The position numbers were made by a program, and so were the translations under genes. From NCBI GenBank assembly GCA_944380515.1, contig CALWHT010000011.1, forward strand, positions 117,601-181,600: a stretch of DNA of 64,000 nt, in the 5' to 3' direction. Origin of the DNA: an uncultured Roseburia sp. (GTDB taxonomy: Bacteria > Bacillota > Clostridia > Lachnospirales > Lachnospiraceae). Positions 1 through 64,000 of this stretch are shown in pieces; the stretch's first letter is position 1; the number at the start of each line of letters is the position of its first letter. Under the pieces are notes generated by a model. That model ran no database searches. It saw only the letters and a program-made list of their open reading frames with translations, and had not been told where the DNA came from.

Positions 1-753
1 GGACAGGGCACCATTGCCATGGAGATTTTCAAAGAGCTTCCGCTTGTGGAATATATTCTGGTTCCCATCGGCGGCGGCGGACTTGCAACCGGCGTATCCA
101 CGCTGGCAAAGCTGCTGAATCCGAAAATCAAGGTTATCGGCGTGGAGCCGGCAGGCGCGAACTGTATGCAGGCTTCGTTTGCGGCGGGGAAGGTCACGAC
201 GCTGCCGGAGGTCAACACGATTGCGGACGGTACGGCGGTAAAAACGCCGGGAACTAAGATTTTCCCGTATATCAAAAAGAATATCGACGACATCATCACC
301 GTAACGGACGATGAATTAGTGGTTGCGTTCTTAGATATGGTCGAAAATCACAAAATGATCGTGGAGAATTCCGGCCTTCTTACGGTGGCGGCACTCAAGC
401 ATCTGGACGTGAAGGACAAACGGGTGGTTTCTATTTTAAGCGGAGGAAATATGGATGTCATTACGATGTCTTCGGTGGTGCAGCAGGGGCTGATTTTCCG
501 CGACCGAATTTTTACCGTGTCTGTGCTCCTGCCGGATAAGCCGGGTGAGCTGTGCAAAATTGCAGGAACGATTGCCAAGGAGCAGGGAAATGTCATTAAG
601 CTGGAGCATAATCAGTTTGTAACGACAAACCGCAATGCGGCGGTGGAGCTGCGCATAACGCTTGAGAGCTTCGGAACGGAGCACAAAAAGCAGATTATGA
701 AGGCGCTTGAAAAGAACGGCTATAAGCCCAAGCTGGTGAGGACAAGTCTGTAA
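1..753 (+). CDS. ilvA: Threonine ammonia-lyase (threonine dehydratase), 3' part only
   Basis: PLP enzyme that deaminates L-threonine to 2-oxobutyrate, the first step toward isoleucine or a catabolic route. The frame is open from base 1 (GQGTIAMEI...), so the N-terminal part with the PLP lysine lies outside the window; 250 codons remain. The tetraglycine phosphate loop (PIGGGG) sits near the start of the visible part. The last 80 or so residues form an ACT-like regulatory domain ([20 protein letters not shown]). A single short ACT domain is more like catabolic or short IlvA forms than the long two-ACT biosynthetic form. The next gene follows after 56 bases with no terminator seen. Confidence 0.9.
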
Positions 754-764
754 AGAAAAAATAC

Positions 765-792
765 TTGACACCGGTTTTCTTTTATGATAACC
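765..792 (+). promoter_or_regulatory. Possible promoter for the ylxM-ffh operon
   Basis: A perfect TTGACA lies at 765-770 in the gap between ilvA and ylxM. The -10 is not clean: GATAAC at 786-791 would give a 15-base spacer. The position suits an operon start, but the assignment is tentative. Confidence 0.3.
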
Positions 793-809
793 TAACCAAG
801 GTGATTGGA

Positions 810-1154
810 ATGGAAGAAAAGATCGAGCTTGCATATCTCTATGATTTTTACGGAGAGCTGCTGAATGAACACCAGAGAAGAATATATGAGGCTTTCATTT
901 TTCATGATCTGTCGCTCGCGGAGATTGCGGATGAAGAAGGCATCAGCCGTCAGGGTGTACACGATATGGTAAAGCGGTGCACGAAGACGCTCGAGGGTTA
1001 TGAGGAAAAGCTTCATCTGATAGCAAAGTTCCAGGCGGCAAAGCGGATGGTGGCACAGATTCAGGAGCAGGCGCAGAGGTTCCATGAAAGTCACGACGAG
1101 GCGGTTTTGGAGGAAATCAAACGGATTTCCAATCAGATATTAGAGGAACTGTAG
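810..1154 (+). CDS. ylxM: YlxM/p13 family HTH protein, SRP-associated
   Basis: A 114-residue protein of the UPF0122 (YlxM) family, a small helix-turn-helix protein typically encoded just before ffh and reported to modulate the signal recognition particle. The N-terminus is typical ([18 protein letters not shown]). The HTH is visible around residues 35-60 ([19 protein letters not shown]). The start at 810 is preferred over an upstream TTG at 765 because it has AAGGTG seven bases before and matches the family N-terminus; the TTG falls on the candidate -35 box. It is followed by ffh after 40 bases. Confidence 0.93.
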
Positions 1155-1194
1155 ACAGAATTTCGCAGAAAGCCGCTTCGGCTTGGAGGAGAGC

Positions 1195-2544
1195 ATGGCA
1201 TTTGACAGTTTGTCTGAAAAACTTCAAAATGTATTTAAAAATCTCAGAAGCAAGGGACGTCTGACGGAGGCTGATGTCAAGACCGCGTTAAAAGAGGTCA
1301 AGATGGCGCTGCTGGAAGCGGATGTCAATTTTAAGGTCGTTAAGCAGTTCGTCAAGGATGTGCAGGAGCGCGCAATCGGACAGGACGTTATGAACGGACT
1401 GAATCCGGGACAGATGGTCATTAAGATTGTAAACGAAGAGCTGGTGCGTCTCATGGGCTCAGAGACGACGGAGATAGCGCTTCGTCCGGGCAAAGAGCTG
1501 ACGATTATCATGATGGTCGGCCTTCAGGGCGCGGGTAAGACGACAACCACCGCCAAGCTTGCCGGAAAGCTTAAGGCAAAGGGCAAAAAGGTACTGCTTG
1601 CCGCATGCGACGTGTACCGGCCGGCGGCGATTGAGCAGCTTCAGATTAACGGTGAAAAGCAGGGCGTCGAGGTTTTCTCCATGGGAGACAAACATAAGCC
1701 TGCGGACATTGCAAAGGCTGCGGTAGAGCATGCGGGAAAAAATGACGTACAGGTGCTGATACTCGATACCGCCGGACGTCTTCATATTGATGAAGAAATG
1801 ATGGCGGAATTGGTTCAGATAAAAGAGCAGGTCGCGGTGTTCCAGACCATTCTTGTGGTGGATGCCATGACAGGACAGGATGCGGTCAATGTCGCAAAGA
1901 TGTTCGATGAAAAAATCGGCATTGACGGTGTGGTGCTGACAAAGCTTGACGGTGATACCAGAGGCGGCGCAGCGCTTTCCATCCGGGCGGTAACCGGCAA
2001 ACCGATTCTCTATGCAGGCATGGGGGAGAAGCTTTCCGACCTGGAGCAGTTTTATCCCGATCGCATGGCTTCCCGAATCCTCGGTATGGGAGACGTGCTG
2101 ACGTTGATAGAAAAGGCGCAGGAGGAGTTCGACGAGGAAAAGGCGAAAAAGCTGGAGCAGAAGATGAAAAAAGCGGAGTTTGACTTCGAAGATTATCTTG
2201 ACTCCATGAGCCAGATGAAGAAAATGGGAGGGCTTTCCAGTATCCTTGCCATGATGCCTGGACTCGGCGGCGCTAAGATGCCGGACATTGACGATGCGGC
2301 GGCAGAAAAGAATATGGCGCGCACGGAGGCGATCATTTATTCCATGACGCTGGCAGAGCGGAGAAATCCGTCGCTGTTAAATCCCAGCAGAAAACGCAGA
2401 ATCGCACAGGGTGCGGGCGTCGACATTGCGGAAGTCAACCGTCTGGTCAAGCAGTTTGAGCAGGCCAGAAAGATGATGAAGCAGATGCCCGGTATGATGA
2501 AAAAAGGCAGAAAGGGAATGTTTCAAGGCTTTCCTTTTTCATAA
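1195..2544 (+). CDS. ffh: Signal recognition particle GTPase Ffh
   Basis: Protein part of the signal recognition particle; binds signal peptides of nascent chains and 4.5S RNA and delivers ribosomes to FtsY at the membrane. The 449 residues have the N domain helix bundle, the NG GTPase with P-loop GLQGAGKTTTT near residue 109, DVYRPAAIEQL, DTAGR and TKLD, and a methionine-rich C-terminal M domain ending in MKQMPGMMKKG. The ATG at 1195 follows GGAGGA (1185-1190). An in-frame TTG four codons upstream is not needed. First large gene of the ffh-rpsP-khpA-rimM-trmD-rplS block. Confidence 0.98.
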   Translation: MAFDSLSEKLQNVFKNLRSKGRLTEADVKTALKEVKMALLEADVNFKVVKQFVKDVQERAIGQDVMNGLNPGQMVIKIVNEELVRLMGSETTEIALRPGKELTIIMMVGLQGAGKTTTTAKLAGKLKAKGKKVLLAACDVYRPAAIEQLQINGEKQGVEVFSMGDKHKPADIAKAAVEHAGKNDVQVLILDTAGRLHIDEEMMAELVQIKEQVAVFQTILVVDAMTGQDAVNVAKMFDEKIGIDGVVLTKLDGDTRGGAALSIRAVTGKPILYAGMGEKLSDLEQFYPDRMASRILGMGDVLTLIEKAQEEFDEEKAKKLEQKMKKAEFDFEDYLDSMSQMKKMGGLSSILAMMPGLGGAKMPDIDDAAAEKNMARTEAIIYSMTLAERRNPSLLNPSRKRRIAQGAGVDIAEVNRLVKQFEQARKMMKQMPGMMKKGRKGMFQGFPFS

Positions 2545-2576
2545 AGCAGCAGTAACATTTTAAGGAGGTGAAAATA

Positions 2577-2822
2577 ATGGCAGTAAAAATCAGATTAAGA
2601 AGAATGGGACAGAAGAAGGCTCCTTTCTATAGAATCGTGGTTTCCGATTCCAGATCTCCGAGAGACGGAAAGTTCATCGAAGAAATCGGAACTTATGACC
2701 CGACGAAGGATCCGAGCGAGTACCATGTAAATGAGGAGTTAGCGAAGAAGTGGTTAGCTAACGGAGCTCAGCCAACCGATACCGTAGCGAGAATTTTCAA
2801 AAATGCAGGTATTGAGAAATAG
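2577..2822 (+). CDS. rpsP: 30S ribosomal protein S16
   Basis: Small-subunit ribosomal protein bS16, 81 residues, needed for 30S assembly. The N-terminus [19 protein letters not shown] is diagnostic. The ATG at 2577 has TAAGGAGGTG at 2561-2570 ahead of it; a GTG three codons upstream overlaps that Shine-Dalgarno and is rejected. It lies 32 bases after ffh and 18 before khpA, as in other Firmicutes. Confidence 0.98.
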
Positions 2823-2840
2823 GATTCGTGAGGTGAACCT

Positions 2841-3071
2841 ATGAAAGAATTAGTAGAGGTAATCGCCAGGGCATTGGTGGATTGTCCCGACGAGGTCGTT
2901 GTGACTGAGACCGAGAATGAGAGAGCCATTATTCTGGAATTACGTGTAGCGCAGTCTGACATGGGCAAGGTAATCGGCAAACAGGGCCGTATCGCGAAAG
3001 CAATCCGCGCCGTTGTGAAGGCTGCTGCCTCAAAAGAAGAAAAAAAAGTCATCGTGGAAATCATGCAGTAG
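2841..3071 (+). CDS. khpA: KH-domain RNA-binding protein KhpA (YlqC)
   Basis: A 76-residue single KH-domain protein of the KhpA/YlqC family, an RNA chaperone that in Streptococcus and other Firmicutes pairs with KhpB (Jag/EloR) and affects cell elongation and sRNA function. The GXXG loop is visible as GKVIGKQGR around residues 42-50, followed by the typical amphipathic helix AIRAVVKAAA. AGGTGA precedes the start. Its place between rpsP and rimM is the conserved one. Confidence 0.95.
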   Translation: MKELVEVIARALVDCPDEVVVTETENERAIILELRVAQSDMGKVIGKQGRIAKAIRAVVKAAASKEEKKVIVEIMQ

Positions 3072-3086
3072 ATGATTTCGCGACAT

Positions 3087-3128
3087 AATACCGGGTATGT
3101 CATTTCGTGTGATGTATCCGGTATTTTT
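3087..3128 (+). terminator. Intra-operon terminator or attenuator between khpA and rimM
   Basis: AATACCGG (3087-3094) pairs with CCGGTATT (3118-3125) and runs into a T tract at 3124-3128. It would thin transcription of rimM-trmD relative to rpsP-khpA. The T run overlaps the next candidate -35 box. Confidence 0.55.
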
Positions 3129-3156
3129 GACAGTAAACTTGTAAGACATTTATGGC
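3127..3156 (+). promoter_or_regulatory. Candidate internal promoter for rimM-trmD
   Basis: TTGACA (3127-3132) and TATGGC (3151-3156) are separated by 18 bases, directly after the khpA hairpin and 33 bases before rimM. Confidence 0.4.
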
Positions 3157-3189
3157 TTTGTGCAAAGCAGGGCAGAAATGAGGTAAAAT

Positions 3190-3711
3190 ATGGAAGATTT
3201 GCTTCAAGTTGGAGTGATTACGTCTACCCATGGCGTGCGCGGCGAGGTCAAGGTCTTTCCGACGACGGACGACGCGGCGCGCTTTAAAAAATTAAAGCAG
3301 GTGATATTAGACACCGGAAAAGAAAAAGTGGAACTGGAAATAGCCGGTGTAAAGTTTTTTAAAAACATGGTGATTTTAAAATTCCGGGGGATTGACAATA
3401 TCAACGATGTGGAACAGTACCGCAAAAAGCCCCTCTATGTCACAAGGGAAAATGCGGTGAAACTGAAAAAGGACGAATATTTTATCGCGGACTTGATCGG
3501 TCTTCGGGCAGTCTCCGATGAAGGGGAGGAGCTCGGAAACATCAGCGACGTTTTACAGACCGGAGCAAACGATGTTTATGTAATCAGCAGGGACGGGAGC
3601 GATGATATTCTGCTTCCCGCAATCAAAGACTGCGTCAAAGCGGTGGATATTGAAGGGGGAACCATGCAGGTGCATCTGCTGGACGGATTAAGAGAATTGA
3701 ACCGTAAATAA
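3190..3711 (+). CDS. rimM: Ribosome maturation factor RimM
   Basis: Chaperone for late assembly of the 30S head, acting with ribosomal protein S19. The 173 residues show the N-terminal RimM domain ([21 protein letters not shown]) and the C-terminal PRC-barrel with YFIADLIGL and the closing [17 protein letters not shown] and LLDGL. ATG at 3190 is preceded by GAGGTAAA. It is 30 bases upstream of trmD, the usual partner. Confidence 0.97.
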
Positions 3712-3741
3712 CCCCGGAAATACGAAAAGGAGTGCCACAAC

Positions 3742-5187
3742 ATGAATTTTTATATACTCACACTGTTTCCTGATATGGTGCGGCAGGGTTTAAGCACCAG
3801 CATTATCGGACGCGCAGCGGAGCGCGGGCTGATTTCTGTTGAGGCGGTCGATATCAGGGATTACACGAAGGACAGGCACAGAAAGGTAGATGATTATCCC
3901 TACGGCGGAGGGGCCGGAATGCTGATGCAGGCGCAGCCGGTTTACGATGCGTGGAAATCCGTGGCGGATAAGCTTGGTCGTAAACCAAGGACTGTTTACC
4001 TGACCCCACAGGGAGGTGTGTTTACACAGCAGAAAGCGAAGGAGCTGGCCGCGGAGGAAGAGCTGGTACTGCTTTGCGGGCATTATGAGGGGATTGACGA
4101 GCGTGTGCTTGAGGAGATTGTCACGGATTATGTTTCCATCGGTGATTATGTTTTGACCGGAGGGGAGCTTGCGGCGATGGTCGTGGCGGACGCTGTTTCC
4201 CGCATGGTTCCCGGCGTGCTCACCAATGGGGAGTCCGGCATGACGGAATCCTTTGAGGGAGAACTGCTCGAATATCCGCAGTACAGCCGTCCGGAAGAAT
4301 GGATGGGAAAACGGGTTCCGGAGGTTTTGCTCTCCGGTAATCAGAAAAAAATCAAAGAATGGCGGTTGTGGCAGTCGGAGGAGAGGACGAAGCGAAGACG
4401 CCCGGATTTGTATCAGAAATATAAAAAGCTTCAGACATGCAGGGAGGCATTCATGAAGCAGAAGCTGCTTCATATGGATATGATTGAGCTGATTACGCGC
4501 GGTCAGGCCGGACTGGTGTATGCCGAGGGCAACAATATCTGTCTGAAGCAGCCGGAAACCGGTTTTTATTTTCTTACGGCAGAGGATAGAGAGGGCGGCG
4601 CCAGGATGCTGGATGCGCTTGCCGATGCCGGGGAGGAAATGGAAATTGTGGTACTGCATCAGGAGTTTATGGTGGAGCCGACCCGGGAACGGTATGGATT
4701 GCAGGGAGTAATGCCCTGTGCGCAGGCAGTCTACACCAGAAAAGAAAAGCTGCCCATCCGCGGATTATACCGTGCGGATGGCGGGTACGAGGAAGGGAAG
4801 CCGCAAATCAGGCGGCTGGATGAAAACGATCTTGATACGGCGGCCCGTTATTATGCCGAAACGGACAGCGCCATTGAAAAGACGAGGGCATATCTGAAGG
4901 AGCGCATGGAAAAGGGCTGGCTTTTCGGCGCTTTTCTGGGGGAAGAACTGGCAGGTTTTGTCGGAATGCATGCGGAGGGAAGCATCGGAATGCTTACCGT
5001 GCTGCCGGAATACAGGAGAAAGGGAATCGGAAAGGCGCTGGAAACCTATGCCGTCAATGCACTCCTCGAGCATGGCTATACACCGTACGGTCAGGTGAAG
5101 CAGGGAAACGAGGCGTCATTACGCCTGCAGGAAGCGCTCGGACTTTGCGTTGCAAAGCAGATGGTGTACTGGCTGGAAAAAAACTGA
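3742..5187 (+). CDS. trmD: tRNA (guanine37-N1)-methyltransferase TrmD fused to a GNAT acetyltransferase-like domain
   Basis: Residues 1 to about 232 are TrmD, which methylates G37 of tRNAs with S-adenosylmethionine to prevent +1 frameshifting. Visible motifs are DDYPYGGGAGM, GHYEGIDER and SIGDYVLTGGEL, ending at RRRPDLYQKYK. Usual TrmD is about 240-250 residues; here the last C-terminal helix is missing and the frame continues without a stop to 481 residues. The extension (residues 238-481) has a less conserved N-part and a GNAT fold with the acetyl-CoA loop VLPEYRRKGIGKAL and the typical NEASLRLQEALGL. At the junction Met238 (4453) has its own AGGGAGG five bases upstream, so the GNAT part may also be made separately. 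The acceptor of the acetyl group is unknown. Confidence 0.93.
   Translation: MNFYILTLFPDMVRQGLSTSIIGRAAERGLISVEAVDIRDYTKDRHRKVDDYPYGGGAGMLMQAQPVYDAWKSVADKLGRKPRTVYLTPQGGVFTQQKAKELAAEEELVLLCGHYEGIDERVLEEIVTDYVSIGDYVLTGGELAAMVVADAVSRMVPGVLTNGESGMTESFEGELLEYPQYSRPEEWMGKRVPEVLLSGNQKKIKEWRLWQSEERTKRRRPDLYQKYKKLQTCREAFMKQKLLHMDMIELITRGQAGLVYAEGNNICLKQPETGFYFLTAEDREGGARMLDALADAGEEMEIVVLHQEFMVEPTRERYGLQGVMPCAQAVYTRKEKLPIRGLYRADGGYEEGKPQIRRLDENDLDTAARYYAETDSAIEKTRAYLKERMEKGWLFGAFLGEELAGFVGMHAEGSIGMLTVLPEYRRKGIGKALETYAVNALLEHGYTPYGQVKQGNEASLRLQEALGLCVAKQMVYWLEKN
4441..4455 (+). promoter_or_regulatory. Internal ribosome binding site and start at the TrmD-GNAT junction
   Basis: AGGGAGG (4441-4447) lies five bases before an in-frame ATG (4453-4455) exactly where TrmD homology ends. 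It looks like the original start signal of a separate GNAT gene that became fused when the trmD stop was lost. Confidence 0.6.
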
Positions 5188-5197
5188 CAAAATATTC

Positions 5198-5226
5198 TTT
5201 ACATTTTGGGTAAGCTGTGATAGAAT
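5198..5226 (+). promoter_or_regulatory. rplS promoter
   Basis: TTTACA (5198-5203) and TAGAAT (5221-5226) with a 17-base spacer. The roughly 70-base leader to rplS contains a short palindrome CAACAGTTG; an L19 leader RNA is possible but not shown. Confidence 0.65.
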
Positions 5227-5304
5227 ACAACAGTTGTGAGTAAATAGATGGTCCTCTGTTACGAATCGCGTATTAAGAACATCCAAATCATAGGAGGTCA
5301 CAAA

Positions 5305-5658
5305 ATGAACGCAAACGAAATTATTAAGAGCATTGAGGCAGAGCAGTTAAAGTCAGAAGTACCGGAGTTCCGTGTCGGCGATACCGTAAAGGTTTACGGA
5401 AAAATCAAAGAGGGAAACCGTGAAAGAATCCAGGTATTTGAGGGAATCGTTCTCAAAAAGCAGGGCGGAAGCAACCGCGAGACCTTTACCGTAAGAAAGA
5501 TTTCCAACGGTGTCGGTGTAGAGAAGACCTGGCCGCTGCATTCCCCGAACGTGGAGAAGGTAGAAGTAGTTCGTCAGGGTAAGGTAAGACGTGCGAAATT
5601 ATTCTACTTAAGAGACCGCGTTGGTAAGAAGGCGAAGGTAAAAGAGTTAGTAAAATAG
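5305..5658 (+). CDS. rplS: 50S ribosomal protein L19
   Basis: Large-subunit protein bL19, 117 residues, at the 30S-50S interface. The sequence [20 protein letters not shown], followed by [20 protein letters not shown] and [19 protein letters not shown], is diagnostic. The ATG at 5305 has TAGGAGGT ahead; the longer reading frame upstream runs through the promoter leader and is not coding. It is transcribed from its own promoter and ends at a strong terminator. Confidence 0.98.
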
Positions 5659-5673
5659 CGTATGCGAAAAGAA

Positions 5674-5711
5674 ACTGTCCTACAGGCAAGATTGCGGTAG
5701 GGCAGTTTTTT
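5674..5711 (+). terminator. Intrinsic terminator after rplS
   Basis: ACTGTCCTAC (5674-5683) pairs with GTAGGGCAGT (5697-5706, one G-U pair) and is followed by a T run. Confidence 0.85.
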
Positions 5712-5866
5712 ATAATATAAGATTCGGACTGCCATAAAGTTGCAGTTTGCATGAAGACATGCTTTATGATAAAGTAGAAGCACGGGCGCACAAAAGTGGC
5801 TGCGCGTTCGAGCAAAGGAAAACATGCAGGACGGAGACACAGATTTTTGGCGGAAAGGGAAGAAAT

Positions 5867-6451
5867 GTGAGAAGAGGCAGAAGAAGCGGATTAAATTTTG
5901 GGAGACAGAAGAAAAAAGTAAACATGGCGGTGGTAAAGGAGATTTTTGTCTGGACGGCAGAGATTTTGATTACCCTGATGATTGCCTTTACCTTCGTTTA
6001 TTTTATCGGTCTTCGGACCAGCGTGGTAGGACAGTCGATGGCCCCTACTTTAAACGGCGGGGATGAAATCCTTGTGAACCGTTTTATTTATAAAATTACG
6101 GATCCGAAGCAGAATGACATTATTGTGTTTCTGCCGAACGGCAATGAAAAGTCTCATTACTATGTAAAACGGGTGGTTGCGGTGCCGGGCGATACCGTAC
6201 AGATCAAAAACGGAGCCGTATATGTGAACGGAGAGCTTTTTTCCGAGGAGGTGGATGCCGCGGCAATCGAGGATGCGGGGCTTGCGGCCGAGGAAATGAC
6301 GCTGGGAGCCGACGAGTATTTTGTGTTGGGCGACAATCGCAATAACAGTGAGGACAGCCGGTTTGCAAATATCGGTAATATCAAGAAGGAATATATTATA
6401 GGAAAAGCATGGTTTCGGGTAGCGCCGTTTTCGGAGTTCGGATTTATCTGA
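5867..6451 (+). CDS. lepB: Signal peptidase I
   Basis: Membrane-anchored serine protease that removes signal peptides from secreted proteins. The catalytic serine is in VVGQSMAPTL and the lysine in YYVKRVVAVPGD; the box GDNRNNSEDSR follows. One transmembrane segment (about residues 24-45) is preceded by a very basic tail, giving an N-in, C-out topology. GTG at 5867, with AAAGGGAAG upstream, gives 195 residues; ATG at 5924 would give 176 but has a poor ribosome binding site. Upstream, GCATG and CATGC form a small inverted repeat at 5749-5762 of unknown role. Confidence 0.93.
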   Translation: MRRGRRSGLNFGRQKKKVNMAVVKEIFVWTAEILITLMIAFTFVYFIGLRTSVVGQSMAPTLNGGDEILVNRFIYKITDPKQNDIIVFLPNGNEKSHYYVKRVVAVPGDTVQIKNGAVYVNGELFSEEVDAAAIEDAGLAAEEMTLGADEYFVLGDNRNNSEDSRFANIGNIKKEYIIGKAWFRVAPFSEFGFI

Positions 6452-6473
6452 CGAAGCACGGCTGCCCGGAAAG

Positions 6474-6639
6474 GAATGGAGATAGTGTGAAAAATAAGCT
6501 CGATAGCTTATTTTTCACACGCAAACTTGTTTGCGTTGGCTATATTGTGCCGGAGCGTCACAAATAAGCCCTGATGGCAGACGCAAATTGAAGATTTGCG
6601 TCGCCCCGTCGCGTAAAACGCTCCGGAATGGAGATTAGT
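6474..6639 (+). repeat. Dispersed structured repeat, copy A (upstream of rbgA)
   Basis: Non-coding gap filled by an element also present at 17244-17392. Order of parts: GAATGGAGA; a perfect 16-bp stem (6485-6500 with 6505-6520, loop CGAT); a small GCAAAC-TT-GTTTGC hairpin at 6521-6534 that copy B lacks; an outer stem CCGGAGCGT (6550-6558) with ACGCTCCGG (6618-6626) enclosing GACGCAAAT (6580-6588) with ATTTGCGTC (6594-6602); and a terminal GGAATGGAGA that serves as the rbgA ribosome binding site. The GAATGGAGA sequence at both ends resembles a duplicated target. Confidence 0.85.
6487..6567 (+). CDS. Tiny ORF inside repeat copy A (26 codons)
   Basis: GTG start at 6487 with GGAATGGAGA just upstream, encoding a peptide that begins MKNKLDSLFFTR and ends VPERHK. 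Copy B encodes the same ends with 18 bases fewer, an in-frame change. The shared frame and the ribosome binding site suggest translation, but the peptide could be a by-product of the hairpin. Function unknown. Confidence 0.3.
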   Translation: MKNKLDSLFFTRKLVCVGYIVPERHK

Positions 6640-7494
6640 ATGCAGTTTCAATGGTACCCGGGGCATATGACGAAAGCAAAGCGTCAGATGCAGGAGGATA
6701 TAAAATTAATTGATTTGGTGATAGAGCTTTTGGACGCAAGGATTCCACTCAGCAGCAGAAATCCTGATATTGACGAGCTTGGAAAGAATAAAGCGCGCCT
6801 TATTTTGATGAACAAATCGGACTTGTCCGATGAAAAGCAGAATCGGGCGTGGACGCAGTATTTTGAAAAAAAAGGATATTTCGTCATCTGCCTGGATGCG
6901 AGAAGTAAGGCGGGCATGAAGAATGTAACCGATGTCGTGATGAAGGCGTGCCGGGAAAAGATAGAGCGCGACCGCAGGCGGGGGATTTTAAACCGTCCGG
7001 TCCGGGCGATGGTTGTGGGGATTCCCAATGTGGGAAAGTCCACCTTTATCAATTCCTACGCGGGAAGGGCCTGCGCCAAAACGGGGAACAAGCCGGGAGT
7101 TACGAAAGGAAAGCAGTGGATCCGGCTGAATAAAAATGTGGAGCTTTTGGATACGCCGGGGATTCTCTGGCCCAAATTCGAGGATCAGACGGTCGGTCTG
7201 CGGCTTGCGCTGATAGGCGCGATCAAGGATGAGATTCTTAACGTTGATGAGCTGTCGCTGGAGCTGATTAAAATATTGACGGCGGATTATCCGGGCGTGC
7301 TTACGGAACGTTATGGCGTGGACGAGCAGTGTAAGCCGGCAGAGCTGCTGGCGCAGATTGCGGAAAACCGGAAATGTATTTCCAGAGGAAACGAACTGGA
7401 TTATGCAAAGGCAGCAGCGCTGCTGCTCGACGAATTCCGGGCAGGAAAGCTCGGACGGCTGTCGCTGGAGCGTCCAAACGAGGAAACGCCCTGA
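6640..7494 (+). CDS. rbgA: Ribosome biogenesis GTPase RbgA (YlqF)
   Basis: Circularly permuted GTPase needed for late 50S assembly. Motif order is permuted as expected: the G4 motif NKSD (LILMNKSDLSD) comes first, then the P-loop GIPNVGKSTF, G2 NKPGVTKG and G3 DTPGILWP. N-terminus MQFQWYPGHMTKAKRQM is diagnostic. 284 residues. The ATG at 6640 takes its Shine-Dalgarno (TGGAG) from the end of the dispersed repeat, so that element directly shapes translation of this gene. Followed by rnhB after 23 bases. Confidence 0.97.
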   Translation: MQFQWYPGHMTKAKRQMQEDIKLIDLVIELLDARIPLSSRNPDIDELGKNKARLILMNKSDLSDEKQNRAWTQYFEKKGYFVICLDARSKAGMKNVTDVVMKACREKIERDRRRGILNRPVRAMVVGIPNVGKSTFINSYAGRACAKTGNKPGVTKGKQWIRLNKNVELLDTPGILWPKFEDQTVGLRLALIGAIKDEILNVDELSLELIKILTADYPGVLTERYGVDEQCKPAELLAQIAENRKCISRGNELDYAKAAALLLDEFRAGKLGRLSLERPNEETP

Positions 7495-7517
7495 TGGCGG
7501 CGGATAGGAGGAATACA

Positions 7518-8279
7518 ATGCAGGAGAAAACAATCGGGCAGATTCGGGAGGAGTATAAGGCAGCAGGCGACGGAATGCTGCCTTCTTTTATCGAAACCTA
7601 TGAGACAGACAGACGCAGCGGTGTGGAAAAGCTTGTAGAGCAGGCCAGAAAGCGTCTCGAAAAGCTTGCGGCGGAGCGTGCCCGGATTGAGGAACTGAAA
7701 AAATATGAAAGAGAATATGATACATACGACTATATCTGCGGAATCGACGAAGCAGGCAGAGGACCGCTTGCAGGGCCTGTCGTGGCAGGCGCGGTGATTC
7801 TTCCGAAGGACTGCGGCATTTTATATATCAATGACTCCAAAAAGCTTTCCGCCTCAAAGAGGGAGGAGCTTTATGAAGAGATCATGGAGAAGGCCGTCGC
7901 CGTGGGTGTCGGAATGGCGTCCCCGGCACGGATTGACGAAATCAATATTTTACAGGCTACTTATGAAGCCATGCGTGAGGCTATAAGCAAATTAAGCGTA
8001 AAACCCGATATATTATTAAATGATGCGGTGACGATACCTGAAGTTCCCATCCGCCAGGTTCCGATTATCAAAGGGGACGCGAAAAGCATTTCCATCGGTG
8101 CGGCGAGTATTATTGCGAAGGTCACAAGGGACAGGCTGATGGTGGAGTATGATAAAATAATGCCGGAGTATGGCTTTGCGTCCAATAAGGGCTACGGCTC
8201 CGCAGAGCATATCGCGGCGCTTAAGGTTTACGGGCCGTCGCCGATTCACAGAGCGAGCTTTATCAAAAATTTTGTATAG
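7518..8279 (+). CDS. rnhB: Ribonuclease HII
   Basis: Cleaves the RNA strand of RNA-DNA hybrids, including single ribonucleotides left in DNA. Of 253 residues the first 70 form a helical N-terminal extension usual in Firmicutes. The catalytic core starts at YICGIDEAGRGPLAGPVVAG (Asp-Glu pair), then NDSKKLS and ASIIAKVTRDRLM. ATG at 7518 follows AGGAGGAA; the frame is open further upstream, overlapping rbgA, but without a start signal. Same neighbours (rbgA before, FliK-like after) as in Bacillus subtilis. Confidence 0.97.
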   Translation: MQEKTIGQIREEYKAAGDGMLPSFIETYETDRRSGVEKLVEQARKRLEKLAAERARIEELKKYEREYDTYDYICGIDEAGRGPLAGPVVAGAVILPKDCGILYINDSKKLSASKREELYEEIMEKAVAVGVGMASPARIDEINILQATYEAMREAISKLSVKPDILLNDAVTIPEVPIRQVPIIKGDAKSISIGAASIIAKVTRDRLMVEYDKIMPEYGFASNKGYGSAEHIAALKVYGPSPIHRASFIKNFV

Positions 8280-8300
8280 CGGGGATTGTGAGGAATGGTC

Positions 8301-10139
8301 ATGCAGATTACGGATAAGCTGGGACAATATAACCAGAACGTGAAAAACGGAACAGAGGAGCTTATGAGCGCGCAGGGAGCCCAGAAGCTGGTGTCAACGA
8401 CGCAGGAGCTGGAGGTGGGTAACATTTTTGAGGGAACCGTAAACAGTGTGAGAAACGGTAAGGTGGTACTGGCGCTCGGAAACGGACAGCTTATTTCGGC
8501 ACGGCTGGACGGAAAGGTTTCGGTGACGCAGGGGGAATCCATGTTTTTTCAGGTGCGCTCCAACGATGGAACTACGGTTGCAATTCGTCCCTACGTGCAG
8601 GCTGGGCATATCAACAATCCGATTCTTTTAAATGCGCTGACTGCGGCGGGAGTTCCGGTCACCGAGCGGAGTCTTGCAATGGTGGACGAGATGATGAAAG
8701 CGCAGATGTCTATAGACCGGCAGAGCATCCTCGACATGACAAAGATTTTAAACGGCAATCCGGATGTGAAGGTATCGACGCTTGTTCAGATGACAAAGTC
8801 GGGACTTCCGGTGACGAAAGCGCTTGCCGCGCAGTTTGAAAATTATCTGGCGGACCACAGGGCGCTTACGGGAGAAATCGGGGAGGCCGCCGGACGGCTT
8901 AGCGCGTTGCTCGGAGATAAGAGCCTGCCTGCTGAGTCGGCGTTTCGTCTGTATGCCCAGATTGTGGATATTTTAGGCGGAAAGGCGGATATTACCGCAA
9001 ATCTTTTGGAAGGCGCCGCAGTACAGGAGCTGTCCGCTGCTGCGGGCAGCGGCAATGCGCAGGGAATGCAGGAGACGACCGGCAGCGTGAACGCACAGAG
9101 TCTGCCGAATGCCGCGGCCGGGGAAGAAATGCAGGGTCCCGCTGTGACGGAGGAGGCTTTGTGGCAGGCGGCAAAAAACGGGAGCCTGAGCAAAGCCGTA
9201 AGCGGCGGAATACTTTTGGAGCAGCTTTTCAACGGTGAAGAGCTGTCAGGCTTAAAAAAGCTGCTGCAGAATATACCGACGCTTACCGGAAACACGGCGG
9301 TTTTTGAGCCGACAGGCGGAGAGGAAATTTTTGTAGATACGATGTCCGCAGAGGAAGCAGGGCAGGGAGCGAGCCTTGATGCTGCGGCGAAAATGCCCGC
9401 TGCCGAAGCCGCCTTAAGACAGAATATGACGGTGACAGAGTTTCTTAACGCGCTTCGCGGCGCATTGCAGGAAAACAGCCAATATGGCTTTGCGGGAGTG
9501 CAGCGGCTGTTTGGGAGTAAAGAATTTGCACAGATTTTAAAGCAGGCAATCCTGGAGCAGTGGACGCTTAGGCCGGAGGAATTAAAGGAGTCCGGCAGGG
9601 TGAGCGAGCTTTATCAAAAGCTTGGATCCCAGTTAAGCCAGATGGAGAGCGCCGTCAGGGCTGCCGGGGTGACACAGGGCGGCTTTCTTGACGCGGCTGC
9701 GAATATGCAGGCAAACGTTGAATTTATGAATCAGCTCAATCAGGTCTATACCTATGTTCAGCTTCCGCTACGGATGGCGGGGCAGAGCGCTTCCGGGGAA
9801 CTGTATGTCTATACAAATAAAAAGAATCTGCGGGATCCGGAAGCGGAGCTGACCGCATTTCTTCATCTGGATTTGAATCACCTCGGCTCTACGGACGTTT
9901 CGGTGCGTATGAGGCAGAAAAATGTCAAGGCAAATTTTTATATTTCGGATGATGCTGCCTACGGGCTGGTGAAAAAGCATCTTCCGGTACTGGAAAAGCG
10001 TTTGAAGCAAAAGGGCTATCTGTGTGCGGTCACCGTGACGAACGAAGGGAAAAAGGTCGGATTTGTCGAGGATTTTCTGCAGAGAGACATGCCGCAGACC
10101 GGGACGCTGCACCGTTATTCGTTTGATGTGAGGGCTTAA
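8301..10139 (+). CDS. FliK-like protein (YlqG type, flagellar hook-length control domain)
   Basis: 612 residues. The N-terminal part (EVGNIFEGTVNSVRNGKVVLAL) resembles the small barrel of FliK/YlqG proteins. The middle (about 240-300) is Ala/Gln/Gly-rich and probably disordered. The C-terminal 130 residues match the FliK C-terminal domain, with LNHLGSTDVSVRMRQKNVKANFYI. In flagellar systems that domain talks to FlhB; here the next gene encodes an FlhB C-terminal-like protein, but no flagellar genes are near. The same orphan pair follows rnhB in Bacillus (ylqG-ylqH). ATG at 8301 is chosen over 8295 because GAGGA is six bases ahead of it. Function unproven. Confidence 0.75.
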   Translation: MQITDKLGQYNQNVKNGTEELMSAQGAQKLVSTTQELEVGNIFEGTVNSVRNGKVVLALGNGQLISARLDGKVSVTQGESMFFQVRSNDGTTVAIRPYVQAGHINNPILLNALTAAGVPVTERSLAMVDEMMKAQMSIDRQSILDMTKILNGNPDVKVSTLVQMTKSGLPVTKALAAQFENYLADHRALTGEIGEAAGRLSALLGDKSLPAESAFRLYAQIVDILGGKADITANLLEGAAVQELSAAAGSGNAQGMQETTGSVNAQSLPNAAAGEEMQGPAVTEEALWQAAKNGSLSKAVSGGILLEQLFNGEELSGLKKLLQNIPTLTGNTAVFEPTGGEEIFVDTMSAEEAGQGASLDAAAKMPAAEAALRQNMTVTEFLNALRGALQENSQYGFAGVQRLFGSKEFAQILKQAILEQWTLRPEELKESGRVSELYQKLGSQLSQMESAVRAAGVTQGGFLDAAANMQANVEFMNQLNQVYTYVQLPLRMAGQSASGELYVYTNKKNLRDPEAELTAFLHLDLNHLGSTDVSVRMRQKNVKANFYISDDAAYGLVKKHLPVLEKRLKQKGYLCAVTVTNEGKKVGFVEDFLQRDMPQTGTLHRYSFDVRA

Positions 10140-10165
10140 CGCGTAAATTCGGGGAGGAACGGACG

Positions 10166-10480
10166 ATGTGGTTTGACGCGGGAAAACAGAAAAAAGAAGA
10201 AAAAGAAAAAACGGCCGTTGCGCTTGCCTATGAGCCGGGCGATGCCGCGCCGAAAATCCTCGCTACAGGAAAAGGCGAGCTGGCGGAGCGCATCATTGAA
10301 AAGGCAAAGGAAAACGATGTGCCGCTCTATGCGGACCATAAGCTTGCGGAAACACTTTCGAAGCTTCGGATTGGAGATACCATACCGCCGGAGCTGTATG
10401 AGGTTGTTGCGGAAATCCTGGTATTTGTAGACGATATGGACAGGATGAAGGCAAAGCTTGACAAGGCAGGGCTGCTTTGA
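10166..10480 (+). CDS. FlhB C-terminal domain-like protein (YlqH type)
   Basis: 104 residues resembling only the cytoplasmic C-terminal part of the flagellar export switch FlhB: TAVALAYEPGDAAPKILATGKGELAERI and VGDTIPPELYE-like IGDTIPPELYEVVAEILVFVDD. The autocleavage motif NPTH of true FlhB is absent; a Lys/Glu stretch (KKEEKEKT) occupies that place. No membrane segment. Partner of the FliK-like protein upstream. Probably not an export switch; role unknown. Confidence 0.8.
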   Translation: MWFDAGKQKKEEKEKTAVALAYEPGDAAPKILATGKGELAERIIEKAKENDVPLYADHKLAETLSKLRIGDTIPPELYEVVAEILVFVDDMDRMKAKLDKAGLL

Positions 10481-10492
10481 CGGAGGATTTCT

Positions 10493-10846
10493 ATGAATAA
10501 GAGGAAGGTCGGCGCGGCCTATGAAAAGAAGGCGGGGGAATATCTTGCCTCCTGCGGCTATGAGATTTTGGAATACAATTACCGCTGCCGCATCGGAGAA
10601 ATAGATATCATCGCCAGAGACGGGGAGTACCTTGTATTTGTGGAGGTAAAATACCGGAGAGATGAGGGCAGCGGAAATCCGCTGGAGGCGGTGACACCGG
10701 CAAAGCAGAGGGTGATTTGCAGGGTAGCGTCCTATTATCTTTATACCCACGGGTACGGTGAGGATATGCCCTGCCGTTTTGATGTCGCCGCCGTTTTGGG
10801 AAAACAGGTGAACCTGGTAAGAAATGCGTTTGAATATCAGGGCTGA
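10493..10846 (+). CDS. yraN: YraN family (UPF0102) endonuclease-like protein
   Basis: 117 residues with the UPF0102 signature GEIDIIARDGEYLVFVEVKYR, a restriction-endonuclease-like fold whose acidic residues and lysine are all present. Biochemical role is unsettled; the fold suggests a Holliday junction or structure-specific nuclease. GGAGG precedes the ATG. Its stop overlaps the next ATG by one base (TGATG), suggesting coupling. Confidence 0.93.
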   Translation: MNKRKVGAAYEKKAGEYLASCGYEILEYNYRCRIGEIDIIARDGEYLVFVEVKYRRDEGSGNPLEAVTPAKQRVICRVASYYLYTHGYGEDMPCRFDVAAVLGKQVNLVRNAFEYQG

Positions 10847-11775
10847 TGCTTTTTGACGGCAGGCGTTTTGCCGCGTCAGGGAGGGCATGGAAAGGAATAG
10901 ATACAGTGAACAGAAAAATACGAAAAGGCGGCGAAACGCTGCGGGAAGATTGGTACGCTGCGGCGGAGGGGGAAGAAATGCTCCTTTTGCGTTTTCCGCT
11001 GTTAGAGCAGACCGGGCTTGTGGAGCACTGCTTTACGGGCAGGACGGGAGGCATCAGCGAGGGGATATTTTCTTCCTTAAATTTAAGCTTTTCCCGTGGA
11101 GATGAAAGGGAGGCCGTTGCGGAAAACTTCAGGCGTCTGGCGAAAGCGCTGCGGACGGATGTGTCAAAATTTGTATTTACGCACCAGACGCATACCACGA
11201 ATGTGCGCGCCGTGACGGAAGCGGACGCCGGCAAGGGGCTGACAAAAGAACTGGATTACCATGATGTTGACGGCCTGATTACGGATGTGCCGGGGCTGGT
11301 GCTGTCGACCTTTTATGCGGACTGTGTGCCGCTTTATTTTGTGGATCCGGTACACCGCGCCATCGGTCTTAGCCATTCCGGCTGGAAGGGTACTGTGGGA
11401 AGAATGGGTGCGGTGACGGCGGAGGCCATGCAAAGGGAGTACGGTACTGCTCCCGAGGATCTGTACTGCGCCATAGGTCCCTCTATCTGCATGGATTGCT
11501 ATGAGGTGAGCGAGGATGTCGCGGATGCGTTTCGGCAGGAGTTTGCCGGAAAAGAAAAGGATATTCTTTTCGATAAAGGAAACGGTAAGTACCAGCTTGA
11601 TTTGTGGAAGGCAAACGAGATTGTGCTGACAGAGGCGGGGGTACGGCCCGAGCGCCTTGCGGTGACGGATATTTGTACCTGCTGCAATCCCGATTTGCTT
11701 TTTTCTCATCGGGCAAGCAGGGGCAGACGCGGAAACGTAGGAGCGTTTCTTTATCTGCGGGAAGACGGGAATTAA
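10846..11775 (+). CDS. pgeF: Purine nucleoside phosphorylase PgeF (YlmD/YfiH, LACC1 family)
   Basis: Multi-copper-oxidase-like family now assigned as a cytosolic purine nucleoside phosphorylase/adenosine deaminase linked to peptidoglycan editing. Metal-binding and core motifs are visible: THQTHTTNV, FYADCVPLYF and GLSHSGWKGT, then CAIGPSICMDCYEV and CTCCNPDLLFSHR. From the ATG overlapping yraN the protein is 309 residues. A GTG at 10906 with AAAGGA ahead gives 289, closer to the usual 270-280, and is a real alternative. Confidence 0.92.
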   Translation: MLFDGRRFAASGRAWKGIDTVNRKIRKGGETLREDWYAAAEGEEMLLLRFPLLEQTGLVEHCFTGRTGGISEGIFSSLNLSFSRGDEREAVAENFRRLAKALRTDVSKFVFTHQTHTTNVRAVTEADAGKGLTKELDYHDVDGLITDVPGLVLSTFYADCVPLYFVDPVHRAIGLSHSGWKGTVGRMGAVTAEAMQREYGTAPEDLYCAIGPSICMDCYEVSEDVADAFRQEFAGKEKDILFDKGNGKYQLDLWKANEIVLTEAGVRPERLAVTDICTCCNPDLLFSHRASRGRRGNVGAFLYLREDGN

Positions 11776-11858
11776 GAAATTGACAGAAACAGAGACAGAA
11801 CAGATGGGCACTGCTCGTTGCTTAATAAAATCTTCATAATATCATAGGATTATCTTTA

Positions 11859-11914
11859 TTGTGCGGGACAAAGCCTCCATGCTATAGTTACCGTATGAGA
11901 GAAAATAGTACGGT
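11859..11914 (+). promoter_or_regulatory. Promoter and candidate operator of the GntR-ABC cassette
   Basis: TTGTGC (11859-11864) and TATAGT (11883-11888), 18 bases apart. Just after the expected start lies ACCGTA (11890-11895) and its inverted copy TACGGT (11909-11914), plus a direct repeat of AGTACGG. This fits autorepression by the GntR protein encoded next. Confidence 0.5.
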
Positions 11915-11938
11915 TAGTACGGACGGGAGGTTATCTGT

Positions 11939-12313
11939 TTGATACAGTTAAATTATCGTGATTCCAAACCGATTTATGAACAAATCAAAGACGGACTCAG
12001 AAAACTGGTAATATCAAATTCTCTTTCTGCGCATGAAAGACTGCCATCGGTCCGGGAGCTTGCGGCGAAGCTGGCAATCAACCCGAATACGATTCAGAAG
12101 GCGTACCGCGAATTAGAGAGCGAGGGCTATATTTATACGGTCGTGGGGAAAGGCACGTTTGTTGCAGAACGGGAAGAGGTCTTTGACACAAGGCAGCAGG
12201 AGTTGTTGACGGAATTTGATGAGATTGTGGAGGAACTCTTCTTTTTGTCTGTAAGGGAAAAGGAGCTGATTACGCGCATGAATCATTTGGCGGAAGGGAG
12301 GACCAAAAAGTGA
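11939..12313 (+). CDS. GntR family regulator, YtrA type
   Basis: 124 residues: a winged-helix DNA-binding domain (IYEQIKDGLRKLVISNSL, LPSVRELAAKLAINPNTIQKAYRELESEGY) followed by a short dimerisation helix pair, as in the YtrA subfamily that controls adjacent ABC transporters. The start codon is TTG at 11939 with GGGAGGT eight bases upstream; family members start MIQLNYRDS in the same way. The stop overlaps the GTG of the ABC ATPase (GTGA). The likely effector is unknown. Confidence 0.9.
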   Translation: MIQLNYRDSKPIYEQIKDGLRKLVISNSLSAHERLPSVRELAAKLAINPNTIQKAYRELESEGYIYTVVGKGTFVAEREEVFDTRQQELLTEFDEIVEELFFLSVREKELITRMNHLAEGRTKK

Positions 12314-13209
12314 TACAGGTAAGCCATTTGGAAAAATCTTTCGAGGGATTTGCGGCTTTAAAAGGCGTGGATATGCATGTCGGCAAGGGTGATATTTACG
12401 GTCTTGTGGGGCCGAACGGAGCCGGAAAATCGACGCTGATCCGTCATATTACGGGAGTTTACCGGCCGGATGCCGGGGAGGTCTTAATCGACGGGCAGCC
12501 GGTCTATGAAAATAAATCGGTGAAGGCAAAGTTTGCCTATATTCCGGATGAATTGTTTTATTTTATGCAGGCGGATACAATGGAAATGAAGCGTTTTTAT
12601 GAGGGAATTTATCCTCAGTTTGACGCAAAGCTTTTTTACCGCATGCAGGAATTTTTCCCGAATATTGATGTAAAAAGGAATATCAGACGGCTTTCAAAGG
12701 GGATGCAGAAGCAGGTGGCGTTCTGGCTGGCAATCTGCTGCAAGCCGGAGCTGATGATTTTGGACGAGCCTGTGGACGGACTGGATCCTGTCATGCGGCG
12801 GCAGATTTGGAATATCATTATGTCCGAGGTGGCGGAACATCAAATGACGGTTTTGGTGTCCTCTCATAATCTCAGGGAGCTTGAGGACGTCTGCGACCAT
12901 GTGGGAATTATGCACGAGGGGAAAATTATGATTGAGCGGTCGCTGAGCGATCTGCAGGGCAGCGTCACCAAGATTCAGGTTGCCTGCCAGAGCGGAATGC
13001 CAAAGCTTCCGGCGGATTTTGAGGTGCTTCACATGTCGAATATCGGACGCGTCTATACGCTGATTGTAAAGGGAAATCCCAGGGAGGCGGAGTGCGCGCT
13101 GGCGGCGGCGGACCCGACGATTGTGGACGTGCTGCCCCTAACGCTGGAAGAAATATTTATTTATGAAATGGGAGGTGCTGATTATGAAGTCAAAGACATC
13201 CTGTTTTAA
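12310..13209 (+). CDS. ABC transporter ATP-binding protein (YtrB/CcmA type)
   Basis: 299-residue ATPase with Walker A GLVGPNGAGKSTLI, signature LSKGMQKQV (variant of LSGGQ), Walker B LMILDEPVDGLD and switch histidine SSHNLRELED. The last 90 residues are the regulatory extension common to exporters with GntR neighbours. GTG start with GGGAGG ahead. It shares 26 bases with the permease gene. Likely exports a toxic compound or peptide; the substrate cannot be told. Confidence 0.92.
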   Translation: MIQVSHLEKSFEGFAALKGVDMHVGKGDIYGLVGPNGAGKSTLIRHITGVYRPDAGEVLIDGQPVYENKSVKAKFAYIPDELFYFMQADTMEMKRFYEGIYPQFDAKLFYRMQEFFPNIDVKRNIRRLSKGMQKQVAFWLAICCKPELMILDEPVDGLDPVMRRQIWNIIMSEVAEHQMTVLVSSHNLRELEDVCDHVGIMHEGKIMIERSLSDLQGSVTKIQVACQSGMPKLPADFEVLHMSNIGRVYTLIVKGNPREAECALAAADPTIVDVLPLTLEEIFIYEMGGADYEVKDILF

Positions 13210-15097
13210 CGCGACGATTTTTAAGAAAAATATCACGCACTACTGGCCTATCTGGCTGGTGTATCTTGGATATTTGATGGCAGTGCTTCCGATTAATATC
13301 TGGCTTCGCACAACGACGAAAACTTATTATGAAAGCATGACGGCCGCGGCCAGGCAGTATTCCATTATCGGCGGAGTGCTTTCCTCGGCGATTTCTCCGG
13401 AACCGGTATTCGTGTTTTCAGCTGCCGCGGCGCTGGCGGTATTTTGTTATCTGTATACGGCAAAAAATGCAAACATGATTCATTCGCTCCCGGTCAATCG
13501 GCTGGAGCTGTATGTGACCAATTATCTGTCCGGGTTTCTGTTTTTGTTTGTGCCGGAGGTCATTGCGTTTGTATCGGCGGTGCTGGTCTGCCTGGCAAAC
13601 CAGATTGTGTGTATTCAGTATTTGTTTCTGTGGTTTTTATGCATTGCGGGAATTACATTTCTGGCATATTCGCTTGCCGTGTTTGCCGCGATGTTTACAG
13701 GGCAGATTGTTGCCATGCCGTTTTATTATCTGATTATGAATTATCTGTATGTCGGCTGCCTGTATTTGATCAACCAGGTGGTCAGCCTGCTCTGCTATGG
13801 GATTTCTTCCACATGGAATCCCGGGGTATCGGGTATACTTTCACCGTTGTACTGGCTTTCGGAGAATATGCGTGTGGAAAGTCTGTATGATGATAAAACA
13901 GGGCAGATAACGGGAGTGGCCGTGAGCGGAGGAAATTATGTGGCAATCTATGCGGCTGCTGCCATTGTACTTACGGTTTTGGCTTACCGCTTATATAAGA
14001 GCCGCAGAATTGAGACGGCGGGAGACGTTGTCAGCATCGGAGTGTTAAAGCCGATACTCCGGTGGGGGCTTGGCCTGTATGGAGGTATGGTGTTTGCCGC
14101 GGGCGTGACGGCTTTGCTGCAGCAGTACCGGCAGGTTAATGAATATCTGGGGTTTCTGCTGTGCGCCGTGGTTTTCGGATTTCTCTGCTTTTTTGCCGCA
14201 GAGATGGTGCTGCAGAAAAATTTCCGGGTATTCCGTAAAAAAAGAGTGCTTGAGTGGGCGGTGTTTACGGCGGCCATGGCGGTTATGGTTACACTGTTTC
14301 GGGTGGATGCTTTCGGAATTGAAAAGCGCGTGCCCGCGGCGGAGGATATCAGGCGTGCGTTTTTGAATATGGATTATCCCATGGAAATAGAGGATGAGGA
14401 TGTCCCGGCAATTTTGGCGCTGCAGCAGCAGTGCATTGAAGATAAGCAGCAGAATCTTGAAGCGTTCCGGGAGGGGAAGGACTATTATTACACGACCTTC
14501 CGTTATTATATGAAGGACGGCTCTGTGTTTGAGCGCCGTTATCCGGTCGCGGTTAAAGAGACGCAGCTTGCGGACGAAACGTCTGTAGCTTCCAGAATAC
14601 TGTCTATGGAAAGAGAGCCGGAGCGGCTTCTCACTCAGCTGTTTGGAAGGGGCTATGAGGGAAATGATTATTATTCCGGGTATATAGATTTGTATGACGA
14701 ACGCGGCAATTCCGATACTTATGTATTTAACGAGGAAGAAATGGAAATTGTCCTGGGGGCGATTGAGGCGGACGTCTGGGAGGGCAATTTTGACAGCTAT
14801 CAGCTGCTCAGCATTTATGGAGAAAATGAGCCGGCCTATATGAACGGAATTTCTTTCTCTTATTATAACAGAGACGGTTTTTACGATAATTGGGATTATT
14901 ATTATAATTATGACAGTTATCAGGGCAGCGGCGAACAGGCGGTTGCTATGTCAGGCGCCGGAACCTGCTATATTTCCTTCGGTCCCGCGTGTGAAAACAC
15001 CATTGCGGCGCTTCGGCAAATCGGGGCTGTGAACGATGAGTGGAAGTTGTATACCTACAGCGAATACGAAAAAACACAGCAGGCTGTCGAACAGTAA
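13184..15097 (+). CDS. ABC transporter permease, large membrane protein with C-terminal extracytoplasmic domain
   Basis: 637 residues. About seven to nine hydrophobic segments lie in the first 400 residues (for example PIWLVYLGYLMAVLPINIWL, LFLFVPEVIAFVSAVLVCLA, FLLCAVVFGFLCFFAAEMVL). The last 230 residues are hydrophilic, rich in Tyr, Asp and Glu (YNRDGFYDNWDYYYNYDSY), likely outside the membrane or a regulatory tail. ATG at 13184 follows GGGAGGTG; the gene overlaps the ATPase. I do not recognise a named family beyond ABC-2-like permeases of GntR cassettes. Confidence 0.85.
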   Translation: MKSKTSCFNATIFKKNITHYWPIWLVYLGYLMAVLPINIWLRTTTKTYYESMTAAARQYSIIGGVLSSAISPEPVFVFSAAAALAVFCYLYTAKNANMIHSLPVNRLELYVTNYLSGFLFLFVPEVIAFVSAVLVCLANQIVCIQYLFLWFLCIAGITFLAYSLAVFAAMFTGQIVAMPFYYLIMNYLYVGCLYLINQVVSLLCYGISSTWNPGVSGILSPLYWLSENMRVESLYDDKTGQITGVAVSGGNYVAIYAAAAIVLTVLAYRLYKSRRIETAGDVVSIGVLKPILRWGLGLYGGMVFAAGVTALLQQYRQVNEYLGFLLCAVVFGFLCFFAAEMVLQKNFRVFRKKRVLEWAVFTAAMAVMVTLFRVDAFGIEKRVPAAEDIRRAFLNMDYPMEIEDEDVPAILALQQQCIEDKQQNLEAFREGKDYYYTTFRYYMKDGSVFERRYPVAVKETQLADETSVASRILSMEREPERLLTQLFGRGYEGNDYYSGYIDLYDERGNSDTYVFNEEEMEIVLGAIEADVWEGNFDSYQLLSIYGENEPAYMNGISFSYYNRDGFYDNWDYYYNYDSYQGSGEQAVAMSGAGTCYISFGPACENTIAALRQIGAVNDEWKLYTYSEYEKTQQAVEQ

Positions 15098-15214
15098 AAG
15101 CTCCGGCCGTCCGGCACGCTTGATTTTGCCTCCAAAGAGACGTATAATATCAAAAAAGCAGCATGGTCTTTTGAAACTGTAAGATAAAATACCGAAGCTC
15201 AATCAGAAAACTGC

Positions 15215-15243
15215 TTTACAATCGACGGAGTATATTGTAAAAT
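15215..15243 (+). promoter_or_regulatory. Promoter of der-plsY
   Basis: TTTACA (15215-15220) and TAAAAT (15238-15243) with a 17-base spacer, 36 bases before der. Confidence 0.6.
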
Positions 15244-15278
15244 CAAGCGGTCAGTTGGAAGAAGGAGAAAAACAGCTT

Positions 15279-16607
15279 ATGAGTAAACCTGTAGTAGCGA
15301 TCGTGGGCCGTCCGAACGTTGGAAAATCAACCTTGTTCAACGCGCTTGCGGGCGAACGGATTTCCATCGTAAAGGATACGCCGGGCGTGACCAGGGACAG
15401 AATTTATGCCGAGGTCACCTGGCTTGACCACAATTTTACCATGATAGATACCGGAGGCATCGAGCCGGACAGCAAAGATGTTATTTTATCACAGATGCGG
15501 GAGCAGGCGGAGATTGCGATCGCAACGGCGGACGTTATTATATTTCTCACCGATGTAAGGCAGGGATTGCAGGATTCCGACGCAAAGGTGGCGGACATGC
15601 TCCGTCGGTCCGCAAAGCCCGTGGTGCTTGCAGTGAATAAGGTGGACAGCTTTGAAAAGTTCATGCCGGATGTCTATGAATTTTATAATCTCGGTATCGG
15701 CGACCCGGTGCCGATTTCGGCGTCCTCCAGACTTGGGCTCGGAGACATGCTTGACGAGGTCGTGCGGCATTTTCCCGCTTATAACAAGGAGGAAGCGGAG
15801 GATGACCGCCCGAAGGTGGCAATCATCGGAAAACCGAATGTCGGCAAGTCATCTCTGATTAATAAGCTTGCGCAGGAGGAGCGCGTGATCGTGTCCGACA
15901 TTGCGGGAACGACCCGGGATGCCATTGACACAGACATTAAGTATAACGGGAAAGAATATGTATTTATTGATACGGCGGGGCTTCGCCGGAAAAATAAAAT
16001 AAAAGAAGAGATTGAGCGTTACAGCATTATCCGTGCGGTGACAGCGGTGGAGCGCGCGGACGTCTGCGTTATCGTGATTGACGCCACGGAGGGCGTGACG
16101 GAGCAGGATGCCAAGATTGCCGGAATCGCCCATGAGCGGGGCAAAGGAATCATTATCGCGGTCAACAAGTGGGATGCCGTGGAGAAGGATGATAAGACGA
16201 TTTATCGGCACACAGAGAAAATACGGCAGATTTTGAGCTTTATGCCCTATGCCGAAATTTTATTTATCTCGGCGAAATCGGGGCAGAGGTTAAATAAGCT
16301 TTTTGAGCTGATTGATGTTGTCATTGAAAATAACAGTCTGCGGGTAGCCACCGGAGTTCTCAACGAAATCGTGACGGAAGCGGTAGCCATGCAGCAGCCG
16401 CCGTCAGATAAGGGTAAGCGCCTGAAAATCTATTATACCACACAGGTGGCGGTAAAACCGCCGACCTTTGTCATCTTTGTCAATGACAGGGAATTGATGC
16501 ATTTTTCCTACACGCGTTATCTGGAAAACCGAATCAGGGACACCTTTGGTTTCCGGGGAACCGCCTTAAAGTTTATTATTCGGGAAAGAAAGGAAGAACA
16601 GTCATGA
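15279..16607 (+). CDS. der: GTPase Der (EngA)
   Basis: Essential double-GTPase of 50S assembly, 442 residues. G domain 1 has [15 protein letters not shown] and NKVD; G domain 2 has [19 protein letters not shown] and NKWD; the C-terminal KH-like domain ends in [15 protein letters not shown] at 15279 has AAGGAG ten bases upstream. The stop overlaps plsY by four bases (ATGA). Confidence 0.98.
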
Positions 16608-17245
16608 TAGGCGCAAGGATTGCAGCGTTGTTGATAGGGTATTGTCTGGGACTGTTTCAGACAGGTTATATATACGGGAAATGGCACGGCATTGACATCA
16701 GGAGCAAGGGAAGCGGCAATGCCGGCACGACAAATACCCTGAGGGTACTCGGGTGGAAAGCAGGATTGATTACGTTTGTCGGCGATTTGCTTAAGGCAAT
16801 TCTGGCAGTATGTATTGCACGTTTCCTGTTTGTGGGGAAATATCCGGAAATCATTCAGGTGCTGGAGCTTTATGCGGGCTTTGGAGCGGTGCTTGGCCAT
16901 AATTTTCCTTTTTATCTGAAATTTCAGGGCGGTAAGGGCATTGCCTGTACGGCGGGTGTCATCCTTGCGGTCTGTCCGCAGGCGGCGCCAATCTGTCTGG
17001 TGCTTTTTGTGGTTCCGGTTGCAGTTACGAGGTATGTTTCCCTCGGCTCGATTCTCGTGGTGACGGGGTATCTCATTCAGGCGGTGATATTCGGACAGCT
17101 GGGCTATCTTGGGATCCAGGCGGAATATCTGCCGGAATTTTACATTGTGAGCGCTTGCTTTACGGGGATGGCGCTGTGGCGTCACCGGGCCAACATGAAG
17201 CGTCTTTTGACAGGAACCGAAAATAAACTCGGCGCGAAAAAATGA
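16604..17245 (+). CDS. plsY: Acyl-phosphate glycerol-3-phosphate acyltransferase PlsY
   Basis: Membrane enzyme that transfers the acyl group from acyl-phosphate to glycerol-3-phosphate, the first step of phospholipid synthesis. 213 residues with five or so membrane segments. Conserved motifs: [34 protein letters not shown] and a third glycine-containing loop. Overlap with der suggests coupling. gpsA, which makes its substrate glycerol-3-phosphate, follows after the dispersed repeat. Confidence 0.96.
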
Positions 17246-17392
17246 ATGGAGAGTAGTGTGAAAAATAAGCTCGATAGCTTATTTTTCACACGGCTATTTG
17301 TGCCGGAGCGTCACAAATAAGCCCTGATGGCAGACGCAAATTTGAGATTTGCGTCGCCCCGTCGCGTAAAACGCTCCGGAATGGAGAGTAAT
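17244..17392 (+). repeat. Dispersed structured repeat, copy B (upstream of gpsA)
   Basis: Second copy of the element at 6474-6639, nearly identical. The 16-bp stem is 17256-17271 with 17276-17291; the outer stem is 17303-17311 with 17371-17379; the inner hairpin is 17333-17341 with 17347-17355. The 18 bases around the GCAAAC hairpin of copy A are missing. It again begins with GAATGGAGA and ends with GGAATGGAGA as the ribosome binding site of the next gene. Confidence 0.85.
17258..17320 (+). CDS. Tiny ORF inside repeat copy B (20 codons)
   Basis: GTG start, peptide MKNKLDSLFFTRLFVPERHK, the same frame as in copy A. AATGGAGAG lies just upstream. Whether it is translated is unknown. Confidence 0.3.
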   Translation: MKNKLDSLFFTRLFVPERHK

Positions 17393-18406
17393 ATGAAAAA
17401 AACAGCGGTAATCGGAGCGGGAAGCTGGGGAACGGCGCTTTCACTGGTACTGCATAACAACGGCAATGAGGTTGCCGTCTGGTCAATTGTGGAAGACGAG
17501 ATAAAAATGCTCCGTGAAAAGCATGAACATATCGAGAAACTTCCGGGAGTAAAGCTGCCGGAGGATATTTTATTTACTACGGATTTAAAGGAAGCAATCG
17601 AGGGAATGGATTATTTAATCCTGGCGGTTCCGTCCATTTATACCAGAAGCACGGCGAAAGCCATGGCGCCCTTTGTGAAGGAGGGGCAGGTGATTGTCTG
17701 CGTGGCGAAAGGAATTGAGGAGAGTACGCTGATGACGCTCTCCGAGGTTGTGGAGCAGGAGATCCCGGCGGCGGACGTGGCGGTCATGTGCGGACCGAGC
17801 CATGCGGAGGAGGTCGGGACAGGTCTGCCGACGACGGTTGTGGCGGGTGCGCGCAAGAAGAAGGTTGCCGAGGGCGTTCAGGATATTTTCATGAACGAGG
17901 TGTTCCGCGTTTATACCAGCCCGGATGTGCTGGGAATGGAGCTTGGCGGTTCGCTGAAAAATGTCATTGCCCTTGCGGCCGGTATGGCAGACGGGCTCGA
18001 CTATGGCGACAACACCAAGGCGGCGCTGATTACGCGCGGAATTTCAGAGATTGGAAGACTGGCTATCCGCATGGGGGCAAAATATGAGACCTTAAGCGGA
18101 CTTACGGGAATCGGCGATTTGATTGTGACCTGTGAGAGCCGGCACAGCCGAAACCGCAGGGCGGGTATGCTCATAGGACAGGGCTATACCATGCAGCAGG
18201 CCATGGACGAGGTGAAAATGGTTGTGGAGGGAGTTTACTCCGCAAAGGCGGCGATTGCGCTGGCACGCAAATATGATGTGAGCATGCCGATTATTGAGGA
18301 AATCAACAAAGTGCTTTTTGAGGATAAACCGGCAAAGGAAGCAGTCAGAGAGCTGATGCTGCGCGACAGGAAGGAAGAACACAGTAATCTTGAGTGGCAG
18401 GAATAA
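17393..18406 (+). CDS. gpsA: Glycerol-3-phosphate dehydrogenase [NAD(P)+]
   Basis: Cytosolic enzyme that reduces dihydroxyacetone phosphate to sn-glycerol-3-phosphate for lipid synthesis. 337 residues: N-terminal Rossmann loop [10 protein letters not shown], then [10 protein letters not shown], the substrate-domain motif [14 protein letters not shown] with the catalytic lysine, and [13 protein letters not shown] at 17393 uses TGGAG supplied by the repeat; the frame is open further upstream through the repeat but that stretch is not coding. Follows plsY, its metabolic partner. Confidence 0.97.
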
Positions 18407-18414
18407 GGTTGAAT

Positions 18415-18855
18415 ATGGACACGGAAAGAATCAGAATCAAATATCATTCGAATGAAATACAAAAGCTGGAATATATTGACGGAAAGAGCGATTGGATCGA
18501 TTTGCGTGCCGCTGAGCATGCAGTATTGAAAAAGGGGGAGTTTAAGCTGATTTCCCTTGGAGTTTCTATGGAACTGCCAAAGGGCTACGAGGCTGTGATC
18601 GTGCCAAGAAGCTCCACCTATAAGAATTTCGGGATTATCCAGACAAACCATATGGGCGTTGTGGACGAGAGCTATTGCGGGGACAACGACGTGTGGATGA
18701 TGCCGGCGCTTGCGCTGCGCGATACGGAAATCAATGTGAACGACAGAATCTGCCAGTTCCGTATCCAAAAGCATCAGCCGCGCATCCTTTTTGAGGAGGT
18801 AAAAGAGCTTGGTAATGATGACCGGGGCGGCATCGGCAGCACCGGGAAACATTAA
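18415..18855 (+). CDS. dut: dUTP diphosphatase (dUTPase)
   Basis: Hydrolyses dUTP to dUMP and pyrophosphate. 146 residues with trimeric dUTPase motifs: [12 protein letters not shown] (motif 2), [14 protein letters not shown] (motif 3, with the usual Tyr replaced in context by SYCGDND), NDRICQFRI (motif 4) and [11 protein letters not shown] (motif 5). ATG at 18415 with TAAGG upstream. The longer frame starting inside gpsA is less likely. Nine bases separate it from gpsA, so it is cotranscribed. Confidence 0.92.
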
Positions 18856-18879
18856 TAGAACCAAAAAGGAGGGGTAACT

Positions 18880-19521
18880 ATGCAGGAAAGAATGGTAAAA
18901 TTTTATTCCAGGGAGAGCAACCTGGTCGCAATCCACGCGATACCGGGACATTTTGCCACCAGCCATTCGCATATCAATTATTATATTGATATCACCAGTT
19001 TAAAGACAAGGGTGCGGGAAGCGAAGGAAATCGCGAGAGTGCTGTACCATAAGATAGGCAGGCTTTCCTACACCGACACGATTGTCTGTATGGACGGGAC
19101 AGAAGTGATTGGGGCGTTTTTGGCGGAGGAATTTGAAAAAGGGGATTTTGTTTCCACAAACCGCCATGAAACCATCTATGTGGTGTCACCGGAAATCAAC
19201 AGCAGCAACCAGATTTTATTCCGGGACAACATCAAGCACAGTATCGAGGGAAAGCATGTAGTTCTGCTTTCGGCGACGACAACGACGGGAAAGACGATAC
19301 GCAGAAGCCTGGAGGGAATCCAGTATTATGGAGGAATCATTGAGGCGGTGGCATCCGTATTTTCCACGGTCACCGAAGTGGACGGCAGGAAGGTCGAGAC
19401 GGTGTTTACCGAAGCGGATCTGCCGGGCTATGCCGCATATACGGCGCAGGATTGCCCGTTCTGTAAGAAAGGGCAGAGGCTTGAGGCCGTAGTCAACGGC
19501 TTTGGTTATTCCAAATTATAG
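18880..19521 (+). CDS. Orotate phosphoribosyltransferase-like protein with C-terminal Cys pair
   Basis: 213 residues with a type I phosphoribosyltransferase layout: a TDTIVCMDGTEVIGAFLAEE segment and a loop VVLLSATTTTGKTIRRSLEG in the place of the PRPP-binding motif. That motif normally carries two acidic residues before TTG(K/G)T; here they are replaced by SAT, which may weaken PRPP binding. The C-terminus has CPFCKKGQ, a possible metal-binding pair. GGAGGGG precedes the ATG. It could be a regulatory or salvage protein instead of a true PyrE. Confidence 0.7.
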   Translation: MQERMVKFYSRESNLVAIHAIPGHFATSHSHINYYIDITSLKTRVREAKEIARVLYHKIGRLSYTDTIVCMDGTEVIGAFLAEEFEKGDFVSTNRHETIYVVSPEINSSNQILFRDNIKHSIEGKHVVLLSATTTTGKTIRRSLEGIQYYGGIIEAVASVFSTVTEVDGRKVETVFTEADLPGYAAYTAQDCPFCKKGQRLEAVVNGFGYSKL

Positions 19522-19583
19522 GTTCGTCAATTTGTATACTTTTTTACGGAAAAGCTGTCAGTTTGACGAAAAAAGAGAAAAGG

Positions 19584-19665
19584 GACCAAAAGTACTGTAA
19601 TATCCTACAATAAAAAAGAAGATTCTTTGTGTAGGCGGCATATGGTATTTTTGGTCACTTTTTTG
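19584..19665 (+). terminator. Nested inverted repeat with T run, probable terminator before msmK
   Basis: GACCAAAAGTAC (19584-19595) pairs with GTATTTTTGGTC (19645-19656) with a mismatch; inside it CCTACA (19604-19609) pairs with TGTAGG (19630-19635). A T run follows. Upstream, TTCGTCAA (19523-19530) and TTGACGAA (19563-19570) form another inverted repeat. Confidence 0.45.
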
Positions 19666-19680
19666 TATAGTAAGTATAGC
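19651..19680 (+). promoter_or_regulatory. Candidate promoter of the sugar ABC ATPase gene
   Basis: TTGGTC (19651-19656) and TATAGC (19675-19680), 18 bases apart; the -35 lies in the 3' arm of the preceding hairpin. Confidence 0.4.
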
Positions 19681-19717
19681 AAAAAACGCACGAATAATTT
19701 AGGAGGTATTTAGACCA

Positions 19718-20830
19718 ATGGCAAGTTTATCCTTAAAAAATGTTTGCAAAGTATATCCGAACGGCTTTGAGGCTGTTAAGGATTTCAACCTTGAGGTAGA
19801 AGACCAGGAGTTCATCATCTTCGTAGGTCCTTCCGGATGCGGTAAATCTACTACCCTTCGTATGATTGCAGGACTGGAGGAGATTTCTTCCGGAGAGTTC
19901 TACATCGACGGAAAATTAATGAACGATGTTGAGCCGAAGGACAGAGATATCGCGATGGTATTCCAGAACTACGCTCTGTATCCGCATATGACCGTGTTTG
20001 ATAACATGGCATTCGGATTAAAGTTAAGAAAGGTTCCGAAGGACGAGATCAAAAAGAAAGTTGAGGAGGCTGCAAAAATCCTTGACCTTGAGAAATTGTT
20101 AGACCGTAAGCCGAAGGCTCTTTCTGGTGGTCAGAGACAGCGTGTTGCTATGGGACGTGCCATCGTACGTAACCCGAAGGTATTCCTGATGGATGAGCCG
20201 CTTTCCAACCTGGATGCAAAGCTTCGTGTGCAGATGCGTTCCGAGATTGCTTCCTTACATAACAGACTGAAAGCAACCATCATCTATGTAACCCATGACC
20301 AGACAGAGGCTATGACCCTTGGTACCAGAATCGTTGTATTAAAGGACGGCGTGATTATGCAGGTAGATTCCCCGCAGAAGTTATACAATGAGCCGAACAA
20401 CTTATTCGTAGCAGGCTTCATCGGATCTCCGCAGATGAACTTTATTGATACCGTATGCAAGGTAGAGGGAGATAAGGTAACGCTTTCCTTCGATAACACG
20501 ACCATCGTATTGCCGCCGGCAAAAGCAAAGAAGGTAGCGGATGCAGGCTGCAACGGCAAGACTGTTGTTATGGGTATCAGACCGGAGGATATCGGCGATT
20601 CCGAAATTGAAATCGAAGCGCATAAGGATTGCTCGTTCGAGGCGGACGTAACGGGATATGAGCTGCTTGGTTCCGAGGTATTGTTATACTTCAAGGCGGC
20701 AGGCGCAAACATGACCGCAAAGGTTGATTCCAGAACAACTGCCCGCATGGGTGACCACATTAAGCTGGCAATTGATCCGGAGAAGATTCACGTATTCGAC
20801 AAAGAAACTGAATTGACAATTACGAACTAA
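19718..20830 (+). CDS. msmX: Sugar ABC transporter ATP-binding protein (MsmX/UgpC type)
   Basis: 370-residue ATPase of carbohydrate importers. Walker A GPSGCGKSTTLRMIAG, Q-loop VFQNYALYPHMTVFDN, signature LSGGQRQRVAMGRAI, Walker B VFLMDEPLSNLDAKL, H-loop VTHDQTEAMTLG, then the C-terminal TOBE/OB regulatory domain (MGIRPEDI). It is alone between a promoter and a terminator, with no permeases beside it, which is how shared ATPases such as MsmX that serve several importers are organised. Codon use (GGA, CGT, AAG) looks tuned for high expression. AGGAGGT precedes the ATG. Confidence 0.93.
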   Translation: MASLSLKNVCKVYPNGFEAVKDFNLEVEDQEFIIFVGPSGCGKSTTLRMIAGLEEISSGEFYIDGKLMNDVEPKDRDIAMVFQNYALYPHMTVFDNMAFGLKLRKVPKDEIKKKVEEAAKILDLEKLLDRKPKALSGGQRQRVAMGRAIVRNPKVFLMDEPLSNLDAKLRVQMRSEIASLHNRLKATIIYVTHDQTEAMTLGTRIVVLKDGVIMQVDSPQKLYNEPNNLFVAGFIGSPQMNFIDTVCKVEGDKVTLSFDNTTIVLPPAKAKKVADAGCNGKTVVMGIRPEDIGDSEIEIEAHKDCSFEADVTGYELLGSEVLLYFKAAGANMTAKVDSRTTARMGDHIKLAIDPEKIHVFDKETELTITN

Positions 20831-20860
20831 TTCGGTAAAATTAAACAGAAATTAATAAAT

Positions 20861-20893
20861 AAAAACTGGGTGCAGGGCTTGTACCCAGTTTTT
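20861..20893 (+). terminator. Intrinsic terminator after the sugar ATPase gene
   Basis: AAAAACTGGGT (20861-20871) pairs perfectly with ACCCAGTTTTT (20883-20893). Confidence 0.92.
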
Positions 20894-20899
20894 GTTGTT

Positions 20900-20922
20900 G
20901 TGTGCCTGGCGGCGCACGTTTC
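20900..20922 (+). repeat. Short conserved hairpin motif, copy 1
   Basis: GTGTGCC (20900-20906), loop TGGC, GGCGCAC (20911-20917), then GTTTC. The same motif with compensating stem changes is at 55384-55406. Both lie just after an intrinsic terminator. Confidence 0.6.
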
Positions 20923-20952
20923 ACCAGAGGGTCAGAAAGGATTGAAGGATAT

Positions 20953-22038
20953 ATGATTTCAAACCATAAAATTCAGGCGGCGCTCGATGAAATCAAGGAT
21001 ATTTCGAGGATGGACCTGGCGCTGTATACAGAAAAAGGAAAGCTGGTCGCCTCTACTTTTGAGCCGGAGGGAGATTTGGAGCATGCAATCGCATCATTTG
21101 CGGAATCCATGGCGGAAAGCCAGATGCTTGCGGGCTGCCATTTTTTTAAGGTCATTGTGGAGGGAGAAGTAGAATATATTTTACTGACGAAATCCACGGC
21201 GGAGGATGCCTATATGGTCGGGCGTCTGGCGGTCTGTCAGATCAGAAACCTTGCGGCTGCCTATATGGAGCAGTTTGACCGCAACAATTTCATGCAGAAT
21301 ATCCTGCTTGGAAATATGCTGGTGGTGGATATGTATAATAAGGCGCAGAAGCTCCATGTGGAGCAGGCGGAGCGCGTGGTTTATGTTATTGATCTGGAGC
21401 GCAAAAAGGACTCCGCGGCGGTGGAGCTTGTGAAAAATCTGTTTGCAACCAAAATGAGGGATTATGTGACCGAGGTGGATGAACAGAGCATTATTCTGAT
21501 TAAGGATGTCCGGGATATGAAGGATGATGAGGAGCTTCAGACGCTTGCGGACATGATTGTGGACAATATGCATACGGAAGCGATGGTGCGCGTGCGGGTC
21601 GGTTACGGCAACCGCGTGAATAATCTGCAGGATATCGCCAAATCCTATCAGGAGGCAAAGATGGCGCTCGAGGTGGGCAAGATTTTCTATGCCGAAAAGG
21701 AAACCATCGCTTACCGTTATCTTGGAATCGGAAGGCTGATATATCAGCTTCCGATGAGTCTTTGTGAAATGTTTATCCATGAAGTGTTTGGCGAGGAAAT
21801 TCCTGATTTATCCGGCGAGGAAATCACGACGACCATTCAGAAATTTTTCGATAACAACCTGAATATTTCGGAGACGGCAAGACAGCTTTATGTGCACCGG
21901 AATACTCTGGTTTACCGGTTGGAGCGGCTGGAAAAAACGATAGGTCTTGATATCCGAAAGTTTGACGATGCAATGACCTTTAAAATAGCGCTTATGGTTC
22001 TTGCGCATATGAATTACCAGAAAGCAGAGGAGCAATAA
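20953..22038 (+). CDS. PucR/CdaR-type transcriptional regulator
   Basis: 361 residues. The last 60 are the PucR C-terminal helix-turn-helix (NLNISETARQLYVHRNTLVYRLERLEKTIGLDIR). The middle resembles the GGDEF-like domain of CdaR regulators (VRVGYGNRVNNLQDIAKSYQEAKMALEVG). The first 130 residues may sense a ligand; the putative-sugar-diacid domain of true CdaR is not obvious. ATG at 20953 with AAGGA upstream; a longer frame runs over the hairpin motif and is not used. Three bases before parE, so possibly cotranscribed. Target genes unknown. Confidence 0.82.
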   Translation: MISNHKIQAALDEIKDISRMDLALYTEKGKLVASTFEPEGDLEHAIASFAESMAESQMLAGCHFFKVIVEGEVEYILLTKSTAEDAYMVGRLAVCQIRNLAAAYMEQFDRNNFMQNILLGNMLVVDMYNKAQKLHVEQAERVVYVIDLERKKDSAAVELVKNLFATKMRDYVTEVDEQSIILIKDVRDMKDDEELQTLADMIVDNMHTEAMVRVRVGYGNRVNNLQDIAKSYQEAKMALEVGKIFYAEKETIAYRYLGIGRLIYQLPMSLCEMFIHEVFGEEIPDLSGEEITTTIQKFFDNNLNISETARQLYVHRNTLVYRLERLEKTIGLDIRKFDDAMTFKIALMVLAHMNYQKAEEQ

Positions 22039-22041
22039 TTT

Positions 22042-23964
22042 ATGGCAGCGAAGACATCTTATGATGAACACAGCATCTCGGTCCTGGAGGGGCTTGAGGC
22101 GGTACGAAAGCGCCCCGGTATGTATATCGGAAGCGTATCGAGAAAGGGCTTAAATCACCTTATTTATGAAATTGTAGACAATGCGGTGGACGAGCACCTT
22201 GCCGGAGCATGTGATACCATCTATGTGACCCTGGAGGCGGACGGTTCCTGTACCGTGGAGGACAACGGACGCGGCGTTCCGGTAGGCATGCATGCCAAGG
22301 GCGTTTCCGCGGCGCGTATCGTATACACGACGCTTCACGCGGGCGGAAAGTTTGACGATTCCGCATATAAAACCAGCGGAGGATTGCACGGTGTCGGTTC
22401 ATCGGTTGTCAATGCGCTTTCTACCTATATGGACGTGCAGATCAGCAGGGACGGCTATATCCACCATGACCGCTATGAACGCGGTGTTCCCGTGGTGGAG
22501 CTGGAAAACGGCCTTCTGCCGAAAATCGGAAAAACGAAAAAGACCGGGACGAAGGTGAATTTTCTGCCGGACCCGGAAATTTTTGAAAAGACCCGGTTTA
22601 AGGAGGATGAGGTAAAAAGCCGTATGCATGAGACGGCGTACTTAAATCCCCGCCTTACGATTGTCTATGAGGACCGCAGGGGAGAGGAAACGGAGCATAT
22701 TGTTTACCACGAGGAAGAGGGCATTATCGGTTTTGTCAAGGATTTGAACAAAAACAGCGAGGTGCTCCACGATGTCATTTATTTTAAAGGTGAGCAGGAG
22801 GGAATTACCGTCGAGGGGGCGTTTCAGTATACGAATGAATTTCACGAGAATATCCTGGGCTTCTGCAACAATATTTTTAACGCCGAGGGCGGAACGCACA
22901 TTACGGGCTTTAAGACCGTGTTTACGACAGTCATTAATTCCTATGCCAGAGAGCTTGGCATTTTAAAGGAAAAGGACGCCAATTTTACCGGGGCGGACGT
23001 GCGCAACGGCATGACGGCCGTTGTGTCCATCAAGCACCCGGATCCGCGGTTTGAGGGGCAGACAAAGACAAAGCTTGACAATCAGGACGCCTCCCGTGTG
23101 ACGGCGAAGGTGACGGGAGACGAAATCCAGCTTTACTTCGATAAAAATTTAGAGGTATTAAAGACGGTGATTTCCTGTGCGGAAAAGGCCGCGAAGATTC
23201 GCAGGACGGAGGAGAAGGCAAAGACGAATCTGCTCACAAAGCAAAAGTTTTCCTTTGATTCCAACGGAAAGCTGGCCAACTGCGAGAGCAGGGACGCCTC
23301 CGTCTGCGAGATTTTTATCGTGGAGGGAGATTCTGCGGGCGGCTCCGCAAAGACGGCGAGAGACCGCAGCTTTCAGGCCATTCTGCCGATTCGGGGAAAG
23401 ATTTTAAACGTGGAGAAGGCGAGCATTGACAAGGTGCTTGCGAATGCCGAGATTAAGACGATGATCAACGCCTTCGGCTGCGGCTTTTCCGAGGGGTACG
23501 GCAACGATTTTGACATCACAAAGCTGCGCTACGATAAGATCATTATCATGGCGGACGCCGATGTGGACGGCGCGCATATTTCAACCCTGCTTTTGACGCT
23601 GTTTTACCGTTTTATGCCGGAACTGATATACGAGGGGCATGTATATGTGGCGATGCCGCCTCTGTATAAGGCGATTCCGTCAAAGGGCGAGGAGGAATAC
23701 CTCTACGACGATGCGGCGCTTGAGCGCTACCGCAGGACGCATAAAGGGAGCTTTACCCTGCAGCGCTACAAGGGACTCGGAGAGATGGACGCGCAGCAGC
23801 TCTGGGAGACGACGTTAAATCCCGAAACGCGGATTTTAAAGCGGGTCGAGATTGAGGACGGCCGGATGGCATCGGATATCACCGAGCTTTTGATGGGAAA
23901 TGACGTGCCGCCGCGCAAAATGTTTATCTATGAACATGCCAAAGATGCGGCGCTTGACGTATAG
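22042..23964 (+). CDS. parE: Type IIA DNA topoisomerase ATPase subunit (topoisomerase IV ParE-like)
   Basis: 640 residues. The GHKL ATPase has YEIVDNAVDEHLAG, VEDNGRGVPV and TSGGLHGVGSSVVNALS. The Toprim domain has VEGDSAGGSAK (usually EGDSA) and MADADVDGAHI, then the C-terminal QRYKGLGEMDAQQLWETT. Works with the next gene to pass DNA duplexes for chromosome decatenation. Gyrase and topoisomerase IV B subunits are alike; I favour ParE because there is no recF or dnaN context and the partner lacks a clear GyrA box. The ribosome binding site (GAGGAG) is inside the end of the regulator gene. Confidence 0.85.
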   Translation: MAAKTSYDEHSISVLEGLEAVRKRPGMYIGSVSRKGLNHLIYEIVDNAVDEHLAGACDTIYVTLEADGSCTVEDNGRGVPVGMHAKGVSAARIVYTTLHAGGKFDDSAYKTSGGLHGVGSSVVNALSTYMDVQISRDGYIHHDRYERGVPVVELENGLLPKIGKTKKTGTKVNFLPDPEIFEKTRFKEDEVKSRMHETAYLNPRLTIVYEDRRGEETEHIVYHEEEGIIGFVKDLNKNSEVLHDVIYFKGEQEGITVEGAFQYTNEFHENILGFCNNIFNAEGGTHITGFKTVFTTVINSYARELGILKEKDANFTGADVRNGMTAVVSIKHPDPRFEGQTKTKLDNQDASRVTAKVTGDEIQLYFDKNLEVLKTVISCAEKAAKIRRTEEKAKTNLLTKQKFSFDSNGKLANCESRDASVCEIFIVEGDSAGGSAKTARDRSFQAILPIRGKILNVEKASIDKVLANAEIKTMINAFGCGFSEGYGNDFDITKLRYDKIIIMADADVDGAHISTLLLTLFYRFMPELIYEGHVYVAMPPLYKAIPSKGEEEYLYDDAALERYRRTHKGSFTLQRYKGLGEMDAQQLWETTLNPETRILKRVEIEDGRMASDITELLMGNDVPPRKMFIYEHAKDAALDV

Positions 23965-23986
23965 CAGGGAAGAAAGGTAGTACAGT

Positions 23987-26224
23987 ATGAGACAGGAAGA
24001 ACAGATTATCCGCACCGAATATTCGGAGCTGATGCAGAAATCCTACATTGATTATGCGATGAGCGTCATCATTGCCCGTGCCCTGCCGGATGTAAGGGAC
24101 GGGCTAAAGCCGGTGCAGAGGCGAACCTTATATGATATGTATGAGCTTGGAATCCGCTACGATAAGCCTTACCGCAAATGTGCGCGTATCGTCGGGGACA
24201 CGATGGGTAAATATCATCCGCACGGTGACAGTTCCATCTATGAGGCGCTGGTTGTCATGGCACAGGACTTTAAAAAGGGGCTGCCGCTCGTAGACGGGCA
24301 CGGCAATTTCGGTTCCATTGAGGGGGACGGCGCCGCTGCAATGCGTTATACCGAGGCGCGTTTGCAAAAGATTACGCAGGAAGCCTATCTGGCGGATTTG
24401 GATAAGAATGTCGTAGACTTTGTACCCAATTTTGACGAGACGGAAAAGGAGCCCGCGGTCCTTCCGGTGAAGGTGCCGAATCTTCTGTTAAACGGCGCGG
24501 AGGGAATTGCGGTCGGCATGACGACCAGCATACCGCCGCATAATTTCGGCGAGGTCATTGACGGTGTGATTGCCTATATGAAAGACCCGGATATCAATAC
24601 GGAGCAGATGATGCGTTATATTCCGGGCCCTGATTTTCCGACGGGCGGCATTGTCGCAAACAAGGATGAGCTGCTTGCGGTTTATTCTACCGGCACGGGG
24701 AAAATAAAAATCCGCGGTAAGGTGGAGGTCGAGAAGGGCAAGGGCGGCAGAGACCGTCTGGTGATTACCGAAATCCCGTATACGATGATCGGTGCCAACA
24801 TCGGGAAGTTTTTAAATGATGTCTACAGCCTGGTGGAGACGAAAAAAACGAGCGATATTGTGGATATCACGAATCAGTCCTCCAAGGAAGGCATCCGCAT
24901 TGTTCTCGAGCTGAAGCGGGGAGCGGATGTTGAAAATTTAAAGAACCTTCTCTACAAAAAGACAAAGCTCGAGGATACGTTCGGCGTGAATATGCTGGCG
25001 GTTGCGGACGGCAAGCCGGAGACGATGGGAATTGTGCCGATTATCCGCCATCATGTGAACTTTCAGTACGAGCTTGCGACACGCAAATACCGGACGCTGC
25101 TTGAGAAGGAGCGGGATAAAAAAGAAATCCAGGAAGGCCTGATGAAGGCGGTTGACGTGATTGATCTGATTATTGAAATCCTGCGGGGAAGCGCCAGCGT
25201 GAAGGATGCGAGGGCGTGCCTGACCGGGGGAATCACGGACGGGATTCGTTTTAAGTCCGCACAGTCCAAAAAGGATGCGGCAAAGCTGCGCTTTACCGAG
25301 CGGCAGACAACGGCGATTTTGGAGATGCGTCTGCAAAAGCTGGTCGGACTGGAGCTTGAGGCGCTCTTAAAGGAGCACGAGCAGACGCTTGCCAATATTG
25401 CGGAATACGAGGAAATTCTGGGCAGCCGGGGAGCGATGGCGAAGGTGATCATCCGGGAGCTCACGCATTTTAAAAAGGAATACGCAAAACCAAGAAAAAC
25501 CGTGATAGACAACTTAAAGGAAGCGGTCGTAGAAGAAAAGAAAATCGAGGAGATGGACGTCGTATTTTTAATGGACCGCTTCGGCTATGCAAAGACCGTG
25601 GACGTGGCAACCTATGAAAGAAACCGGGAGGCGGCGGACGCGGAAAACCGCTGTGTGCTGACCTGCCGGAATACGGACAAAATCTGTATTTTTACGGATA
25701 AGGGACAGCTTCATCTCCTAAAGGTCATGGACCTTCCGTTTGGAAAGTTCCGTGACAAGGGGACGCCGATTGATAATATAAGCAATTATAACAGCAGTGA
25801 GGAAACATTTCTCTATATCAACAGTCTTGCGGCAGTCAGCAGCGCAAAAGTCCTGTTTGGAACCAAAAGCGCGATGTTAAAGGTTGTGGACGGCAGCGAG
25901 TTTGATGTGGCAAAGCGGACGACCGCGGCGACAAAGCTTGGCGAGGGGGACGAGCTGATTTTCGTGCGGACGCTGGCGATGGAGGAAACGCTTATCATGC
26001 AGTCGGCAAAGGATTTCTTTCTGCGGATTGACGTTTCCACGGTCCCGGAAAAGAAAAAGGGTGCCGTTGGTGTGCGCGGAATGAAGCTCGGACCGGGAGA
26101 CGCACTTACGGCAATGTATCTTTTAAATGCGGGTGAGGAGCGCTGCGTGGAGGTGCATGGAACCGAGGTGGCGCTGCACCGCCTGCGTCTGGCGAACCGT
26201 GATACGAAGGGAACCAAACGATGA
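23987..26224 (+). CDS. parC: Type IIA DNA topoisomerase cleavage subunit (topoisomerase IV ParC-like)
   Basis: 745 residues. N-terminal [20 protein letters not shown] and [11 protein letters not shown], with the catalytic tyrosine in [10 protein letters not shown] that forms the 5' phosphotyrosine bond. The C-terminal part has degenerate beta-pinwheel repeats ([39 protein letters not shown]). I see no QRRGGKG GyrA box, which argues for topoisomerase IV. Its stop overlaps the next ATG (ATGA). Confidence 0.86.
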
Positions 26225-27021
26225 AACATACAAAGGTTTATTGGATCTGGCAGATTTTTTATCCGATTGGGATTTATTATGTCGTATCAAGCCTGGCCTA
26301 TTTTGTGCTGGAGCTTTTGATGGGCTCGGATAATGAGACGTACATGCTGCGTCAGCTTGTCTGCTCGGCTGTCACAATCCCGTTTGTGATGAAGTTTTAC
26401 AGTGAGGACAGGCGGCAGCGGGAGGTGGTTTACGGCAAGCGAAGCTTCCGGCTGGATGCGGGGGAAGTACGCAACATCCTGTTTTCGCTGATTTCTGCGG
26501 CGACACTGGGCATGGCAGTCAATAACATCATAGCCATGACGCCGCTGATGGAGGTGTCCGGGGGCTTTGAGACGGCAAACGAAGCGTTTTTCGGCGGGCA
26601 GCTTATTTATGAGCTGCTTGGCTCCTGCCTGCTGATTCCGATTGCGGAGGAGCTTATTTTCCGCGGTGTGGTTTACCGCAGACTGCGGGTGCTGCTCGGC
26701 GTCGGTCCGGCTGTGCTGTGTTCAGCGCTGATTTTCGGTATTGTTCATTTTAATCTCGTACAGTTTATCTACGCGGCAATCCTCGGCTGCCTGCTGGCGT
26801 TTTTGTACGAAAAAACAGGATTTTTTTATGCGCCGGTGCTGGGACATATGGCGGCAAATACGGTGGCGGTGCTGCGGCAGGAGACGGGCTGGCTGGCCTT
26901 TTCCTATCAGCCGACGGCGGCGGGAATCGGTTTTACGCTCTTGATGCTGGCGGCTGCGTTTGCGGTGATTGGATATATGTGGAAAGAATACAGGAAAGAA
27001 AATGGTGACTGTTCTGACTAG
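26221..27021 (+). CDS. CPBP family intramembrane metalloprotease
   Basis: 266 residues with about seven hydrophobic segments. The CPBP (Abi/CAAX) motifs are present: EELIFRGVVYRRL (two glutamates and an arginine), FGIVHFN and HMAANTV. Such proteins process membrane or prenylated peptides and some give bacteriocin self-immunity; the target here is unknown. The four-base overlap with parC suggests cotranscription. Its stop codon lies inside the terminator. Confidence 0.9.
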   Translation: MKHTKVYWIWQIFYPIGIYYVVSSLAYFVLELLMGSDNETYMLRQLVCSAVTIPFVMKFYSEDRRQREVVYGKRSFRLDAGEVRNILFSLISAATLGMAVNNIIAMTPLMEVSGGFETANEAFFGGQLIYELLGSCLLIPIAEELIFRGVVYRRLRVLLGVGPAVLCSALIFGIVHFNLVQFIYAAILGCLLAFLYEKTGFFYAPVLGHMAANTVAVLRQETGWLAFSYQPTAAGIGFTLLMLAAAFAVIGYMWKEYRKENGDCSD

Positions 27022-27035
27022 GGACAGTCATTTTT
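27005..27035 (+). terminator. Intrinsic terminator overlapping the CPBP gene end
   Basis: TGACTGTTC (27006-27014) pairs with GGGACAGTCA (27021-27030, with G-U) followed by TTTTT. Confidence 0.75.
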
Positions 27036-27050
27036 ATTACAGAAGTAGCA

Positions 27051-27080
27051 TTGACAGGGGGTAGAAAAAACCGTTAATAT
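27051..27080 (+). promoter_or_regulatory. Promoter of the FtsX-ABC operon
   Basis: Perfect TTGACA (27051-27056) and TAATAT (27075-27080), spacer 18. The -10 covers the ATG at 27079, arguing that translation starts at 27103. Confidence 0.6.
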
Positions 27081-27102
27081 GGAAAAAAGGAGGGGGAGGA
27101 GA

Positions 27103-30100
27103 ATGAATGTCTATCTGAAAGCGCTGGTCAGGCAGCCGGTGCGCACGATTATCTTCGTATTGCTGCTGTCTGCCATTACTTACGCATTTGTTTCCCATGC
27201 GGGCGAATATCTGCTTGTCGTGTCCGAAACAGAGCGTCTGGGGGAATATTACAGGCCTGTCGGATATCTGGAAGGTGAGGGGTTTGATGTTACGGCTGGA
27301 GAAAAGCTTGTGGCGGAAAGCTCTTTCGTTGAGTTTGAGGATATCAGGAAAAACTGCCCGGGAAATTTAAAGGATTTGCAGAATGCGGATATCGGAAATA
27401 CGTTCGGCCATGACATGGGCTGTTATGTGAATGATGTAATCTTTGTCGGAAAACTCCAGAATGGAGGTTACGTAACGAACGCGGCGGGAGATGGCTATTA
27501 TGAACTGGGGTTTCAGGTCATTTCCGTGGAGGCGGGATATCAGGATTACATGGAGGCGGGGGAAACTGTCAGGGTGAGGGTTCTGCCCGGCTTTGAGGAA
27601 TATCGCGGGTTCGAGACCTTTTATCCGACTGCGCAGGATGAAGCCTTTTTGGCGGAGTATGAGAACTTAAAGCCCGGCGGCTGTTATCTGCTCCGCGCAT
27701 ATTACAGAGAAAACGGAGGGGTCAATCCGAAGTCCTCCGCGAACAGCGGAAATCCGGGAAATTGTTTTGTTATGGATACACTTTTGCCCGAAGGGGAAAA
27801 GCAATATTTTTATGAGGTAAAAGAATCCGGCGAGACGGATTATGAAATAGCGGGACTGACGGATTTCATTTCATATTTAAAAAATAATCAGAGCGCGGTA
27901 GAGTTTGTCGGAACCAGGGATATGAGCATGATGCCGTTTTGTCAGGAGAGCGAGAGACGGTATTATCTGACAGACGGAAGGTGGATTGACAGCTCGGATG
28001 ATGAAAAGCAAAATCCGGTGTGCGTCATTCACCAGTACTTTGCGGAATTGAGAGGACTGAAGGTCGGAGATAAGCTTTCTGTGGTGCTGAGAAATACGGA
28101 CGAGCATGTTTTGGGATACGCTTACAGAGATTCGTGGGATGCGCAGAAAACGGCGGAAACGGTTGAAAAGGAATTTGAAATTGTGGGAGTTTATGATGAT
28201 GTGCAGACTTCCCAGGACTTCGTCACGCAATACAGCCAGCAGATTTATATTCCGTCCTCCTGTATTCCCGCGGACTATGAACTGGCTGATATGCTTCAAA
28301 CAGGCGGGAGCCAGTATTATAGCTTTGTGCTTCGTGAGGCGGAAGACCAGGAAGCGTTTTTGGAGGAAAATAAAGGTGCATTGGAAGAGCTGGGGCTTCG
28401 TGCTGTGTTTGTCGAGAATCATGCGGAAAGTTTTGCTTCGGCAGCAGCGGAGCTAAAGCAGTCGACGGCGCAAAGTGCGGGGCTGCTTGGAGTAGTTCTG
28501 TTTTTCGCAGAATTTCTTCTCTGTATGCTGTATACCATGCAGAGAAGACGGGAATTTTTTGTCATGCGCATACTCGGAGTTTCAAAAGTGAGAAATGCGG
28601 TTCAGATGACAGGCGCTTTCTGGGGCTTGGGATTTCCCGGCATTGTTTTTGGGGGTGTGGCCGGGTGGAAACATACAGCCGATATGGCGGAGGAGGTTTT
28701 GGCCCCTCTTATGGTCTCGGAGGCAGCGAAACGGAATACCGGGGAGTTGTCAGGTTTCTGGCCGGTGGGAATTTGTGCCGGAATTGCCGCACTGCTGTTT
28801 TTGTTTTTGCTTCTTGGAGTTATCGTTCTTGAACGGAAGCCGAAAATATCCATGCTGCAGGAGGATGGCGGGAGAGTAAAACAAAAGGCGGCGGTAGTAG
28901 AAACACAGATAAAATCAGAGGATGTGAGCGGGAATACATCGGATGCAGGGCATATGGAAAGAAAGGCTCTTCCGGGTACCTTAAAAAACAGGATAAAGGC
29001 CGGGGCCATGTATGTGTGCAGATATCACGCCAGAACCTTCGGGCGGTCAGCGTTTCTTCTGGCACTGGGATTTGGCAGTGTGATCGTGCTCGGTTGGATA
29101 AACCATGTGATGAGCGTCAATGAAGCGGAAAAAGAACGCTTATACCGCGATACGGTAGTGGAAGGGGAGATTGTAAAGGCAAACAGCGGCATGGTTTATG
29201 ACGCAAAGGGAGGAGGTACGATAGCTCCGCAGACTGTAGCAGAGATTATGCAAAGTGGCATGGTAAAGGAGCTTTATGCCGAGGAAACGGCAATGGTGTC
29301 TGTTTATGGAGGAGGAAGCGGCAGCTATTCGCCGGACAAGGCTGCGGAGCAGAACGTGTCGGGCAGTGCAGAGAATTTGGATGCGCCTGTTTTGGGAATT
29401 TATGCGTGGGACAGTTTTATGGAGGGGACTGGAAAAAACATTGAGGTAAATTTTCTGATTGGATATGACGGGGAAGTTTTTTGCCTGGAACGCGAGGAGG
29501 ACGATTTGTATAGATCCATTGCAATTTTACCCGAAGAATTACTTCTGCGGATGGGAGTTCAAATCGGAGATTGTGTGTATATGGTGACATTGGATGGAAA
29601 GCGGTCCGTTTCATGTACAATCGTGGGGAGTTATCTCGGGAGCCTTTCCGGCAGCATGAGTGAAAATACGGTGATTATGCCCGGAGGGATACTGCATGAA
29701 CTGGTGGGAGAGGATTATTGCTATTTTGTGGCGAAACTCACTTTTGATTCGGAGAAAAACCGTGAATTGCTTGAAAGCGGGGAGGAATTGGAGCAGATGG
29801 TCTTTGATGCGCCAAACCCCGTGCAGCAGCGTCTGGTTATCTGGGATGAAGAATTGCATCAGGTTTTGGAGCCAATGGAGAGAACGCTGTCCCTTTTACG
29901 TGTAATCTATCCTCTCACAGTTTTTGTACTGGCAGTTTTGAATTTTGGATTTCAGCTTTTACTGTTGCTGCAGAGGGCAAAAGAGGCTGCGATTCTAAGG
30001 GTACTCGGAAACAGTATTCTGGAAGTAAGAATTCTTTTTATTGCCGGACAGGCAGGGATGTTTTTGCTCGGAATGTTAGCGGGTGTCTGGGCTGTCAGTG

Positions 30101-30237
30101 TTCTGGACTGGCAGGCGCAGCATGGATTGCCGGAGGCTCTGCTGCTCTGCTGTCTGGGAGCATTGACAGGAATTGTTTCAGGCGGTATTGCGGACACGAA
30201 CCGTCCGCCGTTGGCGTTGCTTCAGGTAAAGGAGTAG
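27103..30237 (+). CDS. FtsX-like permease of an ABC export system
   Basis: 1044 residues. One membrane helix near the start (TIIFVLLLSAITYAFV), a large extracytoplasmic region to about 460, then FtsX-type helices (LLGVVLFFAEFLLCMLYTMQ with RREFFVMRILGVSK), a cytoplasmic linker, a second MacB-like periplasmic domain, and a second FtsX block near the end (LTVFVLAVLNFGFQLLLLLQ, AAILRVLGNS). ATG at 27103 follows a GGGGGAGGAG run. Paired with the ATPase 13 bases downstream. MacB/YknZ-type pairs move lipids, peptides or antibiotics outward or act as mechanotransmitters; the substrate is unknown. Confidence 0.88.
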   Translation: MNVYLKALVRQPVRTIIFVLLLSAITYAFVSHAGEYLLVVSETERLGEYYRPVGYLEGEGFDVTAGEKLVAESSFVEFEDIRKNCPGNLKDLQNADIGNTFGHDMGCYVNDVIFVGKLQNGGYVTNAAGDGYYELGFQVISVEAGYQDYMEAGETVRVRVLPGFEEYRGFETFYPTAQDEAFLAEYENLKPGGCYLLRAYYRENGGVNPKSSANSGNPGNCFVMDTLLPEGEKQYFYEVKESGETDYEIAGLTDFISYLKNNQSAVEFVGTRDMSMMPFCQESERRYYLTDGRWIDSSDDEKQNPVCVIHQYFAELRGLKVGDKLSVVLRNTDEHVLGYAYRDSWDAQKTAETVEKEFEIVGVYDDVQTSQDFVTQYSQQIYIPSSCIPADYELADMLQTGGSQYYSFVLREAEDQEAFLEENKGALEELGLRAVFVENHAESFASAAAELKQSTAQSAGLLGVVLFFAEFLLCMLYTMQRRREFFVMRILGVSKVRNAVQMTGAFWGLGFPGIVFGGVAGWKHTADMAEEVLAPLMVSEAAKRNTGELSGFWPVGICAGIAALLFLFLLLGVIVLERKPKISMLQEDGGRVKQKAAVVETQIKSEDVSGNTSDAGHMERKALPGTLKNRIKAGAMYVCRYHARTFGRSAFLLALGFGSVIVLGWINHVMSVNEAEKERLYRDTVVEGEIVKANSGMVYDAKGGGTIAPQTVAEIMQSGMVKELYAEETAMVSVYGGGSGSYSPDKAAEQNVSGSAENLDAPVLGIYAWDSFMEGTGKNIEVNFLIGYDGEVFCLEREEDDLYRSIAILPEELLLRMGVQIGDCVYMVTLDGKRSVSCTIVGSYLGSLSGSMSENTVIMPGGILHELVGEDYCYFVAKLTFDSEKNRELLESGEELEQMVFDAPNPVQQRLVIWDEELHQVLEPMERTLSLLRVIYPLTVFVLAVLNFGFQLLLLLQRAKEAAILRVLGNSILEVRILFIAGQAGMFLLGMLAGVWAVSVLDWQAQHGLPEALLLCCLGALTGIVSGGIADTNRPPLALLQVKE

Positions 30238-30250
30238 AAAGGGGAATTAT

Positions 30251-30916
30251 ATGGCTTGTATTGAACTGGAAAATATATGCTACACATATAAAAAGACAGG
30301 GCAGAGCGTCCTGAAGGGAGTAACTGCTGAATTTCAAAACGGGAAGCTTTGTTCGATTATAGGTCCGTCCGGGAGTGGAAAAACAACGCTGTTATCTATC
30401 CTGGCAGGATTGGACAGTCCGTCTGAGGGGGAAGTGAGGGTAAACGGGAAAAGCCTCCGGGAGATGAATCTTGACTTGTACCGGCGGAAAGAAATCGCCA
30501 TGGTGTTTCAGTCCTTTCAGCTTCTGCCGCTGTTAAAAACACTGGAAAATGTAGCTTACCCGATGCGGCTAAACGGAGCCGATAAAACTGCGGCACGGGC
30601 CAGGGCGGAGGAATTGCTTAAAATGCTGGGAATTTCGGAGGATAAGTGGGGAAGATTTCCGGCGAATCTTTCCGGTGGAGAGCAGCAGAGGGTAGCGATT
30701 GCACGGGCCCTTTCCACAGGAGCAGGCATTATTCTGGCGGATGAGCCGACCGGAAATCTGGATCAGAAGAATACGGAGCGCATCCTTGATATTTTAAAGC
30801 AGCTGGCACAGGAGTCGGGGTATTGCGTGGTTGTGGTGACCCATGATATGCAGGCGGCCGGGCTGTCCGATCATGTATGGCGCATGTGTAATGGGATGCT
30901 GCAGCAGGAGAAATAA
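30251..30916 (+). CDS. ABC transporter ATP-binding protein, LolD/MacB type
   Basis: 221 residues: Walker [13 protein letters not shown]-loop [17 protein letters not shown], signature [15 protein letters not shown], Walker [15 protein letters not shown]-loop [13 protein letters not shown]. The DEPTGNLD Walker B is typical of ATPases that energise FtsX-like permeases such as the one encoded upstream. AAGGGGAAT precedes the ATG. Ends the operon at a terminator. Confidence 0.94.
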
Positions 30917-30960
30917 AAATACGCGCTACAATTTGGAAACAATTTCATACAAACACGTAA

Positions 30961-31006
30961 GGAGCAGGAAAAAATAATTTTTTATAAAAATTTTTCTGCT
31001 CTTTTT
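30961..31006 (+). terminator. Intrinsic terminator after the FtsX-ABC operon
   Basis: GAGCAG (30962-30967) pairs with CTGCTC (30996-31001), extended by A-rich and T-rich arms, then TTTTT. The 31007-31120 stretch after it is very AT-rich with no gene seen. Confidence 0.75.
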
Positions 31007-31121
31007 CTACCAAAATTGTTTGTATAATCCTAATTATAAAAGAAAATTCTTAAAATAAACTAATAATTTTTATTAAAACTAATAATTATTATATTATCAG
31101 ACGATTCCATGAAAATACAGG

Positions 31122-31150
31122 TAGACAAATGACTGCAAAAGTTGTATATT
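31122..31150 (+). promoter_or_regulatory. Candidate gltB promoter
   Basis: TAGACA (31122-31127) and TATATT (31145-31150), spacer 17. Downstream in the leader there is a direct repeat CTGACAAA/CTGACAAAA (about 31156-31173), a possible regulator site. Confidence 0.5.
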
Positions 31151-31236
31151 AGGAACTGACAAATCTGACAAAAGACAACTGTTTTCGTGACAAGGACAGC
31201 AAGTCCGCAGACAGGGTATCAGAAAGGAAGTTGAAG

Positions 31237-34200
31237 ATGAAAGAGCAGAAATGGAACCGTTTTTCCGTGGCAGGTGCCTGCAATACGGAGCAGGGGATGT
31301 ATCGTCCGGGATTTGAGCATGACAACTGCGGCATTGGAGCCGTTGTCAATATCAAGGGTATCAAAACCCATGCGACAGTAGAAAACGCATTAAAGATTGT
31401 AGAGAACCTAAAGCACAGAGCAGGAAAGGATGCGGAGGGAAAAACCGGTGACGGTGTCGGCATTCTGCTTCAGGTTTCCCATAAATTTTTTTCCAAGGTA
31501 ACAAAGCCGCTGGGCATTGAGCTCGGCGGGGAGCGGGATTACGGCGTGGGAATGTTTTTCTTCCCGCAGGATGAATTAAAGCGTAATCAGGCGAAGAAGA
31601 TGTTTGAGGTCATCGTCAGCAAGGAGGGTATGGAGTTTCTTGGCTGGAGAGAGGTTCCGACCGACCCGACAAAGCTGGGTCAGAAAGCGGTGGACTGTAT
31701 GCCGTGCATTATGCAGTGCTTTGTGAGACGGCCGGCAGAGGTGGAAAAGGGCCTCGATTTTGACCGGAAGCTCTATGTTGCCAGACGTGTGTTTGAGCAG
31801 TCCAACGATGATACCTATGTGGTTTCCTTATCGAGCAGGACGATTGTATACAAAGGTATGTTTCTGGTAGAGCAGCTCCGTCTTTTCTTCGCGGATTTGC
31901 AGGATAAGGATTATGAATCGGCAATTGCGACGGTTCATTCCCGTTTTTCCACGAATACGAATCCGAGCTGGGAGCGCGCGCATCCGAACCGTTTTATCGT
32001 ACACAACGGTGAGATTAACACCATCAAGGGAAATGCGGATAAGATGCTGGCGAGAGAGGAAACGATGGAGTCCGAGCACTTAAAAGGAGAGCTTCAGAAG
32101 GTACTTCCGGTGATCAACTCCGAAGGCTCCGATTCCGCGATGCTTGACAACACGCTGGAATTTCTGGTGATGAGCGGCATGGACCTTCCGCTGGCGGTCA
32201 TGATTATGATACCGGAGCCATGGGCGAACAACCACATTATGTCCCAGAAGAAAAAAGACTTCTACCAGTATTACGCGACGATGATGGAGCCGTGGGACGG
32301 ACCGGCGTCCATTCTGTTTTCCGACGGTGATCTGATGGGAGCGGTCTTAGACCGCAACGGTCTGCGTCCGTCCCGCTATTATATCACGGATGACGACTAC
32401 CTGATCCTTTCCTCCGAGGTCGGCGTTCTCGACATTGACCCGACAAAGATTGTGGTGAAGGAACGTCTGCGCCCGGGAAAAATGCTTCTGGTCGATACCG
32501 TTGCAGGACGGGTCATCGATGATGACGAGTTAAAGGAGACCTACGCAAACAAACAGCCGTATGGCGAATGGCTTGACCGCAATCTTTTAAAGCTGGGAGA
32601 TTTAAAAATTCCGAACGAGCGTGTGCCGGAATATACCAAAGAGGAACGTCAGAGAATGCAGAAGGCGTTCGGTTATACATTTGAATCCCTGCGGGAGGCA
32701 ATTCTTCCGATGGCGAAAAACGGCGGGGAGGGTACCTCCGCCATGGGTATTGATACGCCGCTTGCGGCGCTCGCGAGCGACCATCAGCCGCTGTTTAACT
32801 ACTTTAAGCAGTTATTCGCACAGGTGACGAATCCGCCGATTGACTCCATCCGTGAGAAGATTGTAACCTCCACGACCGTGTATATCGGGGAGGACGGCAA
32901 CCTTCTGGAGGAAAAGGCAGACAACTGCAAGGTCTTAAAGGTAGATAATCCGATTTTGACGAATACTGATTTGATGAAAATTAAATCCATGAAAGTGGAG
33001 GGCTTCCAAGTAGAGGTACTTCCGATTATCTATTATAAAAATACGAGTCTGGAAAAGGCCATCGACCGTTTGTTTGTCGAGGCAGACCGCGCGTACCGGG
33101 ATGGCGCTAATATTTTAATTCTCTCTGACCGCGGAATTGACGAGAATCATGTACCGATTCCGTCCCTGCTGGCCGTGTCCGCATTGCAGCAGCATCTTGT
33201 CAGGACAAAGAAAAGAACCTCGCTGGCAATGATCCTGGAGTCCGGAGAGCCGAGAGAGGTGCACCATTTCGCAACGCTTTTGGGCTACGGAGCCTGCGCC
33301 ATCAATCCGTATCTGGCACAGGATACGGTAAAACAGCTTGTCGATGAGCATATGCTTGACAAGGACTACTATGCGGCTGTTCAGGATTATAACAAAGCGA
33401 TTTTAAACGGTATCGTAAAGATTGCCTCTAAGATGGGTATTTCGACGATTCAGTCCTATGAGGGCTCCAAAATTTTCGAGGCAGTCGGAATTGACAAAAA
33501 CGTGATTGACAAATATTTCACCAATACAGTGAGCCGGATTGGCGGAATTACCTTAAAGGATATTGAGGATGATGTCAACGAGCTTCACTCGGCAGCATAT
33601 GATCCGCTGGGGCTCGAGACCGATTTGACGCTGGAGAGCCGCGGACGCCATAAGATGAGAAGCGGAGCGGACCCGCATCTTTACAATCCTGCGACGATTC
33701 ATCTGCTGCAGGAGGCGACAAAGCGGGGCGACTATGATCTGTTCAAGCAGTATACCGAGCTTGTAAATAAAGAAGAACGTGAGATTACGCTGCGCGGCCT
33801 GATGGATTTCAATTATCCGAAAAAAGGGATCCCGTTGGAGGAAGTCGAGAGCGTGGACTCGATTGTGACGCGGTTTAAGACCGGCGCAATGTCCTACGGT
33901 TCCATTTCCCAGGAGGCGCATGAGGCGCTTGCGATTGCCATGAACCGTCTCCACGGAAAGTCAAACTCCGGCGAGGGCGGTGAGGATGCGGAGCGTATCG
34001 CAAGTAAAAACAGCTCCGTGAACCGTTGTTCGGCAATTAAGCAGGTGGCATCGGGACGTTTCGGTGTTACGAGCCAGTATCTGGTAAGTGCCGAAGAAAT
34101 TCAGATTAAAATGGCGCAGGGTGCAAAACCGGGCGAGGGCGGACATCTTCCGGGCAAAAAGGTTTATCCGTGGATTGCAAAGACAAGACTTTCCACCCCG

Positions 34201-35811
34201 GGTGTGTCGCTGATTTCCCCGCCGCCGCACCATGATATCTATTCGATTGAGGATTTGGAACAGTTGATTTTTGACTTAAAGAATGCTAACCGTGCGGCGC
34301 GCATTACCGTAAAGCTGGTGTCCGAGGCGGGTGTCGGTACCGTAGCTGCAGGGGTGGCGAAGGCGGGAGCGCAGGTCGTGTTGATTTCCGGCTATGACGG
34401 AGGCACGGGAGCGGCGCCGTCAAGCTCCATTCACAATGCGGGACTTCCCTGGGAGCTCGGTCTTGCAGAAACGCACCAGACGCTGATTTTAAACGGGCTG
34501 CGCAATAAGGTGCGGATAGAGACCGACGGAAAGCTTATGAGCGGCCGTGACGTGGCAATCGCAGCGCTGCTCGGCGCGGAGGAATACGGTTTTGCAACGG
34601 CTCCGCTGGTAACCCTGGGCTGTGTGATGATGCGCGTATGTAATCTTGATACCTGCCCTGCGGGAATTGCGACCCAGAATCCGGAGCTGCGCAAGCGCTT
34701 TGCAGGAAAGCCGGAGTATGTGGAAAACTTCATGCGTTTTATTGCGCAGGATTTGAGAGAGTACATGGCGAAGCTTGGCTGCCGCACGATTGACGAGATG
34801 GTCGGCAGAAGCGATCTTTTAAAGGTTCGCGAGGATTTGAGCGGACGGGAAAAGGAAATCGACCTTTCCGGTATTCTGCGCAATCCGTTTGCGGATGCCA
34901 AAAAGAAGGTAACCTTTGATCCGAAGCAGGTATATGATTTTGAGCTTGAGAAATCCAAAGATATGACGGTACTGTTAAAGCAGCTGGCTCCGGCGCTGGA
35001 GAAGAAGCAGCGCAGAAGCATCGAGGTTGAGGTGACGAATACGGACCGTTCCTTCGGTACGATTTTCGGCTCCGAGATTACGAAAAAATGCGGCGGAGAC
35101 GGACTTGCGGAGGATACCTTCATTGTAAAATGCAGCGGTGCGGGCGGACAGAGCTTCGGGGCTTTCATTCCGAAGGGACTGACCTTAGAGCTGGTCGGAG
35201 ATTCCAACGATTATTTCGGAAAAGGGTTATCGGGCGGAAAGCTTATCGTCTATGCCCCGGCAGGTGTGAAGTATAAAAAGGATGAAAATATCATCATCGG
35301 CAACGTGGCGCTCTACGGCGCGACCAGCGGAAAAGCCTTTATCAGCGGTGTGGCAGGCGAACGCTTCTGTGTCCGCAACTCCGGCGCTTCCGCGGTGGTC
35401 GAGGGTGTCGGCGACCATGGCTGCGAATATATGACCGGCGGGCGCGTCGTAGTGCTCGGAAAAACCGGGAAAAACTTTGCGGCCGGCATGAGCGGCGGTA
35501 TCGCGTATGTGCTGGATGAGGATAACGATCTGTATACCAGAATCAATAAGGAAATGGTATTTTCCGAGGAAGTATCCAACAAATACGATGTTATGGAATT
35601 AAAGGAAATGATTAAGGAGCATGTGGCTTTGACCAATTCCGAGAAGGGAAAAGCGGTGCTTGACAATTTCAGCGAATATCTGCCCAAATTTAAAAAGGTT
35701 GTTCCTTATGATTATAACCGGATGCTGATGGCAATCGTCCAGATGGAAGAGAAGGGATTGTCCTCCGAGCAGGCGCAGATTGAAGCGTTTTATGCGAATA
35801 CAAGGAATTAG
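31237..35811 (+). CDS. gltB: Glutamate synthase large subunit
   Basis: 1524 residues. Makes glutamate from glutamine and 2-oxoglutarate. The class II amidotransferase domain keeps the nucleophile in HDNCGIGAVVN (about Cys31 after propeptide), followed by the central domain, the FMN-binding synthase barrel (MSYGSISQEAHEALAIAMNRLHGKSNSGEGGED, GAKPGEGGHLPG), the 3Fe-4S cysteines in CVMMRVCNLDTCPAGI, and the C-terminal glycine-rich beta-helix (FGAFIPKGLTLEL). ATG at 31237 has AAAGGAAG ahead; a TTG six bases earlier is an alternative. The small subunit follows after 25 bases. Confidence 0.97.
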   Translation: MKEQKWNRFSVAGACNTEQGMYRPGFEHDNCGIGAVVNIKGIKTHATVENALKIVENLKHRAGKDAEGKTGDGVGILLQVSHKFFSKVTKPLGIELGGERDYGVGMFFFPQDELKRNQAKKMFEVIVSKEGMEFLGWREVPTDPTKLGQKAVDCMPCIMQCFVRRPAEVEKGLDFDRKLYVARRVFEQSNDDTYVVSLSSRTIVYKGMFLVEQLRLFFADLQDKDYESAIATVHSRFSTNTNPSWERAHPNRFIVHNGEINTIKGNADKMLAREETMESEHLKGELQKVLPVINSEGSDSAMLDNTLEFLVMSGMDLPLAVMIMIPEPWANNHIMSQKKKDFYQYYATMMEPWDGPASILFSDGDLMGAVLDRNGLRPSRYYITDDDYLILSSEVGVLDIDPTKIVVKERLRPGKMLLVDTVAGRVIDDDELKETYANKQPYGEWLDRNLLKLGDLKIPNERVPEYTKEERQRMQKAFGYTFESLREAILPMAKNGGEGTSAMGIDTPLAALASDHQPLFNYFKQLFAQVTNPPIDSIREKIVTSTTVYIGEDGNLLEEKADNCKVLKVDNPILTNTDLMKIKSMKVEGFQVEVLPIIYYKNTSLEKAIDRLFVEADRAYRDGANILILSDRGIDENHVPIPSLLAVSALQQHLVRTKKRTSLAMILESGEPREVHHFATLLGYGACAINPYLAQDTVKQLVDEHMLDKDYYAAVQDYNKAILNGIVKIASKMGISTIQSYEGSKIFEAVGIDKNVIDKYFTNTVSRIGGITLKDIEDDVNELHSAAYDPLGLETDLTLESRGRHKMRSGADPHLYNPATIHLLQEATKRGDYDLFKQYTELVNKEEREITLRGLMDFNYPKKGIPLEEVESVDSIVTRFKTGAMSYGSISQEAHEALAIAMNRLHGKSNSGEGGEDAERIASKNSSVNRCSAIKQVASGRFGVTSQYLVSAEEIQIKMAQGAKPGEGGHLPGKKVYPWIAKTRLSTPGVSLISPPPHHDIYSIEDLEQLIFDLKNANRAARITVKLVSEAGVGTVAAGVAKAGAQVVLISGYDGGTGAAPSSSIHNAGLPWELGLAETHQTLILNGLRNKVRIETDGKLMSGRDVAIAALLGAEEYGFATAPLVTLGCVMMRVCNLDTCPAGIATQNPELRKRFAGKPEYVENFMRFIAQDLREYMAKLGCRTIDEMVGRSDLLKVREDLSGREKEIDLSGILRNPFADAKKKVTFDPKQVYDFELEKSKDMTVLLKQLAPALEKKQRRSIEVEVTNTDRSFGTIFGSEITKKCGGDGLAEDTFIVKCSGAGGQSFGAFIPKGLTLELVGDSNDYFGKGLSGGKLIVYAPAGVKYKKDENIIIGNVALYGATSGKAFISGVAGERFCVRNSGASAVVEGVGDHGCEYMTGGRVVVLGKTGKNFAAGMSGGIAYVLDEDNDLYTRINKEMVFSEEVSNKYDVMELKEMIKEHVALTNSEKGKAVLDNFSEYLPKFKKVVPYDYNRMLMAIVQMEEKGLSSEQAQIEAFYANTRN

Positions 35812-35836
35812 TCGTGATAAGGGAATGGAGGAAAAA

Positions 35837-37330
35837 ATGGGAAAACCAACCGGATTTATGGAATACGAGAGAGAAGATGCAAAAGCGGTTGCGCCGAAGG
35901 AGAGGATTTTAAATTTCAACGAGTTCCATACGCCGCTCTCTAAGGAAAAACAGCAGCAGCAGGGCGCGAGATGTATGAACTGCGGCGTTCCCTTCTGTCA
36001 GTCGGGTATGGATATCATGGGAATGACCAGCGGCTGTCCGCTGCATAATCTGGTGCCTGAATGGAATGATCTGGTCTATACCGGAAACTGGGAGCAGGCA
36101 TACAATCGTCTGAAAAAGACAAATAACTTTCCGGAGTTTACTTCAAGGGTATGCCCGGCGCTCTGCGAGGCTGCATGTACCTGCGGTCACTGGGAGGATC
36201 CGGTGACCTGTAAGGCGAATGAATACGGCATTATAGAAAATGCATATAAGCAGGGGTATGCCGCGGCAAAGCCGCCGAGGGTGCGCACCGGAAAGAAGGT
36301 GGCCGTCATCGGTTCCGGCCCTGCGGGGCTTGCGGCTGCGGACCAGCTCAACAAGCGCGGGCATCAGGTCACGGTTTACGAGCGTGACGACCGTGTGGGC
36401 GGTCTGCTGATGTACGGGATTCCGAATATGAAACTGGAAAAATGGGTGATTGACCGCAAGGTGGATATCATGAAGGAGGAGGGCGTTTCGTTTGTGACGG
36501 GCGTCAATGTCGGTAAGGATATCAAGGCGGCAAAACTGCTCAAGGAATACGACCGCGTGATTTTGGCCTGCGGCGCGAAAAACCCAAGAGACATCAAGGC
36601 ACCGGGACGCGACGCGAAGGGAATTTACTTTGCGGTGGATTTCTTAAAGGCGACCACAAAGAGCCTTTTGGATTCCGATTTAAAGGACAATCAATATATT
36701 TCCGCGAAAGGGAAAAAGGTTGTGATTATCGGCGGCGGAGATACCGGGAACGACTGTGTGGGAACTTCCATCCGTCACGGCTGCGCCAGCGTAACGCAGC
36801 TTGAGATGATGCCGAAGGCGCCCGATCAGAGAGCTGAGGATAATCCGTGGCCGGAATGGCCGAAGGTCTGCAAGACCGATTACGGCCAGGAGGAGGCCAT
36901 CGCGGTCTTCGGTCACGACCCGCGCATTTACCAGACTACAGTCAAGGAATTTTTAAAGGATAAAAACGGCAATCTAAACGGAGTCATTACCGTAAAGCTG
37001 GAAAGCAAAAAGGACGAAAAGACCGGACGTATGGTAATGGCGGAGGTCGCAGGCTCCGAGCGCAAGCTGGAAGCGGATTTGGTTTTGATTGCCGCGGGCT
37101 TCCTGGGAACGGAGCAATATGTGGCGGATGCCTTCGGCGTGGAGCTGAACGCGAGAACCAATGTCGCTACCGCGGAAGGAACCTATGCAACGAATGTAAA
37201 GCATGTGTTTGCGGCGGGCGATGTACACAGGGGACAGTCGCTGGTCGTATGGGCCATCCGCGAGGGCCGCGAGGTGGCGCGGGAGGTAGATGAAAGCCTG
37301 ATGGGCTATTCCTATCTGTCGGTGCAGTAA
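35837..37330 (+). CDS. gltD: Glutamate synthase small subunit
   Basis: 497 residues. Passes electrons from NAD(P)H through FAD and 4Fe-4S clusters to the large subunit. N-terminal cluster cysteines are seen in CMNCGVPFCQSG, GCPLHNLVPEW and CPALCEAACTCG; the FAD motif is VAVIGSGPAGLAAADQLNKRG and the NAD(P) motif VVIIGGGDTGNDCVG. The C-terminal FAD motif has VFAAGDVHRGQSLVVWAI. ATG at 35837 with TGGAGG seven bases before; earlier in-frame ATGs overlap gltB. Confidence 0.97.
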   Translation: MGKPTGFMEYEREDAKAVAPKERILNFNEFHTPLSKEKQQQQGARCMNCGVPFCQSGMDIMGMTSGCPLHNLVPEWNDLVYTGNWEQAYNRLKKTNNFPEFTSRVCPALCEAACTCGHWEDPVTCKANEYGIIENAYKQGYAAAKPPRVRTGKKVAVIGSGPAGLAAADQLNKRGHQVTVYERDDRVGGLLMYGIPNMKLEKWVIDRKVDIMKEEGVSFVTGVNVGKDIKAAKLLKEYDRVILACGAKNPRDIKAPGRDAKGIYFAVDFLKATTKSLLDSDLKDNQYISAKGKKVVIIGGGDTGNDCVGTSIRHGCASVTQLEMMPKAPDQRAEDNPWPEWPKVCKTDYGQEEAIAVFGHDPRIYQTTVKEFLKDKNGNLNGVITVKLESKKDEKTGRMVMAEVAGSERKLEADLVLIAAGFLGTEQYVADAFGVELNARTNVATAEGTYATNVKHVFAAGDVHRGQSLVVWAIREGREVAREVDESLMGYSYLSVQ

Positions 37331-37375
37331 AAAATGAAAAACTCTATGTGAATGGAGCAACTGTCTGATATGTTC

Positions 37376-37426
37376 CTCCTTAAGTAGATAAGGCAAATAA
37401 CCAAATCTGCTTAAGGGGGATTTTTT
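37376..37426 (+). terminator. Intrinsic terminator after gltD
   Basis: CCTTAAGTAGAT (37378-37389) pairs with ATCTGCTTAAGG (37405-37416, one G-U) and is followed by T6 at 37421-37426. Confidence 0.88.
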
Positions 37427-37468
37427 GGTGGAGGAGAAAGAGCGCGAGCCAAGTATAGTGAGTTAGGG

Positions 37469-37519
37469 AGAATGCGGAGCATTCTCTTAAGAGCGCCGTC
37501 GCGGGACGGCGCTCTTTTA
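37469..37519 (+). terminator. Second double-hairpin terminator
   Basis: AGAATGC-GGA-GCATTCT (37469-37485) is followed at once by a perfect 12-bp stem AAGAGCGCCGTC (37489-37500) with GACGGCGCTCTT (37505-37516) and a short T run. It could end transcription from either side. Nothing coding is seen between the two terminators. Confidence 0.7.
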
Positions 37520-37594
37520 TGGCTTGAACAAAGGTATCACTTGAATTACATAGAGCGGTCGGGGTGAAAATACCACCACGGTGATACTGCTTTA

Positions 37595-37623
37595 TTGTAA
37601 AGAAACAGATTTTCCGTTATAAT
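37595..37623 (+). promoter_or_regulatory. Promoter of the envelope-protein cluster
   Basis: TTGTAA (37595-37600) and a perfect TATAAT (37618-37623), spacer 17, about 50 bases before the first gene. Confidence 0.65.
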
Positions 37624-37674
37624 GGATAAATACAAAAGAAATTTTTTGCGGCATGAGGGAGGAAACGGCAGCAG

Positions 37675-38697
37675 ATGGAAACGGAACGCCAAAGGGAATG
37701 GAAACACCGGCAAAGCACGCGTACCGGCAGGCAGCAGGAATACATCCGGGAGATGCTCGACTCGGTGGAGGAAAATCTGAAAAATACCGGGGAGGAGCAG
37801 AGACAGAACGAGGAGTTCGAAAGCCGGATGCGGGCGAAAGTTTATCAGATGTACGGAATCACGGAGGATAAGCTGCAGGGGATGGCGGAGCGGCGCAGAG
37901 CATGGTATCAGGGGGCGGCCTTTGCGCTGTTTTTCCTGTCGCTGGTGCTCGTTGGCATTTGCGGTTTTCTGCACGGTCCAGGCTCGGAAATCTGTATTTT
38001 TATGGCATTTTACACGGCAGTCGAGGGAACGCTTCTCTCGAATGGCAGGGAGGGAGCACCGGGCTTTCGGCTGTTGCTGCGTGTCCTTTATCTGCTTTTA
38101 TACCCGGTGATGCTGAGCGTATTTCTCTGTTATGAGTTGGCCTATTCGCAATATGAATGGTTCACGCCGATTGCCACGGCGGCCGGTGTGGTGGTGTTGG
38201 TGCTTGGGGCTGCCTCCTATTTTGCTTACGACCCGTACCGTGCTGACCGCAGAACCCGGAAAGCTGCGGAGCGCTATCTGAAAAATGTGGAAAAGAAAGC
38301 GTTAAAAGAGGTGCGGCGCGAAGAAAAGGAGCAGCAGAAGCAGGAACTGCGGGAAAAAAAGACAGAGGAAAAGGAAAGAAAGCGGGAGCAAAAAGCCGGG
38401 GAACGGCAGAGGAAAAGAGAGGAACGGGCAGAAATACGACTGAATAAACGTCAAAAACGTAAGGAATGGTGCAGCGAAGTATTACATAAAGTAAAAAAGA
38501 AAGGCACGGAGCCGGCAGAGGTGCAGCTTGCGGAGGAAACTGTGGCGAAAGATATGCAGCCGCAGAGGGGAGAGGAAACTCCGGCGGAAAACATGAAAAC
38601 GCAGAGGGAAGAGGAAACTCCGGTGGAAGATACGCAGCCGCAAAGGGCCGGGGAGGTATTGTCCGGCGAATTTGAGGAACCGGAGAAAGGAGAGTAA
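37675..38697 (+). CDS. Unrecognised membrane protein with charged coiled-coil tail
   Basis: 340 residues, family not recognised. Residues 1-75 are hydrophilic and helical (RQQEYIREMLDSVEENLKNT). Four membrane segments lie around 77-190 (AAFALFFLSLVLVGICGFL, LLLRVLYLLLYPVMLSVFL, IATAAGVVVLVLGAASYFAY). Residues 200-285 are almost all Lys, Arg, Glu and Gln, a likely cytoplasmic coiled coil. The last 55 residues hold 13-residue repeats (xQPQRGEETPAEN). A ribosome binding site (GAGGGAGG) is 12 bases from the ATG, rather far. First gene of a four-gene cluster of small envelope-type proteins. Confidence 0.7.
   Translation: METERQREWKHRQSTRTGRQQEYIREMLDSVEENLKNTGEEQRQNEEFESRMRAKVYQMYGITEDKLQGMAERRRAWYQGAAFALFFLSLVLVGICGFLHGPGSEICIFMAFYTAVEGTLLSNGREGAPGFRLLLRVLYLLLYPVMLSVFLCYELAYSQYEWFTPIATAAGVVVLVLGAASYFAYDPYRADRRTRKAAERYLKNVEKKALKEVRREEKEQQKQELREKKTEEKERKREQKAGERQRKREERAEIRLNKRQKRKEWCSEVLHKVKKKGTEPAEVQLAEETVAKDMQPQRGEETPAENMKTQREEETPVEDTQPQRAGEVLSGEFEEPEKGE
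38554..38655 (+). repeat. 39-bp in-frame tandem repeat coding for a 13-residue unit
   Basis: Units start at 38554, 38593 and 38632 (last one partial), encoding MQPQRGEETPAEN, MKTQREEETPVED and TQPQRAGEV; a diverged unit VQLAEETVAKD precedes them. Likely length-variable between strains. Confidence 0.75.
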
Positions 38698-38704
38698 AAC
38701 GTAC

Positions 38705-39568
38705 ATGGTAAAATGTTATCAATGCGGGAAGAAGTTTCAATGGAAACGTTTTGACGGAATCTGCCCGAAGTGCGGCGCTTATAATCGTCCGGAAACAGCG
38801 GCGGGGCAGCAGAAAACGCCGCAGCCCGGCGGGGCATACGGTTCTGCCTACAGCCAGAGGGCACAGTCCGCTTACGGTGAGAGGGTGCAGCCCGCCTACA
38901 GCGGCAGGACACAATCTGCTTACGGCGGAGGAGAACAGTCTGCGGCAGACAGGAAAAGCAGGCATATTTTGGTCGGGCTAATCGTGGGGATTGTGGCGGC
39001 CACGATTGTACCTTATCTGGTGATGCTTGCGGTGACTGCCGGCTGGAAGGCGGTGGAAGCAGACAGCCGTGCTGACGAGGAAACAGTGCTGCCGGAGGTT
39101 GTTTCGGCGGAGCAGGGGACGCCCCTTTCCGTGGAACCGTCCGGGGAGGTTACGGTCACGGTAGAACACGCAGAGATTGTGGCAAAGGCAGATACGTTTT
39201 CGGATTTTCCGGCAGGGGAAAAGCTGGTCAGAGTCTATTTGGATGCGAACATTCCGGAGGATGCGCAGTGGGACGACTATGACGGGACTTATTACCTGAT
39301 AGGAGAGCCCTATATTGCGTGGGGAGATAATTATAAAATTGGAGTCAGCGGATACAGGCTTGAGGAATCGCATGCGGAGCTTTTGGGTGAAAATACAACA
39401 TTTTCCAGCTACGGGGTTTCGTATGGACAGGACGGGTATCTGTACTTTTTTGTCCCCAAGGAGGATACCCAGATGGAATTATATATAGATGTGAGAGACC
39501 AGGAAACCAATGAGGTGCAAAAGATTTACCGTGTTTCGGTGGAGCTTGGGACGGAGGGGGAGACATGA
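38705..39568 (+). CDS. Zinc-ribbon membrane protein with extracytoplasmic domain, function unknown
   Basis: 287 residues. The N-terminus is a zinc ribbon (CYQCGKKF ... CPKCGAYN, residues 4-26). A Gln/Tyr/Ser-rich linker with loose repeats of the form QSAYGxR spans about 45-85. One membrane segment follows (ILVGLIVGIVAATIVPYLVMLAV), then about 175 residues outside with a beta-rich look, vaguely like DUF4352-type domains. ATG at 38705 is 7 bases after the previous stop; GGAGAG is 12 bases upstream. Overlaps the next gene by four bases (ATGA). The layout of ribbon, linker, helix and outer domain is common in Clostridia, role unknown. Confidence 0.75.
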   Translation: MVKCYQCGKKFQWKRFDGICPKCGAYNRPETAAGQQKTPQPGGAYGSAYSQRAQSAYGERVQPAYSGRTQSAYGGGEQSAADRKSRHILVGLIVGIVAATIVPYLVMLAVTAGWKAVEADSRADEETVLPEVVSAEQGTPLSVEPSGEVTVTVEHAEIVAKADTFSDFPAGEKLVRVYLDANIPEDAQWDDYDGTYYLIGEPYIAWGDNYKIGVSGYRLEESHAELLGENTTFSSYGVSYGQDGYLYFFVPKEDTQMELYIDVRDQETNEVQKIYRVSVELGTEGET

Positions 39569-40080
39569 GAGGAAAATATCGTACAGCAAATATCATATTG
39601 ACCGTCATATTGCTTCTGGCGCTCGCATTTCACATTTTTACGGCATCCGTAATCGGAATGACAGAAATCGATTCCGCCGATTGGAATTCTGGGCGGGCGA
39701 TGGAACTGACGGGAGAAATCTATGCGGAGAAAATCGGTACCGAATATCAGGGCAATAAAAAGGCCGGATATGAATTTTATCGAATCAAAGCGGGAATACG
39801 TAATATTGGCACCGAAATGCTTTATCCGCAAGCGGACCTTATTTTGTCCTTAGAGGGGAAGGAGTACGACGATGTGCTGTATTATTATGAGGATTATGAA
39901 GAGAAAAGCACGTTTGTCAACGGCAACGTACCTGTCATACCTGCCGGACAGACGGGAGTCGGAGAGATGATCGTGCAGGTGAGGGACGGCGTCAGCGAAA
40001 TTCAGGCGGTATATTATGAGGATTATACGGATTACGGGGAAGAGGAAAGCGGACAGACGTTTTTGATTGCATTGGATTAG
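39565..40080 (+). CDS. Small membrane-anchored extracytoplasmic protein, function unknown
   Basis: 171 residues. An N-terminal membrane helix (IILTVILLLALAFHIFTASVIG, residues 10-31) without lipobox anchors a domain that reads like an immunoglobulin-type fold (YRIKAGIRNIGTEMLYPQADLIL, VPVIPAGQTGVGEMIVQV). It resembles the outer domain of the preceding protein in style and may be its partner. ATGA overlap shows tight coupling. Confidence 0.7.
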   Translation: MRGKYRTANIILTVILLLALAFHIFTASVIGMTEIDSADWNSGRAMELTGEIYAEKIGTEYQGNKKAGYEFYRIKAGIRNIGTEMLYPQADLILSLEGKEYDDVLYYYEDYEEKSTFVNGNVPVIPAGQTGVGEMIVQVRDGVSEIQAVYYEDYTDYGEEESGQTFLIALD

Positions 40081-40100
40081 GGCGTGGAATGGAGGAAAAG

Positions 40101-40415
40101 ATGGAAGAATTATTGGAAGTGACCAGAAAGCAGCTTAAAATGCAGAAAATCATCAGCCTCTGCCTTGCGGTGATGGTTGCCGCTCTGCTGATTGGAGGGG
40201 GAATACTGGCAGGTCATATGAACCGCATGGCGGGAGCCATCGAGCAGATGTCACAGAAAGTGGAGTCGATCGATATAGATTCGCTCAACGGCACGATACA
40301 GGAGATGGAAAATATGCTGGAAAGCGTAGACGCTTTTTCTGAGGCAGTAGATCAAATGACCGGACAGGTGGAGGAGTTCAGCTCCTGGCTGTCCGGTATC
40401 TGGAGCGCAAATTAA
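40101..40415 (+). CDS. Small single-span membrane protein with coiled coil
   Basis: 104 residues: a short cytoplasmic helix (ELLEVTRKQLKMQK), one membrane segment (IISLCLAVMVAALLIGGGIL) and an extracytoplasmic coiled coil (IEQMSQKVESIDIDSLNGTIQEMENMLESV). ATG at 40101 is preferred because TGGAGG sits five bases ahead; ATG at 40089 has none. Last of the four-gene cluster; its end overlaps the convergent flavin reductase gene by four bases. Confidence 0.65.
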   Translation: MEELLEVTRKQLKMQKIISLCLAVMVAALLIGGGILAGHMNRMAGAIEQMSQKVESIDIDSLNGTIQEMENMLESVDAFSEAVDQMTGQVEEFSSWLSGIWSAN

Positions 40416-41074
40416 AGGGGGCGCCGTTTTTTCTTTTTTGAGGCTGAGGTCTGCCCGCGCTTTCCGGTGCGGGCTGCTTTTGCCACGCTGTAGCCGAAGC
40501 TTCCGAGCTTTTTGCCTAACAGGAAATATTCGCCGTGGGAATAGGTGACAAGTCCGGAAGTGTTCAGACAGAACTTCCCGGAAGCGTCCATGTAGGAATC
40601 GTCGACCGTGACATTGACCACGTCGGCGAGAAAGAGGCTGTGACTGCCGAGCGGCTTGATTTCCCGCACCTTACATTCGATATTCACCGGGCTTTCCGCA
40701 ATGCCGGGGACTGCGATTTCCTTAGAGGGGAGCGGCGTTAAATGCATTTCCTGAAATTTGTCATGCTCCCTGCCCGAACGGACCCCGCAGTAATCCGCGG
40801 CACGCACCAGCTTTTCCGTCGTCAGGCAGACGACAAATTCCCGTGAGGCCTCCAGAAGGTGATAGGAATAGCGCTCCGGGCGCACGGAAATGGAGAGCAT
40901 CGGGGGATTGGTGCAGACGGTGCCTGCCCATGCCACGGTGATGATATTCGGTTTTCCGAGGAGGGCGGGATTGGTGCACAGTGTGTCCTCCATGCCCTTT
41001 GGGTACTGACAGCTCACCATCACGGCGGGCAGCGGGTAGAGCATGTTTCCGGGTTTAAAGTATTGCTTTGCCAT
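40412..41074 (-). CDS. Flavin reductase-like protein (FMN-binding split barrel)
   Basis: 220 residues of the flavin reductase-like domain family. The N-terminal half has LYPLPAVMVSC and NIITVAWAGTVCTNPPMLSISVRP, where FMN binds; REFVVCLTT and HSLFLADVVNVTVD follow. The tail is strongly basic (KKKKRRPL), which is unusual. Last gene of a minus-strand operon behind malic enzyme, a radical SAM protein and DUF4364. The physiological partner is unknown. Confidence 0.88.
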   Translation of the reverse strand: MAKQYFKPGNMLYPLPAVMVSCQYPKGMEDTLCTNPALLGKPNIITVAWAGTVCTNPPMLSISVRPERYSYHLLEASREFVVCLTTEKLVRAADYCGVRSGREHDKFQEMHLTPLPSKEIAVPGIAESPVNIECKVREIKPLGSHSLFLADVVNVTVDDSYMDASGKFCLNTSGLVTYSHGEYFLLGKKLGSFGYSVAKAARTGKRGQTSASKKKKRRPL

Positions 41075-41101
41075 AAAATATTCTCCGTTTATGCATTTCT
41101 C

Positions 41102-41617
41102 TTATTTCAGTAAAATGTCCATGAGGTAGGCGTAAACATCTTCGTTCTGGTTTTTCCAGTTGTCGCAGATGGCTTCGGCCTGCTCTTTCTTTTTGACGGT
41201 CAGTGTCAAATCAATGACATTGGCGCCCCGCTCCCGAAACTGGCAGCGGACGGCGTAGTCATGGTTTGGCGTCTTATAGTAGTCTGCAAGAATGGAGTTT
41301 GCGGCGCGCAGCTCCAGTTTGTTTTTTTCCAGATAGGAAATTGTGTCGAGCTCAATGGCGTCGGTAATTTTATCCCTGAAAAAACCAAGTGTTTCCTTTC
41401 CGGCAGCGGTAATGGAATACTGTGTATTGCTGTGTGTGGACTCCGCGCGGATCAGATTTGCATCCACGAGGTCATTTAAAACCTGCTGAACCCGGAAATA
41501 ATCGGTGTAGTCCTGCTCTAAAAAGAAGTTGGAAATTTGGGTATTGGTCAGCGGAAAATCGACCTTATCGAGCATATTTAAAATTGTCAATTTATATATG
41601 GTAAATGGTTCTGCCAT
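41102..41617 (-). CDS. DUF4364 family winged-helix protein
   Basis: 171 residues of DUF4364, a family common in Clostridia. A winged-helix DNA-binding region is visible at the start (LTNTQISNFFLEQDYTDYF, VLNDLVDANLIRAES, YSITAAGKETL), followed by an alpha/beta domain. Likely a transcription regulator, target unknown. ATG at 41617 with GGAAGGGAAG ahead; 26 bases overlap the end of the radical SAM gene, indicating coupling. Confidence 0.88.
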   Translation of the reverse strand: MAEPFTIYKLTILNMLDKVDFPLTNTQISNFFLEQDYTDYFRVQQVLNDLVDANLIRAESTHSNTQYSITAAGKETLGFFRDKITDAIELDTISYLEKNKLELRAANSILADYYKTPNHDYAVRCQFRERGANVIDLTLTVKKKEQAEAICDNWKNQNEDVYAYLMDILLK

Positions 41618-42575
41618 GATTGATTGCTTCCCTTCCAGATAAATATTTTCCCTGCCAGAGATCCCGCTCATAAAGGCGTTTGTGAATGGTATTTAATACC
41701 CGTTTTTTGTCGGTGCTCCACAGAGGTGCAAGCAAAAGCTTCCTCGGGCCGTCTCCGGTCAGACGGTGAATTACGATGTCCGGCGAAAGCAGCGCAATGC
41801 AGTCCGCGATGAAATCACAGTATTTCTCCAGCGTAAAAAGAGGAAACGGATTCGATTCGTAGAGACTGCCGAGGTCTGTCCCCTTTAAGATATGCAGAAG
41901 CTGAAGCTTTATGCCGGAAATCGGCAGCGAAGCGGCGCGGGAGACAGAGGTGAGCATCATTTCGGGTGTTTCGCCGGGCAGTCCTAAAATCAGGTGTGTA
42001 ATGACCTCAATACCGCGGGCATGCAGTGCGAAAACGGCTGCTTCGTATTGCTCCAATGTAAAACCGCTGCGGATAAGCCTTAAGGTTTTGTCGTGGATCG
42101 TCTGGAGACCGAGTTCAATCCATACCGGTTTGATATGGTTTAATTCTTCAAGCAAATCCAGAATTTCGGGCGAGAGACAGTCACAGCGCGTGGCGATAGA
42201 AAGCGCTGCGACATCCGGCTCGGTAATCGCCTCCGTAAAAAGCTTTCTCAGATAGCCGACGGGGGCGTAGGTATTGGTGTAGGCCTGAAAATAGGCAATA
42301 AATTTTTTACAGTCCGTCTTTGCCCGGATGCGTTTTTTTGCCTCCGCAAGCTGTCTTGTGACGGAAAGAGCCGGGGAGGCGGCAAAATCGCCGGAGCCTC
42401 CGGCGCTGCAAAAAATACAGCCCCGGGTGTCTAAGGTGCCGTCGCGGTTCGGACAGGTCATGCCGCCGTTTAGGGAAAGGCGGTAAACCTTTTCGCCGAA
42501 AGTCTGCTTTAAATAGTAATCGAGCGAATAGTAGCGCTTATCGCCCCAGAAACGGGCCTGGTTCTCTGCACTCAT
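41592..42575 (-). CDS. Radical SAM protein, TIGR01212 (YtqA/YhcC) family
   Basis: 327 residues. The cluster cysteines are in MTCPNRDGTLDTRGCIFCS, the variant spacing of the TIGR01212/YhcC group. Other family blocks: YFQAYTNTYAP, SIATRCDCLSPE, WIELGLQT and HLILGLPGET. The family has unclear function; proposals include RNA or cofactor modification. Starts with an ATGA overlap on the malic enzyme stop and overlaps DUF4364. Confidence 0.9.
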   Translation of the reverse strand: MSAENQARFWGDKRYYSLDYYLKQTFGEKVYRLSLNGGMTCPNRDGTLDTRGCIFCSAGGSGDFAASPALSVTRQLAEAKKRIRAKTDCKKFIAYFQAYTNTYAPVGYLRKLFTEAITEPDVAALSIATRCDCLSPEILDLLEELNHIKPVWIELGLQTIHDKTLRLIRSGFTLEQYEAAVFALHARGIEVITHLILGLPGETPEMMLTSVSRAASLPISGIKLQLLHILKGTDLGSLYESNPFPLFTLEKYCDFIADCIALLSPDIVIHRLTGDGPRKLLLAPLWSTDKKRVLNTIHKRLYERDLWQGKYLSGREAINHGRTIYHI

Positions 42576-43720
42576 GCCCGGATATGGGATTTGACCGCCT
42601 GGCTGACCGCTTCCGCGACACGCGGGTCAAAGGCCTCCGGCATGATAAAGTCATCGCAGAGCTTGTCCTCCGGAACGAGGGCGGCAATCGCTTCGGCGGC
42701 GGCGAGCTTCATTTCCTCGGTAATCTGTGAGGCACGGCCCTCAAGGGCCCCCTTAAAGATGCCGGGGAAAGCGACAACGTTGTTGACCTGGTTCGGAAAA
42801 TCGCTTCTTCCGGTACCGACAATCCGCGCGCCTGCCGCTTTTGCGGCATCCGGCATGATTTCGGGAACCGGATTCGCCATCGCAAAGAGAATCGAGTCCG
42901 AATTCATCGAAGCGACCATTTCCGGCGTTACAATGCCGGGAGCGGAAACGCCGACGAAAATGTCCGCGCCCGCAAGGGCATCGGCAAGCGTGCCGGTTTT
43001 GCCGGAAAGGTTCGTCACCTCGGCCATTTTTTTCTGCATCCAGTTCAGATTCGGGTAATCCTTTCCGATGATTCCCTCACGGTCGCACATGATAATATCC
43101 GGAAAACCGTAGGTCAGCAGCAGTTTTGTAATTGCCACTCCGGCGGAGCCGGCGCCGTTTACGACAACCTTGCAGTTTTCCTTCTTTTTGCCTGTTACCT
43201 TTAAGCTGTTGATAATGCCGGCAAGTACGACGATGGCGGTGCCATGCTGGTCGTCGTGAAAAACGGGGATATTAAGCATTTGCTTTAAGCGCTCCTCAAT
43301 CTCAAAGCAGCGCGGTGCGGAAATATCCTCTAAGTTGATGCCGCCGAAAGCGGGAGCGATATTTTTTACGGTTGCGATAATTTCTTCCGTATCCTGCGTA
43401 TCAAGACAGATAGGAACGGCGTTGACGTTTCCGAATTCCTTGAAAAGGACGCATTTACCCTCCATCACGGGCATGGCAGCGTAAGGACCGATGTTCCCCA
43501 GCCCTAAAACGGCGCTTCCGTCGGAGACGACGGCAACGGTATTAGCCTTCATGGTGTAAGTGTAGGCTTCCTCCGGGTTTTCGGCAATCACCTTGCAGGG
43601 CTCCGCAACGCCCGGCGTGTAGGCAATGGCCAGATCTTCCCTGGTATTTACCTTTGATTTCGGAATGGTTTCCAGCTTCCCGTTCCATTTTTTATGCATT
43701 TCAAGCGCTTTATTTTCCAT
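42572..43720 (-). CDS. maeB: NAD(P)-dependent malic enzyme
   Basis: 382 residues, the short form without a C-terminal phosphotransacetylase domain. Oxidatively decarboxylates malate to pyruvate, making NAD(P)H. Motifs: AYTPGVAEPC, SDGSAVLGLGNIGP, FHDDQHGTAIVV for divalent metal binding and NGAGSAGVAI for the dinucleotide. AAGGAGT precedes the ATG. First gene of the minus-strand operon and divergent from rho, with a structured region between them. Confidence 0.95.
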   Translation of the reverse strand: MENKALEMHKKWNGKLETIPKSKVNTREDLAIAYTPGVAEPCKVIAENPEEAYTYTMKANTVAVVSDGSAVLGLGNIGPYAAMPVMEGKCVLFKEFGNVNAVPICLDTQDTEEIIATVKNIAPAFGGINLEDISAPRCFEIEERLKQMLNIPVFHDDQHGTAIVVLAGIINSLKVTGKKKENCKVVVNGAGSAGVAITKLLLTYGFPDIIMCDREGIIGKDYPNLNWMQKKMAEVTNLSGKTGTLADALAGADIFVGVSAPGIVTPEMVASMNSDSILFAMANPVPEIMPDAAKAAGARIVGTGRSDFPNQVNNVVAFPGIFKGALEGRASQITEEMKLAAAEAIAALVPEDKLCDDFIMPEAFDPRVAEAVSQAVKSHIRA

Positions 43721-43755
43721 GATGCTTTACTCCTTTGGTACAATGATTTTCATTT

Positions 43756-43784
43756 ATGATAACATTAACAATTTTACAAATCAA
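43756..43784 (-). promoter_or_regulatory. Candidate maeB promoter
   Basis: Read on the minus strand: TTGATT (43784-43779) and TATCAT (43761-43756), spacer 17, about 35 bases before the start codon. Confidence 0.5.
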
Positions 43785-43805
43785 GAAAGGTTTGAAATTT
43801 GCAAA

Positions 43806-43838
43806 AACTCAAAAAGCGGCTTGAGTTGCCGCATTTTT
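43806..43838 (-). terminator. Intrinsic terminator, minus strand, between maeB and the structured element
   Basis: GCGGC (43816-43820) and GCCGC (43828-43832) flank a 7-base loop; read on the minus strand a T5 run follows directly. The loop TTGAGTT (43821-43827) is the exact complement of AACTCAA (43806-43812), allowing an alternative fold. It would end a transcript coming from the structured element, or attenuate maeB. Confidence 0.55.
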
Positions 43839-43846
43839 ACTTTATA

Positions 43847-43976
43847 GTGCCAAAAGCACCTGCCATATCATATGGCAGGTGAGCATTGCACATAAATTGC
43901 TTCTGGAAAACAAGTTTTCCGAGAGCAATTTTGTGCAATTTAACAATGCTGCTATCGCAGCATGTTCTTTTGGCAC
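43847..43976. repeat. 130-bp three-armed structured element
   Basis: Closing stem GTGCCAAAAG (43847-43856) with CTTTTGGCAC (43967-43976). Inside: arm 1, CACCTGCCATAT (43857-43868) with ATATGGCAGGTG (43870-43881); arm 2, TTGCACA/TGTGCAA (43886/43932) extended by AAATTGCT/AGCAATTT and GGAAAAC/GTTTTCC; arm 3, ATGCTGC (43946-43952) with GCAGCAT (43957-43963). Could be a non-coding RNA on the minus strand ending at the nearby terminator, or a miniature mobile element with 10-bp terminal inverted repeats. Confidence 0.75.
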
Positions 43977-44020
43977 ATCGAATATGTAATTTACGGAAAC
44001 TCAAGAAGAAAAATTGGGAC

Positions 44021-44049
44021 TTCCTATTTAAAAAGAGATGTAGTATAAT
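44021..44049 (+). promoter_or_regulatory. Candidate rho promoter
   Basis: Perfect TATAAT (44044-44049); the -35 is weak (TTCCTA, 44021-44026, spacer 17). The 74-base leader starts with GGCACATCGAA, an 11-base copy of 43972-43982. Confidence 0.45.
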
Positions 44050-44122
44050 AGGCACATCGAAAATTCATTTTGTCACGTCAGACACAATTCCCGTAGGCAT
44101 TGAGAGAATAAGGAGTTTATGA

Positions 44123-45568
44123 ATGAGAGAAAAGTATGAGAGTTTATCGGCGGTAGTTTTGCGCGACCTCGCAAAGGCGCGGGGACTCAAAAATATATCG
44201 AATATGAAAAAGGGTGATTTGATTGAGCTGATGCTGGCGGAGGACGAGCGTTTGAAGGCACTAAAGCAGCAGGAGAAGCCGGAGCGGCAGGAAAATTCCG
44301 AGTCGAGGCAGCAGGAGCGTGCGCATGGGAGAACGCGAGAGAATGCGGCACAGAGGACAGACGCGGCGGAGTCGAAGGGACAGGCGGAAGGAAACAGAGA
44401 GAGAGACAGCAATGCGGTGGACGAGACGCTTATGAATCTTGACAGCGGCATTACGGCGAATGGAATTCTGGAGGTCATGCCGGACGGATACGGATTTATC
44501 CGCTGTGAAAATTATCTGCCCGGAGAGCACGACGTTTATGTTTCCCCCTCGCAGATACGCAAGTTTAATCTGAAAACGGGAGATATTGTCTGCGGGAATA
44601 CGCGTGTTAAGACACAGCAGGAGAAGTTTTCCGCTCTTTTATATGTGACGACGATTAACGGGTATCACCCGGGGGTTGCGCAGAAGCGAAAGAATTTTGA
44701 GGATTTGACCCCGATTTTCCCGAACCGCAGGATCCGTCTGGAGCGGCCTGGATGCAGTGTGGCGATGCGGATTGTGGATTTGGTATCGCCGATTGGCAAG
44801 GGGCAGCGTGGAATGATTGTTTCCCAGCCGAAGGCAGGAAAGACTACCTTATTGAAAGAGGTGGCAAAGTCTGTGACGGCGGGCAACCCGGACATGCATT
44901 TGATTATTCTTCTGATTGACGAGCGGCCGGAGGAGGTTACTGATATTAAGGAAGCAATCGAGGGGGCTAATGTCGAGGTGATTTATTCCACCTTTGATGA
45001 GCTGCCGGAACACCACAAGCGTGTTTCAGAGATGGTGATTGAGCGCGCGAAGCGTCTGGTGGAGCACGGAAAGGACGTGATGATTCTGCTCGACAGCATT
45101 ACCAGACTGGCAAGGGCATATAACCTTACAGTTCCGCCCAGCGGGCGTACCTTATCCGGTGGTCTTGACCCGGCGGCGCTTCATATGCCGAAGCGGTTTT
45201 TCGGCGCTGCGAGAAATATGAGGGAGGGCGGCAGCCTTACGATTCTGGCGACCGCGCTTGTAGACACGGGAAGCAAGATGGACGATGTGGTATTTGAGGA
45301 GTTTAAGGGGACGGGCAATATGGAGCTGGTGCTTGACCGAAAGCTTTCCGAGAAGCGTGTGTTCCCGGCGATTGATATAGCGAAATCCGGTACCAGAAGG
45401 GATGATTTGCTGCTGGATGCGGAGGAGCAGGAGGCGGTCGATATCATGCATAAGGCAATCAACGGCATGCGCACCGACGATGCGGTCGAGAGCATTTTAA
45501 ATATGTTTGCGCGTACCAGAAATAACCGTGAGTTCATCGGAATGGTGAAAAAAACCAGAATTGTTTAG
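44123..45568 (+). CDS. rho: Transcription termination factor Rho
   Basis: 481 residues. RNA-dependent hexameric ATPase that ends transcription. N-terminal Rho_N domain ([30 protein letters not shown]), then a charged Glu/Arg/Gln-rich insert of about 60 residues that is absent from the E. coli protein but frequent in Clostridia, the RNA-binding cold-shock-like domain ([24 protein letters not shown]), Walker [11 protein letters not shown], Walker [17 protein letters not shown] and the Q/R-loop region. AAGGAG precedes the ATG at 44123. Confidence 0.97.
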
Positions 45569-45575
45569 AAATAGC

Positions 45576-45604
45576 TTGCTTTTCCTGAAAAGACATGCTA
45601 TAAT
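45576..45604 (+). promoter_or_regulatory. rpmE promoter
   Basis: TTGCTT (45576-45581) and perfect TATAAT (45599-45604), spacer 17. The leader of about 115 bases to rpmE could hold a ribosomal-protein leader RNA; I see no decisive fold. Confidence 0.65.
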
Positions 45605-45727
45605 CAAAAAGCTGTTTATCTGGGCTCGCCTTTGCAGTAAGTATCATATGCGAATCGGGCATACGGGTATAAAAGGATTGAGACAGGCGCAACTGAATTA
45701 CGATAAGAATATAAAGAGGTGAAAATC

Positions 45728-45931
45728 ATGAAAAAAGGAATCCATCCGGATTACTATCAGGCAACTGTTACATGTAACTGTGGCAATACATTTGTTACAG
45801 GTTCCACAAAGCAGGATATCCACGTTGAAATTTGTTCAAAGTGCCATCCGTTCTACACAGGTCAGCAGAAGTCTGCAAGAGCTGACGGACGTATTGATAA
45901 GTTCAATAAGAAATACGGCATTCAGAAATAG
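45728..45931 (+). CDS. rpmE: 50S ribosomal protein L31, zinc type
   Basis: 67 residues, bL31 with the zinc-binding cysteines CNCG and CSKCHPF intact (the C-plus type). [10 protein letters not shown] is the family start; the ATG at 45728 follows AAAGAGGTGA. A short palindrome CAGTACG-C-CGTACTG follows at 45942-45956 before the terminator. Confidence 0.97.
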
Positions 45932-45978
45932 TACAGCGTGTCAGTACGCCGTACTGGTAAATTGAGACGGTTACAGAC

Positions 45979-46010
45979 AAGGTTGAGGTTTAAATATCTC
46001 AACCTTTTTT
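45979..46010 (+). terminator. Intrinsic terminator after rpmE
   Basis: AAGGTTGAG (45979-45987) pairs perfectly with CTCAACCTT (45998-46006) followed by T6. Downstream genes may be reached by read-through. Confidence 0.88.
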
Positions 46011-46078
46011 ACCTTGCGGGGATATGCCCGCGGGGTGGGAAAAGCGTTCCCTGCATCGGCAGGAGAAAAGGATAAGAG

Positions 46079-47026
46079 ATGAGATATTCCGGAATTGGCG
46101 GTCAGGCAGTCATGGAAGGCGTGATGATGAAGAATCAGGAGAAATACGCCGTAGCCGTACGAAAGCCTGACGGGGAAATTACCGTAGAGGTTTCCCGATA
46201 TCATGGCATGATAAAAAATGAGAAAATAAGGAATATGCCGATTTTGCGCGGCGTGTTCAGTTTTATAGAGTCTTTATATCTCGGCGTGAAGACGCTGACG
46301 TTTTCTGCCTCTTTTTTCGAGGAGGAGGAAGAGGACGAGCAAAAGAAGGATGGGAAAATACTTAGCGAGGAGCAGAAAAACAGGCGTGAGAGTATTATGA
46401 TGGGCGGAACGGTGGCGTTCTCCGTCATTTTAGCCGTGGCAATTTTTATGGTGCTTCCTTATGGAATTTCCCTGTTTTTCCAGCGGTTTACGGATTCGTA
46501 CCTGCTGGTGGCGCTGCTGGAGGGAGTGCTTCGGCTGATTATTTTTATCGGGTATGTGGGAGCAATTTCCCTGATGCCGGATATCAGGCGGGTTTACATG
46601 TACCACGGCGCCGAGCATAAGTGCATCAACTGTATTGAGCACGGTATGGAGCTTACTGTGGAGAATGTTAAAAAAAGCTCAAGGCAGCACAAGCGCTGCG
46701 GCACCAGCTTTCTGCTGATTGTGATGCTTATCAGCATTTTCTTTTTTATGTTTATTCATGTAGACAGCAGGGTGCTGCGGCTGGTTTTAAGGCTGGTGCT
46801 TATACCGGTGATTGCGGGCGTTTCCTATGAGTTTATCCGTCTTGCGGGGCGCAGCGACAACGCCGTGGTGAATTTTTTGAGCAAGCCGGGGCTGTTGCTC
46901 CAGAAGCTGACGACCAAGGAACCGGACGACGATATGATAGAGGTTGGGATGGCTTCGGTGGAATCGGTGTTTGACTGGAAGGCATATGTGGAAGAAATCA
47001 GACAAGAGGACAGTGAGAGATTATGA
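46079..47026 (+). CDS. DUF1385 (YqhQ) family membrane protein
   Basis: 315 residues of DUF1385. Starts with the family signature GGQAVMEGVMMKNQ; a long Glu-rich segment (FFEEEEEDEQKK) precedes four or so membrane segments. The motif YHGAEHKCINCIEHG with His and Cys residues could bind metal, and SSRQHKRCGTSFLL follows. Function unknown; the place between rpmE and prmC-prfA is conserved in Firmicutes. ATGA overlap with prmC. Confidence 0.92.
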   Translation: MRYSGIGGQAVMEGVMMKNQEKYAVAVRKPDGEITVEVSRYHGMIKNEKIRNMPILRGVFSFIESLYLGVKTLTFSASFFEEEEEDEQKKDGKILSEEQKNRRESIMMGGTVAFSVILAVAIFMVLPYGISLFFQRFTDSYLLVALLEGVLRLIIFIGYVGAISLMPDIRRVYMYHGAEHKCINCIEHGMELTVENVKKSSRQHKRCGTSFLLIVMLISIFFFMFIHVDSRVLRLVLRLVLIPVIAGVSYEFIRLAGRSDNAVVNFLSKPGLLLQKLTTKEPDDDMIEVGMASVESVFDWKAYVEEIRQEDSERL

Positions 47027-47859
47027 TTTATCGGGAAGCAATGAAGCTTGGAGAGAATATTCTGCATATGGCGGATGTGACGGACGCAAGGACGGATGCC
47101 TGGCTGCTGTTGGAGCAGGTTTGCAGAATTGACAGGAGTTTTTATTATCTTCATATGGAGGAGGACCTTGCGGAGGAACAGCTCAGTGAATATAAGATTG
47201 CCCTCAAAAAAAGGGCGGAGCATGTCCCTTTGCAGTACATCATCGGGGAGACGGAGTTTATGGGACTGAAGTTTAAGGTCAACTCCAATGTCCTGATACC
47301 AAGGCAGGATACCGAGACCCTGGTGGAGGAAGCCTTAAAGGTGGTAGCACCCGGTATGCACGTGCTTGATTTGTGTACGGGCTCCGGCTGTATTATCGTG
47401 AGTATCCTGTACAATGTCCCGCAGGCGGAGGGCACGGCAACCGATATTTCCAAGCAGGCGCTGCTGGTGGCAAAGGAAAACGCAAAGCAGAATGGCGTGC
47501 AGGTTAATTTTGAGCGGAGTGATTTGTTTGATGCCGTGACAGGTGTGTTTGACGTTATTGTCTCAAATCCGCCCTATATTCCGTCGGGAGAGGTGCCGAA
47601 GCTGATGCCGGAGGTGCGAAGCTTTGAGCCGATGGAGGCTCTGGACGGGAGGGAGGACGGTCTGTATTTTTACCGGAAAATCGTTGCTTCCTGTCCGGAA
47701 TATTTAAAGCCCGGGGGACGTATTTTATTTGAAATCGGCTACGACCAGGGCAGGGCGGTTTCCGGTCTTTTGGAGGAAGCAGGTTTTCAGGAAATCCGCA
47801 TCGTAAAGGATTTGGCGGGAAATGACCGGGTTGTGAGCGGAATGCTTCCGCAGATGTAA
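47023..47859 (+). CDS. prmC: Peptide chain release factor N5-glutamine methyltransferase
   Basis: 278 residues. Methylates the glutamine of the GGQ motif in release factors with S-adenosylmethionine. N-terminal helical domain, then the RF contact PLQYIIGETEFMGLKF, SAM motif VLDLCTGSGCI, and the catalytic NPPY (IVSNPPYIPSGEV). Its substrate RF1 is the next gene, as usual. Confidence 0.97.
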   Translation: MIYREAMKLGENILHMADVTDARTDAWLLLEQVCRIDRSFYYLHMEEDLAEEQLSEYKIALKKRAEHVPLQYIIGETEFMGLKFKVNSNVLIPRQDTETLVEEALKVVAPGMHVLDLCTGSGCIIVSILYNVPQAEGTATDISKQALLVAKENAKQNGVQVNFERSDLFDAVTGVFDVIVSNPPYIPSGEVPKLMPEVRSFEPMEALDGREDGLYFYRKIVASCPEYLKPGGRILFEIGYDQGRAVSGLLEEAGFQEIRIVKDLAGNDRVVSGMLPQM

Positions 47860-47895
47860 GAGCCCGCCGGATAACGTTTGGAATGGAGGATTGTG

Positions 47896-48969
47896 ATGTT
47901 TGATAAATTGGAAGATTTACTGATTCGTTTTGAAGAGCTGATGAGCGAATTGAGCGAGCCGGATGTGGCAAATAATCCGGAGCGTTTCCGTAAGCTGATG
48001 AAGGAGCAGAGTGATTTGACGCCCATCGTAAATGCTTACCGGGAGTACAAGCAGTGTAAGCAGAGCATAGAGGATTCCCTTGCCATGCTGGAGGAGGAGT
48101 CGGATGAGGAAATGCGCGAGCTTGCAAAGGAGGAATTAAACAATGCGAAGGCGCGCGTCGAGGAGCTGGAGAAGGAACTGAAAATCCTGTTGCTTCCGAA
48201 AGATCCGAACGACGACAAAAATGTCATTGTGGAAATCCGTGCGGGTGCCGGCGGTGATGAGGCGGCGCTTTTCGCGGCTGAGATTTATCGGATGTACCAG
48301 CATTATGCGGAGAGCAAAAACTGGAAATCCGAGATCATGGAAGCGGATGAGACCGGAATCGGGGGCATGAAAAGCGTTACGTTTATGTTAAGCGGTCAGG
48401 GCGCTTATTCCGTGATGAAATATGAGTCCGGGGTGCACCGCGTGCAGCGTGTCCCGGAGACCGAGTCCGGCGGACGCATCCATACCTCCACGATTACGGT
48501 AGCCGTGATGCCGGAGGCGGAGGAAGTAGATGTACAGATTGATGAGAAGGATATCCGTATTGACGTCTGCCGCGCGTCCGGAGCCGGCGGGCAGTGTGTC
48601 AACACGACCGACTCTGCCGTGCGTTTGACACACATTCCGACCGGAATCGTGATTTACAGTCAGACAGAGAAGTCGCAGATTCAGAACAAGGCAAAGGCGT
48701 TTGCTCTTTTGCGCACGAAGCTGTACGATTTGGAGCAGCAGAAGGCGCACGATGCCGAGGCCGAGCTGCGCAAGAGCCAGGTCGGCACCGGAGACCGCTC
48801 CGAGAAGATTCGTACCTATAATTTCCCGCAGGGACGTGTGACGGATCACCGTATCAATCTGACACTGTATAAGCTTGATAAGGTGATGAACGGGGATATT
48901 CAGGAGATTATCGATGCGTGCATTGCAGCCGACCAGGCGGCGAAGCTGGCGAAGATGAATGAGAACTAA
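47896..48969 (+). CDS. prfA: Peptide chain release factor 1
   Basis: 357 residues. Recognises UAA and UAG: codon-reading tripeptide P-E-T in [14 protein letters not shown] (PxT, RF1 type). The GGQ loop is [16 protein letters not shown], where Cys follows GGQ in place of His found in E. coli. Start ATG at 47896 with TGGAGGA ahead. Ends the rpmE-DUF1385-prmC-prfA block, followed by a terminator. Confidence 0.97.
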
Positions 48970-49066
48970 AAATATTGCATTACTTCCATTTTTAGGTTGC
49001 TGAAACCACATGATCGGATATTGAAAAGTGGTTTCCTCCCTTGATGATTGGGAAGGCAAAATAGGT

Positions 49067-49098
49067 AAAGGTCTGGTGAAGAATCACCGGGCCTTTTT
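49067..49098 (+). terminator. Intrinsic terminator after prfA
   Basis: AAAGGTCTGGTGA (49067-49079) folds on TCACCGGGCCTTT (49084-49096) with small mismatches and a T run. It marks the left edge of the AT-rich island. Confidence 0.85.
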
Positions 49099-49173
49099 GT
49101 ATGAAAGAAAGATATATAAAACTTATTAAGAAAGCAATTATCTGTAAAATTGAAAAATAATAAATTGTAAAAG

Positions 49174-49202
49174 TTGAAAGAGTAAGTAAAAAATAGTATA
49201 TT
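49174..49202 (+). promoter_or_regulatory. Promoter of the ORF6N pseudogene leader
   Basis: TTGAAA (49174-49179) and TATATT (49197-49202), spacer 17. Confidence 0.55.
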
Positions 49203-49244
49203 ATATTTGTAGAATAGAAACTAAAGAAGAAAGGAAATATATCT

Positions 49245-49265
49245 ATGCAAGCAAAAGGGTTTTAG
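49245..49265 (+). CDS. Possible leader peptide MQAKGF
   Basis: Six codons and a stop, with AAAGGAAAT ahead, between a promoter and a terminator hairpin. The arrangement looks like translational attenuation, but there is no intact gene behind it now. Confidence 0.3.
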   Translation: MQAKGF

Positions 49266-49310
49266 CTCGTAATTTGCTGCCCTATAGGAAAATAATGATG
49301 CATATAACTT

Positions 49311-49339
49311 GAAATCGCAATCTGCGATTTCAGTTTTTT
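49311..49339 (+). terminator. Leader terminator or attenuator
   Basis: GAAATCGCA (49311-49319) and TGCGATTTC (49323-49331) form a perfect 9-bp stem, followed by AGTTTTTT, before the pseudogene start. Confidence 0.7.
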
Positions 49340-49354
49340 GAAAGGATTAAGGAT

Positions 49355-49686
49355 GTGCCAAAAACAAATCAGACTACTTTAATAAACACAAATGACAAAG
49401 CACAGATAGCATCTGTGGAAGTGACTCAAGTTGATATTAAAAATCTGATATATGTAATTCGCAATCAGCAGGTAATGATAGATAGCCATTTAGCAGTATT
49501 TATCAAGTGGAAACAGGGCGCTTGAATGAGGCAGTGAAACGTAATATATCCCGTTTCCCAGAGAGATTTAGATTTCAGCCAACGAAAGAGGAATATGTGT
49601 TGTGGTCAAGCATTTTTGTAACACTTGTGGCTAAAAAAGAGCATTTATTTGTTATGCTGTTATCCGTGCCTCATATGGGGCGATAA
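49355..49686 (+). pseudogene. Frameshifted ORF6N-domain (phage antirepressor type) gene
   Basis: From GTG at 49355 (AAGG upstream) the frame reads IKNLIYVIRNQQVMIDSHLA, the start of an ORF6N domain, then stops at 49523. Shifting frame near 49499 restores YQVETGRLNEAVKRNISRFP and RFRFQPTKEEY, the rest of the domain, before decaying. One base lost at 49496-49501 explains the break. Downstream to 49775 only short open stretches in other frames remain (AVIRASYGAIMIETM). ORF6N proteins are phage-derived DNA-binding or antirepressor proteins, so this is probably a prophage relic. Confidence 0.75.
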
Positions 49687-49775
49687 TGATTGAAACTATG
49701 TGGGCGTACATGATTGTAGTCAAGAGGGGGCGGATTCAATGTCATACTCTCTCCGCCGCGGCCTAATTGGTCATG

Positions 49776-50018
49776 TCATAAAAGCCCATCAAAAAATCTG
49801 GAAATTTCAGTGTCAAAGATTTTAGTCAGAGCGACCAGTTCGCTGACTTTGATGTTCATTCTGTTTGTTTCCAATTTAGCGTAAGTGCTTTTGGAAATTT
49901 CAATTCCCATTAGCTGTAATCGGGCAACGACCTGTTCCTGCGTCATATTTGCCTTGTGTCGGAGACATTGGATATTGTGACCGATATCCATGTCCGGTCT
50001 AATTTTTTGCATAGACAT
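49776..50018 (-). CDS. XRE/Cro-CI family repressor
   Basis: 80 residues, almost entirely one helix-turn-helix domain (IGHNIQCLRHKANMTQEQVVARL, GIEISKSTYAKLETNRMNIKVSELVALTKIF). The ATG at 50018 has AGGAG four bases ahead. Divergent from the small-protein gene at 50129, with two 18-base direct repeats in the gap that likely are its operators. AT-rich like the rest of the island. Confidence 0.88.
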   Translation of the reverse strand: MSMQKIRPDMDIGHNIQCLRHKANMTQEQVVARLQLMGIEISKSTYAKLETNRMNIKVSELVALTKIFDTEISRFFDGLL

Positions 50019-50033
50019 ACAACTCCTGAATTA

Positions 50034-50103
50034 TTCGTAATAAAGAAATATGTCTTGATTGTATGTAGTATTCAGATTATAATGTTTCGTAATAAAGAAA
50101 TAT
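50034..50103. promoter_or_regulatory. Duplicated operator flanking a promoter in the XRE divergent region
   Basis: TTCGTAATAAAGAAATAT occurs at 50034-50051 and again at 50086-50103. Between them sits a plus-strand promoter, TTGATT (50055-50060) and TATAAT (50078-50083), spacer 17. Binding of the XRE protein to both copies would bracket and silence it. Confidence 0.7.
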
Positions 50104-50128
50104 TTGTTATATGGAAAGAGGTAGGAAC

Positions 50129-50698
50129 ATGGAATATGTAAAAGGAATATTTCAGAGAGCTACGATAAAAGGGCTTTCAGATTACCTGTTGTTTGGATTG
50201 CAATCAGATATGAATACTAAGAACTATAAATGCAGTTCGACAGAAAACCGTCTGCGGTTGGAGAAAGCGATTGCCAGATGTGATAAAAGCAAAAGAGATG
50301 AATTGTTGAAATTATCAGATGAAATGGCAAAAGAGACGGCAGATGTATATATGGAAATAGGGCTACAAGCAGGAATGTTATTGATGGTAGACATATTGCA
50401 TAATGTCAACTCGGGAAATTTCACTAAAAGCCAAAAAACAGAAAAAATTATAAGTATAGATTATGCAAATTTAGAAGAAGCAGTAAACTGTGACGAAAAA
50501 TACCAGAAAATCAACAGTGAGGTGCGGAAAAAAATTAAGGATTTAGATTCCTTAAATTTAGACAAAGAATCATGGAAAATAATAGATACTGTTCTGTCAG
50601 CTGTCAATGAAAGAAGCGCAGAATATGGAAGGATTGCCTATCAGCAGGGATTTAAAGACGCATTGTGCTTGATGGAAAAGCCATTTTCCGTATTATAA
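50129..50698 (+). CDS. Small helical protein of unknown function beside the XRE repressor
   Basis: 189 residues, soluble, mostly helical and lysine-rich, no signal peptide or membrane segment. Two stretches look alike: KETADVYMEIGLQAGMLLMVDI and NERSAEYGRIAYQQGFKDALCLM, both ending in a short hydrophobic helix, reminiscent of DUF6809-type proteins of Lachnospiraceae mobile regions; I am not sure of that family. ATG at 50129 with AGAGGTAGGA ahead. Probably controlled by the divergent XRE protein. Codon use is AT-rich, unlike the flanks. Confidence 0.65.
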   Translation: MEYVKGIFQRATIKGLSDYLLFGLQSDMNTKNYKCSSTENRLRLEKAIARCDKSKRDELLKLSDEMAKETADVYMEIGLQAGMLLMVDILHNVNSGNFTKSQKTEKIISIDYANLEEAVNCDEKYQKINSEVRKKIKDLDSLNLDKESWKIIDTVLSAVNERSAEYGRIAYQQGFKDALCLMEKPFSVL

Positions 50699-50716
50699 AC
50701 CCCTGCCCCGCATCAC

Positions 50717-51451
50717 CTACGTGGCAGGCCGCCGAATGGCGTTATCCTGAAAATGAAAGTAATCCGGCCGATGGCGCGACTGTGTATATTCAAACATAAT
50801 GCCGTCGCTGTTGTAGGTGGAGCTGGTGACAACCGCGACGCAGTTGTAGTCATCCACATTAAGATCCATGTATTTTTCGTCAATTTCCGTAATTTTCTCC
50901 ACAGTCATGGTGCGCTTGCTGTTTACAATGGTCATGTGGAGCGTATTTTCCAGATAATCGTAAATCGAATTTGCAGCAATCTCGGGTGTAAGATCGTGCG
51001 CAGCAGACTTTAAAAAATAATTGTGGTTTAAAATCAGCGGCTTTCCATCCAAATAATGAAGCCGCTGTAAATAATATAATTCCGACCCGGCGGGAAAGCC
51101 GGTATGCTTGGAGAGGGAGGCGTCTGCGGTAATTTCCGTAAACAGCAGCACCTTTGTGCGAGGCGTCTGTCCGTTTCTTAAGGCGGATTCCCGGAAGGTT
51201 TCGATTTCACCGATGGTAAACGCCGTCTGCTCCACGGGACGGTAAATATTCCGGACGCCCTTTCCCTGCATGGTCTGAACATAACCGTCCGTCACCAGCT
51301 TCCCTATGGCGCGGCGTACCGTATTTCTTGAGCAATCGTATATCTGAATCAGCGTGTTTTCCGGGGGCAGCAGCTCCTGATATGGAAATTCGTCAGCTTC
51401 TATTTTTTCTTTTAAATCCCGATAAATCAGTTCATATTTGGTCTTTGGCAT
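50717..51451 (-). CDS. treR: Trehalose operon repressor, GntR family
   Basis: 244 residues: N-terminal GntR winged helix (YELIYRDLKEKIEADEFPYQE, YDCSRNTVRRAIGKLVTDGYVQTMQGKGV) and C-terminal UTRA/HutC ligand domain, in which TreR binds trehalose-6-phosphate. The start at 51451 is chosen because AAAGGA is nine bases before it; the ATG at 51475 has no ribosome binding site and lies next to an operator. Divergent from treP-treC with shared operators. Confidence 0.9.
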   Translation of the reverse strand: MPKTKYELIYRDLKEKIEADEFPYQELLPPENTLIQIYDCSRNTVRRAIGKLVTDGYVQTMQGKGVRNIYRPVEQTAFTIGEIETFRESALRNGQTPRTKVLLFTEITADASLSKHTGFPAGSELYYLQRLHYLDGKPLILNHNYFLKSAAHDLTPEIAANSIYDYLENTLHMTIVNSKRTMTVEKITEIDEKYMDLNVDDYNCVAVVTSSTYNSDGIMFEYTQSRHRPDYFHFQDNAIRRPAT

Positions 51452-51477
51452 TACAGTCGATCCTTTAATGTGCATGA

Positions 51478-51489
51478 TTGTTTAAACAT
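51478..51489. promoter_or_regulatory. TreR operator O1
   Basis: TTGTTTAAACAT, one mismatch from the palindrome TTGTTTAAACAA; lies just downstream of the treR -10, fitting autorepression. Confidence 0.7.
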
Positions 51490-51497
51490 CTATGCAT

Positions 51498-51525
51498 ATT
51501 ATAAAACATGGGTGCGGATTGTCAA
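51498..51525 (-). promoter_or_regulatory. treR promoter
   Basis: On the minus strand perfect TTGACA (51525-51520) and perfect TATAAT (51503-51498), spacer 16. Confidence 0.7.
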
Positions 51526-51540
51526 GAGCGATACGCATAC

Positions 51541-51552
51541 TTGTTTAAACAA
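51541..51552. promoter_or_regulatory. TreR operator O2
   Basis: Perfect palindrome TTGTTTAAACAA, just upstream of the treP -35. Confidence 0.8.
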
Positions 51553-51560
51553 ATTTTGTG

Positions 51561-51589
51561 TTGACATGTTTAAACAAGTATGCTATAAA
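51561..51589 (+). promoter_or_regulatory. treP-treC promoter with embedded operator O3
   Basis: Perfect TTGACA (51561-51566) and TATAAA (51584-51589), spacer 17. Operator O3 ATGTTTAAACAA (51566-51577) fills the spacer, so a bound repressor would block RNA polymerase. Confidence 0.8.
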
Positions 51590-51601
51590 AATAGTAACAA
51601 C

Positions 51602-51613
51602 TTGTTTAAACAA
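51602..51613. promoter_or_regulatory. TreR operator O4
   Basis: Perfect TTGTTTAAACAA about 15 bases after the -10 of treP and 20 before its start codon. Confidence 0.8.
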
Positions 51614-51633
51614 TATTGGAAATGGAGGTTGCT

Positions 51634-53646
51634 ATGGGAAAATATGAGCAGGAAGCAAGAGAGCTCCTGACCCTGGTTGGCGGCAGGGAAAATGTCGCGG
51701 CTGTTTCACATTGTATGACGAGAATGCGTTTTGTGCTCAATGAGCCGGAAAAGGCTGACATTGAAAAAATCGAGGCCATGAAGTGTGTAAAGGGGAGCTT
51801 TACACAATCAGGACAGTTTCAGGTCATCATCGGCAATACGGTGGCGGATTTTTATAATGATTTTACCGCTGTCGCAGGAATTGAGGGAGTATCGAAGGAT
51901 GAGGTAAAGCAGGCGGCGAAGAAAAACCAGAATGTTTTACAGCGGATGGTCACCGCGCTTGCGGAAATTTTTGCGCCTCTGATTCCGGCCATTATCACGG
52001 GAGGTCTTATTTTAGGCTTCTGCAACTGCATTAACAGCCTGTATCTGTTTGAAAACGGAACCAAGACGTTGTGTGACATCAGCCAGTTTTGGTCGGGGGT
52101 CAACAGCTTTTTGGGACTGATCGGTGAGGCTGTGTTTAATATGCTGCCGGTGGGAATCTGCTGGTCCGTGACAAAGAAGATGGGAACCACGCAGATGCTG
52201 GGTATTGTACTCGGACTTACGCTGGTATCGGGTCAGCTTTTAAATGCGTACTCGGTGGCAACAACTCCGGCCGCTGACATTCCGGTATGGGATTTCGGAT
52301 ATTTTAAGGTAAATATGATCGGCTATCAGGCGCAGGTATTGCCGGCAATCCTGGCGGCGTTTACACTGGTATATCTGGAAAAATTTTTCCGGAAGATTAC
52401 GCCGCAGGTAGTATCGATGATCGTCGTTCCCTTCTGCAGCCTTGTGCTTGCGGTGGTTATGGCGCATTTTGTCCTGGGCCCCATCGGCTGGAAGATTGGT
52501 TCCGCGATTTCTTCCGTAGTATATGCGGGAATTACGGGAAGCTTCAAGGTTATATTCGGAGCCGTATTCGGCTTTATCTACGCGCCGCTGGTGATCACCG
52601 GTCTGCATCATATGTCAAATGCCATTGATTTGCAGCTTCAGGCGGATTACGGCGGAACTATGCTGTGGCCTATGATTGCGCTTTCCAATATTGCGCAGGG
52701 CTCCGCTGTTTTGGGTATGATTATCCTGCAAAGAAAAAATGCCAGAGCGCAGGAGGTCAATGTTCCGGCAGGCGTTTCCTGTTATCTGGGCGTTACCGAG
52801 CCGGCAATCTTCGGTGTGAACTTAAAATACGGATTTCCGTTTGTGTGCGGTATGGTTGGTTCTGCCTGTGCTGCCGTGGTATCGGTGGCGACGAACACGA
52901 CAGCAAATTCAATCGGTGTCGGAGGACTGCCGGGAATCCTGTCCATTCAGCCGCAGTATATGGGAACCTTTGCGCTTTCCATGGCAGTTGCGATTGCGGT
53001 TCCGCTTGTTTTGACGCTGATTGTCGGTAAGAAAAAGCTTTCGCCCGGGGATATGGGAGAGGATGCAGAGCAGACTTCTGCGGAGGAAGCGGAGCAGATT
53101 TTTGCGGAGGATGCAGTGCAGGCATCCCGGAATAAAGCAGTGCCCGAGGCAGCGGCAGAGGCCGGCAGAACAGGTGAATTAAAGGCGTTTTTAAAGGGAA
53201 AGGTGATTCCTTTAAAGGAAGTAAATGACGGTGTATTTTCCGAGGGCGTCATGGGTGACGGACTTGCGATTATTCCGGAAAACGAAGTGCTCTACGCACC
53301 GGCTGACGGTGAGGTTGCCGTCCTGATGCAGGATTCCCGTCATGCGTGCGGACTGAAGCTCGACTGCGGCATTGAATTGCTGCTGCACATCGGGATTGAT
53401 ACCGTCGATATGAAGGGCGACGGATTTGAATATCTGATAGAGGAAGGCCAGAGGGTGAAAACCGGTACGCCGCTGATTCGTTTCAGCCGTCAGAAGATAA
53501 AAGAAGCAGGCCATCCCGATGTGACTGTCTGTGTCATCACAGACGGTGGGGACGAAAAGCAGTTTGAGTTCCATACCGGAATAGAGGCTGAGGAAAAAGT
53601 AACTGTGATCGCAGATTTCAAAGAGAAAGGAGAAGGAAATGGCTGA
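51634..53646 (+). CDS. treP: PTS trehalose transporter, EIIBCA fused
   Basis: 670 residues. Takes up trehalose and phosphorylates it to trehalose-6-phosphate. EIIB at the N-terminus with phospho-Cys in VSHCMTRMRF (about Cys27); EIIC with around ten membrane segments (about 105-475), including the GLHHMSNAI and GVTEPAIFGVNLKYGFPF loops; an Ala/Glu-rich linker (about 480-520); then EIIA with phospho-His in LLLHIGIDTVDM. Many TreP proteins lack EIIA; here it is attached. ATG at 51634 with TGGAGG ahead. Overlaps treC by eight bases. Confidence 0.94.
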   Translation: MGKYEQEARELLTLVGGRENVAAVSHCMTRMRFVLNEPEKADIEKIEAMKCVKGSFTQSGQFQVIIGNTVADFYNDFTAVAGIEGVSKDEVKQAAKKNQNVLQRMVTALAEIFAPLIPAIITGGLILGFCNCINSLYLFENGTKTLCDISQFWSGVNSFLGLIGEAVFNMLPVGICWSVTKKMGTTQMLGIVLGLTLVSGQLLNAYSVATTPAADIPVWDFGYFKVNMIGYQAQVLPAILAAFTLVYLEKFFRKITPQVVSMIVVPFCSLVLAVVMAHFVLGPIGWKIGSAISSVVYAGITGSFKVIFGAVFGFIYAPLVITGLHHMSNAIDLQLQADYGGTMLWPMIALSNIAQGSAVLGMIILQRKNARAQEVNVPAGVSCYLGVTEPAIFGVNLKYGFPFVCGMVGSACAAVVSVATNTTANSIGVGGLPGILSIQPQYMGTFALSMAVAIAVPLVLTLIVGKKKLSPGDMGEDAEQTSAEEAEQIFAEDAVQASRNKAVPEAAAEAGRTGELKAFLKGKVIPLKEVNDGVFSEGVMGDGLAIIPENEVLYAPADGEVAVLMQDSRHACGLKLDCGIELLLHIGIDTVDMKGDGFEYLIEEGQRVKTGTPLIRFSRQKIKEAGHPDVTVCVITDGGDEKQFEFHTGIEAEEKVTVIADFKEKGEGNG

Positions 53647-55303
53647 TTTTAGCGACAAGGTAATTTACCAGATTTATCCGAAATCGTTTCGCGATTTGAA
53701 CGGAGACGGACTGGGTGATATTCCCGGCATCATAGAAAAGCTGGATTATTTAAAAGAGCTTGGCGTCGATTATCTGTGGCTTACTCCGGTTTTCATTTCT
53801 CCCCAGAGAGATAACGGGTATGACGTGGCAGATTACCGCAAAATTGATGAGAAATTCGGAACCATGGAGGATTTGGAAGAGTTGATCGCGCAGAGCGGCA
53901 GGAGAGGCATCGGCATTATGCTGGATATGGTCTTTAACCACACCTCTACTGCCCATGAGTGGTTTCAGAAAGCCCTTGCCGGTGATCCGGAATACCAGAA
54001 TTATTACATCTTTAAGGACGGAGAGCCGGGGCAGCCGCCGACAAACTGGCAGTCCAAGTTTGGAGGCTCTGCCTGGGAGTACGTTCCGACACTCGGGAAA
54101 TGGTATCTCCACTTATTTGATGTGACGCAGGCGGATTTGAACTGGGAAAACCCGAAGGTCAGGGAGGAATTAAAGGAGGTTATCCGTTTCTGGAAACAGA
54201 AAGGAATCAAAGGATTTCGTTTTGATGTGGTCAACCTTATTTCCAAGCCCGAGGTATGGGAGGATGATCTGGAGGGGGATGGAAGAAGATTTTATACGGA
54301 CGGCCCCCGCGTACATGAATATCTCAAGGAGCTGGTACGTGATACCGGCATCGAAGATTTCGTGACGGTGGGCGAAATGTCCTCCACCACACTGGAACAC
54401 TGCATCCGTTATTCGGCGCCCAGGGAAAAAGAATTGTCCATGTGCTTTTCCTTCCATCATCTGAAGATAGACTATAAGAACGGAAATAAGTGGGAGCTGA
54501 TGGAGCCGGATTTCGCGGCGCTCAAAGAGCTGTTTATCAAGTGGCAGACGGGAATGCAGGCAGGAGCGGGCCAGAGCGCGCTGTTCTGGTGTAATCACGA
54601 CCAGCCGCGGATTGTGTCAAGGCTTGGCGACGAGGGCCGATACTGGAAAGAGTCCGCCAAGATGCTCGCAGGGATGATTCATCTGATGCGCGGGACGCCC
54701 TATGTTTATCAGGGCGAGGAAATCGGAATGACGAATCCTCATTATACCGGGATTGGGCAGTACCGTGACGTCGAGAGCTTAAATTATTACAAAATCCTCT
54801 TAGAGCAGGGAAAAACGGCTGACGAGGCCTTGGAGATTCTGGCGGCGAGGTCCCGGGATAACAGCCGTACGCCGATGCAGTGGAACGGCGGAGCGCACTG
54901 CGGATTCTCAGAGGCAGAGCCGTGGATTCCGATTTCTGACAACAGCGCTCAGATTAATGTGGAGAGCCAGCTTGGGGATGATACCTCTATTTTCTCTTTC
55001 TACCAAAAATTAATCGCGCTGCGAAAGGAAAACGAGGTGATCGCAAAGGGGGAAATCGCCTTTCTGGAGGAAGAAAATCCGAAGGTACTGGCGTACCGGA
55101 GAAGTCTGGGAGACCGGGAGCTGACCGTATTTTGCAATCTTGGGGACACGGAAACCGAAATTTCGATGAAACCGGAGTGGGAAGGATGCCGTAAATTACT
55201 CGGAAATTATGAAAAAGAGTTTTCCTGTGCGAAAGAGGAAACGCTCACCCTGGAGCCATACGAATTTTTGGTTCTGGAGACCGGACAGGCGCATGGCATG
55301 TAA
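53639..55303 (+). CDS. treC: Trehalose-6-phosphate hydrolase (GH13)
   Basis: 554 residues. Cleaves trehalose-6-phosphate to glucose and glucose-6-phosphate in the cytosol. GH13 regions: DMVFNHTS, the nucleophile in GFRFDVVNL, the acid Glu in TVGEMSS and the third Asp in CNHDQPRI. N-terminus VIYQIYPKSFRDLNGDGLGD is typical for oligo-1,6-glucosidase/TreC. The neighbouring treP and treR decide for trehalose-6-phosphate. AAGGAGAAGG upstream; ends before a strong terminator. Confidence 0.95.
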   Translation: MADFSDKVIYQIYPKSFRDLNGDGLGDIPGIIEKLDYLKELGVDYLWLTPVFISPQRDNGYDVADYRKIDEKFGTMEDLEELIAQSGRRGIGIMLDMVFNHTSTAHEWFQKALAGDPEYQNYYIFKDGEPGQPPTNWQSKFGGSAWEYVPTLGKWYLHLFDVTQADLNWENPKVREELKEVIRFWKQKGIKGFRFDVVNLISKPEVWEDDLEGDGRRFYTDGPRVHEYLKELVRDTGIEDFVTVGEMSSTTLEHCIRYSAPREKELSMCFSFHHLKIDYKNGNKWELMEPDFAALKELFIKWQTGMQAGAGQSALFWCNHDQPRIVSRLGDEGRYWKESAKMLAGMIHLMRGTPYVYQGEEIGMTNPHYTGIGQYRDVESLNYYKILLEQGKTADEALEILAARSRDNSRTPMQWNGGAHCGFSEAEPWIPISDNSAQINVESQLGDDTSIFSFYQKLIALRKENEVIAKGEIAFLEEENPKVLAYRRSLGDRELTVFCNLGDTETEISMKPEWEGCRKLLGNYEKEFSCAKEETLTLEPYEFLVLETGQAHGM

Positions 55304-55329
55304 ATAAAAAGAATATGCCGTAAAAATAA

Positions 55330-55380
55330 GGGCACCGCAAAATCAGCAAATTTGTTGATTGAGCGGTGCCCTCGTTTTTT
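55330..55380 (+). terminator. Intrinsic terminator after treC
   Basis: GGGCACCGC (55330-55338) pairs perfectly with GCGGTGCCC (55363-55371); T6 at 55375-55380. The loop holds a second inverted repeat around CAAATTTG. Confidence 0.92.
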
Positions 55381-55383
55381 GCA

Positions 55384-55406
55384 GTGCGCCTGGCGGCGCG
55401 CGTTTC
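55384..55406 (+). repeat. Short conserved hairpin motif, copy 2
   Basis: GTGCGCC (55384-55390), loop TGGC, GGCGCGC (55395-55401), then GTTTC; second copy of the motif at 20900-20922, again straight after a terminator. Confidence 0.6.
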
Positions 55407-55413
55407 CGGTTTT

Positions 55414-56166
55414 TTACAGCGGGGACATTAAAATTTTACCGCTTCCACGGAATACATTCACAAGTCCCTCACCGGACACGGCGGAGCCGATCAGGCTCTT
55501 GGAGGAACGTTCCACGGTAAATTGGAGGGAATTGCTCCAGGCAATCGCCATATTTCCGTCAATTTTTATCACGTCATTATCCAGCTCGAATACGATAAGC
55601 TCTTCCATCGGAACCGGGCTTTCTAAAACAGCGAGACCGCTTCCGGTCAGGCACAGGTTAAACAGGCCTTCGTTGCCGAGCGCCGCAGAGGAGAGATTGC
55701 TTCTTGCCACGACATTTTGCCTGATTCTGCCGTCGCACGCGAGAAAAAGACCGTCCTCCAGCACAAGTCCGCCCCATTCCTCGACATGGAGCAGAAGAAT
55801 ATGCCTGTAGGTCGGCTCAAGCATCAAAAGTCCCTGCCCGGTGTATTCCGGCTTGGAGGTGGATTCCTTGGTGACCTTGGAGGAGAGCGCTTTTCCGAGA
55901 AAATCTCCGACGCCCTTGATGCCGGAGCCCATCTGTACATTTCCGCCCATCCACTGCATTGCTCCTGCCTGTGTCACCCATGGGGTGCCGCTTAGCTCAA
56001 TTAAAACCTGGCGTTTGCGCAGATTCATTTCCGACGAATAGTAAGCGGTGATTGCGGATTCGGGCGTTACGCTCAAATCGCGCTGATATTCGAATACTTT
56101 TACATTTCCGTCCGCGGCAATCTGCTTTAAATTGGGGTTGTCAAATAGATTTTTGCATTGAAACAT
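55414..56166 (-). CDS. AIM24 family protein (DUF124)
   Basis: 250 residues of the AIM24/TIGR00266 family, a beta-rich fold related to mitochondrial AIM24 and bacterial YhfA-like proteins. Blocks: VLIELSGTPWVTQAGAMQWM, GQGLLMLEPTYRHILLL, GLFLACDGRIRQNV. No signal peptide. Function not established; may be membrane-associated. ATG at 56166 has AGGAGG eight bases upstream; an ATG two codons earlier is too close to it. Stands alone between the trehalose and arabinose operons. Confidence 0.85.
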   Translation of the reverse strand: MFQCKNLFDNPNLKQIAADGNVKVFEYQRDLSVTPESAITAYYSSEMNLRKRQVLIELSGTPWVTQAGAMQWMGGNVQMGSGIKGVGDFLGKALSSKVTKESTSKPEYTGQGLLMLEPTYRHILLLHVEEWGGLVLEDGLFLACDGRIRQNVVARSNLSSAALGNEGLFNLCLTGSGLAVLESPVPMEELIVFELDNDVIKIDGNMAIAWSNSLQFTVERSSKSLIGSAVSGEGLVNVFRGSGKILMSPL

Positions 56167-56280
56167 TTTCATTACCTCCTTCGTATGGGATGCCTGTATC
56201 GTTATCATTATATCGGAATCGGGAATGGGGTGCAATTCTTTTAGCGCTATAAAATAAAAATGCGGAAATCAGGGAAAAAA

Positions 56281-56315
56281 ACAACTTGTTAATACGTACA
56301 TACAAGTTGTATGAT
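56281..56315 (+). promoter_or_regulatory. Arabinose operon promoter with long palindromic operator (AraR-like)
   Basis: ACAACTTGT (56281-56289) and ACAAGTTGT (56302-56310) form a perfect inverted repeat around a central TACGTA (56293-56298). The same bases hold the promoter: TTGTTA (56286-56291) and TATGAT (56310-56315), spacer 18. A GntR-type AraR repressor often binds sites with central TACGTA; the regulator gene is not in the window. Confidence 0.7.
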
Positions 56316-56392
56316 GAGCATAGAAGCAGAGCGGACGTTTCAAAGAAAACCGTCTGCGGAAATAAATGCAGGAGAAAGGAGAAGGATTTTTC

Positions 56393-57997
56393 ATGAGTGA
56401 CGCAAAACAGACGATTGAGAGCGGGAAAGCAGTTCTCGGCATCGAGTTTGGCTCCACAAGAATCAAAGCGGTACTAATCGACGGTGAGGGAGTGCCGATT
56501 GCATCCGGCGCGCACGACTGGGAAAACCGTCTCGAGGACGGAATCTGGACCTACCGTCTTGACGACATCTGGACGGGACTGAAAGACTGCTATGCAAACC
56601 TGGCAAAGGATGTAAAAGAGCGTTACAGCGTCGTCCTTACGGAGCTGGCTGCCATCGGATTTTCGGGGATGATGCACGGGTATATGCCGTTTGACAGAAA
56701 TGGGGAGCTGCTGGTGCCGTTCCGCACCTGGCGCAACACGATTACCGGAGAGGCGGCGGCAGCGCTCACCGCGGAGTTCCGGTTTAACATTCCCCAGCGC
56801 TGGAGCATTGCACATCTGTACCAGGCAGTATTAAACGGGGAGGAGCATGTCGGGAGGATTTCTTATCTGACCACGCTTGCCGGCTATATTCACTGGAAGC
56901 TGACGGGAGAGAATGTGCTGGGCGTCGGCGAGGCTTCGGGAATGTTCCCCATTGATTCAAAGACGAAAAATTACAATCAGGAGATGTTGGAAAAGTTTGA
57001 CGCGCTTATGGAGGGCAAGGGCTATCCCTGGAAAATCGGGGAGATTCTTCCCAAAGTGCTGACAGCGGGGGAAGCGGCGGGAACCTTAAGCGCCGAGGGC
57101 GCTAAGCTTTTGGACGAGAGCGGAGCGCTTCGGCCCGGAATCCCGGTGTGTCCGCCGGAGGGAGACGCGGGAACCGGCATGGCGGCGACCAATTCGGTTG
57201 CGGTGCGCACCGGAAACGTGTCGGCGGGAACGTCTGTCTTTGCGATGGTAGTGCTGGAGGAACCGTTAAAGGCGGTTCACGAGGAGCTTGATATGGTGAC
57301 GACGCCCTCCGGGGATGATGTTGCGATGGTTCACTGCAATAACTGTACGTCGGATTTGAACGCATGGGTGGGGCTGTTCGGGGAATTTGCCGAAAGCTTC
57401 GGTATTCACGCGGACAAAGACCGGCTGTTTGAGGTGCTCTACCACAAGGCGCTGGAGGGGGATAAGGACTGCGGCGGTATGCTTTCCTACAATTATTTCT
57501 CCGGGGAGCCGGTCACGGGACTGGACGGCGGAAGACCGCTGTTTGTGCGCAGACCGGACGCGAAGCTGACGCTTGCAAACTTTATGCGCACGCACCTGTA
57601 TGCTTCGCTCGCTACCTTAAAAATCGGTCTGGATATTTTATTTAAGGAAGAAAAAGTAAAGGCGGATCGGATTTACGGGCACGGCGGACTGTTTAAGACA
57701 AAGGGTGTCGGACAGGGAATCCTCGCGGCGGCGATGGATGCCCCCGTGGCAGTGATTGAGACGGCCGGGGAGGGCGGTCCCTGGGGGATGGCGCTGCTCG
57801 CTTCCTATATGATACATAAGGCGGAGGGAGAGACGCTGGAGCACTATCTGAACGTACATATTTTTGCGGACGGCCAGGAGAACGCAGTTGTGATGGAGCC
57901 GGAAGCGGCGGATGCTGCGGGCTTTGACGCGTATATCGCGTCTTATCGAAAGGTTCTTGCGGCGGAAGCGGCAGCCGTGGAAAATATGCCGATTTAA
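56393..57997 (+). CDS. araB: FGGY-family carbohydrate kinase, likely L-ribulokinase
   Basis: 534 residues. N-terminal FGGY ATPase domain with [20 protein letters not shown], the substrate-site region [13 protein letters not shown], and the C-terminal domain with [13 protein letters not shown] and [20 protein letters not shown]. It differs from the classical AraB family (which starts GLDFGSDSVR), so the assignment rests on position beside araA and araD; xylulokinase activity is the alternative. ATG at 56393 follows AGGAGAAGG. First gene behind the palindromic operator. Confidence 0.82.
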
Positions 57998-58094
57998 CAT
58001 CCGGATTCTATATCATAAAAGAGGGGGCGTCGGCGCTGCGAACGCAGACTCCTGACAGTAAAAATGGATAAAGCAGCGCAGAAAAGAGGAAAAA

Positions 58095-59591
58095 ATGATC
58101 ACAGGAAAAAATTACAAATTTTGGTTCTGCACCGGCTCCCAGGATTTATACGGAGACGAGTGCCTGGCGCATGTGGCGGAGCATGCAAAAATCATCGTGG
58201 CAAAGTTAAATGAGTCGGGGGTGCTTCCCTATGAGGTGGTCTGGAAGCCGACCTTAATTACCAATGAGCTTATCCGCAAAACCTTCAATGAGGCCAATGT
58301 GGATGAGGAATGTGCGGGCGTTATTACCTGGATGCATACCTTCTCCCCGGCAAAATCATGGATTCTCGGGCTTCAGGAATACAGAAAGCCGCTCCTGCAT
58401 TTACATACGCAATTTAATGAGGAAATCCCCTACGATACGATTGACATGGACTTTATGAATGAAAATCAGTCCGCGCACGGAGACAGAGAGTACGGCCACA
58501 TCGTAAGCCGCATGAAAATCGAGCGCAAGGTTGTGGTGGGACATTGGTCTGACCCTGCGGTGCAGGAGAAAATCGCTTCCTGGATGCGCACGGCGGTGGG
58601 AGTGATTGAGAGCAGCCATATCCGGGTGATGCGTGTTGCGGACAATATGAGAAACGTTGCGGTCACCGAGGGCGATAAGGTGGAGGCGCAGCTGAAATTC
58701 GGCTGGGAGGTGGATACCTGGCCGGTGAATGAGATTGCGGAATCCGTTGCGGCGGTTTCGGAGGCGGATACCAACGCGCTGGTGGAGGAATATTACAGCA
58801 AATATGAAATTTTGCTGGAGGGACGCGACCCTGCGGAGTTCCGGCGCCATGTGGCGGTACAGGCGCAGATTGAGCTTGGCTTTGAGCGCTTCCTGGAAGA
58901 AAAAAATTATCAGGCAATCGTAACGCATTTCGGAGACCTCGGCGCGTTAAAGCAGCTTCCGGGACTTGCCATCCAGAGGCTGATGGAAAAGGGATACGGC
59001 TTCGGCGCGGAGGGTGACTGGAAGGTCGCTGCGATGGTGCGTCTGATGAAGATTATGACAGCCGGGAAAAAGGACGCGAATGGTACGTCCATGCTGGAGG
59101 ACTATACCTATAATTTTGTAAAGGGAAAAGAGGGAATCTTACAGGCGCATATGCTCGAAATCTGTCCGTCTATTGCCGACGGGCCGATCAGCATTAAGTG
59201 TCAGCCGCTTTCGATGGGAGACAGGGAGGACCCGGCAAGGCTTGTATTTACCTCCAAGGAGGGCAAAGGAATTGCGACGTCCCTCATTGACCTGGGCAAC
59301 CGGTTCCGTCTGATTATCAATGACGTGGATTGCAGGAAGGTAGAAAAGCCCATGCCGAAGCTGCCCGTAGCGACGAATTTCTGGACGCCGCAGCCGGATC
59401 TTTACACCGGGGCGGAGGCCTGGATTCTTGCGGGCGGAGCGCACCACACGGCGTTTACCTATGATCTGACCGCGGAGCAGATGGGCGACTGGGCGGATGC
59501 GATGGGCATTGAAGCGGTATATATTGACAAAGATACAAACATTCGTGATTTCAAACGTGATTTAAAGCTCGGCGAGCTGTTTTACCGCTAA
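58095..59591 (+). CDS. araA: L-arabinose isomerase
   Basis: 498 residues. Converts L-arabinose to L-ribulose with a Mn2+ cofactor. Family blocks: FWFCTGSQDLYGDE, CAGVITWMHTFSPAKSWI, HTQFNEEIPYDTIDMDFMN, the glutamate-bearing PSIADGPISIKCQPL region and the C-terminal WILAGGAHHTAFTYD with metal-binding histidines. AGAGGAAAAA before the ATG. The 97-base gap after the kinase gene has no clear promoter. Confidence 0.97.
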   Translation: MITGKNYKFWFCTGSQDLYGDECLAHVAEHAKIIVAKLNESGVLPYEVVWKPTLITNELIRKTFNEANVDEECAGVITWMHTFSPAKSWILGLQEYRKPLLHLHTQFNEEIPYDTIDMDFMNENQSAHGDREYGHIVSRMKIERKVVVGHWSDPAVQEKIASWMRTAVGVIESSHIRVMRVADNMRNVAVTEGDKVEAQLKFGWEVDTWPVNEIAESVAAVSEADTNALVEEYYSKYEILLEGRDPAEFRRHVAVQAQIELGFERFLEEKNYQAIVTHFGDLGALKQLPGLAIQRLMEKGYGFGAEGDWKVAAMVRLMKIMTAGKKDANGTSMLEDYTYNFVKGKEGILQAHMLEICPSIADGPISIKCQPLSMGDREDPARLVFTSKEGKGIATSLIDLGNRFRLIINDVDCRKVEKPMPKLPVATNFWTPQPDLYTGAEAWILAGGAHHTAFTYDLTAEQMGDWADAMGIEAVYIDKDTNIRDFKRDLKLGELFYR

Positions 59592-59662
59592 AAGATACAA
59601 TATGCTATAAAAAATATGTACCGTGCATGTGCACGAAATAGAAAGGAGAAAGGTAGAAGCAG

Positions 59663-60316
59663 ATGAAATTTTTTATTGATACGGCAAATGTGGAAGAAAT
59701 CCGCAAGGCAAACGATATGGGGGTGATTTGCGGCGTGACGACCAATCCTTCCTTAATTGCGAAGGAGGGAAGGGATTTTAACGAGGTAATTAAAGAGATC
59801 ACGACCATCGTGGACGGGCCGATCAGCGGGGAGGTAAAGGCGACGACCGTTGATGCGGAGGGAATGATTCGTGAAGGACGCGAAATTGCGCAAATCCATC
59901 CGAACATGGTTGTCAAAATTCCGATGACGGCAGAGGGGTTAAAGGCTGTCAAGGTGCTTTCCGCGGAGGGAATCAAGACGAACGTCACGCTTATTTTTTC
60001 CGCCAATCAGGCACTGCTTGCGGCAAGGGCCGGCGCTTCCTATGTGTCTCCCTTCCTCGGGAGACTGGACGACATCAGCACGGCCGGCATCGACTTGATT
60101 CAGGATATCGTTCAGATTTTTGACAATTACGGGCTGGAGACGGAAATTATCGCCGCTTCCGTGCGCAATCCCATTCATGTGACCAACTGCGCGCTGGCTG
60201 GCGCGCATATCGCGACCGTTCCTTACAAGGTCATCATGCAGATGATAAAGCATCCGCTGACCGACGCCGGAATCGAGAAATTCCAGGAGGACTACAAAGC
60301 CGCCTTCGGGGAATAG
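59663..60316 (+). CDS. talC: Transaldolase / fructose-6-phosphate aldolase-like protein (TalC type)
   Basis: 217 residues, the short class of transaldolases. [16 protein letters not shown] and [13 protein letters not shown] are typical, and the Schiff-base lysine is in MVVKIPMT. In this operon it would recycle sedoheptulose-7-P and glyceraldehyde-3-P from pentose metabolism. Its last codons are part of a 51-bp tandem repeat that extends into the gap. AAGGAGAAAGG precedes the ATG. Confidence 0.93.
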
Positions 60317-60417
60317 AACACATATGTGAAAAAAGGAAAGGGCGGCTCTGCCGCTTTCGGAAAATAGAACACATATGTGAAAAAAGGAAAGGGCGGCTCT
60401 GCCGCCTTCGGGAAATA
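60301..60417 (+). repeat. 51-bp tandem repeat across the talC end and talC-araD gap
   Basis: Two full units (60312-60362 and 60363-60413, two mismatches) plus partial ones at each side, period 51. Each unit holds the palindrome CACATATGTG, an A6 run with AAGGAAAGG, and a GGCGG-CTCTG-CCGCC hairpin; the GCCGCCTTCGGG-AATAG part copies the last codons and stop of talC. Confidence 0.85.
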
Positions 60418-60435
60418 GAAAGGAGCGCAACCGAT

Positions 60436-61131
60436 ATGCTGGAAGAATTAAAAAGGCAGGTATACGAGGCAAATATGGAGCTGCCGCGCCGGGGGCTGAT
60501 TACCTATACCTGGGGCAATGTCAGCGGTATCGACAGAGAGAGCGGCTATTTTGTCATTAAGCCGAGCGGCGTTGATTATGACGCGCTCTCCCCGGACGAT
60601 ATGGTCGTCATGGATTTGGACGGAAATAAAATCGAGGGACGGTATAAGCCGTCCTCCGATACGGCAACGCACCTCGAACTGTATAAAAAATATGAGGAAA
60701 TCGGCGGTATTGTACATACCCATTCGCCGGAAGCGGTGGCGTGGGCGCAGGCGGGACGGGATATTCCGCTTTACGGAACCACACATGCGGACTATTTTTT
60801 CGGACCGATTCCGTGCGCGAGGAATCTCACGCCGGAGGAAATCGACGCGGGGTATGAAAAAAATACCGGGCTTGTGATTATCGAGACGTTTGAGGAACGC
60901 GGAATCAATCCGAATTATACGCCGGCGGTGCTCTGTAAAAACCACGGGCCGTTTACCTGGGGAAAGGACGCCGCGGAGGCGGTGCATAACGCGGTTGTTC
61001 TGGAGGAAGTGGCGAAGATGGCCAGGAATACGGAGCTGTTAAACCCCAAAGTGCTTCCTGCGCCGGACTGCATCAGGGAAAAGCATTTCTACCGGAAGCA
61101 CGGGGCGAACGCCTATTACGGACAGAATTAA
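60436..61131 (+). CDS. araD: L-ribulose-5-phosphate 4-epimerase
   Basis: 231 residues of the class II aldolase/AraD family. Converts L-ribulose-5-P to D-xylulose-5-P, which enters the pentose phosphate route. Zn ligands in VHTHSPEAV and the later [30 protein letters not shown] binds the phosphate. AAAGGAG upstream of ATG at 60436. Confidence 0.96.
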
Positions 61132-61154
61132 GTGGAAAGGAAACGGAGGAAAAT

Positions 61155-62201
61155 ATGACAGGTAAAATTTTTGGGAAAACAAGAGAAGGAAATACGGTCA
61201 CGAAATATACGCTTACCAATCAAAACGGCATGGAAGCGGAGATTATGGACCTTGGAGCAACGGTTGTTTCGTTGAAGGTTCCCGACAGACAGGGAGAGCG
61301 CAGGGATGTTGTGCTCGGCTATGATACGCCGCAGGAATATCAGGAGCATACCTGTTATTTCGGCGCGGTCATCGGTCGGAACGCGAACCGCATATCGCAG
61401 GGAAAAATCGTACTCGACGGAAAGGAATACCGGCTTGAGCAAAACGATAACGAAAATAATCTGCACAGCGGGAGCCGGGGCTTTCATGCTGTTATCTGGG
61501 AAGTGGAAAAGGTGAGCGAAAACAGCCTTACGCTCTGCTGTGAAAGCAGGGACGGCGAGCAGGATTTTCCGGGCAATATGACGGCGCGGGTTACCTATAC
61601 GCTCACAGACGAAAATGAGCTTGCCATCGCTTATGAGGCGATGACGGATAAAACCACGGTGGCCAATTTTACCAATCACAGCTATTTTAACTTAAGCGGA
61701 CACGACTCCGGCTGCATGGAGGGGCAGGAGCTTATGATTCTGGCCTCTTATTATACGCCGGTTGTTGACGCAAAGGCAATCCCGACCGGAGAGATTGCGT
61801 CGGTATCGGGAACCCCGATGGATTTCCGCAAAATGAAAAAAATCGGCCGGGACATCGGAGCTGATTTCCAGCAGCTTGTATTTGCGGGAGGCTATGACCA
61901 TAATTACGCCTTGGATAAGGCGGACGGAAGCATGCAGCATGCCGCACGCGCGAAATCCGAGGAGTCCGGCATCTGCATGGACGTCTATACGGACTGCGTC
62001 GGAATCCAGCTGTATGCGGGGAATTTTATCGGAAAACAGAAAGGAAAGGCAGGAGCCTCCTATGACTCCCGCCATGCATTTTGTCTGGAAACACAGTATT
62101 TCCCGAATGCCGTCAATGAAAAGTCCTTCCGGTCTCCGGTGTTAAGGACGGGGGAAACCTACCGCTCGACCACGAAGTATTGCTTCTTTGTGGAGCGGTA
62201 G
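61155..62201 (+). CDS. galM: Aldose 1-epimerase
   Basis: 348 residues. Interconverts alpha and beta anomers of aldoses, here likely L-arabinose. Motifs: YFGAVIGRNANRIS, NNLHSGSRGFH, the catalytic His in FTNHSYFNLSG and the Glu near CLETQYFPNAVN. AACGGAGG before the ATG. Last gene of the arabinose operon. Confidence 0.95.
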   Translation: MTGKIFGKTREGNTVTKYTLTNQNGMEAEIMDLGATVVSLKVPDRQGERRDVVLGYDTPQEYQEHTCYFGAVIGRNANRISQGKIVLDGKEYRLEQNDNENNLHSGSRGFHAVIWEVEKVSENSLTLCCESRDGEQDFPGNMTARVTYTLTDENELAIAYEAMTDKTTVANFTNHSYFNLSGHDSGCMEGQELMILASYYTPVVDAKAIPTGEIASVSGTPMDFRKMKKIGRDIGADFQQLVFAGGYDHNYALDKADGSMQHAARAKSEESGICMDVYTDCVGIQLYAGNFIGKQKGKAGASYDSRHAFCLETQYFPNAVNEKSFRSPVLRTGETYRSTTKYCFFVER

Positions 62202-62215
62202 AATCAGTTCTGGTT

Positions 62216-62235
62216 ATTTGCTTCGGCAAATTTTC
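62216..62235 (+). terminator. Weak terminator candidate after galM
   Basis: ATTTGC-TTCG-GCAAAT (62216-62231), a 6-bp stem with a stable UUCG-type loop, followed by only four T. The gene end just before also contains a long imperfect inverted repeat (ACCGCTC ... GAGCGGT). Confidence 0.35.
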
Positions 62236-62273
62236 AGATAAATTTCCGAAAGTTGTTTTTGCAGGAGCTGAAT

Positions 62274-62291
62274 CAATGTCAGTTAGTTAAG
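62274..62291 (+). repeat. Left terminal inverted repeat of the IS
   Basis: CAATGTCAGTTAGTTAAG, exact inverse of 63983-64000. Confidence 0.9.
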
Positions 62292-62473
62292 AACGTTCGA
62301 AAAAGGAAGTGTTCCCGTAAAAGGAAATCTGACCTTTCAATATAGAGGTGCTTTAGGCATCTGATATGGTTTTTGCCTGACAGGAACAGCTTTTGGGATT
62401 TTCCTTTGCATGACAAATAAGCAGATTTACATCTGCTTCAAAAAAGAGTAAGATAATTGTTGATAAAACTGCT

Positions 62474-63802
62474 TTATGTTGCGCGGTATATAAAATACCG
62501 TGGCCTTCGGAAGTGGGCGGTTTTCAGTCTGGGATGCTGACGTTCATTTCGAAGAGGAATCAGTTCTTTGCAGAGCAGGGACATCACATCTATGGGGTCT
62601 TTTTCCGTAGTCAGACGGAGAAAGACCCTGCAAATATGGGCGGCTATGCTGAAATTCACTTTGTATCCATGTTTGGTGTTTCCCTTTTTTATAATTGTAT
62701 GATTGATAAGAGTTTCCGTCATGTTATAGGTGATCAGTTTTGCCCATATTTCCTGTTGGATGTATTCGGGCTTACAGGCATGAAAGTTGCTCAGCCCGAT
62801 TGTATATTTCAGCTTGCGGAAAGAACCCTCAATAGCCCATCTGGAAGCATAGAGCTGTTTGATGCGTTCCGGAGGGAATTCCTCTGTAGGCAGATTGGTA
62901 ATGATGCATTCATAAGAATCTTCGGATATCGGGAATCTTACAACGCGGAAAGACAGGTCGTAGGAATCAAGGGAACCATAGGCCAGATAGTCAAACGTAG
63001 CATTGGCATCCACATAGCGCCTGTAAGATCCTTCCCTGATGGGAATTTTTCTTTTGTTGCTGCGCACAAGGGTAACGCTTACAGGGAGATCAAAAGAGTC
63101 TTGGTCAGGGAGAACAAAGTTTTTTACAATACCCTTGGAATGGATATCTTTTGTACGGAAAAGAAAGTACTGTCCTTTTTCGAGGACATGTGCCATGTTG
63201 TTATAAGAGCAGTAGCCCCTGTCGCCGATAAAGACATCCCTGGTGCCAGGCAGTTGGATGTGGCGGTCAACCATGTCACAGAAAGCCTGGAATTCATCCT
63301 TGTGATGGATGGGCTGGATCAGGGCATCCGTATAGGTATGCTTCTGCAGGTCATAGAAAGCATTCAGGTGCATGCTGTAAAATCCTTTTGCCGAATGACC
63401 CTCTGAGACATAGTATTCGGGAGAAGAAAAAGAAGGCTTGCTGAAAAAAGTAAATGTAGAGCCGTCTGCGGCAAGGAAGCGGTAGCCGGAGGCTTTATCC
63501 ATAGCCGTGACGGAGGAATGAAACAGACGGAAAACAGCCTCGAGAGCGTCAGGTTTTAGTTTCGCACGCTGCTGGTTAAAAGCAGAAGCGGAAGGCGCTT
63601 TTGGATCAAGGCCGAAGAAATCGAGAAGTTCCAGTTTGGTGCTGGAAGAACCGCAGGAAACCAGGAAAGAAATGAGTTTGGAAGCGCCCATCTTCCTGTT
63701 ACGGATCAGATCCCTGTTAGGGTCAGTGGTATAGAGTGAAATATTAGAAGCAACAAGGTTAACTGCATCAGAAAAGGCAGTTTTGATGGAATCGTGTGTC
63801 AT
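62474..63802 (-). CDS. IS4-family transposase
   Basis: 442 residues, DDE type: first Asp in FLAADGST, second in FIGDRGYCS, and the Y-(2)-R-(3)-E-(6)-K signature in YASRWAIEGSFRKLK, which defines the IS4 family. The frame is intact, so the element may be active. ATG at 63802 follows AAGGAGGT; further in-frame codons upstream lie in the leader hairpin. The Shine-Dalgarno is partly buried in a hairpin, see the leader entry. Confidence 0.93.
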   Translation of the reverse strand: MTHDSIKTAFSDAVNLVASNISLYTTDPNRDLIRNRKMGASKLISFLVSCGSSSTKLELLDFFGLDPKAPSASAFNQQRAKLKPDALEAVFRLFHSSVTAMDKASGYRFLAADGSTFTFFSKPSFSSPEYYVSEGHSAKGFYSMHLNAFYDLQKHTYTDALIQPIHHKDEFQAFCDMVDRHIQLPGTRDVFIGDRGYCSYNNMAHVLEKGQYFLFRTKDIHSKGIVKNFVLPDQDSFDLPVSVTLVRSNKRKIPIREGSYRRYVDANATFDYLAYGSLDSYDLSFRVVRFPISEDSYECIITNLPTEEFPPERIKQLYASRWAIEGSFRKLKYTIGLSNFHACKPEYIQQEIWAKLITYNMTETLINHTIIKKGNTKHGYKVNFSIAAHICRVFLRLTTEKDPIDVMSLLCKELIPLRNERQHPRLKTAHFRRPRYFIYRAT

Positions 63803-63814
63803 AAAAGTGTACCT

Positions 63815-63895
63815 CCTTGGATTACAAAGACTATACTTACAATCCAAGGGCCGCACTCGCTACCTCTTTTTATATAATCAGTAGCGAGAGCGGCC
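63815..63895 (-). promoter_or_regulatory. Transposase leader with two hairpins, one covering the ribosome binding site
   Basis: On the transcript, the stem AATCCAAGG/CCTTGGATT (63841-63849 with 63815-63823) includes the AAGG of the AAGGAGGT Shine-Dalgarno. Upstream a 15-bp stem with one mismatch joins 63849-63863 and 63881-63895. Such leaders in IS10 and IS50 block translation of transcripts that enter from outside. Confidence 0.65.
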
Positions 63896-63982
63896 ACACA
63901 TTTATGGCAGCTTGTCAAGCCCTTCCAGGGGGATTTTTGAAAAATTTTGGTTAGACCCCCAACACAGCGTTTGACCTTGAAA

Positions 63983-64000
63983 CTTAACTAACTGACATTG
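63983..64000 (-). repeat. Right terminal inverted repeat of the IS
   Basis: CTTAACTAACTGACATTG, ending at the final base of the window. Confidence 0.9.

Follow-up and report, generated by a model that had tools for sequence, protein, structure and literature searches.

Results

Two copies of a short element upstream of rbgA and gpsA

The window, that is, the whole stretch of 64,000 nucleotides analysed here, contains two elements of about 150 bp, one before rbgA and one before gpsA, the host genes being verified by matches to TIGR03596 and NF000942, respectively. On re-inspection, the coordinates (6474-6639 and 17244-17392) and the anatomy given in a preliminary description of this DNA were correct. 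Both copies have a perfect 16-bp stem (6485-6500/6505-6520 and 17256-17271/17276-17291), a 9-bp outer stem (CCGGAGCGT/ACGCTCCGG) around a 9-bp hairpin (GACGCAAAT/ATTTGCGTC), GAATGGAGA at each end and a common small frame. An 18-nt hairpin occurs in copy 1 only, and the distance from the left end to the right GGAG is 147 nt in copy 1 versus 129 nt in copy 2. The two copies are 86% identical over positions 31-203 of the query. The features are listed below (SD, Shine-Dalgarno sequence).

6478..6481, + strand: displaced host SD GGAG of rbgA, lying 5' of the element and preceding the small ORF; in the empty allele of G006, the SD stands directly before the ATG
6484..6633, + strand: element copy 1 (AGTGTG...GGAATGGAG), which exceeds copy 2 by 18 nt; matched by the covariance model over 6482-6633 (150.5 bits)
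6485..6520, + strand: hairpin 1 of copy 1, 16 perfect base pairs with a CGAT loop; two-sided changes in 7 of 16 pairs over 48 copies
6487..6567, + strand: small ORF of copy 1, GTG start, 26 codons and TAA; selection on the peptide is unlikely
6521..6538, + strand: optional extra hairpin region, the 18-nt difference in alignment A1; limits approximate
6550..6558, + strand: 5' strand (CCGGAGCGT) of pseudoknot helix P2, copy 1, in the loop of hairpin P1, here TTGTG 6545-6549 / CACAA 6559-6563
6576..6605, + strand: internal hairpin P4 of copy 1 (GGC-A-GACGCAAAT / ATTTGCGTC-GCC); two-sided changes in 5 of 7 inner pairs
6618..6626, + strand: 3' strand (ACGCTCCGG) of helix P2, copy 1, from covariation and pattern count
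6627..6633, + strand: element-borne replacement SD AATGGAG, copy 1, near-constant in 48 copies; rbgA ATG at 6640
17248..17251, + strand: displaced host SD GGAG of gpsA, from the G006 empty allele
17255..17386, + strand: element copy 2; covariance model match 17253-17386, 165.7 bits
17256..17291, + strand: hairpin 1 of copy 2, from sequence and pattern count
17258..17320, + strand: small ORF of copy 2, 20 codons and TAA, from sequence
17292..17323, + strand: hairpin P1 of copy 2 (GGCTATTTGTG / CACAAATaAGCC); its loop, 17303-17311, is the 5' strand of P2
17329..17358, + strand: internal hairpin P4 of copy 2, from covariation
17371..17379, + strand: 3' strand of helix P2, copy 2, from covariation and pattern count
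17380..17386, + strand: element-borne SD AATGGAG for gpsA, copy 2, near-constant in 48 copies; gpsA ATG at 17393

A chance origin of these copies is excluded. For the right end, allowing up to 2 mismatches, 0.02 matches are expected in the window and two were found; for hairpin 1, allowing up to 3, the expectation is 0.00, whereas the plus strand has two matches and the minus strand shows it again as its own palindrome. A covariance model scan of the window returned the two full copies and otherwise only two palindromic hairpins on the opposite strand.

The element is dispersed within and between genera

About 24 full-length copies lie over many contigs of the window's genome, and matches were found in 35 of 392 genomes of the order, representing 23 of 173 genera; the suggestion of a dispersed repeat is thereby borne out. 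The element ranges from about 75 to 170 bp and is multi-copy, short (<600 bp) and non-coding, as miniature inverted-repeat transposable elements (MITEs) are. None of the 4227 Rfam families reached its gathering score, the few matches up to an E value of 10 lying far below.

Many copies are truncated at the 5' end, the 3' end being constant. Twelve partial copies were queried between the related species G000 and G006; 3 were not found, and all 9 that could be compared were common to both, so that truncation looks like decay. The partial copies are old and shared between species, and two of the nine (L179 and L176) retain hairpin 1. Old copies, including one at dnaK, have kept the core in two species.

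The exact hairpin did not occur in IMG/VR, and a plasmid search gave no element match. Four unannotated faecal 'Bacteriophage sp.' scaffolds match the element, the match covering 92-95% of the query in three, and the scaffolds may reflect chromosomal contamination. The 15-base right-end pattern was present in 63 viral stretches, many being expected by chance at such a length.

A covarying fold that ends just before the new SD

Over 48 copies, covariation was found in the 5' hairpin, in a pseudoknot between loop and tail that stops immediately 5' of the new SD, and in the internal hairpin, with two-sided changes in 22 of 48 pairs compared with 10.7 in shuffles, in agreement with the earlier proposal of a structured RNA. 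The proposed 9-bp outer stem is present in both copies but is not simply nested: another hairpin (ATTTGTG/CACAAAT) has the 5' strand of this stem as its loop, and a pseudoknot is therefore formed. For P1, the shuffle control is weak (330 versus a shuffled mean of 321.9 and maximum of 327), as the TTTGTG/CACAAA core shows hardly any variation; P1 is backed by the varied outer pairs across alignment rows and by the pair-change count in the shuffled comparison. The internal hairpin is removable, and the 18-nt difference between the window copies is one of several optional hairpins.

The element thus places a conserved leader structure close to the SD, as expected of cis-regulatory RNAs. The predicted unpaired probability of the SD, in a calculation that left out the pseudoknot, was 0.49 versus 0.41 with the body shuffled, and was higher in 47 of 59 copies, which would make the new SD only modestly more accessible than in the control.

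The small ORF has usually kept its start but often not its peptide

The small ORF begins with NTG in 54 of 64 copies, and in 20 of 22 from other genera. In 7 of 64, GTA takes the place of NTG, and the opposite hairpin arm compensates (in L091 by a G-U pair). A KNKLDSLFF-like peptide is kept in 7 of the 22 copies from other genera and lost in 15. As hairpin compensation overrides the start codon and so few distant copies keep the peptide, we rejected the small ORF as a conserved product; it is probably not selected as a peptide. The earlier idea that the reading frame is preserved, drawn from a length difference divisible by three, is not supported, that difference being an optional hairpin.

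Insertion between the Shine-Dalgarno sequence and the start codon

Of the 64 copies surveyed, 60 end with an SD that a start codon follows at a distance of 4-10 nt (6 nt in 35 of them), in the sense of the gene; the remaining 4 have no downstream ORF. The near-constant GGAATGGAG at the 3' end occupies this position, and the element does hand its SD to the host gene, as had been suspected.

When sites comparable between G000 and G006 were examined, the element was present in only one species at 24 of 31, giving the filled and empty alleles that the supposed mobility called for. The empty allele reads SD-spacer-ATG and the filled one host SD-element-element SD-ATG, the original host SD being left upstream of the insert. 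These layouts indicate insertion into the spacer between SD and start codon, with a replacement SD supplied by the element. Nested cases occur as well, in which new elements sit behind an element's own SD (L324, L200).

The notion that the element duplicated its site holds only in part. Empty alleles do carry only one SD. In most copies, however, the GGAATGGAG on the right belongs to the element itself and is not a target copy, and no duplication of constant length was seen. A fixed target-site duplication, suggested by rbgA and gpsA alone, was rejected, as the overlap at the junctions of 23 filled/empty pairs varied from -10 to +27 nt. Resemblance between left and right spacers is weak (p 0.02-0.04, n=31). 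Junctions this fuzzy prove neither precise recombination nor duplication as the mechanism. By inspection, the left (AGTGTGAAAAAT) and right (CTCCGGAATGGAG) ends are not inverted copies of each other. In 42 of 59 copies, one of GGAG, GAGG and AGGA stands no more than 15 nt from the left end, and the distance is not constant.

An independent pattern scan of the right end, with a query lacking the ATG, was run over all 116 stored loci. A start codon with an ORF followed 98 of 118 matches: 35 of 37 where the rest of the element was recognisable and 31 of 43 where only the right end was. A random-position control (16%) is too lenient, because a GGAG anywhere can be an SD, and other GGAG sites in the same loci, as well as other GAATGGAG sites, were used instead. 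A start codon with an ORF followed 2086 of 9008 GGAG sites (23%) and, in the stricter control, a start codon followed 28 of 61 GAATGGAG sites, which makes the position counts for right ends alone weaker than they appear.

Search for the mover

Five enzyme families were considered as the mover and rejected, each being missing from at least one of the element-carrying genomes in which it was sought. Y1 transposase (PF01797) had no match in G000, the sole genome searched, and the TnpB domain (PF07282) was absent from 5 of 6 element-carrying genomes, G000 having no TnpB protein. The RVT_1 (PF00078) search covered 30 genomes; of the 16 that carry the element, G000, G002 (82% complete), G023, G030, G312, G323 and G382 had no match. 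These seven, all drafts, hold the element in many copies. Among 16 genomes, the serine recombinase domain PF00239 was absent from G312 and G076, and DDE_Tnp_1 from 10. In a scan of 385 loci of at least 2.5 kb (canonical hairpins only, some loci being the same copy), 86 of 88 left/right pairings were shorter than 260 bp and the other two measured 280 and 429 bp; no autonomous copy with cargo, and no autonomous relative with the same ends, was found.

Discussion

Taken together, these observations make it likely that the repeat is a non-autonomous mobile element, which inserts in one orientation into the spacer between the SD and the start codon and brings a replacement SD with it. The family, which has inserted repeatedly in gut bacteria, is real and mobile and exploits translation-initiation regions, and it is apparently undescribed. 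Since its 3' end places an SD ahead of the start codon, translation of the host gene should still proceed from the new ribosome-binding site, and preserving translation is a safer statement than the regulation of translation first proposed. The fold may insulate and expose the new SD; in this way it would render insertions nearly neutral, and spread into the leaders of important genes would be possible. The displaced host SD would in turn start the small GTG, ATG or TTG ORF, which may be a by-product or else act as a sink for this SD.

How such an element would choose its target is a more speculative matter. A moving form with joined ends, GGAG-spacer-NTGAAAAA, would mimic a translation-initiation region, and this would explain both the choice of target and the retention of NTG while the peptide is not kept. 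We tentatively propose, as a possibility that may well prove mistaken, a new class of mobile elements with the translation-initiation region as integration site, whose joined ends imitate an SD and a start codon, so that each insertion splits one ribosome-binding site and makes another, the mover being some recombinase or host machinery.

The covarying pseudoknot directly 5' of the SD, the prevalence of NTG and the old copies with a conserved core would also suit a family of cis-regulatory RNAs, riboswitch-like or attenuators, in which, for example, the pseudoknot alternates with an SD-hiding CTCC:GGAG hairpin and translation of the small ORF takes part in the control. A local CTCC-GGAAT-GGAG hairpin is indeed possible in most rows of alignment A1. 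We nevertheless consider this reading unlikely, given that most comparable sites are filled in only one of the two species, which does not tie the element to a defined gene set; the few host genes named so far, outside any systematic classification (rbgA, gpsA, dnaK and an fmt-like gene), are mutually unrelated; Rfam has no match; and the peptide is gone from most copies in other genera. The switch itself is impossible in the CTGC subfamily (rows L100, L101 and L105), which cannot pair with GGAG, and is kept only as a rival.

A retroelement-like, SINE-like origin, in which target DNA primes on the SD region at the 3' end of the transcript and a reverse transcriptase copies it, would yield the constant 3' end, the numerous 5'-truncated copies and the variable junctions. 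It is improbable in view of the seven element-rich draft genomes lacking RVT_1 and of the partial copies shared between species, which weaken the case from truncation. There is a similarly slim chance of a single-strand element of the IS200/IS605 type, a MITE with hairpin ends and GGAG as target or cleavage site, moved in trans by a Y1 transposase: subterminal hairpins without terminal inverted repeats, a target-like right end, the lack of a fixed duplication and a single orientation relative to the target agree with it, whereas the lack of a Y1 match in G000 and of a TnpB domain in 5 of 6 element-carrying genomes, and the varying distance from GGAG to the left end, do not. Local duplication of one leader within the window region, which the identity of the window copies might suggest, is refuted by the copies on many contigs and in other genera and by the empty sites in G006, and has practically no chance of being correct.

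If the preferred reading, a mobile element carrying a replacement SD, is right, the element severs a gene from its own ribosome-binding site and then substitutes another, and can live in operons and before important genes (rbgA and gpsA, elsewhere dnaK) without obvious silencing. Retained copies can become permanent leaders, and some of the 5' UTRs and annotated start sites in Lachnospiraceae may hence be mobile-derived. Presence and absence between close species provide naturally occurring pairs of filled and empty sites in which the cost of replacing a ribosome-binding site could be measured, and the mover offers a concrete target for enzyme searches.

Several known systems are comparable, as far as the available text of the papers cited here describes them. 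REP elements with RAYT transposases are likewise hairpin repeats spread in trans (PMC2817692), but they are extragenic and alternate in orientation, and G000 has no Y1 transposase. Rickettsia palindromic elements are also small, palindromic and mobile, have a conserved small ORF and are tolerated through a special fit into genes (PMC10969869); they insert in frame inside ORFs, whereas the insertion point of the present element precedes the start codon. Bacterial MITEs and small interspersed repeats (BOX, RUP, SPRITE, ERIC, Correia and YPAL; PMC3049150, PMC2229807, PMC10969869) share with it a length below 200 bp, dispersal, non-autonomy and a structured RNA, some having small ORFs, and YPAL is also without TA ends and shows duplications that vary in size (PMC2229807). 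In the available text of PMC3049150, 'Shine-Dalgarno' is mentioned once, regarding BOX ORFs without one, and the main text of PMC2229807 and PMC10969869 has no mention. The element differs from MITEs in having neither terminal inverted repeats nor a constant duplication, in its strict orientation, in its restriction to the spacer between SD and start codon and in the replacement SD that it carries. IStrons and self-splicing introns similarly render insertion harmless to the host gene (PMC4227781); no Rfam intron match was found in the window, nor Y1 or TnpB proteins in G000. IStrons and introns do so by splicing out of the RNA, whereas the element described here appears to remain in the mRNA and to replace the ribosome-binding site.

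Two copies of the element in the window

Element copy 1: about 6484–6633, plus strand, directly 5' of rbgA (YlqF family), ATG at 6640
Element copy 2: about 17255–17386, plus strand, directly 5' of gpsA, ATG at 17393

The preliminary description of two elements is confirmed. In the window, chance would give 0.02 occurrences of the right-end 16-mer and 0.00 of the 5' hairpin on the plus strand; two of each were found. NCBIfam confirmed the identities of both genes that the copies precede. The covariance model detected no third full copy in the window. In both cases one GGAG lies 5' of the element and a second forms its last four bases, 6 nt before the ATG. An ATG inside copy 2 (in CTGATGGCA; window 17327–17392) is in frame with gpsA, and another, inside the Shine-Dalgarno sequence (SD) at 6628, is in frame with rbgA, so that mechanical ORF calling places both gene starts too far upstream (gpsA with 359 instead of 337 aa). 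The start codons of genes that follow other copies may be misplaced in the same way. Elsewhere in the window, a 460-aa ORF (62474–63856, minus strand) at the contig end carries a DDE_Tnp_1 transposase domain (G000:C11:180320-181090) and belongs to an IS copy.

Insertion at ribosome binding sites

A total of 84 loci from eight genomes, minus 14 without a recognisable hairpin 1 (the 5' 16-bp stem) and 6 without a usable right end, gave 64 copies from six genomes, a few of them orthologous pairs. A start codon and ORF follow the terminal SD at 4–10 nt in 60 of the 64 (35 at 6 nt), the exceptions being L009, L012, L089 and L104. Of 59 copies, 42 have GGAG, GAGG or AGGA no more than 15 nt away on the left flank. 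An independent pattern scan was made with a query lacking ATG, counting start codons 3–12 nt downstream whose ORF has 40 or more codons or runs off the end; such a start was found behind 98 of 118 right-end matches in the 116 loci listed. The proportion was 35/37 where both hairpin P1 and the 5' strand of pseudoknot helix P2 were recognisable, 32/38 with either and 31/43 with the right end only, compared with 2086/9008 (23%) for other GGAG sites in those loci. By the stricter control of other GAATGGAG sites the proportion was 28/61, and the pattern scan therefore carries less weight. Some right-end-only matches must be chance: in a collection of 257 billion bases such a 16-mer is expected to turn up, and three matches (L282, L296, L333) belong to unrelated phyla.

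In the related species G006, the sites before rbgA (GAATGGAGATTAGTATG) and gpsA (GAATGGAGAGTAATATG) are both empty. When the 24 full-length copies of the window's own genome, G000, were compared with G006 leaders, 14 were absent, 7 were shared (L003, L009, L010, L016, L020, L014 and L015) and 3 were unplaced or unqueried (L012, L022, L024). Conversely, 10 of 17 G006 copies are absent from G000 and 5 are shared, at the first five of those 7 sites; of the remaining two, L098 could not be located and L086 was unqueried. Thus, 24 of 31 distinct sites differ between the two genomes. In every empty allele, the start codon is preceded by a spacer and, 5' of that, by purine-rich sequence that is mostly SD-like, the weakest case being GAAAG (L006/L255); L023 and L007 align poorly further upstream. 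Filled alleles retain on the left the host SD and part of its spacer, followed by the element, and on the right have the element's GGAATGGAG and then host spacer or ATG. The spacer 3' of the element's GGAG is the host's own in L001, L005, L081, L083, L093 and L099, and an ATTA brought by the element in L004, L006, L008 and L095. These empty sites, together with the position statistics, strengthen the proposal of a mobile structured element that hands its SD to the next gene.

The accompanying suggestion that the target site is duplicated holds in part. In 23 pairs, the host sequences matched on the left and on the right overlap by anything from -10 to +27 nt, so no target duplication of constant length exists; some of what looked duplicated is the element's own target-like end. 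In one exception, L088, the right SD (TGAGG) resembles that of the host. Nested copies occur in L324 and L200, where a new element stands directly behind another element's SD.

RNA structure

In 48 copies, standard pairs occupy 93% of cells. With phylogeny uncorrected, two-sided changes occur in 22 of 48 pairs against 10.7 in shuffles, and the covariation score (0.155 vs 0.082) is higher than in any of 500 shuffles or any slid version, in agreement with the structured RNA originally proposed. Two-sided changes affect 7 of 16 pairs in hairpin 1, 4 of 9 in P2 and 5 of 7 inner pairs in the internal hairpin P4. The outer pairs of P1 co-vary across genera, with two-sided changes in 2 of 6 and only 77.5% of cells paired; the near-constant core of P1 makes the shuffle test on this hairpin by itself weak. 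As the P1 loop is also the P2 5' strand, the element forms a loop-tail pseudoknot ending directly before AATGGAG. Minimal forms of 75–92 nt (L216, L217) retain, by eye, hairpin 1, P1, a short pseudoknot and the SD.

Several variants were observed. A subfamily (L203, L206) ends in CTCAGAAATGAGG, with pseudoknot strand and SD altered together (CTCA/TGAG), a co-change that would be consistent with an alternative hairpin in which the SD is hidden. In L004, L006, L022, L024 and L099, the P4 arm holds an additional optional hairpin (ATTTTCTGAAAGAAAAT), so that modules are gained or lost independently. In short forms (L108, L110, L118, L176, L342, L281, L285, L345), hairpin 1 is fused to the terminal SD or the P1 5' arm to the P2 3' strand; these joints look like slippage deletions across stems.

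Small ORF and translation of the host gene

Of 64 copies, 54 have an NTG at the hairpin base and 7 a GTA; in the latter, the opposite arm carries compensating changes (in L091 through a G-U pair). G000 and its nearest relatives usually have the peptide MKNKLDSLFFTR...VPERHK. Among 22 copies from other genera, 20 keep the NTG and just 7 a KNKLDSLFF-like start; the hairpin and NTG are kept and the peptide is not, and the conserved reading frame of the preliminary description is not supported. The spacing between the displaced host SD and this NTG is normal, as would be expected of an end imitating a translation-initiation region.

In nested folding with the pseudoknot excluded, the terminal SD is unpaired with a mean probability of 0.49 (0.41 with the element body shuffled), and the value is above the shuffled one in 47 of 59 copies, a modest gain. 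That nearly all copies place an SD at the proper spacing from the start codon is a stronger argument than folding, and from it we infer that translation of the host gene would be preserved. The regulatory role first envisaged is not supported.

Age and distribution

Full copies are mostly not common to G000 and G006. In contrast, of 12 partial or degenerate copies queried, 3 were not found and the 9 that could be compared all occupy the same place in both genomes, so truncation is best read as decay or domestication. The shared leaders include those of what we take, from N-terminal sequences, to be dnaK, fmt-like and ornithine carbamoyltransferase-like genes. Some old partial copies (L187/L386, L177/L391, L185/L387) start near sequence that looks promoter-like by eye (e.g. 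TTGACA...TAATAT); P1 and P2 are retained and, in some, other parts diverge between species, as if the core were now a permanent leader.

A DNA search with the element gave 55 matches in G000, a 3.07 Mb draft; 24 of these places were treated as full-length, the remainder being partial copies or the palindromic hairpin on the opposite strand. DNA matches occurred in 9 of 40 genomes, G000 included, and most genomes of the same genus had none. A covariance model built from the 48 copies and run on 392 genomes drawn evenly from the order matched 35 genomes in 23 of 173 genera, 26 of the 35 belonging to the window's own family. The dispersal suspected at the outset is thereby substantiated. The pattern scan of named genomes returned at least 116 stretches; among the 80 titles of the matches listed, 59 bear the name of Lachnospiraceae or of a genus in that family, and most others that of other Clostridia or unnamed bacteria. 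Element matches, three of them over most of its length, were also seen in four unannotated faecal 'Bacteriophage sp.' scaffolds (MT838414.1, MT836788.1, MT837007.1, MT836394.1), which may be phages or host contigs.

Relation to known mobile repeats

No moving enzyme was identified among Y1, TnpB, RVT_1, serine recombinases and DDE_Tnp_1, and cargo-carrying copies were not found. G000 has no Y1; TnpB is absent from G000, G006, G015, G023 and G030 but present in G002. RVT_1 is missing in 7 of 16 element-carrying genomes, DDE_Tnp_1 in 10 of 16 and serine recombinases in G312 and G076, absences that are not proof because the genomes are drafts.

In passages of PMC3049150, PMC10969869 and PMC2229807, small repeats are described as having terminal inverted repeats, TA ends and target duplications; none of the passages describes SD targeting. 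Since no such element appeared among the literature matches listed and Rfam gave no match, the family is undescribed as far as these searches reach. Inverted repeats, a constant duplication and an autonomous partner, which define MITEs, were looked for and not found, whereas the element is short, dispersed and without its own gene for moving, like small non-autonomous mobile repeats in general; we therefore file it as a variant of that kind.
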